A DNA stretch of 42,327 nt, from assembly GCA_029260165.1 (NCBI GenBank), contig JAJDDT010000006.1, forward strand, positions 1 through 42,327. Direction: 5' to 3'. Below are positions 1 to 42,327 of this stretch, piece after piece. The stretch is from Phycisphaerae bacterium (lineage in GTDB: Bacteria; Planctomycetota; Phycisphaerae; UBA1845). How positions within the stretch are numbered: position 1 is the first letter of the stretch; every line of letters starts with the position of its first letter. The translations under genes and the position numbers were made by a program. The notes below the pieces were generated by a model. That model worked only from the letters and a program-made list of their open reading frames with translations. It searched no databases and was not told where the DNA came from.

Positions 1-1054
<1,054 letters not shown>

Positions 1055-1155
1055 CATTAATGAGACGCTGAGGCAAAGTCGCTCATAACGACACGGCAAC
1101 TCATTGTCACAATAACTTGCAACCAACATCCGCCTGTTCATCTGCCAAAGAGCAG

Positions 1156-1187
1156 AAAAGACCGACGAAAATCGTCGGTCTTTTTTT
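1156..1187 (+). terminator. Intrinsic terminator after 23S rRNA, possibly bidirectional
   Basis: A perfect 13-bp stem (1156-1168 with 1172-1184) with a 3-base loop runs into seven Ts at 1181-1187. It closes the rRNA unit. The stem starts with AAAA, so on the minus strand it ends in TTTT and may also stop transcripts of the phosphofructokinase gene, which ends about 50 bases away. Confidence 0.9.
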
Positions 1188-1233
1188 ATGACGGAAACGT
1201 GTTCAGGGCAGATCGTCGGGGCTTACCCTCCAA

Positions 1234-2337
1234 TCAGTCCCCGAGGGACACACCCAATGATCTCGCTGCCATGATCAGGCGGTGTTTCGGTGGGACCAGA
1301 CGCTGCTGGTTGGCGACCTCTGCAATCGGGCAATCGTTGATCAAACCATTCTCATAGGTCACCAGCCGATCGAACTTGCCCTTGCGCAACATCCGGGCTG
1401 CCGCCAACCCAAACTCCGTCGCCAGCACGCGATCGGCGGCACAGGGGGTCCCGCCACGCTGAATATGCCCCAGAATCGTGGCGCGCGACTCGATATGCGT
1501 TCGTTTTGAAATCTCCGCGCTGAGCACCTCGCTCACCCCGCCAAGCCGAATGGGGTCCGGGCTGTCATGCACCACGCGATCCACGACCTGCTCGCCGCCG
1601 ATTGGCTTGGCGCCCTCGCTCACCGCGATGATCGTAAATGCCTTGCCACGTTTTGATCGCCGGACGCACGCGTCGCACACCTTGTCAAGGTCAAATGGAA
1701 TCTCCGGAATCAGAATCACGTCCGCCCCGCTGGCAATCCCCGCGTGCAACGTCAGCCAACCCGCATTGCGCCCCATCATCTCCACGATCATCACCCGATG
1801 ATGACTCGACGCCGTCGTGTGTATCCGGTCCAACGCGTCCGTGGCGGTTTGAACAGCCGTCATAAATCCAAACGTTATTTCCGTCTGCATGAGGTCGTTG
1901 TCGATCGTCTTGGGAATCCCGACGAACCTGATCCCATGCTCGATCAGACCAGCTGCACAGCTCATCGTCCCGTCCCCGCCGATCACCACAATCGCGTCCA
2001 GCGCACGTTCAGCCACATGTTCAACAACCCGCGACGTCACATCCTGGAGCACCGGCGTGCCATCGTCTTCGTATCGCACCGCGAATCGCGTCGGGTCAGC
2101 CTTGTTGCTTGTTCCCAGAACCGTCCCGCCAAGCTGCAATATGTTGCTGACGTCCTCGATTTCCAGCCGACGAAGTCGATTGCGAATCAGCCCCAGAAAA
2201 CCGTCCTCGATTCCCCACACTTCCCAGCCCTCATCGAGCATGATCGTCTTGGCCACCGCCCGAATCACGGCGTTAAGACCCGGGCAATCCCCGCCGCCCG
2301 TCAATATCCCGATCCGCTTGATTTCGCTCTTGCTCAT
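1234..2337 (-). CDS. pfkA: 6-phosphofructokinase (PfkA family, mixed-substrate group III type)
   Basis: This enzyme phosphorylates fructose 6-phosphate to the 1,6-bisphosphate, the committed step of glycolysis, in the cytosol. The 367-residue protein shows the nucleotide loop GGGDCPGLNA (14-23), GGDGT (120-124), PKTIDND (142-148) with the catalytic Asp, and MGRNAGW (188-194). The Gly after GGD is the ATP-type residue. The Lys in PKTIDND is shared with PPi-dependent and group III enzymes. By family knowledge the Gly/Lys pair suggests ATP use, but the donor cannot be settled by reading. The start at 2337 is chosen because GGAG lies 6-7 bases upstream; an in-frame extension of 14 residues has no support. 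It is divergent from the next gene. Confidence 0.93.
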   Translation of the reverse strand: MSKSEIKRIGILTGGGDCPGLNAVIRAVAKTIMLDEGWEVWGIEDGFLGLIRNRLRRLEIEDVSNILQLGGTVLGTSNKADPTRFAVRYEDDGTPVLQDVTSRVVEHVAERALDAIVVIGGDGTMSCAAGLIEHGIRFVGIPKTIDNDLMQTEITFGFMTAVQTATDALDRIHTTASSHHRVMIVEMMGRNAGWLTLHAGIASGADVILIPEIPFDLDKVCDACVRRSKRGKAFTIIAVSEGAKPIGGEQVVDRVVHDSPDPIRLGGVSEVLSAEISKRTHIESRATILGHIQRGGTPCAADRVLATEFGLAAARMLRKGKFDRLVTYENGLINDCPIAEVANQQRLVPPKHRLIMAARSLGVSLGD

Positions 2338-2495
2338 GACACTCTCCGTCCACCCCGACCCTCGATACAACCGTCGCAACCGTCAACGCATACCACCCCT
2401 GTTAAATCGGTCAACCACCACCATGGACACAAGCCCAATTGCCCTCCACAATCCACGCCCACGAGAAGGGTTTAACAGAAGGATTGAAGCAGAAA

Positions 2496-3677
2496 ATGGC
2501 CTCCACGATCAGCAAACACGACACCGCGACCCAAACCATGAATTTTGCCACCCGCGCCATCCACGTCGGGCAAAGACCCGATCCCGCCACAGGGGCCACC
2601 ATCCCGCCCATCCACGTCACCACAACCTACACCCAGCAAGCCCCAGGACAAAACAAGGGCTACGACTACTCCCGATCCATCAACCCGACAAGAGAAAACC
2701 TCGAAGCCGTCCTCGCCTCCATAGAAAACGGAGCCGCCGCAGCCTCATTCGCTTCAGGACTCGCAGCCACCACCGCCATCTTCCACAACCTCAAGCCCGG
2801 TGACAACGTCGTCGCCTATTCAGACCTCTACGGCGGAACCTATCGGCTCATGGAAAACGTCTTCCGCCATTGGGGACTGGACGCTCGCTACACCGACGAC
2901 AACACGCCCGAATCCTTCAAACAACATATCGACGGCAACACCAGGCTTGTCTGGCTGGAAACCCCGACCAACCCGCTCCTTCGCCTGCTCGATATCCAGG
3001 CCATCGCCGACATCGCCCACGACGCCGGCGCGAAACTCGCTGTCGACAACACCTTCGCCACGCCTGTCCTCCAAAAACCTATCGATCTCGGGGCGGACTA
3101 CGTCGTCCACAGCACCACCAAATACATCGGCGGACATTCCGACGTCGTTGGTGGCGCTGTCATCTGCAGGACCGCCGAGGATTTTGAACCCGTCGCCTAC
3201 TACCAAAACGCCGCCGGCGGTGTCTCCGGACCTTTCGATTGCTACCTCACGCACCGCGGCATCAAGACGCTCTCCATCCGACTCGAACGTCATTGCCACA
3301 ACGCCATGCGCATCGCCGAGCATTTCGAGCATCACCCCAAACTCGAATCACTCGCCTACCCCGGACTCCAAAACCATCCCGACCACGAGCTCGCCAAACG
3401 ACAGATGTCCGCCTTCGGTGGCATCGTGACGATCGTCGTGAAGGGCGGTCGAGACGGTGCTTTCACGATGTCCCAACGCACCAGGCTCTTCTCCCTCGCC
3501 GAATCCCTTGGCGGTGTCGAATCGCTCGTCAATCACCCAGCCATCATGACCCACGGCTCCATCCCTGTCGAAATCCGCGAATCAAGAGGCATCACCGATG
3601 GCTTGCTAAGGCTCAGCGTCGGCATCGAAGACGCCGACGACCTCATCGCCGACCTCGAACAAGCCCTGGATTTCTAA
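2496..3677 (+). CDS. Trans-sulfuration PLP enzyme (cystathionine gamma-synthase/gamma-lyase family)
   Basis: This is a 393-residue fold-type I PLP enzyme of the Cys/Met metabolism family. Visible features are YDYSRSINPTR (56-66, phosphate and substrate contacts from the neighbouring subunit), ETPTNP (155-160), the PLP-nitrogen Asp in VDNT (184) and the Schiff-base Lys209 in STTKYIGGHSD. The motif pattern is closest to cystathionine gamma-synthase/gamma-lyase. Sequence reading does not separate synthase, lyase and homocysteine-forming sulfhydrylase, so no symbol is given. ATG 2496 is preferred, with a weak AGAAGGA 13 bases upstream. ATG 2538 would still give a full-length family member, and a TTG at 2439 is unlikely. 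It stands alone between a divergent pfkA and an unrelated secreted protein. Confidence 0.92.
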   Translation: MASTISKHDTATQTMNFATRAIHVGQRPDPATGATIPPIHVTTTYTQQAPGQNKGYDYSRSINPTRENLEAVLASIENGAAAASFASGLAATTAIFHNLKPGDNVVAYSDLYGGTYRLMENVFRHWGLDARYTDDNTPESFKQHIDGNTRLVWLETPTNPLLRLLDIQAIADIAHDAGAKLAVDNTFATPVLQKPIDLGADYVVHSTTKYIGGHSDVVGGAVICRTAEDFEPVAYYQNAAGGVSGPFDCYLTHRGIKTLSIRLERHCHNAMRIAEHFEHHPKLESLAYPGLQNHPDHELAKRQMSAFGGIVTIVVKGGRDGAFTMSQRTRLFSLAESLGGVESLVNHPAIMTHGSIPVEIRESRGITDGLLRLSVGIEDADDLIADLEQALDF

Positions 3678-3809
3678 CGGATTTTTGAAACGCGTTCAGT
3701 AAAAGGCCGCCTACCGAGCCGCCGTATTCAAGTGTCACCTGAATTGATGGCTTGTGAAGTAGCCTGGGGTGCAATGTTTGCGAGATCCCCGACATTTGTT
3801 GGCGGCTTT

Positions 3810-3840
3810 GCCTCGGTGTTGGTGTCAGGGCGAGGCTGCT
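3810..3840 (+). other. Possible hairpin between the PLP-enzyme gene and the IPTL-CTERM gene
   Basis: GCCTCG (3810-3815) and CGAGGC (3831-3836) form a 6-bp stem with a 15-base loop, followed by TGCTTTT. It could be a weak terminator for the upstream gene. The loop is long and the T tract short, so this is tentative. Nothing else clear is seen in 3678-3969 apart from the Shine-Dalgarno sequence at 3957-3961. Confidence 0.25.
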
Positions 3841-3969
3841 TTTCGGCATGTCTTGAAATAGAAAGGGGCATTGCATAGGTTATCATGGCAGGTGGGTATC
3901 CCCGATTCGGTGTTTGTTGTCCGAGGGGTGGGAATGATGTCCACGAACAGTTAATCAGGAGAATTGGGG

Positions 3970-5310
3970 ATGAGGCAATCGCAGTGGGTCGGGCTGTTGG
4001 GTGTGGGAATTGTGGGGATGTTTACCGGAGTTGTTTCAGCCCAGGTTGGGAATCTTGAAATTTCGGAGGTCAATCCAGCCACCGATCAGGTCGAGGTTCA
4101 CAACACGGGCGGGGGATTCACGACCGTCGCGGCTCGTCCGTTTTGTCACAGATTCAATTATGTGTCGAATGTTCCCTCGGGCACGTCGTTCGCGGCGGAT
4201 CAGCACCGCGTGTTCACCGCCGGCGGTTTGAACAATCTTGCCAGCGATCTCTGGCTTTACACCTCCAGCCCGTTCTTCGATGGAAACAATATCATCCACG
4301 GATTGCAGTTTGGTGGTAGTTCCACCGGTCGCAGCGGTTTGGCTGCGACCCAGGGTCTTTGGGAGGGTGGCGCGTCGAATTTCGTACCGCTTCCGAGCGG
4401 CGGCGCGTCGATCGCGTTTGATGGATTCGGTATCAGTCCTCGCGATTGGTACATCGACGAGACGCCGACGTTTGGAACGGCAGACGCGACGACGGCGGGC
4501 GTACTTGCGTCGGGGTTGGGTGACCCGATGGGCACGGATAATTTTGAGAACATGTCGCTCGGTGATGAGGTGATCGCAATCACGGATTGGGTAATCGTTA
4601 ATTCAAGTGCGCAGCCCGGTATCTTTACCGTGCGTGCGGTTAACGATGTGCTCGGGAGTGTGACGCCCCGGAACGGCTCGACGCGATGGTTGCGAATACG
4701 CGATCAGGAAGCGGGAGCAGAGCAGAATCGGTTCTACAGTCCGAATATCAATCCGGCGTCGACGTCGAATTACACCTGGACGTTTTTCGTGAACATCGAG
4801 GAGACACCGCCGACCGCAGGCGCGGCCAATCGTCCTCAGCTCACGATCCAGCATGACAACGGCGGGTTTGCGAACGCGTGGGGCGTTGAATTCTCGAGCA
4901 CGGGTGCGGACCTGATCGTGACGGGCATTGGTGGGGCGGCTTCCTCAACGCCGATTTATTCGCTGAGTTCACCGACGGGCCTTGGTGACTGGGTGAAGAT
5001 CGATCTCACGGCTGACTTTGGTGCGGGGACGGTGTCGGCATCGGTGAACGATGCGGCGGCGGGCTCATTGCCGATCAGTCTGACGGGTGATTCAGCGTTG
5101 TTTCGCTTCTGCTATCGCGGCGAAGGTACGGACAACGTGAACACGATGCTGTTGGACGATGTGAGCGTCGCGATCACCGAAGCAGGGCCTGACGCAGTTC
5201 CGACGACCTCGGTATGGGGGATGATTCTCATGGCGATCGGGTTGTTCGCCGGCGCGGCCATCATGATGCGACGCACGTCGGTCGTGGAAGAGGCAGATAT
5301 GAGCCTTTGA
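3970..5310 (+). CDS. Secreted/cell-surface protein with IPTL-CTERM sorting signal
   Basis: The protein has 446 residues. An N-terminal signal peptide has a likely cut after VSA (about residue 24). A start like a lamin-tail domain follows (LEISEVNPATDQVEVHNTG), then a long beta-rich region ending in a jelly-roll-like part with a WVKIDLTADFGAGT segment. The C-terminus has the three-part layout of an exosortase-type sorting tail: VPTTSVWGMI, a hydrophobic helix and MMRR. This matches the IPTLxxWG-CTERM pattern, whose processing enzyme (exosortase H type) is not in this window. The start is ATG 3970 because AGGAG at 3957-3961 is 8 bases upstream; TTG 3964 would be too close. Function beyond surface display is unknown. 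Confidence 0.82.
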   Translation: MRQSQWVGLLGVGIVGMFTGVVSAQVGNLEISEVNPATDQVEVHNTGGGFTTVAARPFCHRFNYVSNVPSGTSFAADQHRVFTAGGLNNLASDLWLYTSSPFFDGNNIIHGLQFGGSSTGRSGLAATQGLWEGGASNFVPLPSGGASIAFDGFGISPRDWYIDETPTFGTADATTAGVLASGLGDPMGTDNFENMSLGDEVIAITDWVIVNSSAQPGIFTVRAVNDVLGSVTPRNGSTRWLRIRDQEAGAEQNRFYSPNINPASTSNYTWTFFVNIEETPPTAGAANRPQLTIQHDNGGFANAWGVEFSSTGADLIVTGIGGAASSTPIYSLSSPTGLGDWVKIDLTADFGAGTVSASVNDAAAGSLPISLTGDSALFRFCYRGEGTDNVNTMLLDDVSVAITEAGPDAVPTTSVWGMILMAIGLFAGAAIMMRRTSVVEEADMSL

Positions 5311-5376
5311 TCGCACCGTTTCCGCTACCCACACTGCGTGACGCCGCATGGATTGGAAGGGTACCGGGTTGATCGG

Positions 5377-6396
5377 TCAGGTCGATCGACCGACGGCGGA
5401 CGCGACCCTGGCTGCGTCCGTCATGAATTGTGCAAACGTTTCGGGCGTGATGGATTGGGCACCGTCTGTGAGGGCATGTTCCGGGTCGGTGTGGACCTCG
5501 ATGATCAGACCGTCCGCACCTGCGGCGATCGACGCCAGCGACATCGACGGGACCATGTAGGCATGTCCCGTCCCCTGCGACGGATCGATCACAATCGGCA
5601 GGTGCGATTTGTGTTTGACCGCCGGGATGATCGCGAGGGGCAGCGTGTTGCGGACGTAGGATTCGTGCGTTCGGATACCGCGCTCGCAGAGGATGACGTT
5701 CTTGTTGCCGGTGTTCATGATGTACTCAGCCGCCAGCAGGAATTCATCGAGCGTCGCGCTCCAGCCCCTCTTGAGCATGATGGGTTTGCCGGTTTCACCC
5801 GCCGCGACGAGCAGGTTGAAGTTGTGCATGTTTCGCGTGCCGATTTGCAGGACATCTGCGTACTCCGCGACCAGTTTCACATGTTCGATGCTCATGAGTT
5901 CGGTGACGACCGACAGGCCCGTCGCTTCGCGCGCTTTGGCGAGATATTTAAGACCCGTCTCACCCAGACCCTGAAAGCTGTAGGGATTTGTACGCGGCTT
6001 GAAAGCTCCACCGCGCAAACCGATCGCACCAGCCTCCTTAACCGCGTGGGCAACTTCGATCAGTCTGGATTCGTCCTCGACGCTGCACGGTCCGGCAATC
6101 ATGGCCAGCTTGTTGCCGCCGATCTGAGCATTTCCGGGACCGACGCGGACGACGGTGGGTTCCTGCTTGACTTCCTTGCTTGCGACCTTGTAGGCGGCGA
6201 GGATGGGCACGACGCGGTCGACCATCGGGGCGGATTCGACGGCGCTCATGTCGAGGTTTCGCTTGTCGCCGATGGCTGCGACAACGGTGCGGTCGGTTCC
6301 GACGATAACGTGCTCGCGCAGACCCATCTGCTGGACGAGCTCGACAACATGGTCCACATGCGACTGCTCGCAACCGGAATTCATCACGACGATCAT
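5377..6396 (-). CDS. aroF: 3-deoxy-7-phosphoheptulonate (DAHP) synthase, type I-beta with N-terminal ferredoxin-like domain
   Basis: This enzyme condenses phosphoenolpyruvate with erythrose 4-phosphate, the first step of the shikimate pathway. The 339-residue protein has a leading ~70-residue ferredoxin-like domain as in the Thermotoga-type enzyme, where it mediates feedback inhibition by aromatic amino acids. The barrel follows: AGPCSVE (101-107), RGGAFKPRT (128-136), KRG (209-211), CERGIRT (237-243) and DPSQGTG (271-277), which include PEP- and metal-binding residues. ATG 6396 has GGGAG 9 bases upstream. The gene is convergent with the IPTL-CTERM gene, 66 bases away, and has a candidate promoter about 90 bases upstream. 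Confidence 0.95.
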
Positions 6397-6491
6397 GGTG
6401 CGTTGCTCCCTGGTGCCAACATTTTGGCCTGGTCTCGGTCGGCGGGCGCCGGTTTTTGCCTGACTGGTGCCCGTGCCGCTGACATCTCGTG

Positions 6492-6519
6492 ATGATATGA
6501 GCGACGGAGCACAAGTAAA
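6492..6519 (-). promoter_or_regulatory. Candidate sigma-70-type promoter for DAHP synthase
   Basis: On the minus strand TTTACT (6519-6514), a 16-base spacer and TATCAT (6497-6492) precede the gene. The -10 matches consensus at 5 of 6 positions and the -35 at 4 of 6. The predicted start near 6485 would leave a leader of about 90 bases. The 16-base spacer is the same as in the stronger promoters at 10929, 17991 and 26485. Confidence 0.4.
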
Positions 6520-6555
6520 GCGCGCCGGCGGATTGCTCGAATCCTCGGCATGAAA

Positions 6556-6584
6556 TTGAATTCGGCGATCATGTTTGTTATGGT
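6556..6584 (+). promoter_or_regulatory. Candidate promoter placing the transcript start at the ATG of the dockerin-tailed gene
   Basis: TTGAAT (6556-6561), a 17-base spacer and TATGGT (6579-6584) predict a start near 6591, which is the first ATG of the next gene. Both hexamers deviate from consensus at two positions, so this is a weak call. A GGGG run at 6587-6590 could instead serve ATG 6597 as a ribosome binding site. Confidence 0.3.
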
Positions 6585-6590
6585 CCGGGG

Positions 6591-7433
6591 ATGTCCATGA
6601 GAAGTGTCATTCAGGCGTTGGGAATCGTTGCGGTGATCACGATGCAGCTCACAACCGACGCGTTGGCACAGCGTCGTGCGATTATGCCTCCATCCAATAC
6701 GGTTCGCGTGACGGTTTCGTTTGAATCGGACACGGGCTTCGGGTTGGCCGAGGGGAGCGACGTGGGCAACTCGCTGAACACCGGTGGTCAGGCGGTCGTG
6801 ACCGGATTTCCGAATTCCGACCATTTTGTGGCGGCCGCGGTCCACCGGTTCGACCTTGAGTCGCAGGGGACGTTCTGGATCATCCCGGTCATATTCGGCA
6901 GCACGGATTATCGCGTTGGTGTTTCAAACATTCGCGTGAACGCCGTCGAGCGGTCCGACGCGTTTATCGAAGGATTCGACAATGCGACGCTCGAGTATTC
7001 GCCCGTCTCACTGTCCGGGACGATCAGGTTTCGTGAGGATTCGTTCTTCGGTTTCGATGTGACCGAGGATTTCGTGGCCGTCGTGAGTCCCGTCGATGTG
7101 GAAATCGATCAGGACGGCGTGATGATCTTCGGGATCAATCAACCGCTGATCGCCACGGGCCAGTTTGACGCGTTTGAGTTGCCTTACGACGTTTTCACGC
7201 TTTCGTACACGGTACAGGTGGATTCCATTCGCTACACAGGGGACTGGTTCGATGCCTTTGGTGACGACGACGCCGACGGTGATGTCGATCTTCGCGATTT
7301 CAGCCGATTCCAGCTCTGCACCGACGAGGAAATCAAGGAACCATTCTGCTACATTTTCGATTTCGACGTGGACGAGGACGTGGACCTGCTCGATTGGGGT
7401 GGAATGCAGGCGGGGTTCGATCCCAATCCGTGA
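6591..7433 (+). CDS. Secreted protein with C-terminal dockerin-like calcium-binding pair
   Basis: The 280-residue protein has a signal peptide with a likely cut at ALA-Q (near residue 26) and a beta-rich body of no recognised family. The C-terminal segment has two EF-hand-like repeats: [10 protein letters not shown] followed by DFSRFQLC, and [10 protein letters not shown] followed by DWGGMQAGF. This duplicated DxDxDxDL plus Phe/Gln layout is the dockerin-like module common at the ends of planctomycete exported proteins. Its partner is unknown. Two starts are possible, 6591 and 6597. The second has GGGG 6 bases upstream; the first coincides with a predicted transcription start. It is convergent with serS, with an 18-base gap. 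Confidence 0.8.
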
Positions 7434-7451
7434 GCGGCACAGGCGCGTCGG

Positions 7452-8780
7452 CTACTTTTCGATTCGTTCGCGCCCGTCCATGTAGGATCGCAACGCCATG
7501 GGAATGGTGATGCTCCCGTCCGCGTTCTGGTGCAATTCGAGAACGGGGATGAGAATGCGCGGGCTGGCGATCACCGTGTTGTTGAGCGTGTGGCAGTATC
7601 GAATCTTCTTGTTGTCGTCGCGATACCGTAGCATCAGACGACGCGCCTGAAATTCATAAAACCGGCTCGCGGAGTGCGTTTCGCCATAGCTGTTGCGTGA
7701 CGGCATCCATGTTTCAATGTCGAATTTCTGCACCTGTCCCTGTCCCAGATCACCCGTGCAGACGTTGACGACGCGGTAGGGGAGTTCCAGCGCCTGCACG
7801 ACATCTTCGGCGTTTTGCAGAATCTCCTGATGGAACCGTTTGCTCAGTTCCTCGTCGTTCCTGCAGATGATGACCTGCTCGACCTTGTCGAACAAATGGA
7901 TGCGGTACAAGCCTGCTGTGTCCTTGCCCGCCGCACCCGCCTCGCGACGGAAGCAGGTGCTTTGGGCGCAGTATTTAATGGGCAATTCATCCGCCGGGAT
8001 AATTTCGTCGGACCGGTACGCCGTCAGCGGCACCTCGGCTGTCCCGACCAACGCCATCTCGTCGCGTTCACAAAGGTAGGCCTGATCACGCCCGGTGGGG
8101 AAATAACCCGTCCCGGTCATGACGTTTTCGCGCACCAACACGGGCACATGCATCGGGGTGAATCCGCGCTGCACCATCAGGTCGAGCGCCATCCGCAGGA
8201 CAGCCTGATGCAGCAACGCACCATCGCCTTTCAGGACGTAATTTCGCGAGCCTGCCAGCTTCACGCCGCGTTCGATATCGATGATCCCCAATTCCTGTCC
8301 CAGCGTGACGTGGTCCCTCGGTTCGAAATCGAATTGTCGGATCTCACCGACCCTGCGAAGCTCGACGTTTTGCGTGTCGTCCTTGCCGAGCGGAACCTCC
8401 GGGGCAGGGGGTTGGGGGACCGTTAGCATCAGCGCAGCAAACGTTTCCTCGATCTCGCGTGATTGTTCGTCCAATGGTTTCATGCGGGCCTTGACGTCGT
8501 TGAGTTCCTGCTGAACTCGATCAGCTTCCGCCTTGATATTCTCGTCGGTCTTGCCGTCCTCGATCGCGCGTTTGTACCAGTCCGACTTCTTGTTACGACA
8601 CAACGCGATTTGCTGTCCGCCCTCACGGCTCTGCGTTCTCAGCGACTCAAGCTCCTGTTGCACGGATCGCCGCTTCGCGTCCACCTCAATCAGCCTGTCC
8701 ACGTCGCAGGACACATGTTTGTCGGTGGCTGCCTTTCGGACGGCGTCGGGGTTGTCGCGGATGAATTTGATGTCGAGCAT
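7452..8780 (-). CDS. serS: Seryl-tRNA synthetase
   Basis: This class II synthetase charges tRNA-Ser and feeds selenocysteine synthesis where that exists. The 442-residue protein opens with MLDIKFIRDNPDAVRKA, the standard SerRS start, then a long coiled-coil arm (about 30-105) that grips the tRNA. Motif 2 reads CFRREAGAAGKDT, and the C-terminal region has FQARRL and the motif 3 stretch HTLNNTVIASPRIL. The usual SCSN before FQARR is SASR here, and the motif 3 Gly is Asn; such changes occur in other SerRS. The start at 8780 fits the family start; a 27-residue in-frame extension is not supported. AAGG lies about 10 bases upstream. Confidence 0.97.
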   Translation of the reverse strand: MLDIKFIRDNPDAVRKAATDKHVSCDVDRLIEVDAKRRSVQQELESLRTQSREGGQQIALCRNKKSDWYKRAIEDGKTDENIKAEADRVQQELNDVKARMKPLDEQSREIEETFAALMLTVPQPPAPEVPLGKDDTQNVELRRVGEIRQFDFEPRDHVTLGQELGIIDIERGVKLAGSRNYVLKGDGALLHQAVLRMALDLMVQRGFTPMHVPVLVRENVMTGTGYFPTGRDQAYLCERDEMALVGTAEVPLTAYRSDEIIPADELPIKYCAQSTCFRREAGAAGKDTAGLYRIHLFDKVEQVIICRNDEELSKRFHQEILQNAEDVVQALELPYRVVNVCTGDLGQGQVQKFDIETWMPSRNSYGETHSASRFYEFQARRLMLRYRDDNKKIRYCHTLNNTVIASPRILIPVLELHQNADGSITIPMALRSYMDGRERIEK

Positions 8781-8902
8781 GGTCGTGTCGCCTTGTCGGA
8801 TTCCGTTGCGAAAAGTAGCGGTCTTTGTTGTGGATCGCTTCGGTCGTGTCAACCCCCGCACGCGCTGGCGGATCGCGGGCCGTCGCGTAGACTGTTCTCA
8901 TC

Positions 8903-9571
8903 ATGGCTGTCACCGTGGATGTCATCAACATTGGTACGTTGAGTCGCAATCGATTCTGGGAGGAAGCTCCCGGAGCGCGCGTCGCCCACGCGACCACGAC
9001 GCTGATTCGCGACGGTGATCTGACCATTCTGGTCGACCCGTCCCTGCCCGCTGAGTTGATGGCCCACCGGCTCGACGAGCGCGCGGGGATAACGCCCGAT
9101 AAGATCGATATTGTCTTTCTGACCAATTTCAAACCCGTGCACCGCCGGGGGTTGCCGATTTTTTCGGACGCGGAATGGGTGATAGGCCAGGTAGAGCACG
9201 AGGCCGTCCTCGATGTTCTCAACCACGCGATGTCCGGAATGGGGCCCGGCGACGTTAACGTGTCACTGAACGAACTAAACACAGAATTTGAACTTGCGGG
9301 TCGGTTCAAACCGGTGGGCGACACGCTCAGCGAGCACGTCGATTTTTTTCCCGCCTACGGTGCGACAGCGGGCAGCGGGGCATTGCTGGTTCGAGCAGCC
9401 CGAACGGTGGTGGTGGCGGGTGACGCGATCATCAACCGCGATTATTTGATAAACGGGCGAGTATGGGAGCGGTGTGTCGAGCCGGAGTCTGCCAGGGAGA
9501 GTTTTTCGGAACTCCTTGAAATTGCGGACGTTGTGATCCCCGGTCACGACAATATCATTCATCTGGGATAA
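8903..9571 (+). CDS. Metallo-beta-lactamase-fold protein with degenerate metal site
   Basis: The 222-residue protein follows the MBL-fold layout: a strand plus TILVDPSL, VFLTN...HRRG, a later GDAI and a final IPGHDN. The metal motif, normally THxHxDH, reads TNFKPVH (74-80), so two His and the Asp are replaced. The usual PGHTxGH region is PAYGATAGS, so another His is lost. The Asp of GDA and the final His remain. I infer a structural or non-hydrolytic role, or at most an altered site; the substrate is unknown. ATG 8903 has no Shine-Dalgarno sequence; TAGACT at 8888-8893 could be a -10 of a nearly leaderless transcript, but no good -35 accompanies it. serS starts divergently 122 bases away. Confidence 0.75.
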   Translation: MAVTVDVINIGTLSRNRFWEEAPGARVAHATTTLIRDGDLTILVDPSLPAELMAHRLDERAGITPDKIDIVFLTNFKPVHRRGLPIFSDAEWVIGQVEHEAVLDVLNHAMSGMGPGDVNVSLNELNTEFELAGRFKPVGDTLSEHVDFFPAYGATAGSGALLVRAARTVVVAGDAIINRDYLINGRVWERCVEPESARESFSELLEIADVVIPGHDNIIHLG

Positions 9572-9660
9572 TTTTTGGCCGCTCTTTTTCGTTTTCTCGA
9601 CATAAGATAGGGAGTAGAATCGAAGAGCCGAGTCAGTCGCGACGTGATTGCGTGGGAATT

Positions 9661-10902
9661 ATGACGAGCCGAGCCACGTTGAGACAATTTGTTGTCGTTT
9701 TTGCAGGCACTGTGTTGGCGCTCATGGTGGTGGTGAAAACGAGTCTTTTCGAGCACATCGCCTATTCTGTCGAGCGGGGGCGTTTGCGGGCGCTGTCCGA
9801 GTCAGTTCCCACCCGGGACGTGGCCTCAAGGCTGAACGAGCCGAACCGGATCGTGGCTGATCTGGTCAGACCCGGCGTCGTTCATTTGAACAGTTTCCAC
9901 ACGTTCACCGTCGACACGCGCGGCGCGCGTGCAGGATTGGTCCATCGCGACACGACCGCGGATCAGGACGATGATCCCGAAAATCGCGCGGACGGGTCGT
10001 TGGACGACGAAGCATCCGGGCGATCTGTCAAGCCGGGATCATTCATCCACGAGAACATCCAGTTCGCGATGGGCAGCGGGTTCATCTTTGATGCCGACAA
10101 GGGTCTGATTCTGACGAACCAACATGTGATTGACGACGCCGATCGGATCGACGTTCGGTTGGCGGATGGTCGCCTGGTTACGGCTGACGTTGTTTCACAG
10201 GATATCGACACCGACCTGGCTGTGTTGCGGGTTGACGCGGATCGACTGCATGGATTGATTATCGCCGACAGCAGGGACGTTCATGTTGGCGACGAGGTGT
10301 TCTCGCTTGGGAATCCGTTCGGTCTCGATGGCACGTTCAGTCGCGGAATTGTCAGCGGATTGGGGCGTCGAACGAGCGTCGCCGGCAGCAATTATCAGGG
10401 ATTTATTCAGACCGACGCCGTGATCAATCCCGGCAACAGCGGTGGACCACTCGTGAATACGCGTGGTGAGGTGATCGGCGTGAACACCGCCATCGCGACC
10501 GAATCGGGTACGTTTAGCGGTGTTGGGTTCGCGATTCCATCAAGCCATGTTCTTGATCTTCTGCCGACGTTGGTCAGCGGGGAGCGCGTGGTTCGTAGTT
10601 TTCTGGGTGTCGGTGCGGTCGACGTCCATGAGGTTCGCGACGCAGCCAACAAACTTGGATGGGACCGTGACGACGGAGTGATCATCACAAGCGTTAAGGA
10701 GAAAACACCGGCGGAAGCCATCGGATTGCGAGCCAACGATATTCTTGTCGAGATTGACGGTCGAACGATGGCGGGTTTTGAAGCTTTTCGACACAACATC
10801 GCCATCGTCGGCGTGGGCAGGGACGTCCCACTTGTCTATTTTCGAGACGGTGAACTTATCGAGACGCGGGTTCGTCTCGTCGGGCGTCCCGACAACAGGT
10901 AG
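9661..10902 (+). CDS. HtrA/DegP-family serine protease with one PDZ domain, membrane-anchored
   Basis: This is an S1C protease for envelope quality control, predicted to act in the periplasm. The 413-residue protein has a hydrophobic anchor at about 9-29 and an acidic linker. The protease domain carries His155 (LTNQHVI), Asp185 (DTDLAVL) and Ser260 (NPGNSGGPL). One PDZ domain covers about 315-405 (GVIITSVKEKTPAEAIGL). A single PDZ and an uncleaved-looking anchor make it DegS-like in layout, though no sigma-E system is visible to support that role. ATG 9661 is chosen; an in-frame GTG at 9652 would add three residues. The LptD-like gene follows with its own promoter. Confidence 0.92.
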   Translation: MTSRATLRQFVVVFAGTVLALMVVVKTSLFEHIAYSVERGRLRALSESVPTRDVASRLNEPNRIVADLVRPGVVHLNSFHTFTVDTRGARAGLVHRDTTADQDDDPENRADGSLDDEASGRSVKPGSFIHENIQFAMGSGFIFDADKGLILTNQHVIDDADRIDVRLADGRLVTADVVSQDIDTDLAVLRVDADRLHGLIIADSRDVHVGDEVFSLGNPFGLDGTFSRGIVSGLGRRTSVAGSNYQGFIQTDAVINPGNSGGPLVNTRGEVIGVNTAIATESGTFSGVGFAIPSSHVLDLLPTLVSGERVVRSFLGVGAVDVHEVRDAANKLGWDRDDGVIITSVKEKTPAEAIGLRANDILVEIDGRTMAGFEAFRHNIAIVGVGRDVPLVYFRDGELIETRVRLVGRPDNR

Positions 10903-10928
10903 TCCGGGGCCCTCTCTCCATCCTTTCA

Positions 10929-10956
10929 TTGACACACATTTGACCGGCGCTATACT
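10929..10956 (+). promoter_or_regulatory. Strong sigma-70-type promoter for the LptD-like gene
   Basis: TTGACA (10929-10934), a 16-base spacer and TATACT (10951-10956): a perfect -35 and a 5-of-6 -10. It lies just after the protease stop codon and predicts a start near 10963, leaving a leader of about 130 bases before the TTG start at 11092. Confidence 0.75.
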
Positions 10957-11091
10957 CGCCCTCGCGGTGTTTGGACTGACTGAATACCCTTGTTGCGCGC
11001 GATTTTGATCGAATTGTGGATGTTTGATGCGCTGGCCAACGCGCGGTTCGGGTCGTTGACATCATTCATCAAAACATAGCGGAACGGATTC

Positions 11092-13947
11092 TTGGCTAAA
11101 CCCGTCGCGAACATCATCGCATGGGCTTTTGTCGTGCTCTGCTGCACGATTGGCGCTTCGGCTCAGCCGCTGGTGCCGCTAGCGGATGTTGTTTCCGAAC
11201 CGCTCCCCGAATCAGCCATCCATCTCAATGATGTGAACATAGACGGTCAGCGCGCGACGTTGTGGCAGGATGTCGACGGCTGGCAGGTTGTTCATCTCGT
11301 TGGGGACGTGATGGTGTCGATCGGCGAACGACGTCTGTCCGCTCAGCAGGTTGTCCTGTGGATGCGCGATGCACAACATCGCGGCCGGCGATTTCGCCAA
11401 TTCGAGATTCTTCTCTACCGCGACGCGCGCATCGTCGAGTTGGCTGGTACGGTAAACGAGGGGCCTGTCCTGTTCGCGACGCTCGCCTGTTCGGGCGACG
11501 TCGCGTTGGCTGCGGACCGCATCGTTCGTGACGATTTGTCCGACACGCAGTTTCATCGCGACGCATTGCAGCTTCGCGACAGGATTCGCAAAGGACTGCC
11601 ACCGACCGCCGACACCGTTCCATTGATCCTTGCGAGGCCGGACAGCGTTAAACAGGAAACCCCGTCATCGGAGCTTTACTACAGCGCTGACCATACCAGC
11701 AGTTGGGTGCTTGAGGACGGGCGACGCGTCATCACCACGATTGGCAGCGCGACAATTACCAGGACGACCTTCGACAGCACGCCGTCGCTCGAAATTCTGG
11801 CAGACGCAGGCGTGTTGTTCATGCAGTCCAACGCAAATCCCGACACCAGCAACCCAACGCCCAGCACGGACGGCAGTCCCACCGGCGTCCTGGCAGGTTC
11901 GGGTGTTGAAGCTGTCTACCTCGAAGGCGACGTACGATTGACCCTCGGTGATCGTCACGTTCGCGCGACCCGACTCTACTACGACCTCGTGCACGACCGC
12001 GCGTTGATCCTGGATGCGGTTCTTTTCGCCCAGATTCCCGCTCGCAATATTCCCATCTACGTCCGCGCTGATCAGATTCGTCAGTTGTCGGACCGTGAAT
12101 ATGAAATAGACAACGCCATCATCACGACGAGCGAATTCAACACCCCGCATTACCACATCGGGGCGGATCATATCGAAATCGTCGATCACACGCCGCGAGA
12201 CAGCGGTGGCACCACCACCGGCCTGGCGCGGGCTAGTTACAAGATGACCGGCATCGACTTCCGACTTGCCGGCGTACCCGTTGCCTACTGGCCTGCCGGC
12301 TCGGGTGATTTCCTCGTCGGCGACACAGCCTTGCGCGGTCTGTCGGTGAGCAACGACGACAATTTTGGTTTCACGGTTGAGACGGCGTGGGATTTGTTCA
12401 ACATTCTCAGTCTTGAAGCGCCGCGGGGTGTCACAGCCGACCTTGAACTGGACTATTTCGGTGATCGCGGCCCTGCTATCGGTATCGACGCGGAATACGC
12501 CCGCGAGAATTCGTTCGGCCTTGTCCGCGGGTACTACGTTGACGATGACGGCGAAGACAATCTGGGGCGGTTCCGGGAAAATGTTCCACCGAGAAGGACG
12601 CGAGGCAGGGTTCTGGTTCGCCACCGTCAATATCTTCCCGACGATTGGCAATTTACCCTCGAGGCGTCGTACATCAGCGATCGGGGTTTCCTCGAGGAAT
12701 ACTTCGAAAACGAGTTCGATCTCGACAAGGACCAGGAAACGCTTGTTTACCTCAAAAAGCAACGCGACAACTGGGCGTTCACGGTCCATGCGCAAGTACG
12801 CTTCAACGACTTTTTCACACGCACCGAGCGCATGCCCGAATTCACGTTCCGACTCATTGGTGAACCGCTCGCCGATTTTGCCGTCCTGCACAGCGAAAAC
12901 CGCGCGGGGATTGTTCGATACCGAGCGGCCGAAAAGGATCTGTTCCTCTTCCTGCGACAGGGGTCCAACGGGCCGTCATCCGGTGCGACCATTCGTGGCG
13001 ATTCGCGCCAGGAATTGGAATTCCCTCTTGACGTCGGTCCCGTCCGAATCATACCCTTCGCTTCCGCTCGAATCACCAGTTGGGACGACTCACCCGAGAG
13101 CGGGGGATTGACGAGATTCTTCGGAACAGCCGGTGTTCGCAGCAGCCTCTATCTGTCCAGGGTTTTTCCGGATTTTCAAAGTGATGCCCTTGATGTCCAT
13201 GGCGTGCGACACACCGTCAAGCTCGACGCCATGGGTTGGTCGTCGGTCTCAAGTCGCCGCTCATCAGAACTGTTTCCATTCGACGCGGACGTCGAGGAAT
13301 TCAACGATTTTTCGGGCGGTACGTTTGGTATTCGTCAACGATGGCAAACCAGGAGAGGCCCCCCCGACAACCGTCAGGCCGTCGACTGGATCACCTTCGA
13401 TGTCGAGTTTGGCGCTTTCGATAATGCCACAAACGACGCGGCCACGAATGGATTCGCCTCCATCACCCGCCCCGAAAACAGCATCGCTCGCAACTACGTC
13501 AACACCGCCCTCGTCTACAACGTGAACGATTCGACGGCCATCCTCAACGAAATGAACTACGACCTCAACGACGGCGAAATCGATGTTTTCGACTTGTCCA
13601 TCGCCGTTGAACGAACGCCTCGATTCAGCTACCTCGTCGGTTACCGATACATCGAGGAGTCCAACTCCAACCTTCTCGGTGTCGCGTTGAATTACCAGAT
13701 CGACCGCAAACACGCGATCGCTGTTCGTGAGGAATTCGATCTGGGACGCGGCGAAACACTCGATTTTACCGTCGCGTACATACGCAGGTACCCACGCTGG
13801 TTCGTCGCGCTCGCCTTTGAACTCGACGAAGCCGAGGACAATGCAGGCGTATCCATTTCCATCTGGCCCGAAGGGATTCCCAAGGCATCGATCGGTTCCC
13901 GCCGATTCACGGGCCTGGCCACCACCACCGCGTTTTCGCCTCGATAA
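11092..13947 (+). CDS. lptD: LptD/OstA-like outer-membrane protein
   Basis: LptD is the outer-membrane translocon that inserts lipopolysaccharide. The 951-residue protein has a signal peptide (cut near ASA-Q, residue 24). Two OstA/LptA-like beta-jellyroll segments are seen, about 43-140 and 255-335 (VYLEGDVRLTLGDRHVRA). A long region of alternating polar and hydrophobic strands runs to the C-terminus and is consistent with a beta barrel. The mature part has only one Cys that I find, so the disulfides of the E. coli protein are absent. The start is TTG 11092: an in-frame TAG lies at 11077, GGA is about 5 bases upstream, and any later start would cut the signal peptide. LptD is the best fit, but an OstA-domain relative is possible. 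Confidence 0.75.
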   Translation: MAKPVANIIAWAFVVLCCTIGASAQPLVPLADVVSEPLPESAIHLNDVNIDGQRATLWQDVDGWQVVHLVGDVMVSIGERRLSAQQVVLWMRDAQHRGRRFRQFEILLYRDARIVELAGTVNEGPVLFATLACSGDVALAADRIVRDDLSDTQFHRDALQLRDRIRKGLPPTADTVPLILARPDSVKQETPSSELYYSADHTSSWVLEDGRRVITTIGSATITRTTFDSTPSLEILADAGVLFMQSNANPDTSNPTPSTDGSPTGVLAGSGVEAVYLEGDVRLTLGDRHVRATRLYYDLVHDRALILDAVLFAQIPARNIPIYVRADQIRQLSDREYEIDNAIITTSEFNTPHYHIGADHIEIVDHTPRDSGGTTTGLARASYKMTGIDFRLAGVPVAYWPAGSGDFLVGDTALRGLSVSNDDNFGFTVETAWDLFNILSLEAPRGVTADLELDYFGDRGPAIGIDAEYARENSFGLVRGYYVDDDGEDNLGRFRENVPPRRTRGRVLVRHRQYLPDDWQFTLEASYISDRGFLEEYFENEFDLDKDQETLVYLKKQRDNWAFTVHAQVRFNDFFTRTERMPEFTFRLIGEPLADFAVLHSENRAGIVRYRAAEKDLFLFLRQGSNGPSSGATIRGDSRQELEFPLDVGPVRIIPFASARITSWDDSPESGGLTRFFGTAGVRSSLYLSRVFPDFQSDALDVHGVRHTVKLDAMGWSSVSSRRSSELFPFDADVEEFNDFSGGTFGIRQRWQTRRGPPDNRQAVDWITFDVEFGAFDNATNDAATNGFASITRPENSIARNYVNTALVYNVNDSTAILNEMNYDLNDGEIDVFDLSIAVERTPRFSYLVGYRYIEESNSNLLGVALNYQIDRKHAIAVREEFDLGRGETLDFTVAYIRRYPRWFVALAFELDEAEDNAGVSISIWPEGIPKASIGSRRFTGLATTTAFSPR

Positions 13948-13949
13948 GT

Positions 13950-14393
13950 TCAAGCGGGCCTATCAAACGGTGCACCACATTCCGGACACCTTGGCGATTC
14001 AGTCGCGCGCAGGTCGTAACCACATTCCTGACACACGGTGATATTGAGTGCTTTCAGCGATCGGCGAAGCGACCGTTGCATGACGCCCTTGAGGAGTACA
14101 AAGGGTAAATATCCAGCGGCTCCAAGGAAACATCCCGCGACAATGGCTGATACCAATTGTGTCAAGAATCGTTCCAGCACATACAAGCGAAAAAACACGC
14201 CGACAAACATGATGGGAATGAGCGCCAACCAAAACCTGAGGGACCCAAAGACGCGCCGCTGGGCCTTGCGGAGTGCGACGCGACAAGACACATCATCCGG
14301 AAACAACGCGACCTCGGGACAAAGCCGGTACCAGTTCTTGTGAACGTTTTTTCGGCGAAACCACCGTCGGCGAGTCTTTTCGTCGTCAGCCAT
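13950..14393 (-). CDS. Small membrane protein with C-terminal zinc ribbon
   Basis: The 147-residue protein has a basic N-terminus, two membrane helices (about 52-70 and 76-104) and a C-terminal four-Cys ribbon, CQECGYDLRA then CPECGAPF. This tail is a frequent planctomycete module; its ligand is probably zinc and its job unknown. ATG 14393 begins one base after the stop of the upstream methyltransferase, so the two are very likely translationally coupled. A 27-residue extension inside the methyltransferase gene is less likely. Its stop lies two bases from that of the convergent LptD-like gene, and no terminator separates them. Confidence 0.75.
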   Translation of the reverse strand: MADDEKTRRRWFRRKNVHKNWYRLCPEVALFPDDVSCRVALRKAQRRVFGSLRFWLALIPIMFVGVFFRLYVLERFLTQLVSAIVAGCFLGAAGYLPFVLLKGVMQRSLRRSLKALNITVCQECGYDLRATESPRCPECGAPFDRPA

Positions 14394-14394
14394 G

Positions 14395-15594
14395 CTACGA
14401 CAACCGCAACCAGGCCGCCTTGAGATATTCCGACTCGCGACATCGCGTGTGCACTGGGTGGTCCGGACCCGCACCGGTCATGTTCAACACCTGACAGGCC
14501 CGTCCGTCGCGCGACGCAGCCGAGGTCGCCAAATGCACAAAATCGTCCCGCGGCAACGCTCCACTGCACGAGCAGGTCAGCAGCACGCCACCCGGTTTGA
14601 CCAATGTCGCAGCCAACCGGTTGAGATCGTTGTATTTCGCCCGCCCCTCGCCTTGTTCCGATTTGGAAAAAATCAGCTTCGGCGGATCGAGCACCACAAC
14701 ATCATACGACCGCCCGTTCGCCTGCATCTGTCGCATATAGGTAAACGCGTCCGAATGCACGACGTTGATTTTGGCCTGATTCAGATGGGCGTTACCACGC
14801 GTCACCTCGACCATGGCTTCGTCCAGATCGACGCACGTCACCTCAGTCGCACCGCCGAGCACCTTGGCGTACAACCCAAAACCACCTGAATAGCAGCACA
14901 AGTCCAATACGCTCGCGCCGCGCGTCATCCGCGACAGTTGCAGCCGATTCTCCCGCTGATCACAAAAGAAACCCGTCTTGTGACCCGTGGCAAAATCCAC
15001 GCGAAACCGCACGCCGTGCTCGGTCAGTTTCAATGATTTCGGGGCCTTGTCCGACACGATAGGCTTGGCATCAAACTTTTCATGCTTCAACACGCGGTCA
15101 TCGACGTGCACGCGATGATGCAATGTTCCGGAAGCGTTGTGCAGCATCGGGATCAACCGCTCGATCATCCGCCACATACCGAAACTGAACACCTCGATCG
15201 ACAACGTGTCGTGGTACCGATCCACAATCAGCCCGGACAATCCATCTCCTTCGGAATGAACCAACCGACAGGCTTCGGTGACATCGTCAAGTCGCAACAC
15301 GCTTCGTCTCAGCGCCACCGCCCGATCAATCGATGTCCGCCAGAACGCATCATCCACCGGCTTGCGGTCAAAATTCAACATCCGCAACGCGATCATCGAT
15401 CGCGGATTGTAAAACCCATGTCCAAAAACCTGCCCACGACGATCGTAAACCGTGACAACGTCCCCCGCCCGCGCATCCGCCGACGCCTCACCAACCATCC
15501 GCTCGTAAATAAACGTCTGATACCCCACCGATCGCAGTGCAACCCAAGGCGTCTCTCGCGTGTCCCTGGCAACGGTTTCCTGTTTGAGTTCCAT
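14395..15594 (-). CDS. Class I SAM-dependent rRNA (cytosine-5) methyltransferase, RlmI/RlmK-like (COG1092)
   Basis: The 399-residue protein has an N-terminal PUA-like RNA-binding domain (about 15-85), the family segment GHKTGFFCDQR (204-214), the SAM-binding motif DLCCYSGGFG (231-240), DPPKL (303-307) and CSCSG (341-345) with the likely catalytic Cys. E. coli RlmI makes m5C1962 in 23S rRNA; that exact target here is inferred from family membership only. The gene sits 19 bases after a hotdog thioesterase and is followed by a zinc-ribbon protein whose ATG starts one base after this stop, so the three look like one transcript. No clear ribosome binding site precedes ATG 15594. Confidence 0.88.
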   Translation of the reverse strand: MELKQETVARDTRETPWVALRSVGYQTFIYERMVGEASADARAGDVVTVYDRRGQVFGHGFYNPRSMIALRMLNFDRKPVDDAFWRTSIDRAVALRRSVLRLDDVTEACRLVHSEGDGLSGLIVDRYHDTLSIEVFSFGMWRMIERLIPMLHNASGTLHHRVHVDDRVLKHEKFDAKPIVSDKAPKSLKLTEHGVRFRVDFATGHKTGFFCDQRENRLQLSRMTRGASVLDLCCYSGGFGLYAKVLGGATEVTCVDLDEAMVEVTRGNAHLNQAKINVVHSDAFTYMRQMQANGRSYDVVVLDPPKLIFSKSEQGEGRAKYNDLNRLAATLVKPGGVLLTCSCSGALPRDDFVHLATSAASRDGRACQVLNMTGAGPDHPVHTRCRESEYLKAAWLRLS

Positions 15595-15613
15595 CAGATA
15601 TGAATGTACGTCG

Positions 15614-16012
15614 TCACGACGTTGGCCGACCGTAGAGTCGTTTCGCCAGCTTGTCTTTTTTCATCACAACCTGAACCTGCCTGCCGATTCCCAGCAGTCG
15701 ATCACCAACCCGGGCGGACACCTCGCAGACCACACGATGGTGTCGCACCTCGGTCAGCTCCGCCCGCACCGTGACGGTTGTTCCCACGATGGCGGCGCTG
15801 AGATGGTCCACCGACACATGCGCTCCGACCCCTTCCTCGTCTTCATCAAGGAAATCCACCAGCACGCGTCGGGCAGCCAGCTCCATGTGCTCGACCATCG
15901 ACCAGGTCGAATACACGCGATGCACAACAACGCCGTCGAACGCAGGACACATGTCCCCGGTCACGACAACGTCCATCGACTTAACTATTCCGGGTTCAAA
16001 TCCGGGCTTCAT
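15614..16012 (-). CDS. Hotdog-fold thioesterase, FlK-like
   Basis: The 132-residue protein has a hotdog-family pattern: STWSMVEHMELAARR then SVDHLSAAIVGTTV. Thr36, Glu44 and His70 are spaced 8 and 26 residues apart. That is exactly the spacing of the catalytic Thr42, Glu50 and His76 of the fluoroacetyl-CoA thioesterase FlK. Most relatives in genomes are general acyl-CoA thioesterases or of unknown substrate, so fluoroacetyl-CoA should not be assumed. It precedes the RlmI-like gene by 19 bases on the same strand. The start could be 16012 or the Met at residue 13 (15976). Confidence 0.75.
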   Translation of the reverse strand: MKPGFEPGIVKSMDVVVTGDMCPAFDGVVVHRVYSTWSMVEHMELAARRVLVDFLDEDEEGVGAHVSVDHLSAAIVGTTVTVRAELTEVRHHRVVCEVSARVGDRLLGIGRQVQVVMKKDKLAKRLYGRPTS

Positions 16013-16111
16013 CGCCGTCCGATCCAGTCATTCGCGACCCATCGGACGAGAGTCTAGCCACGCAGCGCGGAAATGTCACACCGCCACGTCACGCCACACC
16101 GCCATGTCATA

Positions 16112-16852
16112 CTATGTCAAAGAGGAAAGAACCAGTTCGCTGCCCGTGACGGGCGTATCCGTGCTTGCCGCCGCCTGCTCCGTTGTCGTCGCCCTGGACG
16201 TGTCACCAGTTTGATCGCAACCCAGCAACGCCGCCGACTCGTTCCGCAGGACCTCGAGTTGTCGAACAATCTCCGCCAAGGCGATATCGCGAGATTGTTC
16301 ATCACCGCGAACCGCCCCCTTCGCCGACGCCAGCGCACGTTCCAACGCGATCAACGAGTCGCGCTCACGTCCACGCAATGCATCCATCGTTGCCCAGAAA
16401 TCATCGTAGAAACACTGAAATTCATCATGCGCCCGCAACTTCCGTCGTTTGGGAAACCGACCCTCGGACAACGACGCCAACTGCTGCCCCATCAGGTACA
16501 ACGGACCCGACACACGGTGCGTCAGCTTCATCGCCCAGACGCCGAACGCAAGGCAAAGCCCCGCCGAAAAAACGGTGGCTGCCCCAAGCAACAGCAACGT
16601 ATTCGCCCACGCATTCCCACCTTCAGGCGACAACATCCGCAGGCGTGCCTGCTCATGCAACGTCCCAAAAAGCATCGCGCTCGTCACAAGCGACACCACA
16701 AAAACAGACGCGACCGCCAATCCGGTGTATTTCCATTGAAACAGAGGATCCACCAGGAACCGCCGCCGCTGCCACCTTGAACCCGTCCGCTTGTCCCGTG
16801 CGTCGCCCTCTACACCCATGCTATCCCCGCTCCCAAAGAAGTGATGAGCCAT
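16112..16852 (-). CDS. Two-helix membrane protein with HAMP-like domain
   Basis: Residues 43-65 and 84-107 (of 246) are membrane helices with a short extracytoplasmic loop. Then comes a HAMP-like stretch, THRVSGPLYLMGQQLASLSEGRF, broken here only by its two halves around GPLY. A coiled-coil-prone helix and a Thr/Ser-rich tail follow. There is no kinase, cyclase or methyl-accepting domain, so it resembles a truncated sensor and may regulate by contact. The start could be 16852 (GAGGG close upstream) or 16819 (GGGAGCGGGGA upstream), which would drop 11 residues. It lies 99 bases before the thioesterase gene on the same strand. Confidence 0.65.
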   Translation of the reverse strand: MAHHFFGSGDSMGVEGDARDKRTGSRWQRRRFLVDPLFQWKYTGLAVASVFVVSLVTSAMLFGTLHEQARLRMLSPEGGNAWANTLLLLGAATVFSAGLCLAFGVWAMKLTHRVSGPLYLMGQQLASLSEGRFPKRRKLRAHDEFQCFYDDFWATMDALRGRERDSLIALERALASAKGAVRGDEQSRDIALAEIVRQLEVLRNESAALLGCDQTGDTSRATTTEQAAASTDTPVTGSELVLSSLT

Positions 16853-16966
16853 AAACCCTCAAAGGCCACGACGAAAAAGATACATTACAGGTATAATCCA
16901 GGCGGGAACAAAAATGGTCCAAAAAGTGTGGGAATGAACCGCGGGCTTACGTTGGAGTGATAATCA

Positions 16967-17875
16967 TCAGGCCGCCCGACGTATCGGACGTGCATGCCCA
17001 TCCGTCGCCCTGGTTGATTTCGAGGTAACCACGAACCGTACCCCGAAAAGCACGAACGCAGCCCCGATCAACAACGACCACGAAACCCCCTCATCTCTGA
17101 ATACCCAGCCCAATACCAGTGCAAGCACCGGTGTCACAAAGGTGATGGCTGCCACCGCCGTCCCCTCGATCCGCTTCAAAAGCCAATAATATCCAAAGAA
17201 CGCGATCGCTGATCCAAAGATCGCCAAATACACCGTGCTCAAAATCGCCGGAACCGTCCAGTGCACCGCCAGCGGTCGCTCGAAAACGAACGCCATCACC
17301 GTCAACGAAATCGCAGCCCCAAACATCTGCAAACCCGTCAACGCAACCGTGTCGTGATGATTGAACCATCGTTTGATGTAAACAATCGAAACACCGCAAC
17401 AACCCGCCCCGAAGACAACAGCCGCAACCGCATAGGCAGCCATCTCCGAATCCAGTGACAATTGGTCGTGAAAAACGACCCCAACCCCGGCGAGTCCGCA
17501 CGCCAGCCCAATCGCCTTTCGTTTTGTCCACGATTCGCCGGAAACAAGCCTCGCACTAAGAGCCGCAACCACGAGCGGAAATGTCGCAAAAAGGACCGCC
17601 GTCATCCCCGACGAAATGTGCACCTCCGCCCAATAGGTCGTCGTGTACGAAATGCTGATCTGCGCGACCCCCATCCCCATGATGGCCAGACAGGTGCGCC
17701 GGTCGCTCGGAAAATTGATCCGCCGAAACAGGTGAATCCCGAGATAAATCAAAGCAGCCAACACAAACCGGGCCGCTGCCGCAGTCACCGGCGTGACGTC
17801 GTCGATCACATATTTGATCCCCAGCCACGTCGAGCTCCAGATGAGACACAGCAGCACATAAACAAAAAACACCAT
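16967..17875 (-). CDS. EamA-family (DMT superfamily) transporter
   Basis: The 302-residue integral membrane protein has ten predicted helices and the duplicated EamA layout. The first half starts LCLIWSSTWLGIKY and has PVTAAAARFVLAAL; the second contains GSAIAFFGYYWLLKRI and PVLALVLGW. Members export amino acids, nucleosides or other small metabolites, and the substrate cannot be read from sequence. ATG 17875 is used. A terminator-like hairpin with eight Ts sits just upstream in the leader, which suggests transcription attenuation. Confidence 0.88.
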   Translation of the reverse strand: MVFFVYVLLCLIWSSTWLGIKYVIDDVTPVTAAAARFVLAALIYLGIHLFRRINFPSDRRTCLAIMGMGVAQISISYTTTYWAEVHISSGMTAVLFATFPLVVAALSARLVSGESWTKRKAIGLACGLAGVGVVFHDQLSLDSEMAAYAVAAVVFGAGCCGVSIVYIKRWFNHHDTVALTGLQMFGAAISLTVMAFVFERPLAVHWTVPAILSTVYLAIFGSAIAFFGYYWLLKRIEGTAVAAITFVTPVLALVLGWVFRDEGVSWSLLIGAAFVLFGVRFVVTSKSTRATDGHARPIRRAA

Positions 17876-17897
17876 CGATCAACCCATCCAGACCAAC

Positions 17898-17934
17898 AAA
17901 AAAAACCGGGATTCCGCATCCTGGATACGTCCAG
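17898..17934 (-). promoter_or_regulatory. Terminator-like hairpin with overlapping alternative hairpin in the EamA leader (possible attenuator)
   Basis: Read on the minus strand, CTGGA-CGTA-TCCAG (17934-17921) forms one hairpin. Its last bases CCAG also start a second hairpin, CCAGGAT-GCGGA-ATCCCGG (17924-17906, one A.C mismatch), which runs directly into eight Ts (17905-17898). The two cannot form together. The T run ends about 22 bases before the EamA start codon. It may be an attenuator or the platform of an unknown riboswitch. Alternatively it may only stop antisense transcription from the neighbouring gene. Confidence 0.45.
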
Positions 17935-17990
17935 CCCGTTCAATTGTCTCATTTTCATCGCGATAACGACCGCGCACCACCCCCAATTCG

Positions 17991-18018
17991 TTGACACGCC
18001 CGCCTTCGGGGATATCAT
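17991..18018 (+). promoter_or_regulatory. Near-consensus promoter, start almost on the ATG (leaderless type)
   Basis: TTGACA (17991-17996), a 16-base spacer and TATCAT (18013-18018). Seven bases after the -10 is 18025, and the ATG of the next gene begins at 18026. No Shine-Dalgarno sequence can fit between, so the mRNA should be leaderless or nearly so. Confidence 0.6.
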
Positions 18019-18025
18019 CCATAAC

Positions 18026-18667
18026 ATGCGTCACCGAAACACCACCCTGATTCTGCTGCTCGCCTGCGTCGTTCCGGCGATGGCAGCTCCGAAACCGTCC
18101 GTCGGCAGCAAAAATTGGCAGTTGGTCATCACCTACGACGACCCCCAGCGGATGACAGTCAGATCACCCGGCGAGGATCGCGACACGACTTTCTGGTATG
18201 TCATGTACACCGTAACCAACAAGGGGCGACGCGAGGTGCCGTTTTTCCCCACTTTCGAGCTGGTCACCGATCAGCTCGGAGTCACCATCGGCGGTGAAAA
18301 AATCAGCCCCACGGTCTACGAAGCCATCCGCGATCGACACAGCAGGACGCATCCGTTTTTCCGCGATCCGAATTCAATGTTGGGACCGATTCTCCCGGGT
18401 GAGGACAATTCCCGAACCTCTGCTATCGCGTTTCGCCAGATCGATTCAGAGGTCAACCGGTTCACGATTTACGCAGGTGGTCTTTCCGGAGAGATTCAAA
18501 GACTCCAAAACCGGGGCTTCGATCAAAAAAAGCCCGTTTCCGACGAAAATAAGCCCTTTTTTGTCCTTCGCAAGACGCTCGCCATCCGCTATGATCTCCC
18601 CGGAGACAGCATGACGAGGCAACAGGCCACCCCGGTCCGCGTATCGCAGGAATGGGTCATGCGGTAG
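18026..18667 (+). CDS. Exported protein of unknown function
   Basis: The 213-residue protein has a short signal peptide (about 1-20, cut near AMA-A). A beta-rich domain follows with [30 protein letters not shown] broken by a turn, and [12 protein letters not shown]. The TNKG...VPFFP part looks like a domain comparing plain and modified extracellular segments, but I recognise no family. The ATG at 18026 is chosen because the signal peptide begins there and a strong promoter predicts a start one base earlier; a longer in-frame reading upstream has no start support. rpmA follows after 35 bases on the same strand, in the place where rplU usually stands. Confidence 0.75.
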
Positions 18668-18702
18668 GGCGGTGGCGGGGTGTAGTTTGGAGACGTTTCA
18701 AA

Positions 18703-18948
18703 ATGGCACATAAGAAGGGTCAAGGCTCGTCGCGGAACGGTCGCGACAGCAACCCGCAGTTCCGCGGCGTGAAGCGATTTGGCGGGCAGGCCGTCACCAC
18801 AGGCACCATCCTGATCCGTCAGTGTGGCACGCCGTTTCTTCCCGGGCACAACGTCGGTCGGGGTCGCGACGATACCCTGTTCGCCCTGGCGGATGGACAT
18901 GTCTCGTTTCGCGGTCGGCGGGTCGATATCGTTCCGAAAGCGGAATAG
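18703..18948 (+). CDS. rpmA: 50S ribosomal protein L27
   Basis: The 81-residue protein begins [16 protein letters not shown], the unmistakable L27 N-terminus that reaches the peptidyl-transferase centre. It continues with [20 protein letters not shown] and [15 protein letters not shown]. No extra N-terminal residues requiring cleavage, as in Firmicutes, are present. The start is ATG 18703, with GGAG 10 bases upstream. obgE follows 114 bases later, keeping the common rpmA-obgE order, but rplU (L21) is not next to it. Confidence 0.98.
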
Positions 18949-19062
18949 CCCAAAAAATCATAGGCCGCAGGTGACCAATGGGTCGGCGCGTGTCCGAATG
19001 GTTCGGCCAATTGGCGTCGGACCTGTTTTGCTGCGCGATACCTAGGGGCGACACAATATCCC

Positions 19063-20127
19063 ATGTTTATCGACGAAGCCGAAATCTACATCCACGGCGG
19101 TGATGGCGGTCACGGATGCGTGAGCTTCCGACGTGAAAAATACGTCCCCATGGGCGGTCCCAATGGCGGGTCGGGCGGCGATGGTGGCGGGGTGTACGCG
19201 GTCGCAACGCCGGGCGTTGAAACCCTTCTCGATTTTTCGGGCAGGCACCATTGGAATGCAAAGAATGGCCTGCCCGGTGAGGGCAAGCAAAAGACCGGAA
19301 AATCCGGAGACGATCTCGATCTCAAACTTCCCCACGGCACCCTGATCTACGATCGTGATACAGGCCTGCTCCTGAAAGACCTCACCCAGCTCGGAGAACG
19401 GGTCTGCATCGCCCCCGGGGGAAAAGGGGGTCGCGGAAACAAAGCATTCGCAACACCAACCCAGCAGGCACCTCAGGAAGCGGAACCCGGAACACCGGGG
19501 GAGGAACGCTGGCTTCGACTGGTCCTGAAACTGATCGCCGACGTCGGGCTGGTCGGATTGCCCAACGCGGGTAAGAGCACGCTATTGGCCAGCACGTCCA
19601 AAGCTGCCCCGAAAATCGCACCGTATCCGTTCACCACGCTCAAGCCCCAACTGGGGATAGCGGAATTACCGGGTTTCCGTCGGATCGTTATCGCGGATAT
19701 TCCGGGGCTGATCGAAGGTGCCCATGAGGGTGCAGGTCTCGGTGACGCTTTTCTAAAGCACATTGAACGAACCCGTGTCATCGTTCACCTCGTCGATCTT
19801 TTCCCACCGGAAGGCGACCCGACACCCGCGGATGCGTACAGGACCATTCGCGAGGAACTGGGGAAATCAAGCCAGACCCTCGCAGACAAACCCGAGCTCG
19901 TGGTCGCCACCAAGACAGACATCGACCCCGACAGCGCATCCGACAAAATCGACGCGTTGAAATCCGATATCGGCAAACCGGTCTCCGCGATTAGTTCCGC
20001 CACACGAGAAGGTTTGGATCAGTTGATGGAGGAAATGTGGCGATTGGTCGCCAGTGAAAAACCGCCGCAGGAACCGGAACCCGTTAAGCAGGGCGTCATT
20101 CCACCACACCTGAGGTCATTTTCATGA
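19063..20127 (+). CDS. obgE: Obg-family GTPase (ribosome assembly)
   Basis: This GTPase works in late 50S assembly and in stress and growth control. The 354-residue protein has the glycine-rich Obg fold first (about 1-158: GGDGGHGCVSFRREKY, GGKGGRGNKAFAT). The G domain follows: GLPNAGKST (165-173), DIPGLIEGAHEG as switch II, a G4 motif reading TKTD instead of the usual NKxD, and SAISS as G5. The C-terminal OCT domain found in some relatives is absent. The G4 Asn-to-Thr change is unusual and may weaken guanine specificity. The stop codon overlaps the coaX start by four bases, so these two are translationally coupled. Confidence 0.96.
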   Translation: MFIDEAEIYIHGGDGGHGCVSFRREKYVPMGGPNGGSGGDGGGVYAVATPGVETLLDFSGRHHWNAKNGLPGEGKQKTGKSGDDLDLKLPHGTLIYDRDTGLLLKDLTQLGERVCIAPGGKGGRGNKAFATPTQQAPQEAEPGTPGEERWLRLVLKLIADVGLVGLPNAGKSTLLASTSKAAPKIAPYPFTTLKPQLGIAELPGFRRIVIADIPGLIEGAHEGAGLGDAFLKHIERTRVIVHLVDLFPPEGDPTPADAYRTIREELGKSSQTLADKPELVVATKTDIDPDSASDKIDALKSDIGKPVSAISSATREGLDQLMEEMWRLVASEKPPQEPEPVKQGVIPPHLRSFS

Positions 20128-20930
20128 TTTCCATCGACCCGAACGCGGAACCATCGAACGCGTCCATCATCGTGATCGATGTCGGTAACCAGACAACCGC
20201 CATCGCAACCTGGCGCGACGGCGAGACCCAAAACATGCAACACCTCGCGACCGGCGAAATATCGTCGATCGGGGGAATCCTCAAGAAAATCACCACGGAG
20301 AAGCTGGACGAACAGTTGGCCGGGGTTGCCATCGCATCAGTCGTGCCTGAAATGAACAGCATCATTCAAACAATTGTCGAGGACGAACACGATCTACAAC
20401 CCCTGTTCGTTGGCCGACAAATTCCGTTTCCGATCGATGTTCTTGTTGATGAACCCACCAGCGTGGGTGTCGACAGAATTTGTGCAGCCGCTGCCGCTTT
20501 CCATTTAAGGAAGGAAGCCTGCGTGGTGGTCGATTTCGGGACAGCCATCACCATCGACGCCGTCGACGACAACGGTGCGTTTATTGGCGGAGCGATCCTG
20601 CCGGGTCTTCGGATGCAATCCAAAAGCCTCAATCGACAGACCGCCCAACTACCCGAGGTGGAAATAGTGAAGCCGGCGGAACCCATTGGCAGGAACACCG
20701 CGAACGCTATACAGGTCGGGGTTTATCATGGTATCGTCGGCGCGGTTCGACACATCGTGGAGGAGTACGCCACGCATTTGGGCCGATGGCTTCCCGCGGT
20801 GGCCACCGGTGGCGATGCGAAATTGCTGGCTGAGGATTGTGGGGTATTCGATGCCATCGTCGAAGACCTGGCCCTCGTCGGTGTCGGATTAGCCTTCGAC
20901 AAGCACCTCAAATGTGGCGTGGTTCTGTAA
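20124..20930 (+). CDS. coaX: Type III pantothenate kinase
   Basis: This kinase phosphorylates pantothenate, the first step of coenzyme A synthesis; the type III enzymes are not feedback inhibited by CoA and usually need a monovalent cation. The 268-residue protein shows the ASKHA-fold motifs DVGNQTTAI (19-27), GVDR (115-118), DFGTAIT (137-143), GGAILPGL (155-162) and TGGDA near the C-terminus. ATG 20124 overlaps the obgE stop (ATGA). The N-terminus is about ten residues longer than in many relatives. The MnmE-like gene starts 16 bases after its stop. Confidence 0.94.
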   Translation: MISIDPNAEPSNASIIVIDVGNQTTAIATWRDGETQNMQHLATGEISSIGGILKKITTEKLDEQLAGVAIASVVPEMNSIIQTIVEDEHDLQPLFVGRQIPFPIDVLVDEPTSVGVDRICAAAAAFHLRKEACVVVDFGTAITIDAVDDNGAFIGGAILPGLRMQSKSLNRQTAQLPEVEIVKPAEPIGRNTANAIQVGVYHGIVGAVRHIVEEYATHLGRWLPAVATGGDAKLLAEDCGVFDAIVEDLALVGVGLAFDKHLKCGVVL

Positions 20931-20946
20931 TCGAAGGGAAAACGTC

Positions 20947-22134
20947 GTGACCGACGTGTCCGGTGACCTGACCGCCGCCCTGATCACCGCCAACACCACC
21001 GGCGCGATCGCCGTCATTCGCATCACAGGCAGGAACGCTCGAAAAGCACTGGATTGTATTTTCACGCCAACCTCCAATCCATCCCCTGTTCAGGACGATT
21101 CGAGATTACTGTTCGGATGCTTCGCAGATGATACGGGCACGATTGACGAGGGATTGATCAGTTTCGCGGAATCCGAAAATGAAGGGGCTGTGGTGGACAT
21201 CAATGTTCATGGCGGACAGCGAATCACCGAACGCATCCTGGCTGCCCTCGCCCGCGCGGGTTGCAAACTGAATGCGGATGACCCCATCGGTGATTCGGGT
21301 TTTGGGCTGGGTTTCGGGGATTGGACGATCGAACGCGAAACCAAACAAGCGCTGGCTTGTTGCCAGACCCGTCGAGCGGTGCGGTTCGTAGCCAAACAGG
21401 CGGACCGACTCAAACAGCACCTCGCGCGGATCGCGAAACAGCCCGATACCGTGAAAATCGAGGAACTGATGAGTAAATCGTCGCCAGGCTTGTTCCTGAT
21501 CAACGGTGCGTCGGTTGCGATTATCGGACCACCCAACGCGGGAAAATCGACGTTGATCAACACGCTGGCGGACCGTTCGGAGACGCTCGTTTCGCCCGAA
21601 CCCGGCACGACGCGGGACTGGACGGAGGTGGCGATCAGTATCGACGGCGTGCCGATTCGCCTGATCGACACCGCCGGGATTCGCGGTGGGGCGGATGATC
21701 TGGAGCGGGAGGCTATGCGTCGCGGATTGGTGCAATCGCACAATGCTGACGTTCAGTTGCTCGTCCTTGATCGCTCGAATCCACTGCCGGTGTCGTTTTT
21801 GGACGATAATGTTGATCTGTTGAATTCTGCGCGGTTGATTGTTGTAGCCAACAAGACTGATCTGCCCAACGGGTGGTCGGCGGTGACGGACGGGTTGTCC
21901 GCGGCTGCATCGTGGACCGAGCGCCTGAAACGGCCGATCGAGATATCGGGACGGACCGGTGACGGCGTTCCCGTGTTGTCGCGGAGAATTTCGGACGTGC
22001 TCGGTGTGGATGCCTGCAACGGTGACGGGGTGATGCTGTTTACCCGGCGGCAGGTCGGTTGGCTTGAAACGCTTCCTGCGTCTGGTAATGTCGACCGGAT
22101 TCGTGAGGCGCTTCTCCGGTATGTCGGGGATTGA
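20947..22134 (+). CDS. Shortened MnmE (TrmE)-like GTPase lacking the C-terminal Cys motif
   Basis: The 395-residue protein is clearly related to MnmE, the tRNA-U34 modification GTPase. It has an N-terminal TGAIAVIRITG stretch (18-28), INVHGG (86-90), and a G domain with GPPNAGKST (194-202), PGTTRD (219-224), DTAGIR (241-246) and NKTD (302-305). MnmE is normally about 450 residues. Missing here are the PGEFTxRAF...DLxQAEA block after the N-domain and the C-terminal FCIGK motif; the protein ends EALLRYVGD. The Cys and folate-side residues used for the chemistry are therefore not visible. GTG 20947 is chosen with AAGGGA 7 bases upstream, right after coaX. It may be a divergent MnmE or a repurposed paralogue. 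Confidence 0.8.
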   Translation: MTDVSGDLTAALITANTTGAIAVIRITGRNARKALDCIFTPTSNPSPVQDDSRLLFGCFADDTGTIDEGLISFAESENEGAVVDINVHGGQRITERILAALARAGCKLNADDPIGDSGFGLGFGDWTIERETKQALACCQTRRAVRFVAKQADRLKQHLARIAKQPDTVKIEELMSKSSPGLFLINGASVAIIGPPNAGKSTLINTLADRSETLVSPEPGTTRDWTEVAISIDGVPIRLIDTAGIRGGADDLEREAMRRGLVQSHNADVQLLVLDRSNPLPVSFLDDNVDLLNSARLIVVANKTDLPNGWSAVTDGLSAAASWTERLKRPIEISGRTGDGVPVLSRRISDVLGVDACNGDGVMLFTRRQVGWLETLPASGNVDRIREALLRYVGD

Positions 22135-22344
22135 TCGACGAGAACCGTCGCCCGTTGCGTGCCTATAATCAGTCCCGGACGGGAAATGGTGTGGGTTGGA
22201 CAAGTCCCGATGCGTCAATGGGTTGTGGTTTTTTGTTGATGCATGGTCACCGGGGCGATACATTACCGCACCTTTGGTGGATGCCTCGCTTTTTCGGATG
22301 GCAGGTCGCGTTTCCGGGTAGGTTTTGGCAGATCGAGTAATTCT

Positions 22345-23583
22345 ATGGCCGGCGAAGACGAATCGCAGCTTGGTCGCAAACTGGTTGATGGTCGCATGGT
22401 GACCGCCGACGAGGTCGCGCTCTGTCAGGAGCGTTGCAGGGAGCTGGCTGAGAACGGCGAGGATATCACGCTCATCAAAATGCTGGTGCGAGAGGGGTAT
22501 GTGACCAAATCGCAACTGGCGCGGATGAATCGCTCGCTGGGCGACGATTCGATGTACAAACCCGCCCAGCAGATTCCCGGTTTTCAAATCATGGCCAAGC
22601 TGGGTCAGGGTGCGATGGCGACGGTTTACAAAGCCCGTCAGCTCAGTCTGGATCGGATCGTGGCTGTCAAGGTCCTGCCGAAACGACTGAGCGAGAATCA
22701 GGAGTTTGTCGATCGTTTTTATCGCGAAGGTCGCGCGGCTGCTCAGTTGAATCACCCGAACATCGTTCAGGCGATCGATGTCGGAGAAGCCGGCGGGTAT
22801 CACTACTTCGTGATGGAGTTTATCGACGGGAAGACTGTTTACGACATGATCCAGGAGAAGCGGGGCGTCCCGGAAGCGGATGCGATTCGTGTTATTCTGC
22901 AGACGGCTGAGGCGTTGGAACATGCGCATGCCCGCGGGTTTATTCACCGTGATGTCAAGCCGAAGAACGTCATGATCACGCAGTCAGGTGACGTGAAGCT
23001 GGCGGACATGGGATTGGCTCGCGAGGTGAGTGACTACGAAACGGCGCAGTCCGAGGCGGGGCGTGCGTATGGGACGCCTTATTACATCAGTCCCGAGCAG
23101 ATTCGCGGCGAGATCAACATCGATTTTCGCGCGGATGTCTATTCGCTGGGGGCGACCTTTTACCACATGGTGACCGGGGCGGTGCCTTTTGACGGATCGA
23201 CCCCGTCGGCGGTGATGCACAAGCATCTGAAAGAGGAGTTGCCACCGGCGGATCACAAGAACACCAGTTTGTCGGCGGGCGTTGGCGAAATCATCGAGGT
23301 GATGATGGCCAAGCGTCGGGACGAGCGCTATTCGACGACGCGCGATCTGATTGTTGATTTGAAATCGGTGTCGGAGGGAGGCCCACCGTTTCAGGCACGA
23401 AAACAGTACGACGATCAGACGCTGGAGACGTTGGCGTCTTCGGGGGTGACGGTGACGTCGGCGGCTGCGGAGGATCTGGATCCCCGTCTGCGCGGTGACG
23501 GGCCTAATGTGACCGTCGTGATGCTGATTATTTTGCTGATCCTGTCAATTCTCGGCAATTTCGCGCAGATGCTGTTGGGATAG
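22345..23583 (+). CDS. Membrane-anchored Ser/Thr protein kinase (PknB-like)
   Basis: The 412-residue protein has an N-terminal helical region of about 70 residues (LVDGRMVTADEVALC, EGYVTKSQLARM). A Hanks-type kinase domain follows: GQGAMATVYKA (88-98), Lys109 (VAVKVL), Glu128, HRDVKPKN (201-208) and SPEQIRG (249-255). The metal-binding DFG is DMG (221-223), a tolerated change, so it is predicted active. After a linker, one C-terminal membrane helix (about 386-408) leaves almost nothing outside the cytoplasm, so it lacks the usual external sensor. ATG 22345 has only a weak ribosome site. TATAAT at 22164-22169 could be its -10, but no good -35 precedes it. Confidence 0.92.
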   Translation: MAGEDESQLGRKLVDGRMVTADEVALCQERCRELAENGEDITLIKMLVREGYVTKSQLARMNRSLGDDSMYKPAQQIPGFQIMAKLGQGAMATVYKARQLSLDRIVAVKVLPKRLSENQEFVDRFYREGRAAAQLNHPNIVQAIDVGEAGGYHYFVMEFIDGKTVYDMIQEKRGVPEADAIRVILQTAEALEHAHARGFIHRDVKPKNVMITQSGDVKLADMGLAREVSDYETAQSEAGRAYGTPYYISPEQIRGEINIDFRADVYSLGATFYHMVTGAVPFDGSTPSAVMHKHLKEELPPADHKNTSLSAGVGEIIEVMMAKRRDERYSTTRDLIVDLKSVSEGGPPFQARKQYDDQTLETLASSGVTVTSAAAEDLDPRLRGDGPNVTVVMLIILLILSILGNFAQMLLG

Positions 23584-23706
23584 CGCGATCGCCACTTCAA
23601 ATCCATTCGATACGAATGAATTCTATCAGAAAATCCATCAACGCCGTCGTGTGGTTTCGCTGGATTCGTGGCATCGATGGCTCGCCGACGATTTTTGATT
23701 TTCCCC

Positions 23707-23727
23707 CGTCACCCACAAGGGGTGACG
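23707..23727. repeat. Inverted repeat between convergent genes
   Basis: CGTCACCC (23707-23714) and GGGTGACG (23720-23727) form an 8-bp stem with a 5-base loop. The arm GGGGTGACG (23719-23727) recurs at 23762-23770. It lies between the kinase stop and the stop of the convergent minus-strand gene, so it may serve both as a weak terminator, or be a REP-like remnant. No T tract follows. Confidence 0.35.
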
Positions 23728-23792
23728 CTACAGAAGAATGGCGACGCGACGCTGCAGGAACGGGGTGACGTTGCGCCGGAAACGAAAATGCC

Positions 23793-24302
23793 TCAGTTCG
23801 CGGGTGCGAGAACCTTTCCGCATTTGAGGACGCGCGCACGCCAGTTTTCGCTGGTTCCCCACTCGGACAAATCAGGGAATTCGGCGAAAATCGGGGTGGT
23901 CTTGTGCTCAAGTGTTCCGTTGAACGGAAGGAAGTTTCGACACAGCGTCGTGATGGGGGCTCCAACCTGCCGCTCGTTGCCGTCGTCGCCGGTTTTGACG
24001 TACCAGAACTGGACGGAAACCTCGCCGGCGTACCAGCCATGCTGTTCGGTGATGACGAAATTGAGGTTTGGCTGTTGACCGTTCATGGTGAGATCAACCT
24101 CGACGTTGAAAACGGGTTCGGTTTCCGGTTCGACGCCGACGACGTTCGGGTCGTTGAACTTGTCGGCCTGGCTGGTCGTTCCGCCTGTGGCACCGCCGGG
24201 TCCGACAGTCACTATTGGGGGCTTTTCGGCCTGGGTCCTTGTGTACAGAACGAATCCGCCAAAACAAAGAACAATCAATACGACAACAATGCGACCAGCC
24301 AT
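23793..24302 (-). CDS. Small membrane-anchored protein of unknown function
   Basis: The 169-residue protein has an N-terminal hydrophobic helix (about 4-20) ending in YTRTQ. A Gly/Thr/Pro-rich linker follows, then a compact beta-rich domain (VFNVEVDLTMNGQQPNLNF, VSVQFWYVKTGDDG) with two Cys near the C-terminus. No family is recognised; the likely place is anchored at the periplasmic face. ATG 24302 has GAGGA 7 bases upstream; a 23-residue in-frame extension is unsupported. It is third in the minus-strand series eno, FtsB-like protein, this gene, with an 83-base gap to the gene before. Confidence 0.7.
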   Translation of the reverse strand: MAGRIVVVLIVLCFGGFVLYTRTQAEKPPIVTVGPGGATGGTTSQADKFNDPNVVGVEPETEPVFNVEVDLTMNGQQPNLNFVITEQHGWYAGEVSVQFWYVKTGDDGNERQVGAPITTLCRNFLPFNGTLEHKTTPIFAEFPDLSEWGTSENWRARVLKCGKVLAPAN

Positions 24303-24385
24303 GCTCGATTCCTCGTTTCTATTCTGATGATTCCTCGCACCATCATGGCCTCCGGTGCGGGAAATGTCCACATGTTCGAGCGAAA

Positions 24386-24967
24386 TCAGACATGGGCGGG
24401 TTCAATTGTATCGTTTGCATCGTCGGTAGTGGCAGCGTCGACGGTTTGCACGGGCGGGAAGAGCAGGAAGGCAGCCAGCATCGTGGCTCCGCAAAGGATC
24501 ATGATCGTGGTTCGTGCGAGCGGGTCGAGGAAGAGTCGATCGGGGAGAATTTTCACGATGACTCCGAAAATGCGTTGCAGGGATGCGGGGGGTTCAATCG
24601 GGCGGAGGCGGGGTGCCGGTGATTCCGGGTTCGGAGCGACAATACCTTCCAGTTTGATGGTTGTTTCGAGTGGTTGCTGGTAGTTCAGTTCTCGTTTGGC
24701 GAGTCGCACGTTGACGGCGGGGTCGGTTCGCAAGGCGACGATGTGTTTCTTCTGCCTTTCAACGTGCTGTTCCATCCTGGCGAGTGCGACCTCTTCGTAG
24801 CTTTCAGCCAGCTTGATGGCACGGTAGTCCTCCCAAACCGGGACGAGGATGCAGGGAGTGAAGCCAGCCGACGCGAGCAGCACAAGGCTCCAGAACATGA
24901 CCGGAAACGGTGCGCGCCGACGTCGTGTGGGCTGGGTGACAGGTTCAATGGATGCAGGGTCGGTCAC
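24386..24967 (-). CDS. FtsB/DivIC-like membrane protein with coiled coil, second C-terminal membrane helix
   Basis: The protein has 193 residues. Residues about 22-44 are a membrane helix, 46-80 a coiled coil (YEEVALARMEQHVERQKKH), then LRTDPAVNVRLAKRELNY, which resembles the D..iE..AR..L block of septum-formation initiators. A Pro-rich linker and a second membrane helix (about 151-172) follow; that helix is not found in classical FtsB. It follows eno on the same strand, the order seen for eno-ftsB in many bacteria, which supports the call. The start is GTG 24967 with GGAGG 11 bases upstream; the next Met lies inside the first helix. A cell-division role is an inference. Confidence 0.6.
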   Translation of the reverse strand: MTDPASIEPVTQPTRRRRAPFPVMFWSLVLLASAGFTPCILVPVWEDYRAIKLAESYEEVALARMEQHVERQKKHIVALRTDPAVNVRLAKRELNYQQPLETTIKLEGIVAPNPESPAPRLRPIEPPASLQRIFGVIVKILPDRLFLDPLARTTIMILCGATMLAAFLLFPPVQTVDAATTDDANDTIEPAHV

Positions 24968-25095
24968 GTTGGGTATCGCCTCCGTGCGACGAAAATGTTA
25001 AGCGGCATTTGGGTTTCAGGCGGCCGTCATCCGTGACGGGTTATTGTGAACGGCTTGCGATTGTCGTCAAAACGGTCAGAGATTCAACACGAAAA

Positions 25096-26706
<1,611 letters not shown>

Positions 26707-27243
26707 ATGATGAACATGAGCATGACAAGATGGGCGATGGGTGGCGTCGTGGCGTTTTTGGGAATGTTGGCTTCGACGCCCGAAACCGCGATGGCGGGCG
26801 ATTGGTCTTTCGGGGTCAGCCTGAATCTGCCGACACGGACGGTTGATCGGGAATGGGTTCCTGCGGTTTATGAGGATCGTGAGGTCTGCGTTGAGGTGCC
26901 TGCGGTTGTCGAATATCGCGAGGTGCCGATCTACGGGCGTCGTGGTCGGATCAAGGGATATCGCAAGGTTTGCGAGGTGATCAAGCCGGCGTACACGAAA
27001 TGTCATGTGGAGCGTGTTCTGGTTCGCGATGGATACCACCGGGATGTTTCGTATCGTCGTTCGGGTCGCCACACGACGCGGTCCTCGGTTCTGGTCGGCA
27101 GTGGGGTTGGGTTCGGTGTGCGTTACGACAAGCACGATCATCACAGACCGAGTCGCCGCCGGTTGCATCATGTCTTGCACCGCGCGAGTCATCGGAGTCA
27201 CGGCCATCACGGTCACCGATCTCACCGGAGTCGGAGGTACTAA
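26707..27243 (+). CDS. Secreted protein with tandem Val-Pro/Tyr repeats and a His/Arg-rich tail
   Basis: The 178-residue protein has a signal peptide (cut near AMA-G, residue 31). Repeats of the form WVPAVYEDREV, VEVPAVVEYREVPIY and KPAYTKCHVERVLV follow, recalling secreted planctomycete proteins with repeated V.VP..Y units. The C-terminus (from about 140) is almost only His, Arg and Ser, with clusters such as HRSHGHHGHRSHRS. It could bind metal, nucleic acid or acidic polymers. No family function is known to me. The start is ATG 26707 with GGAGGA 6 bases upstream; ATG 26710 is also possible. Confidence 0.75.
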   Translation: MMNMSMTRWAMGGVVAFLGMLASTPETAMAGDWSFGVSLNLPTRTVDREWVPAVYEDREVCVEVPAVVEYREVPIYGRRGRIKGYRKVCEVIKPAYTKCHVERVLVRDGYHRDVSYRRSGRHTTRSSVLVGSGVGFGVRYDKHDHHRPSRRRLHHVLHRASHRSHGHHGHRSHRSRRY

Positions 27244-27646
27244 ATGATCCGTGCGGCTCCGGGTGGCTGCGCGATGAAGAATATGGCGTCAACACGAGGC
27301 AGGCTGCTGTTCAACACGGACAGCAGTCTGCCGCCTGTTTGTGACGATGCCGGGGTTGTGGGGCATCGGTTCGCACGAATACGACAAAAACCGACACTTC
27401 CTGACGGCCGATTCGACGATCCGGGATTATGCGTAACAGGTTGTCGTTGCAGTGGTTATGGTGATGTTATGGGGGGGGTAACGGCGGTGTGAATAATTAC
27501 AAGATGATCCTTGACGATGCTCGATTCAGAAGTGTAATTGACCGAGTTGTTTATTATGTTTTCTGGAGCGTGGCGTCAGTCAAGGTGATTTATTCGTTGT
27601 CAAATGCGGGTCATGGCGTTGTTTGAATTGCAAAGGAAGGGTCAAA
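27244..27646. other. Intergenic region of 403 bases
   Basis: It contains the hairpin at 27298-27332, an eight-G run near 27471-27478, and a possible promoter: TTGACG (27511-27516), 16 bases, TGTAAT (27533-27538). That promoter would give the next gene a leader of about 100 bases. An 82-codon reading frame starting right after the upstream stop has no ribosome site and is not accepted. No RNA gene is recognised. Confidence 0.4.
27298..27332 (+). other. Long hairpin downstream of the His-rich protein gene
   Basis: GGCAGGCTGCTGT (27298-27310) pairs along 13 positions with ACAGCAGTCTGCC (27320-27332), with one G.T pair and a 9-base loop. It lies 55 bases after the stop codon. Only CGCCTGTTT follows, so it may be a terminator without a good T tract or an RNA-stabilising stem. 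Confidence 0.45.
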
Positions 27647-28615
27647 ATGATGGTACAATCTTGCAATGATATGGGTCGCGTGGCGTCGGGTCGTGGTTGG
27701 TTTTTGGCGTGTGCGGGCCTGGTGGTCGTGAGCGTTGCGGTTGTTCCTTTTGTTATGGGCGCCTCGTCGGGCGGTTCCGGTGGGTTGGGCGACCTGCATG
27801 CGCAAATGTGCGGTGTTTCATCGATTCGGCTTGATGCCTCCGTCAACGTGATTGTGCATGAAGCATTGGCGGGCTGCTGCGGAAACTTCGAGCCGGAGAC
27901 GTCGGTGGTCAAGGGATCGTTTTACTATTGGGCGGATGGGGACCGATACCGTGTCGATTCTGATATGGACCCCGACAACTTTCCGGCGATGGCTGCGAAG
28001 ATTGCGTATGATGGTAATCGACTCCAATTATTGCACATGCCTTCTGCACTCATGACTGTTTCATGGGTTGATAACAACAGTCTGATGCCCCAGTTGCCGA
28101 ATCCGTTGTTTGAACTGCTTCAGTTTCGCTATGTCCTTTCGGACGAGAGCAAGCATCTTCGGATACGGTTGAAGGATATCAAGGCTGACGCGGTTCCTGC
28201 GCAGTTTTGGAATGTGGCGTGGACGAACGTCGAACTGGACGGCCTCAAGCTGGACAAGGCGGAGTTTCCCGGTGGTGTCATGGAGGGCAAATCCTATAGT
28301 CACCACGTTTACACCGCTCCCGAAAAGCACGATCAGCCGGTTCGGATTGACCGTGTTGGTGAGGAAGGCATCTATACCACGACGACGTTTGAGCACTACA
28401 CCAAAGTCGCGTCGGCCAGTGGTGTGATGCACTGGCCTATGAGCATTGAGATGAAGGCCTACGATACGTCGACGGGGAAAACGGCGGGGGAGATGTCGTT
28501 TTTGATACAAAAGCTGGAACTGGACAATCCGATTGCCAATGAGAAGTTCGACATCAGATCGGATACTGTGGTTCAGCGTGTATGGGACGATGACCTGGAG
28601 AAGTTCATTCAGTAA
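27647..28615 (+). CDS. Exported protein of unknown function, possibly LolA-like fold
   Basis: The 322-residue protein has an N-terminal hydrophobic segment (about 18-39) that is a signal peptide or anchor. A long beta-rich domain follows, with alternating strands such as VKGSFYYWADGDRYRVDSD and KIAYDGNRLQLLHMPSALM. The pattern of a small lipid-carrier-like sheet (outer-membrane lipoprotein carrier type) is suggested but not proven. ATG 27647 has GGAAGG 6-8 bases upstream; the in-frame TTG at 27623 is rejected. The next gene begins 40 bases later on the same strand, so the two probably share a transcript. Confidence 0.7.
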   Translation: MMVQSCNDMGRVASGRGWFLACAGLVVVSVAVVPFVMGASSGGSGGLGDLHAQMCGVSSIRLDASVNVIVHEALAGCCGNFEPETSVVKGSFYYWADGDRYRVDSDMDPDNFPAMAAKIAYDGNRLQLLHMPSALMTVSWVDNNSLMPQLPNPLFELLQFRYVLSDESKHLRIRLKDIKADAVPAQFWNVAWTNVELDGLKLDKAEFPGGVMEGKSYSHHVYTAPEKHDQPVRIDRVGEEGIYTTTTFEHYTKVASASGVMHWPMSIEMKAYDTSTGKTAGEMSFLIQKLELDNPIANEKFDIRSDTVVQRVWDDDLEKFIQ

Positions 28616-28655
28616 CGTTTTGTCCATTGGTGTTTCTGTTTTGGGGCGGTCTCGT

Positions 28656-29276
28656 ATGAACAGTGTTCACCGGCGAGGTGTGAGTCGGACGGGTGTCGCG
28701 GTTTTTGTGTTGATTGGGGCTGTCGCTTCCGTCTGGGCGGTGAGTCAATGGCAACAAACGGAAGAATCGCTGTCGAACGCGGCATACGAATGGAAACCCG
28801 AGGGGCAGGCGCTGAAGTCTCGCAGTTCGGGTGGTGTGAATCATGTCAGTCTTGCGAAGTCCGATGCCCGGATCAACGGGATTCTCGATTCGTGGGCGGT
28901 GGGGAGCAAAGCACAGGCCATCAATGAGTTGATGAAGATTGCGGACGGTTCGGATGACGCAACGTTGTTCAGACCTTACGACTTTTCGGAAGAAGCGTTT
29001 GTCGCGCTTCCGCGGTCCGAGCGGGAAGCGTTGCAAAAGGAGATGCTGGAAAGGTATTCACTTCTCAAGCGATTTGCCCTGGATGTTCGCGAGCGCGCAC
29101 AGCAGGCTGTCGTAAACGGCGAGCGATCGAAGGCTGAGCGGATGTTGGCGGTGATGAAACAGTTGGGCGAAGCGAACACCGGCCCGGATGTCACCAGTGT
29201 CGCGCAGTTGATTGGCAGGTTTATCAGGGAACGCGCGGCCGAATCGCTCGATGAATTGAAATCGGGTGACGAATAG
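28656..29276 (+). CDS. Membrane-anchored helical protein of unknown function
   Basis: The 206-residue protein has one N-terminal hydrophobic segment (about 12-30). The rest is mostly charged helix, with stretches such as SEREALQKEMLERYSLLKRF and ERAQQAVVNGERSKAERML. The body probably lies outside the inner membrane. I recognise no family. It follows the gene at 27647 with a 40-base gap and is convergent with the exonuclease/phosphatase gene; between them, GCGTTGG (29303-29309) and CCAACGC (29319-29325) could form a weak stem without a T tract. Confidence 0.65.
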   Translation: MNSVHRRGVSRTGVAVFVLIGAVASVWAVSQWQQTEESLSNAAYEWKPEGQALKSRSSGGVNHVSLAKSDARINGILDSWAVGSKAQAINELMKIADGSDDATLFRPYDFSEEAFVALPRSEREALQKEMLERYSLLKRFALDVRERAQQAVVNGERSKAERMLAVMKQLGEANTGPDVTSVAQLIGRFIRERAAESLDELKSGDE

Positions 29277-29326
29277 TCGGCGCAAACAGCCCGTGACGAC
29301 CGGCGTTGGGGTAGTATGCCAACGCG

Positions 29327-30625
29327 TTACCGAAGTTTGAATGTCGCGTGGACCGGGTTGTGGTCCGAACCGGAGTTCTCGACGGTTCCGGGGCGGATCG
29401 CGTAGGAGCCTTTCTCGAATCGTTTGGCCATCGCGGGCGTGGCGAGAAGGAAATCGATCATCGAGCGATGCTGTCCCCGGTTGTAGGTGATGCGTTGCGG
29501 TTCGGATAGTTCGTCGAAGAACGCGCTCATGGCGTTTTTCCCCTCGCCAACGATGGTCTGCAACGTTCTGCTATCCCATGTGTCGTTGAAATCACCGCAC
29601 AAGATGATGGCAGCGCGGGGATCATCTTTCAATCGAGTGTCCAGCATTTTGCGAAGCTGTGTCGCCTCGGCCACACGAATATCCTCGGCGTATTCGCGAC
29701 CGCCAAAATTGCTCTTGAGGTGCACGACCCAAACCTCGAATGGTTTCGCACCTTCGGGTTGCAGCGTTACGGCGAGTACGTCACGCTCAAAATGACGCAC
29801 TTTTCCGTTGGGTCCTGAAAAACCAACATGGCGATGGGAGGTGACGGGGCCGACGGGAATGCGTGACGCCAAACAGACGTCAATGCCGCGGACATTGTTG
29901 CCTTCGAAGTGGACGATGTTTTTGTAGTGAAGCTCCGGCACAAAAACATCGAGGAATCGCTGCAAATAACCGCGATTTTCAACTTCCTGGAACGCGACGA
30001 CATCCGCGTCGAGTTCCCTCAGCACCTTGGCGACGTTTTCCAGTTCGGCACGAGACTTGGGCGACATGGTGTTGTCATTTCGGTACGGGTCGTCATCGGT
30101 GTCAAACAGGTTGAGAATGTTGTAGGTCGCGATCTTGAATTGCCCTTTGACCGGCTTTGTGGCTGAGGTTGTGTGCGATGTAAAGGTTGGGGGCTTGTCG
30201 ATGACCTTGATCTGACTCGGGTGCGACACCTGAATCTGGGGTTTGTTTCGATAATTTGAGACGTATCCGGTAACAGTGACGAGTTTCTGATCGTAAGACT
30301 CTTCAAGGGTCCCGTTGAAGTTTTTCATGTTGTTTTCGCGGATCACAACAGTGAAGTCGCCGGGGCGTTTCAGGTCGAAATTCAGGAAGTGGATCGTGCG
30401 TGCGTGCCCGACGGCGATGATTTTCCCGCTCACCCGGGCCATCCTGTCGACGACCGCGTGTGCGTCCTTCCAGTTGACCGACGGCATCCCCTCGTCTGGG
30501 CCAATGACGGGTCTGGACGATTCAGCCAGGCCTGCGTGCGCGATCCCCGCGACTGCGAGCATTGACACCAGGAGTCGTCGGTGGGTGTTACTGGAAGTCG
30601 CGGTTGTATTTATTTCCGGGTGCAT
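29327..30625 (-). CDS. Exported endonuclease/exonuclease/phosphatase-family protein with OB-like domain
   Basis: The 432-residue protein has an N-terminal signal peptide (about 15-35). A small OB-like domain (about 60-150: GKIIAVGHARTIHFLNFDL, VTVTGYVSNYRNKPQIQV) precedes an EEP fold. The EEP motifs are ATYNILNLFD, the metal Glu in AFQEVENRGY, the Asp/Asn of CGDFNDTWDS and the final SDHNPVHA. Relatives are extracellular nucleases or phosphodiesterases, and the OB part suggests nucleic acid as substrate. The start is ATG 30625, with a very strong AGGAGGA 5-6 bases upstream. The 13-base palindrome at 30666-30678 lies in its leader region. Confidence 0.87.
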   Translation of the reverse strand: MHPEINTTATSSNTHRRLLVSMLAVAGIAHAGLAESSRPVIGPDEGMPSVNWKDAHAVVDRMARVSGKIIAVGHARTIHFLNFDLKRPGDFTVVIRENNMKNFNGTLEESYDQKLVTVTGYVSNYRNKPQIQVSHPSQIKVIDKPPTFTSHTTSATKPVKGQFKIATYNILNLFDTDDDPYRNDNTMSPKSRAELENVAKVLRELDADVVAFQEVENRGYLQRFLDVFVPELHYKNIVHFEGNNVRGIDVCLASRIPVGPVTSHRHVGFSGPNGKVRHFERDVLAVTLQPEGAKPFEVWVVHLKSNFGGREYAEDIRVAEATQLRKMLDTRLKDDPRAAIILCGDFNDTWDSRTLQTIVGEGKNAMSAFFDELSEPQRITYNRGQHRSMIDFLLATPAMAKRFEKGSYAIRPGTVENSGSDHNPVHATFKLR

Positions 30626-30665
30626 ATCGTTCCTCCTGGTACATGTCGCAGCCACATGATCTCTT

Positions 30666-30678
30666 CGCACGTCGTGCG
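30666..30678. promoter_or_regulatory. Palindrome upstream of the exported EEP gene (possible operator)
   Basis: CGCACG-T-CGTGCG is a perfect inverted repeat with a one-base centre, too tight for an RNA hairpin. It is followed within a few bases by TGACGTCA, another perfect palindrome. A protein-binding site is possible, but no regulator is known. Confidence 0.25.
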
Positions 30679-30781
30679 TTTGACGTCAGTAAATCTCCCG
30701 GGACATCAGAGCGGAAAGGGACGATTCTGACAAGCCCCGGAAGGCGATATCCCGTGATCAGCAGGCTTTGGGTGGGGTTTT

Positions 30782-33700
30782 TCAGTCGTCCCCGCCGCAA
30801 TCGACGACGTTGATCTGTGCCACCCCGGAAGGGTTGGGTCCGCACACGCCGTTTGCGACCACATGATAGCCGCCGGAATCCTCGATGGTCACGTTTTGAA
30901 TCATGTAGAAGAAGGCATCTGCTCCGGCGATTTCATTGCCATCCTTGAACCACTGGAACGACAACTGCTGCGTTACGGAAACGAACAGGACGAGCTGGCT
31001 GCCGAAGCACAACTCGCCACCTGACGGTTGAGTGTCGAACAGGACATCGGGATACAGGCTGAGCGTTGCAAAATCGGATCGCCTGCTGCACCCATTTCGG
31101 TCGGTGACCTTGCAACGATAGAAGCCGACATCGTCGTCCGATGCGCCTTGGACAACGAGCGTGGAGCTGGTCGCACCCGGGACGTCGACAGGCTTGGTAT
31201 CGACGTCGGGGCGGTATTCCCACTGGTAGGTGAACGGCTGGAAACCGATCGCGGCGACGGTGAATTGAGCGTCAGCGTGTCGGCAGAACAGTCCGCCGGG
31301 TGATTGGGAACTGATCAGCGGCAGCTGGAGGACGGAGATGTTGGCAGGCGGGGATGCGGTGATGTTGCAATCGTTAAACACGAGGACGTCGTAGTCACCG
31401 GTGCTGGCTCCGTTGATTTCGAAGAAACTCAATTCCGACTGGGTCGCACCGATGATCGGACTGCCATTGTGTCGCCATTGATAGCCGAGGTTGTCGCCTG
31501 TGGCCGTCACGGACAGGGTAACGTCGTCGAGCAGGCAGGCTGCGGTGCCCTGCGGTGGCGTCGTAATCGCCAACTCACACGGTCCGGTATAGGCTGCCTG
31601 AAACCGACCGTAGTCGATCAAGTCAATATCGCCGTCGCCATCGAGGTCGGCGACTCCGCAGCCATCGGGAGGCATCTGATAGGCTGGAAACGTTACATCA
31701 CCGGAATAGCAGTTGGCCTGGGTCGTAAATTCTGACAAATCAACATCACCGTCGTCGTCACCGTCAACAGGATTTGGACATTCGTCCGGGCGCCCGTCTG
31801 CGTTGAAATCGTAGGATGTCATTGCGAGGATGTCGCATTCGTCGGCGACGCCGTTTTCATTACAGTCCGGTTCGCAAGCGTCGGCCAATCCGTTCCCGTT
31901 GCAGTCTTCGTTGCACTCATCCGGCACGCCGTCGTCGTTACAATCGTTTGATACCCCATCGGTAACGTCGCATTCATCCAGCACGCCGTTGAGGTTGCAG
32001 TCGAGGCTGAAACCGAACGGAACGAGGTCGCGTCGATCGGGCGTGCCGTTGTTGTTGCAGTCCGTTTGGCATGCGTCCGGGACACCGTCACCGTTTGCAT
32101 CGGAGGCGGGGTCGTTGGCGAGGTCGCAGTTGTCGGGGAGGTTATTGAGATTGCAATCGCCGTCGAAACCCGGCATGAAGTCGATCCCGGTTGGCCTCAC
32201 AGGAGATTGTTCCGTCTGATTCAAAACGTAGAACGATCGCATGAACAATCCAAGCTGACCATCGAACATCTGCACGGGTACGTTGGCGAGCAGCGACGAC
32301 ACATAGACGTTTCGGTTGGGTCCGATGCGCACCGACCATGGTGAATTCAGCTCCCAAAAACCGCTGGGATTGCCTGCGCGAGTGAAGACGCCGAGGAATC
32401 GCCCGTGCGGATCGTATTCGTAGACGGCGTTCATATCTGCCGACGCGACCAGGAGGTGTCCGTTGGATTGAAACACGAGTCCACGCGGCGAAGCAGGCAC
32501 TATTTCTCCGGGTGCGATGAAATCGCCGATCAGCGAACCGGTCGATCCGTCGTACCGCAGGACGCGGTGGTTGCGATGGCTCGAAACGTATACATCGCCT
32601 CCGGCACCCACGGCGATCCCGGCTGGTTCATCCAGATCGTTCGCGGTAGCGGTGATCAGGACACCGAGAAACGTTCCATCGGCCCCGTCAAATGCCAGCA
32701 CGTTGTTTTGTGTGTCCGATGCGACCAGCAACCGACCGTCGCGTGCAAACGCCATCGCCCGTGGTGAAACAAGCCCGCCGGAACCGCTCGCTACGAATTC
32801 ACCAACGTACAGGCCGTCACGGTTGAATTCCAACACCGCGTCCGCGAGCCGATCCGCCACGAAAATGCGACCGTCGCCACTGATGATCAAATCGGTTGCG
32901 CTCTGGATGAAACCCACCTCGGATCGCCTGACTTCAACACCGGTTCTTGCGTGGTACTCTGCGATGTAATCCAGCGAATCGCTTGCCATCCAGAGGTTGT
33001 GCGCCCCGCTCAACGATTCAGCATCGGTCACGCCATCGCCGTCGCAGTCCTGACACATGTCCAGCACGCCGTTGCGGTCCACGTCCAACGCCATGTTCGC
33101 GAGCATTTCCGCGGCGTCGGGAACGTTGTTGCTGTTGCAATCCGGATCGCATTCGTCGGGGACGTTGTTCCCGTTCGCGTCATTTTCGGCCAGATCGAAG
33201 GAATCCGGCAGCTCGTTGCCGTTGCAATCGGGATCACAAATATCCGGTTGCCCGTTGCCGTCGAGATCGGGCATGCCGGATGAAATATCGTCGCTGTCGA
33301 GCACGCTGTTGCCGTTGCAATCCTCGCACTCGTCGGGGATGCCGTTGCCGTCGGCATCGGGGCTGACACCGAAAAAGATGTCGTTGTTGTCCCGCAGGCT
33401 GTTCATATTGCAATCGTCGATAATGCAGATTGTGTTCGAGGTGAATGCGCGGACAACCTGCTGAACCCGACGGTGAAAGCGCAAATCGATATTCGACGTG
33501 CCACCTGCCTGCAGATGGCAGTAGCTCATGATCGTTCCACGACGCAGTTCGCCGGATGCACAGGAATCAATCACTGGTGTGTAACCGTCGTGTGTGTGTC
33601 GTGTGCCGCAGTTGTGCCCCAGCTCATGAGCGGTGACAACCAGGTCCCAATGCCCCGTCGATGGCGTGCCCGGATCAGGGAACGATCCCAGCATATAGCC

Positions 33701-34714
33701 GGCCACCGAAAACGACGCTGCGTTGCAAAGCCCGTTTACAAAGGCAACACCGCCATAGGGCAGATTGCGACGGCCTGTCAGGAGCTGAACGGTGTCACGT
33801 TGCACCGAATTCATCTGCGTCAACCAATGCGCCCTAAACGGCGACAACGGATCAGGCTCGTTGAAAAGATCATCCGGCGTGTCCCACAGTCGCACGAACA
33901 CCAGTTCGACGCGAATCTGCACGTCACGCATGAAGATGTGACTGAGCGCACCGTACATCGCCGCGACATAATCCATCGCCGAGGTCGTATCACCATGAAG
34001 CTCGAAAAACTCGTAGTCGGTATCGACTGCCAATTCGAGCGTCTGCATGACACGCGGCAGGCCGCTCGCTGCCATGGGTTGGTGACCGATGGGCGGGATA
34101 TCCGTCGGAACGTCCGTGCCACAGAATGGCACCGGTGGTGTGAATCCGGAATTGGGTTGCGGAACGAATATCGCGACCTCGTCTTCACCCAGCGGATGAG
34201 TTCCGTCCGAGCGGTGCGTCAAATACTGGCGAGCGTCGGCCGTACCGGTCTCGATGAACCCCGTGACGATTCGGTCGGAAATCGCCATGAAGACACTGGA
34301 GTTGGGCTTACCGACGAGTTGGCCTCGCAGGAGCAGGATGCGCGACGGATCAAACGGGAGTGGTTGGTCATTGTCGTCACGTTGTCCCAACACGATTGCG
34401 GCATCGCCGGAGAACAATCGAAACGGCTCGAGCTTGAGATCGACCCGCCGACCGTCCGCCAACGGGATGTCTTCGGCCACAAACGCCGACCGTTCCGCAG
34501 CCACCGACGCGAGTGCAAGTCTGTCCAGCTTTACGACGGTGGATTTTTCCCGGACCACCGGTTGAGTCAGCAGCTTGACCCGACGTTCGATCGACGTTTC
34601 TGCCCGGTCCTTCGCTGGCGCGAATTGCCGCTCCGGAGGCGCGGCCTGCAAAAGGGTCGCGACAACCAATTGGAGTACTGCTACATTTTGGAAGCTAAAA
34701 ACCGATCTACGCAT
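30782..34714 (-). CDS. Large secreted metzincin protease with calcium repeats, NHL-like propeller, dockerin-like and Ig-like domains
   Basis: The 1310-residue protein has a signal peptide (about 1-25) and a propeptide-like region. A metzincin domain (about 220-430) carries HELGHNCGTRH (363-373, the HExxHxxGxxH zinc site) and the Met-turn Met396 in TIMSYC, as in reprolysin/ADAM (M12B)-like enzymes. Two tracts of Asp/Asn/Cys calcium repeats follow (434-566 and 851-980), separated by an NHL-like beta-propeller (about 575-850). After a dockerin-like pair (DDDGDVDL, DLDGDGDIDL; 984-1046) come three Ig-like domains to the end. No C-terminal sorting tail is seen. Substrate unknown; an extracellular role in degrading or binding host or polymer material is inferred. 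ATG 34714 has GGAG 10 bases upstream. Confidence 0.9.
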   Translation of the reverse strand: MRRSVFSFQNVAVLQLVVATLLQAAPPERQFAPAKDRAETSIERRVKLLTQPVVREKSTVVKLDRLALASVAAERSAFVAEDIPLADGRRVDLKLEPFRLFSGDAAIVLGQRDDNDQPLPFDPSRILLLRGQLVGKPNSSVFMAISDRIVTGFIETGTADARQYLTHRSDGTHPLGEDEVAIFVPQPNSGFTPPVPFCGTDVPTDIPPIGHQPMAASGLPRVMQTLELAVDTDYEFFELHGDTTSAMDYVAAMYGALSHIFMRDVQIRVELVFVRLWDTPDDLFNEPDPLSPFRAHWLTQMNSVQRDTVQLLTGRRNLPYGGVAFVNGLCNAASFSVAGYMLGSFPDPGTPSTGHWDLVVTAHELGHNCGTRHTHDGYTPVIDSCASGELRRGTIMSYCHLQAGGTSNIDLRFHRRVQQVVRAFTSNTICIIDDCNMNSLRDNNDIFFGVSPDADGNGIPDECEDCNGNSVLDSDDISSGMPDLDGNGQPDICDPDCNGNELPDSFDLAENDANGNNVPDECDPDCNSNNVPDAAEMLANMALDVDRNGVLDMCQDCDGDGVTDAESLSGAHNLWMASDSLDYIAEYHARTGVEVRRSEVGFIQSATDLIISGDGRIFVADRLADAVLEFNRDGLYVGEFVASGSGGLVSPRAMAFARDGRLLVASDTQNNVLAFDGADGTFLGVLITATANDLDEPAGIAVGAGGDVYVSSHRNHRVLRYDGSTGSLIGDFIAPGEIVPASPRGLVFQSNGHLLVASADMNAVYEYDPHGRFLGVFTRAGNPSGFWELNSPWSVRIGPNRNVYVSSLLANVPVQMFDGQLGLFMRSFYVLNQTEQSPVRPTGIDFMPGFDGDCNLNNLPDNCDLANDPASDANGDGVPDACQTDCNNNGTPDRRDLVPFGFSLDCNLNGVLDECDVTDGVSNDCNDDGVPDECNEDCNGNGLADACEPDCNENGVADECDILAMTSYDFNADGRPDECPNPVDGDDDGDVDLSEFTTQANCYSGDVTFPAYQMPPDGCGVADLDGDGDIDLIDYGRFQAAYTGPCELAITTPPQGTAACLLDDVTLSVTATGDNLGYQWRHNGSPIIGATQSELSFFEINGASTGDYDVLVFNDCNITASPPANISVLQLPLISSQSPGGLFCRHADAQFTVAAIGFQPFTYQWEYRPDVDTKPVDVPGATSSTLVVQGASDDDVGFYRCKVTDRNGCSRRSDFATLSLYPDVLFDTQPSGGELCFGSQLVLFVSVTQQLSFQWFKDGNEIAGADAFFYMIQNVTIEDSGGYHVVANGVCGPNPSGVAQINVVDCGGDD
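31775..32164 (-). repeat. Second calcium-repeat tract inside the metzincin gene
   Basis: Residues 851-980 of the protein are short units of the form DCNxNGVPDEC / DANGDGVPDAC, which look like thrombospondin type 3-like repeats. At DNA level they give degenerate tandem repeats with GTTGCAGTC on the plus strand. Confidence 0.8.
33017..33415 (-). repeat. First calcium-repeat tract inside the metzincin gene
   Basis: Residues 434-566 hold repeated DADGNGIPDECEDCNGN-type units, similar to the second tract but placed between the protease domain and the propeller. They probably act as calcium-stiffened spacers. Confidence 0.8.
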
Positions 34715-35009
34715 TAGTGGGGGTCTCCGCCGAGGGCTCGCCTCCGTGGCCCGCCAAATCAGTCCCCTGCCCGTGGGATCGCCTGCTCACCCTTGCCGCG
34801 TTGGGACCACCCCATTCTACGGCCCAACCAGGCTCGCATTCAACCCATTGTCGGGACAGAAGTTGGGTTCTGTACGGATTTGTCGATTCCCGTGCGTTTG
34901 ATGGGAACATACACGACGATTGACCGAATACGTTGTAGACTGAGAGTAGATCGGGGCGGAGATTGCCGATATCGCCCGACAGCCATTCAACTTCTGGAGG
35001 AACCTCATC

Positions 35010-36857
35010 ATGGCCCATCAATTGAGCCGCTGCGTTGTTCTGGTCAGCCTTTGCATCCCCTTTGCCAGTATTGCGAGGGCGGGTGAATTCAAGGCAGATC
35101 AGGCGTCACCGAAAATTGCGCACTTTCACTTGTCGGGGCAACTCACGGAGGTGCCTCAGGAAACGCCTCCCCTTTTCTCCAACGCCAAGGTCACGTCGCT
35201 CAAGGAGTTGATTGAACGACTCGGGAACGCGCGGAAGGACGACGCTGTGGCGGCTGTCGTGATTACCTACAACGGTCTTGGGATGGGATTGGGGCAGTTG
35301 GAGGAGGTTCGCAGTGAACTTTTGAAATTCAAGGCGGTCAACAAGCGCGTTTTCGTGCATGTTGAGGGTGTCACGCTGGCGACATACGCGTTGCTGTCTG
35401 CCTCTTCGGATTTCTACGTCGTTCCGCTCACCGACGTCTGGTTGCACGGATTGTACACCGAAAGCATGTATCTGAAGGGCGCGCTGGACTGGCTTGGGTT
35501 CAAGGCGGACATTGTCCATATTGGTGATTTCAAATCTGCGGGCGAGACGCTTTCACGCAGCGGACCGAGTGCCCCTGCCCGCGAAAATATCGAGTGGCTT
35601 CTCGATGGACTGTACGACAACCTCGTCAACATGATTGGGGAGGGTCGGGGTCTGACCGCCGGGCAGGTCAAAAATCTGATCGACAACGGTCCGTACACGG
35701 CAGAAGGGGCCTTGGCTGCGGGGCTGGTGGACGGCGTCGAATATCGTGATGATTTCATGGCCCGTCTCAACGACATTTACGGTGACGACGTCGATATCGA
35801 CAGCCGCTACGGTGAGGAAGATGGCCTGGACGTTGATATGAGCAATCCGTTCGCCTTTTTCAGCATTTTCCAGGAATTGCTCAGCCCGAAGAAAACGTCG
35901 TCGAAGGACACGATCGGCATCGTCTACGTCGAGGGCGCGATTACACCGGGATATGGTGATCGGAGTCCGTTCGGTGGTTCGGGTGGAGCGCACAGCGGCG
36001 ATATCCGAAACGCGCTCAACGAAGCCGCCGAGGATTCGCACATCAAAGCCGTCGTCCTGCGTGTTGATTCGCCGGGCGGGTCGGCGATGGCGAGCGAAAT
36101 CATTCTTCATGCAGCCCAGCGCGTTCAAGAGGCGGGTAAGCCGTTGATTGTTTCGATGGGCAACGTGGCAGCCAGTGGTGGGTATTACGTCTCCTGTAGT
36201 GCGGATGCTATTTTTGCGGACGAGACGACGATTACCGCCTCGATTGGTGTTGTTGGCGGAAAAATCGTGACAAGCGACATGTGGACCAAGCTCGGTGTGA
36301 ACTGGGTGTCGTATCAACGGGGTGCCAACGCTGACATGCTCGCTACCGACAACGAATTCACGCAGAAACAGCGACAGCACATTACTGACTGGATGACGGA
36401 AGTTTACGACGTGTTCAAGGGTCATGTGACTACCGGGCGCAAGGGCAAACTGACTCAGCCACTGGATGAACTGGCGGCTGGACGCGTGTTCACCGGACGT
36501 CAGGCGTTGGATCGCGGGCTGGTGGATCAGATTGGTGGGTTGTCAGAGGCGGTCGAGTTCGCCGCCAAAAAAGCCGGGATATACGATTACGACGTCCGCG
36601 TCGTTCCCAAACCGAAGAACCTGTTCGAGATGATTTTCAACGAAATGAGCGGTGAAGGTTCCCGCCCGACCGACATTCGGGCTGCCGTCGCACAACTGGG
36701 CGGGATGCAAACGCCCGGAATGGAAGCGATGCTGCCGATGCTTCAGCGGTTTGATCCGCAGCGCGTTGCGGCACTGCTCGAGGGGATCAATCGGGTTGAG
36801 ATGATCCATCGCGAGGGCGTTGCGGTCGTGATGCCCATGGTCTTTTCAGTCAGGTAA
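35010..36857 (+). CDS. sppA: Signal peptide peptidase SppA, long (67K) type
   Basis: This serine protease digests cleaved signal peptides at the membrane. The 615-residue protein has the tandem-domain layout of E. coli SppA. The first half carries the general-base Lys175 in GDFKSAGE, and the second half carries the nucleophile Ser389 in NVAASGGYY after VDSPGGSA. It has an N-terminal signal peptide or anchor (about 5-24) rather than a longer anchor. ATG 35010 follows a strong GGAGGA 8 bases upstream. A perfect hairpin terminator begins about 70 bases after the stop. The gene stands divergent from the metzincin gene; 34715-35009 shows no clear promoter. Confidence 0.93.
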   Translation: MAHQLSRCVVLVSLCIPFASIARAGEFKADQASPKIAHFHLSGQLTEVPQETPPLFSNAKVTSLKELIERLGNARKDDAVAAVVITYNGLGMGLGQLEEVRSELLKFKAVNKRVFVHVEGVTLATYALLSASSDFYVVPLTDVWLHGLYTESMYLKGALDWLGFKADIVHIGDFKSAGETLSRSGPSAPARENIEWLLDGLYDNLVNMIGEGRGLTAGQVKNLIDNGPYTAEGALAAGLVDGVEYRDDFMARLNDIYGDDVDIDSRYGEEDGLDVDMSNPFAFFSIFQELLSPKKTSSKDTIGIVYVEGAITPGYGDRSPFGGSGGAHSGDIRNALNEAAEDSHIKAVVLRVDSPGGSAMASEIILHAAQRVQEAGKPLIVSMGNVAASGGYYVSCSADAIFADETTITASIGVVGGKIVTSDMWTKLGVNWVSYQRGANADMLATDNEFTQKQRQHITDWMTEVYDVFKGHVTTGRKGKLTQPLDELAAGRVFTGRQALDRGLVDQIGGLSEAVEFAAKKAGIYDYDVRVVPKPKNLFEMIFNEMSGEGSRPTDIRAAVAQLGGMQTPGMEAMLPMLQRFDPQRVAALLEGINRVEMIHREGVAVVMPMVFSVR

Positions 36858-36924
36858 CAACCGGAACGAAACCGTATGACCCTCGGTTTTCGGGGCAGTG
36901 GGCAGGGTCAGGTTTGTCAAAAAT

Positions 36925-36970
36925 GCGGACGCATCGGCCAGCAGGATTGGCCGATGCGTCCGCCTTGTTT
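36925..36970 (+). terminator. Hairpin terminator after sppA
   Basis: A perfect 16-bp stem (36925-36940 with 36948-36963) with a 7-base loop is followed by CTTGTTT. The T tract is short, but the stem is very strong. TTGGCC (36947-36952), inside its second arm, and TATAGT (36970-36975), 17 bases on, could form a promoter for the next gene. Confidence 0.75.
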
Positions 36971-37059
36971 ATAGTACCCTCCTTGTGGAGTGGAATCGGC
37001 GTCGCAGCGGTGCGACGCGATGCAATCGAGATACAACAACAAGTGGATATGACGGGTCT

Positions 37060-39297
37060 ATGTCGAAGAACGACGGTGCAACAAATTCTGCAGGGCGATG
37101 GCTGGTCCTGATATTGGTCGGCGGCGCGAACCTGGTGGCGATGGCCGGCGATGGTGCGAAGAGCGAAGAGGAGAATGCCGAGGTGGCCGGCGTTGGAAAA
37201 CCGAAGTATGCCAACCGCCTGATCGCCGCGACAAGTCCTTACCTGCTGCAACATGCCCACAATCCGGTCAGTTGGTATGAGTGGGGCAACGAGGCGTTGA
37301 TCAAGGCTCAGACTCAGCAGAAACCGATTTTCCTCAGCATCGGGTATGCCGCCTGCCATTGGTGTCATGTGATGGAGCATGATGTGTTTGAGGATCAGGA
37401 AATCGCCCAGTTACTTAACAAGTTTTTCGTCTGTATCAAGGTTGATCGCGAGGAGCGTCCCGATCTCGACAGTGTCTATATGCAGGCCACGATGGTGATG
37501 ACCGGTAATGGTGGTTGGCCTATGTCCGTCTTTCTGACGCCTGATCAGGAACCGTTTGCTGCGGGCACTTTTTTCCCGCGTGATGTTTTCGAGGATATTG
37601 TCCGGGGTGTTATCGGTTCCTGGCAATTGAAAACTGAAGAGGTCCGGAATCGCGTTGGGGTTGTTCGAGAGTATCTGGATCAGGCCATGAACCGCACGAC
37701 GGCTGGTGAGGAGCTTGTGCCCGCTGATGCGATCGAATCGGGTGCGAATCAGATGGTCGGGTATTTTGACGGCGAGCATGGTGGGGTTCTCAGCGGAAAG
37801 ACGAACAAGTTTCCGCCGCACGCGCAGATTGATCTTCTTCTTCGCGCGTACGCGCGCAATGGTTCGGATGAACTCATCGACGCGGTCAATACGACACTGA
37901 CGCATATTTTCCGAGGCGGTATCTACGATCAACTCGGGGGTGGTATTTATCGATACAGTGCCGACCCGGAGTGGCTGGTCCCGCATTTTGAAAAAATGCT
38001 CTACGACCAGGCGCTGGTCAGCAACATGTATCTCGACGCGTTTCAGGTCACCCGGAATCCGTTGTACGCAGACGCGGCCCGAAGCATTTTCGCGTATGTC
38101 CTCGATGATTTGCAGTCCCCTGAAGGCGGATTCTATTCCACGCGGGATTCCGACAGTGGGGGTATGGAGGGTGGATACTACATTTGGACTTATGGTGAGG
38201 TACGCGATGTTCTTGGCGACGATGATACGAAGCTGTTCGCCGCCTACCACGACGTGACCGAAGACGGAAATTACTACGACTACAGGCATCCCGGTCCGCC
38301 TGTTCCATACAACATCCTCAACATCAGGCAGTCGGCCGCTGACGTCGCGAAAACGTTTGGGCTTGACGAATCGGTGTTCCTGCGTCGCATCGAAATCCTG
38401 AAGCAAAAGATGGTGGCTGCGCGGGCCAAACGTGTTCCTCCCAGGCTTGATGACAAGGTGTTGGCTGAGTGGAACGGAATGATGATCGGGAGTCTTGCCA
38501 GAGGTGCCCGCATCCTGAACGAGCCGGGATACGCCGTCGCAGCCAAAAAAGCCGCCAACTTTGTTCTTGATAACATGATCGAGGATGGGAAGCTGAAACG
38601 ATCCTATAGGGTTGGAAAAACGCGGCACACCGCCTTTCTTTCCGACCACGTTTTCATGATCGAAGGGCTGCTGAACCTGTACGAAGCGACGTTTGATCCC
38701 AGGTGGATGGAACATGCCGAAAAACTCGCAGCCTCGATGATCGATCGCTACGGTGATCCCGAAAACGGCGGGTTTTTCTATACTGCCGATGACGGTGAAC
38801 GTCTGATCGTCCGTGTGCGGGACGCCTATGATGGTGCCATCCCGTCGGCGAGTCAGCTCTCCGCGCACGTTCTTGTGCGGTTGGCTGCTCTTTCCGGGGA
38901 TTCGACCTATCTTGAGCGGGCAGAGCGTGTGATCAAATCCTATTCAGGTGCTGCGACGGAGTCTCCGGCGGCATTCGTTGTGCTCATGCGCGCCGTTGAT
39001 TTTTATCATGGGAATCCCAGGGAAATCGTCATCGTTGGTGACCCCGGAGATCCAACGACAAAGCAGATGCTTAACGCCGTTTATGCGTCGTATCTGCCCA
39101 ACAGGATCGTCGTTGGTTACCACGGAAGCGAAGTGCCCGATAACGTTGGTCAACAAATTCCGCTGCTCAGGGATAGGAAACGCGTCGGTGGCAAGACCAC
39201 CGCGTACGTCTGTCGGAACTCCCATTGCGGGAATCCGGTTCAAACGGTCGAAGAGTTGAAGGCGATGTTGGCCGACAATACCGCACAAGGTCAGTAA
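37060..39297 (+). CDS. Exported thioredoxin-fold DUF255 protein (YyaL/SPATA20-like)
   Basis: The 745-residue protein has an N-terminal hydrophobic segment with a likely signal cut near AMA-G (residue 30). A thioredoxin-like domain follows, opening [19 protein letters not shown] and carrying the CHWC redox pair (99-102). A long alpha/alpha six-hairpin barrel-like region comes next ([22 protein letters not shown]). Near the C-terminus, [11 protein letters not shown] gives a second Cys pair. The family is widespread, but its substrate is not established; most members are cytoplasmic, so the export signal is notable. ATG 37060 is used because earlier in-frame sequence runs through the sppA terminator. 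A small secreted protein and a STAS protein follow. Confidence 0.85.
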
Positions 39298-39355
39298 ACA
39301 TGATCAAACGATGCGCAGATACCGATGCCCAATCCAGATTCGGAGGTGCCCTGTG

Positions 39356-39913
39356 ATGACATTCCGACGCGCCGCAACGATGGCGGTGGTGCTACTGATT
39401 CCAGCCGGTGCGACCGTCGTCCCAGGTCAGGACAGAGGAAAGGGTGACACCGCGTCCAAACAGGCCAACAAGACGCAGCCCAACAAGCCGGGCGATTCAA
39501 AACCAGGATCGAAACAGTACACCCCCGAACAGATCATCGACGCGTTCGAGCAGGATCGCCCTGTCAACCGACCAGCCACACGTCGCCATGGCAGCGGCAG
39601 GGTTTCCGTCTCCCCGAATCCCGCGAAGAATCTGAGACGCGATGGTGAATATGTTACCAATGTGACCGGGAGAATTTCGCAGGAGGGCGAATGGTGGTTT
39701 TTCACATTCAAGTCCGACTCGACCACATTGGAGCTGGCTCCCGTTCGCCTCCTTCCGAATCAACAACTTGAACGCATTGTTCGGGAGCAGAAGTCGACTT
39801 CCGAGCAGATATCCTTTGTCATTTCCGGTGAAATGACGGTGTTTAGTAACGAGAACTACCTGCTTCTCCGTAAGGCGTTGCGCCAACTGGATATGGGCAA
39901 TATCCAGGAGTAG
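39356..39913 (+). CDS. Small secreted protein of unknown function
   Basis: The 185-residue protein has a signal peptide (about 1-24, cut near VPG-Q). A Lys/Gln/Gly/Pro-rich linker follows, then a compact domain with VTNVTGRISQEGEWWFFTF and LELAPVRLLPNQQLERIV. The final 40 residues are helix-prone. No family is recognised. The start is ATG 39356, with GGAGG 9 bases upstream; the 15-residue in-frame extension is not supported. It lies 58 bases after the DUF255 gene and 18 bases before the STAS gene, so all three are probably co-transcribed. Confidence 0.7.
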   Translation: MTFRRAATMAVVLLIPAGATVVPGQDRGKGDTASKQANKTQPNKPGDSKPGSKQYTPEQIIDAFEQDRPVNRPATRRHGSGRVSVSPNPAKNLRRDGEYVTNVTGRISQEGEWWFFTFKSDSTTLELAPVRLLPNQQLERIVREQKSTSEQISFVISGEMTVFSNENYLLLRKALRQLDMGNIQE

Positions 39914-39931
39914 GATTCGGACGACCAGATC

Positions 39932-40270
39932 ATGCAATTGGATATACAAAAAAAAGAATTACACAAAATCGTCAGGCTGGCAGGCGAGTTCAACCTTGGC
40001 GATGAAAAGAAAATCAGTGATGAGGTCCAGCCTCTCGTGGCTGAACACCAGACCAAAATCGCCATCGATCTCTCGGACTTGACGGAGATCAACTCCCTCG
40101 GACTCAGCGAACTCATCACGGTCGTCGTGCGCGCGCGACTTAGTCAGTCGCGTGTCGTTCTGGTCGCACCATCGACGTACATCAAAGGCGTTTTTTCGGT
40201 CACCCATCTCGACCAGTGGTTTGAGATTTTCGAAACTCTGTCCGAAGCGGAAACCGCCCTCAATGGGTAA
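39932..40270 (+). CDS. STAS-domain protein (anti-sigma-factor antagonist-like)
   Basis: The 112-residue single-domain protein has the STAS core: a leading strand pair (HKIVRLAGEFNLG), the strand KIAIDLSDL and the signature EINSLGLSELI. Ser55 stands where anti-sigma antagonists are phosphorylated, but the Asp usually before it is Asn here. It may work in a phospho-switch with an anti-sigma kinase, though no such partner is in the window. It follows the small secreted protein by 18 bases. It is convergent with glnS, 53 bases away, with no clear terminator between. Confidence 0.88.
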   Translation: MQLDIQKKELHKIVRLAGEFNLGDEKKISDEVQPLVAEHQTKIAIDLSDLTEINSLGLSELITVVVRARLSQSRVVLVAPSTYIKGVFSVTHLDQWFEIFETLSEAETALNG

Positions 40271-40323
40271 CGTACATATCGACATCGTTGCGGACAAACT
40301 GCGATCGAAGCAACCAGTGCTAC

Positions 40324-42057
40324 CTATTTCTTCTTGCCGCCCTTTTCAATTTTCGCCCACGAATCGCGCAGGCCAACGGTGCGATTGAGCACGATCCTGC
40401 CATTTGATGAATCGGGATCGACACAGAAGTATCCGATCCGCTCGAATTGATATCGCGAACCGGCGAGAGCGTTCTTCAGGCTTGGTTCCAGTTTCGCACG
40501 ACTGTTTATGATCAACGAATCGGGATTCAAAAACGCCTTAAAATCCCCACCGTCTTTTACGCTGTCCGGGTCAGCCACCGTAAACAACCGGTCATAAAGA
40601 CGAATCTCCCCATCGATTGCGTGATTGGCGGACACCCAATGCAGCGTGCCTTTCACCTTCCGGCCATCCGGCGAATCCCCGCCGCGTGTGGCTGGATCAT
40701 AGGAACACCGCAATTCCGTCACCTCGCCGGTAGCGGGGTCTTTCACCACATCCGTACACGTCACGAAATAGGCATAACGAAGCCGCACCTCTTTCCCCGG
40801 TGACAGCCTGAAAAACTTCCTTGGCGCATCCTCCATGAAATCCGCCCGCTCGATGTACAGCTCGCGAGAGAAGGGCACACTGCGCGTCCCCGCCGACGAA
40901 TCCTCCGGGTTGTTCACCGCTTCCAGATCCTCGCACTCGCCTTCCGGATAGTTCTCAATCACAACCTTCAACGGATCGAGCACCGCCATCACCCGTGCGG
41001 ACGTCCTGTTCAAGTCCTCGCGAATTGTGTGCTCCAGCTTTGCCATATCGATCGTGCTGTTGAACCTGGCCACACCGATTCGCTCACAGAACGTCCGAAT
41101 CGAACCGGGCGTATACCCCCGCCGACGCATCCCCGAAATCGTCGGCATCCGCGGGTCGTCCCAACCCGATACATGTTTGTCCCGCACCAGTTCAAGAAGC
41201 TTTCGCTTGCTCAACACCGTGTAGCCAAGCTTCAATCGCGCGAACTCGATCTGCTGTGAATGAACGATCGGCTCACCCCAGTCGCTCCCCGTACCACGCC
41301 CCTCATTGATCGCATCGATGAACCAGTCGTACAAAGGCCGGTGGTTTTCAAACTCCAGCGTGCAGATCGAATGCGTTACTCCCTCAATCGAGTCTTCAAG
41401 CCCGTGCGCCCAATCGTACATCGGATAGACGCACCACTTGTCACCGGCACGATGATGTTCTGCGTGCAACACCCGATACATCACCGGGTCGCGAAGATTG
41501 ATGTTCACAGATGCCATGTCGATCTTCGCCCGCAATGTCTTCGATCCATCCGGGAACACGCCATCGCGCATCTGTTTGAAAAGGTCCAGGTTTTCCTCCA
41601 CGCTGCGATCACGAAACGGACTGTTCCGCCCGGGTTCGGTCAGCGTCCCCCGATACGCACGCGTCTCGTCGGGCGCTAGATCACAAACATACGCCTTGCC
41701 CTTTTTGATCAACTCGGCGGCAAAACCATACATTCGCTCGAAATAGTCCGACGCGAACAGAACCCGATTCTCGCAATCATACCCCAGCCATCGCACGTCT
41801 TCGCTGATCGAATGAACGTACTCCTCTTCCTCTTTTGCAGGGTTCGTATCGTCGAATCGCAGGTTCCAGGTGCCGCCATATCGCTCAGCCAGTCCGAAGT
41901 TCAGGCAAATGCTCTTGGCGTGTCCGATGTGCAGATAACCGTTAGGCTCCGGGGGAAACCGCGTGCATACACGCCCGTCCCATTTCCCTGACCGGTTATC
42001 CTCCTCGATGATTTCCTCGATGAAATTCAAGCTGCGCTTGTCGCCGTCGTCGCTCAT
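40324..42057 (-). CDS. glnS: Glutaminyl-tRNA synthetase
   Basis: This class I synthetase charges tRNA-Gln directly. The 577-residue protein has [15 protein letters not shown] with HIGH at 43-46, [15 protein letters not shown], the QQIEFARL block and VLSKRKL as the KMSKS-like loop. A beta-barrel anticodon-binding region follows ([33 protein letters not shown]). GlnRS rather than GluRS is shown by the C-terminal beta-barrels. ATG 42057 is chosen, with AGGA about 13 bases upstream; Met at 42084 or 42099 is less likely. The upstream gap 42058-42203 shows nothing I can name. Confidence 0.96.
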
Positions 42058-42203
42058 TGATTCGCTGTGTCCTGCAAAAAACATTCCAAATCGGTCCAAA
42101 AATCAACGTAGCACATCGTACTCTTAAGCACGGAGCCGTAAAGCGACCGCGGTCTTCATGACATTTGAATTCGTCCTGAACACACCACACCGCACGGGCA
42201 ATG

Positions 42204-42240
42204 AAAAAACCCCGGCGCGAGGGTTTTCCTCGCGCCGGGG
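42204..42240 (-). terminator. Intrinsic terminator of the PEP-CTERM-like gene
   Basis: Read on the minus strand, a perfect 13-bp GC-rich stem (42240-42228 with 42222-42210) with a 5-base loop is followed by six Ts (42209-42204). It starts 31 bases after the stop codon of the partial gene at the window edge. Confidence 0.93.
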
Positions 42241-42271
42241 CGATTGGATTTAACTCAAACGATCAGCCTGG

Positions 42272-42327
42272 TTAGGCTGTCGCGGACTGACGACGGAACT
42301 TGATGACCAGACCGAGGGCCAGCAAAC
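42272..42327 (-). CDS. C-terminal end of a PEP-CTERM-like exported protein (partial)
   Basis: The last 17 residues read LLALGLVIKFRRQSATA then stop TAA (42274-42272). A hydrophobic run ending in a basic FRR cluster close to the end is the tail of a PEP-CTERM type sorting signal; the PEP motif itself would lie outside the window. A terminator follows at 42204-42240, so this is the true end of a gene. The rest of the protein is not visible. Confidence 0.7.
   Translation of the reverse strand, partial: LLALGLVIKFRRQSATA

Follow-up and report, generated by a model that had tools for sequence, protein, structure and literature searches.

The gene at 20947–22134 of the window, by which we mean the whole 42,327-nucleotide stretch of Phycisphaerae bacterium DNA that was analyzed (GenBank assembly GCA_029260165.1, contig JAJDDT010000006.1), encodes a paralogue of the GTPase MnmE that has lost the end of its N-terminal domain with the PGEFT block, the hinge with the helical domain, and the FCIGK-bearing helix of the C terminus. 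Together with its counterparts in other planctomycetes it forms one separate clade of MnmE paralogues. The protein is of MnmE ancestry and, while failing the features that define MnmE, probably works within the MnmE–MnmG system, to judge from sequence and occurrence. We consider it close to an even prospect that it is a dedicated GTPase subunit of the MnmE–MnmG enzyme of Planctomycetota that modifies U34 of tRNA, in which it would pair with the canonical MnmE of the same genome. To our knowledge, the MnmE dimer is a homodimer in every organism studied to date.

Domain content of the window protein

The open frame starts at GTG 20947, as in the earlier note, and encodes 395 amino acids (Table 1). 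Codon 20944 is GTC, and an in-frame GTG at 20914 is a possible alternative start that would give a protein of 406 residues. The residue numbers used below follow sequence P0001, in which residue 1 is the codon at 20944. On the minus strand, a 613-codon open frame (21106–22947) lies opposite the gene and is probably a by-product of base composition.

Table 1. Features of the window around the MnmE-like paralogue
Feature	Position	Strand	Basis or remark
obgE (GTP1_OBG), upstream of coaX	19063..20127	+	domain search
coaX (type III pantothenate kinase, PF03309), directly upstream of the paralogue	20124..20930	+	domain search
MnmE-like paralogue gene	20947..22134	+	ORF, motifs, Pfam
Partial TrmE_N domain (profile 3-102 of 117)	20974..21270	+	equivalent of E. 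coli R23 and HGG kept, PGEFT block absent
Short linker standing where MnmE has the hinge and the first half of its helical domain	21271..21504	+	model: partly helical, P0001 residues 129-187
MnmE-type G domain	21511..22008	+	Pfam, alignment
Segment C-terminal of the G domain	22009..22131	+	
Protein kinase gene (Pkinase domain), downstream of the paralogue	22243..23583	+	domain search

The earlier note had described an intact G domain, a missing folate-side block and an end without FCIGK. The G domain is indeed intact: GPPNAGKST, PGTTRD, DTAGIR and NKTD were all found, and Pfam MMR_HSR1 is matched with 79.7 bits. The P-loop carries N198 and K201, switch I carries T222, T223, R224 and D225, the DxxG motif is D242–G245, and R247 and E254 of switch II are the equivalents of E. 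coli R275 and E282. With the P-loop Asn, the switch I Thr and Asp, DxxG and the switch II Glu all present, the motif set is that of a potassium-type, dimerization-dependent TrmE-like GTPase, which the protein would therefore be expected to be. The absence of FCIGK was borne out as well, neither FCxGK nor PGEF[ST] occurring in the protein or in any of the six frames of 20500–23200. The description of the folate side needs correction in one part. The PGEFT block, the hinge and the helical domain are gone, with MnmE_helical (PF12631) reaching 12.0 bits against a cut-off of 40.1, but the N-terminal domain is not entirely lost since TrmE_N is still matched by residues 11–109 (49.2 bits).

A frameshift in the reads that restored the missing parts, or an equivalent Cys and folate site elsewhere in the protein, would have changed this picture. 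Profiles of the two helical halves gave chance-level scores only against the six frames of 20500–23200 (best E 0.23), and we therefore reject a hidden frameshift or assembly error; the Cys and folate parts are absent from the window protein and are located in a second MnmE of the same genome. The protein resembles MnmE/TrmE, the tRNA U34 cmnm5 GTPase (PRK05291, TIGR00450; structures 1XZP, 3GEE, 9HIP), in its order of N domain followed by G domain and in sharing the P-loop Asn, the TTRD of switch I and the Arg and Glu of switch II. It differs in having no PGEFT block, helical domain or FC(I/V/L)GK end, and in scoring under both MnmE equivalog cut-offs (156.4 bits against 380 and 115.4 against 252.6).

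The canonical MnmE and MnmG of the same genome

The remainder of the genome (4.4 Mb in 119 contigs) contains a canonical MnmE on contig 56, a protein of 462 amino acids with PGEFT present, an FCIGK end and a PF12631 score of 134.5 bits; contig 74 encodes an MnmG (813.8 bits). Since a standard MnmE and MnmG occur in the same genome, the window protein is not the only MnmE of the organism but a divergent additional copy, and the suggestion of the earlier note that this lineage does the chemistry differently is not supported in that form. The canonical protein (L001 1489–2877) likewise fails to reach either NCBIfam equivalog cut-off (289.2 against 380 and 228.0 against 252.6), so the cut-offs are strict for the canonical copy too, and automatic pipelines may name it loosely.

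Distribution of the paralogue

A match to the paralogue was obtained in each of the 60 relatives searched, although the best matches were weak (E 1e-10 to 1e-15) in four relatives of lower completeness (G007, G017, G027, G041), where they are probably other GTPases, and a fifth (G035) was also matched weakly (1e-20, residues 154–375). A wider scan covered GTDB 220 with one genome per species, selecting loci by a P-loop pattern and by their similarity to the paralogue. Among the pattern matches listed, with the best 80 of 541 relatives retained, 10 loci were assigned to the paralogue by their top match, all of them in planctomycete-group records; here we take record titles of Phycisphaerae, Phycisphaerales, Sedimentisphaerales and Candidatus Kuenenia to be Planctomycetota. 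The other 70 of the best 80 are nearer to canonical MnmE, 69 of them ending in FC(I/V/L)GK and one being cut by the end of its contig. When the whole genomes behind 32 scan loci were considered, the paralogue was found in all nine planctomycete genomes, and the 23 genomes of other phyla had one MnmE-length frame each and otherwise G-domain matches; in one of these (G382) the MnmE-length frame was matched only over the G domain and beyond. One scan locus (L065, 4971 onward), in a record titled Euryarchaeota archaeon, encodes a bacterial-type MnmE ending in FCIGK and is possibly a mis-binned or mis-named MAG.

We then consider a panel of 80 planctomycete genomes of at least 90% completeness, which consists of the genome of the window and 79 from a sample of 294 genomes of the phylum, taken at every third entry over most of the list and selected by hand for the remainder. 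MnmE_helical was found in 72 of the 80 and MnmG in 71, the latter missing in the eight genomes without MnmE and in G142, which has MnmE and the paralogue and gave no MnmG match. The paralogue is present in all 72 MnmE-positive genomes. Sixty-eight sequences were extracted, and the remaining four stand outside the residue counts given below: three (G076, G094, G118) are matches to a broader profile separate from canonical MnmE, whose apparent absence was due to the first profile having missed them, and one (G073) is a contig-end fragment beside coaX (28.0 bits). For the canonical proteins 71 were counted, G289 being dropped as split over contigs and G346 kept though cut at its N end.

Eight genomes from several families, 90–94% complete, gave no match to MnmE or MnmG (G070, G079, G103, G106, G133, G139, G157, G166). 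The paralogue was found in none of these eight, in which no match reached the first 98 profile positions and the GTPase matches resemble Der and similar GTPases. By this shared presence and absence the paralogue would belong to the MnmE–MnmG system.

Phylogeny

To place joint presence and absence on the phylum, we used a tree of Der from 40 genomes, of which 27 have MnmE and the paralogue and 13 have neither. The negatives were eight genomes tested with PF12631 and MnmG plus five sister genomes (G144, G098, G113, G122, G074) assigned from profile A3 alone; the positives were 26 panel genomes plus G131, the latter also judged on profile A3 alone. The five extra negatives and G131 were picked from families seen earlier. 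Joint presence and absence requires four changes of state on this tree (4–6 in the bootstrap, with strongly supported branches forcing at least two), both states occur within a single family (f22), and the direction of change is presumably loss. The joint absence on the Der tree therefore indicates that the paralogue tracks MnmE and MnmG and not coaX.

A tree of MnmE sequences was built by a quick method from 34 of the 68 paralogues, drawn at random with that of the window fixed, 32 of the 71 canonical proteins and 18 MnmEs of other phyla. The paralogues fall on one side of a branch with SH-aLRT support of 99 and the canonical proteins on one side of another, also with 99, a split for which one old duplication would be the simplest reading. 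The exact root of the paralogues is unsure because several of their branches are very long: the terminal branch exceeds 1.5 changes per column in seven paralogues, that of the window included (1.57). Such fast evolution is what a decaying duplicate would show, and a functionless gene or an assembly artefact is the reading to which it might lead. We regard this as highly improbable. The frames are open and the G motifs conserved in 68 genomes across the phylum, all in one clade, and there is no hidden frameshift in the window; conservation on this scale refutes the functionless reading in practice.

Longer paralogues retain traces of the lost parts. Weak PF12631 matches were obtained in five of them (G274, G184, G220, G199, G163), a sixth (G112) is similar, and none of the six ends in C.GK. 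Because these longer paralogues keep a weak PF12631 match and no C.GK, the comparison suggests that loss of the relay helix preceded that of the helical domain. The pairwise distances of paralogue and canonical protein correlate beyond those of Der, the single control protein used (partial r 0.62, 0 of 2000 permutations, 21 genomes).

Gene neighborhood

The block of obg, coaX, paralogue and protein kinase (19063–23583 in the window) is preserved across much of the order. In 20 compared regions of the order the paralogue occurs in all 20, coaX is nearby in 18 and a homologue of the kinase in 16. Of the 71 panel genomes carrying both genes, 51 have coaX and the paralogue no more than 1.5 kb apart, a count in which contig ends may conceal some cases. 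This linkage could be read to mean that the protein is an independent potassium-activated GTPase, acting as a homodimer in another process such as ribosome maturation, CoA supply or another task of the obgE–coaX group, and that its likeness to MnmE is a matter of ancestry. The poor conservation of folate residues points the same way: the equivalent of E. coli R23 is kept in 22 of 63 paralogues (62 plus that of the window, 20 of the 62 coming from close relatives; the canonical set consisted of 20 plus that of the same genome, and one locus, L163, was dropped and later replaced by L295).

We nevertheless consider an independent GTPase unlikely. CoaX was found in 79 of the 80 panel genomes (missing in G118), including all eight that lack MnmE, MnmG and the paralogue. 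The adjacency fails in 20 of the 71 genomes, on which ground we rejected a function tied to coaX. Since both observations make the partnership doubtful, the coaX/obgE neighborhood is probably not a functional partner of the paralogue. The alternative raised in the earlier note, a GTPase repurposed in a coaX/obgE gene group, thus survives in part: the protein does belong to a separate paralogue clade, and the group in which it had been placed probably does not account for its function. A further point against an independent GTPase is that the catalytic pair of MnmE is changed in the canonical proteins of this phylum and unchanged in the other phyla sampled.

Division of conserved features between paralogue and canonical MnmE

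The two proteins differ consistently in what they keep. The C.GK terminus is present in 71 of 71 canonical proteins and in 0 of 68 paralogues, that of the window included, and PGEF[ST] in 56 of 71 and 0 of 68, respectively. With profiles of domain pieces built from 18 MnmEs outside the phylum, we scored 67 pairs of paralogue and canonical protein. The N domain has a median score of 26.4 in the paralogue versus 75.7 in the canonical protein, which scores higher in 63 of 67 genomes; the G domain has 110.2 versus 88.6, with the paralogue ahead in 59 of 67. The two helical halves score near zero in the paralogue and are higher in the canonical protein in 67 of 67. Relative to the MnmEs of other phyla, the canonical proteins reach 75.7 of 127.3 for the N domain and 87.8 of 145.2 for the G domain. 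Because the two scores are reduced alike, the G domain of the canonical protein as a whole is not singled out.

At the catalytic residues the difference is more specific. At the position of E282, 55 of the 68 paralogues have Glu and 5 have Asp, and of the 71 planctomycete canonical proteins 13 have Glu and 29 have Asp, the alignment column being in part uncertain for the latter because their switch II has indels. The residue is Glu in 52 of 52 MnmEs of other phyla that were not used for the profiles, a set chosen by P-loop pattern and similarity to the paralogue and hence biased toward well-kept G domains. The equivalent of R275 is kept in 49 of 68 paralogues, 7 of 71 canonical proteins and 50 of 52 proteins of other phyla. 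In the genome of the window, Arg247 and Glu254 of the paralogue stand opposite Asp and Met of the canonical protein. Both catalytic residues are kept in the MnmEs of solved structures (E. coli, T. maritima, C. tepidum). Neighboring positions show less of a division: A272 is kept in 49 of 68 paralogues and 49 of 71 canonical proteins, L274 in 50 versus 48, N335 (N or T) in 42 versus 59, and K336 in 47 versus 51.

For E. coli MnmE, the mutant data given in PMC3695501 include no tRNA modification with E282A, 51% with R275A and full activity with E282D. Since Asp at 282 works in E. coli, we rejected the notion that the canonical G domains are dead, and from their residues they appear weakened and not proven dead. 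With Glu or Asp accepted at 282, the full GTPase motif set is found in 59 of 68 paralogues and the full hydrolysis set in 39 of 71 canonical proteins. Where the canonical protein is incomplete, 25 of 30 genomes have a complete paralogue, and where it is complete, 33 of 37 do; neither copy is complete in 5 of the 67 genomes and the canonical copy alone in 4. Completeness of the two proteins is thus not anticorrelated across these 67 genomes of the phylum.

The residues by which MnmE G domains bind nucleotide and meet are kept on both sides. T251 is found in 68 of 68 paralogues, 71 of 71 canonical proteins and 52 of 52 MnmEs of other phyla, D253 in 68 of 68, 70 of 71 and 52 of 52, and the T250–D253 interface residues and the P-loop Lys in nearly all paralogues and canonical proteins. 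With T251, D253 and the P-loop Lys conserved, GTP binding and pairing are still expected of both G domains. The shared interface, together with the same pattern of co-occurrence, would also suit a paralogue homodimer that acts in trans on MnmE–MnmG, for example on the MnmE G domains, and replaces no MnmE subunit. This appears improbable, as the domain that the paralogue has retained is the one described in PMC12397908 as the constitutive dimerization domain of MnmE, which makes direct pairing simpler.

A paralogue that does pair with MnmE might be a regulatory or inhibitory partner that tunes or blocks U34 modification rather than a required subunit. Strict co-occurrence with MnmE would be expected of such a partner, and its loss of the relay helix fits, because a mixed dimer would then have at most one productive arm. 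We judge this to be quite unlikely, since a protein that is in every MnmE-positive genome of the panel with a usually complete G domain seemingly exceeds what tuning would need, and the weakened catalytic pair of the canonical protein suggests dependence on the paralogue.

Structure and relation to the E. coli complex

The AlphaFold2 model of the window protein has a mean pLDDT of 82.2 and a pTM of 0.70, and its best full-length structural matches are MnmE chains. Z scores against the full MnmE chains listed range from 20.1 to 17.8; Era, Der and other matches cover essentially the G domain, with Era at Z 17.8 equal to T. maritima MnmE at Z 17.8. Query-normalized Foldseek TM scores are 0.49 for 9hip_A, 0.52 for 9hiq_A and 0.33 for 9hip_B.

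In the E. coli complex as described in PMC12397908, the MnmE dimer sits asymmetrically on MnmG, with one subunit peripheral and the other contacting MnmG, and the contacting subunit straightens its hinge helix so that the FCIGK helix swings from the folate pocket to the FAD pocket. If the chain letters follow the subunits of that paper, 9hip_A and 9hiq_A are the peripheral form, and the better match of our model to them would be weakly consistent with a peripheral position of the paralogue, weakly because free MnmE has the same form. The role proposed for the paralogue is that of subunit A of this dimer (9HIP/9HIQ), which lies off MnmG; the E. coli dimer differs in that both subunits are the same protein and the relay helix is intact (PMC12397908).

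A planctomycete with two MnmE paralogues has been mentioned. In Tuwongella immobilis both were detected, in the same proteome fraction, S3, and they may be the two types described here; the passage of PMC8567305 concerned gives no domain analysis, distribution or function for the second. In the literature that we searched, which left most subscription journals aside, we found no description of the planctomycete paralogue beyond that mention.

A proposed heterodimeric MnmE

Our preferred reading, in which the paralogue is a GTPase subunit paired with canonical MnmE, would begin with a duplication of MnmE no later than the base of the phylum. Of the two products, the canonical one would have retained the folate pocket, the hinge, the helical domain and, at its C terminus, the FCIGK relay extending into MnmG, and its G domain would have lost the water-orienting Glu/Arg pair in most lineages. 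The paralogue would have retained a reduced N-terminal dimerization domain and a potassium-type G domain that is usually complete; its folate-side block, hinge and relay helix would have been lost. In the resulting heterodimer the canonical subunit would correspond to subunit B in the E. coli cryo-EM complex and touch MnmG. Because the paralogue has no hinge or swinging parts and has kept a dimerization domain and a G domain, it may be a permanent peripheral subunit, like subunit A, that supplies productive GTP hydrolysis to the paired G domains. That planctomycete MnmE is an obligate heterodimer, with folate binding, relay and MnmG contact on one subunit and productive GTP hydrolysis on the other, is a possibility that we put forward tentatively, judging it on balance slightly doubtful.

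The role of GTP hydrolysis in MnmE, and the need for two hydrolyzing or two relay subunits, are hard to study in a homodimer. If this phylum has split the two tasks between two proteins, the question could be tested by mixing wild-type and mutant subunits. If the proposal is true, a heterodimeric MnmE would be an ancestral trait of the Planctomycetota and a natural separation of two MnmE functions, and it would provide a role for a gene that is present in all of the MnmE-positive planctomycetes of our panel.
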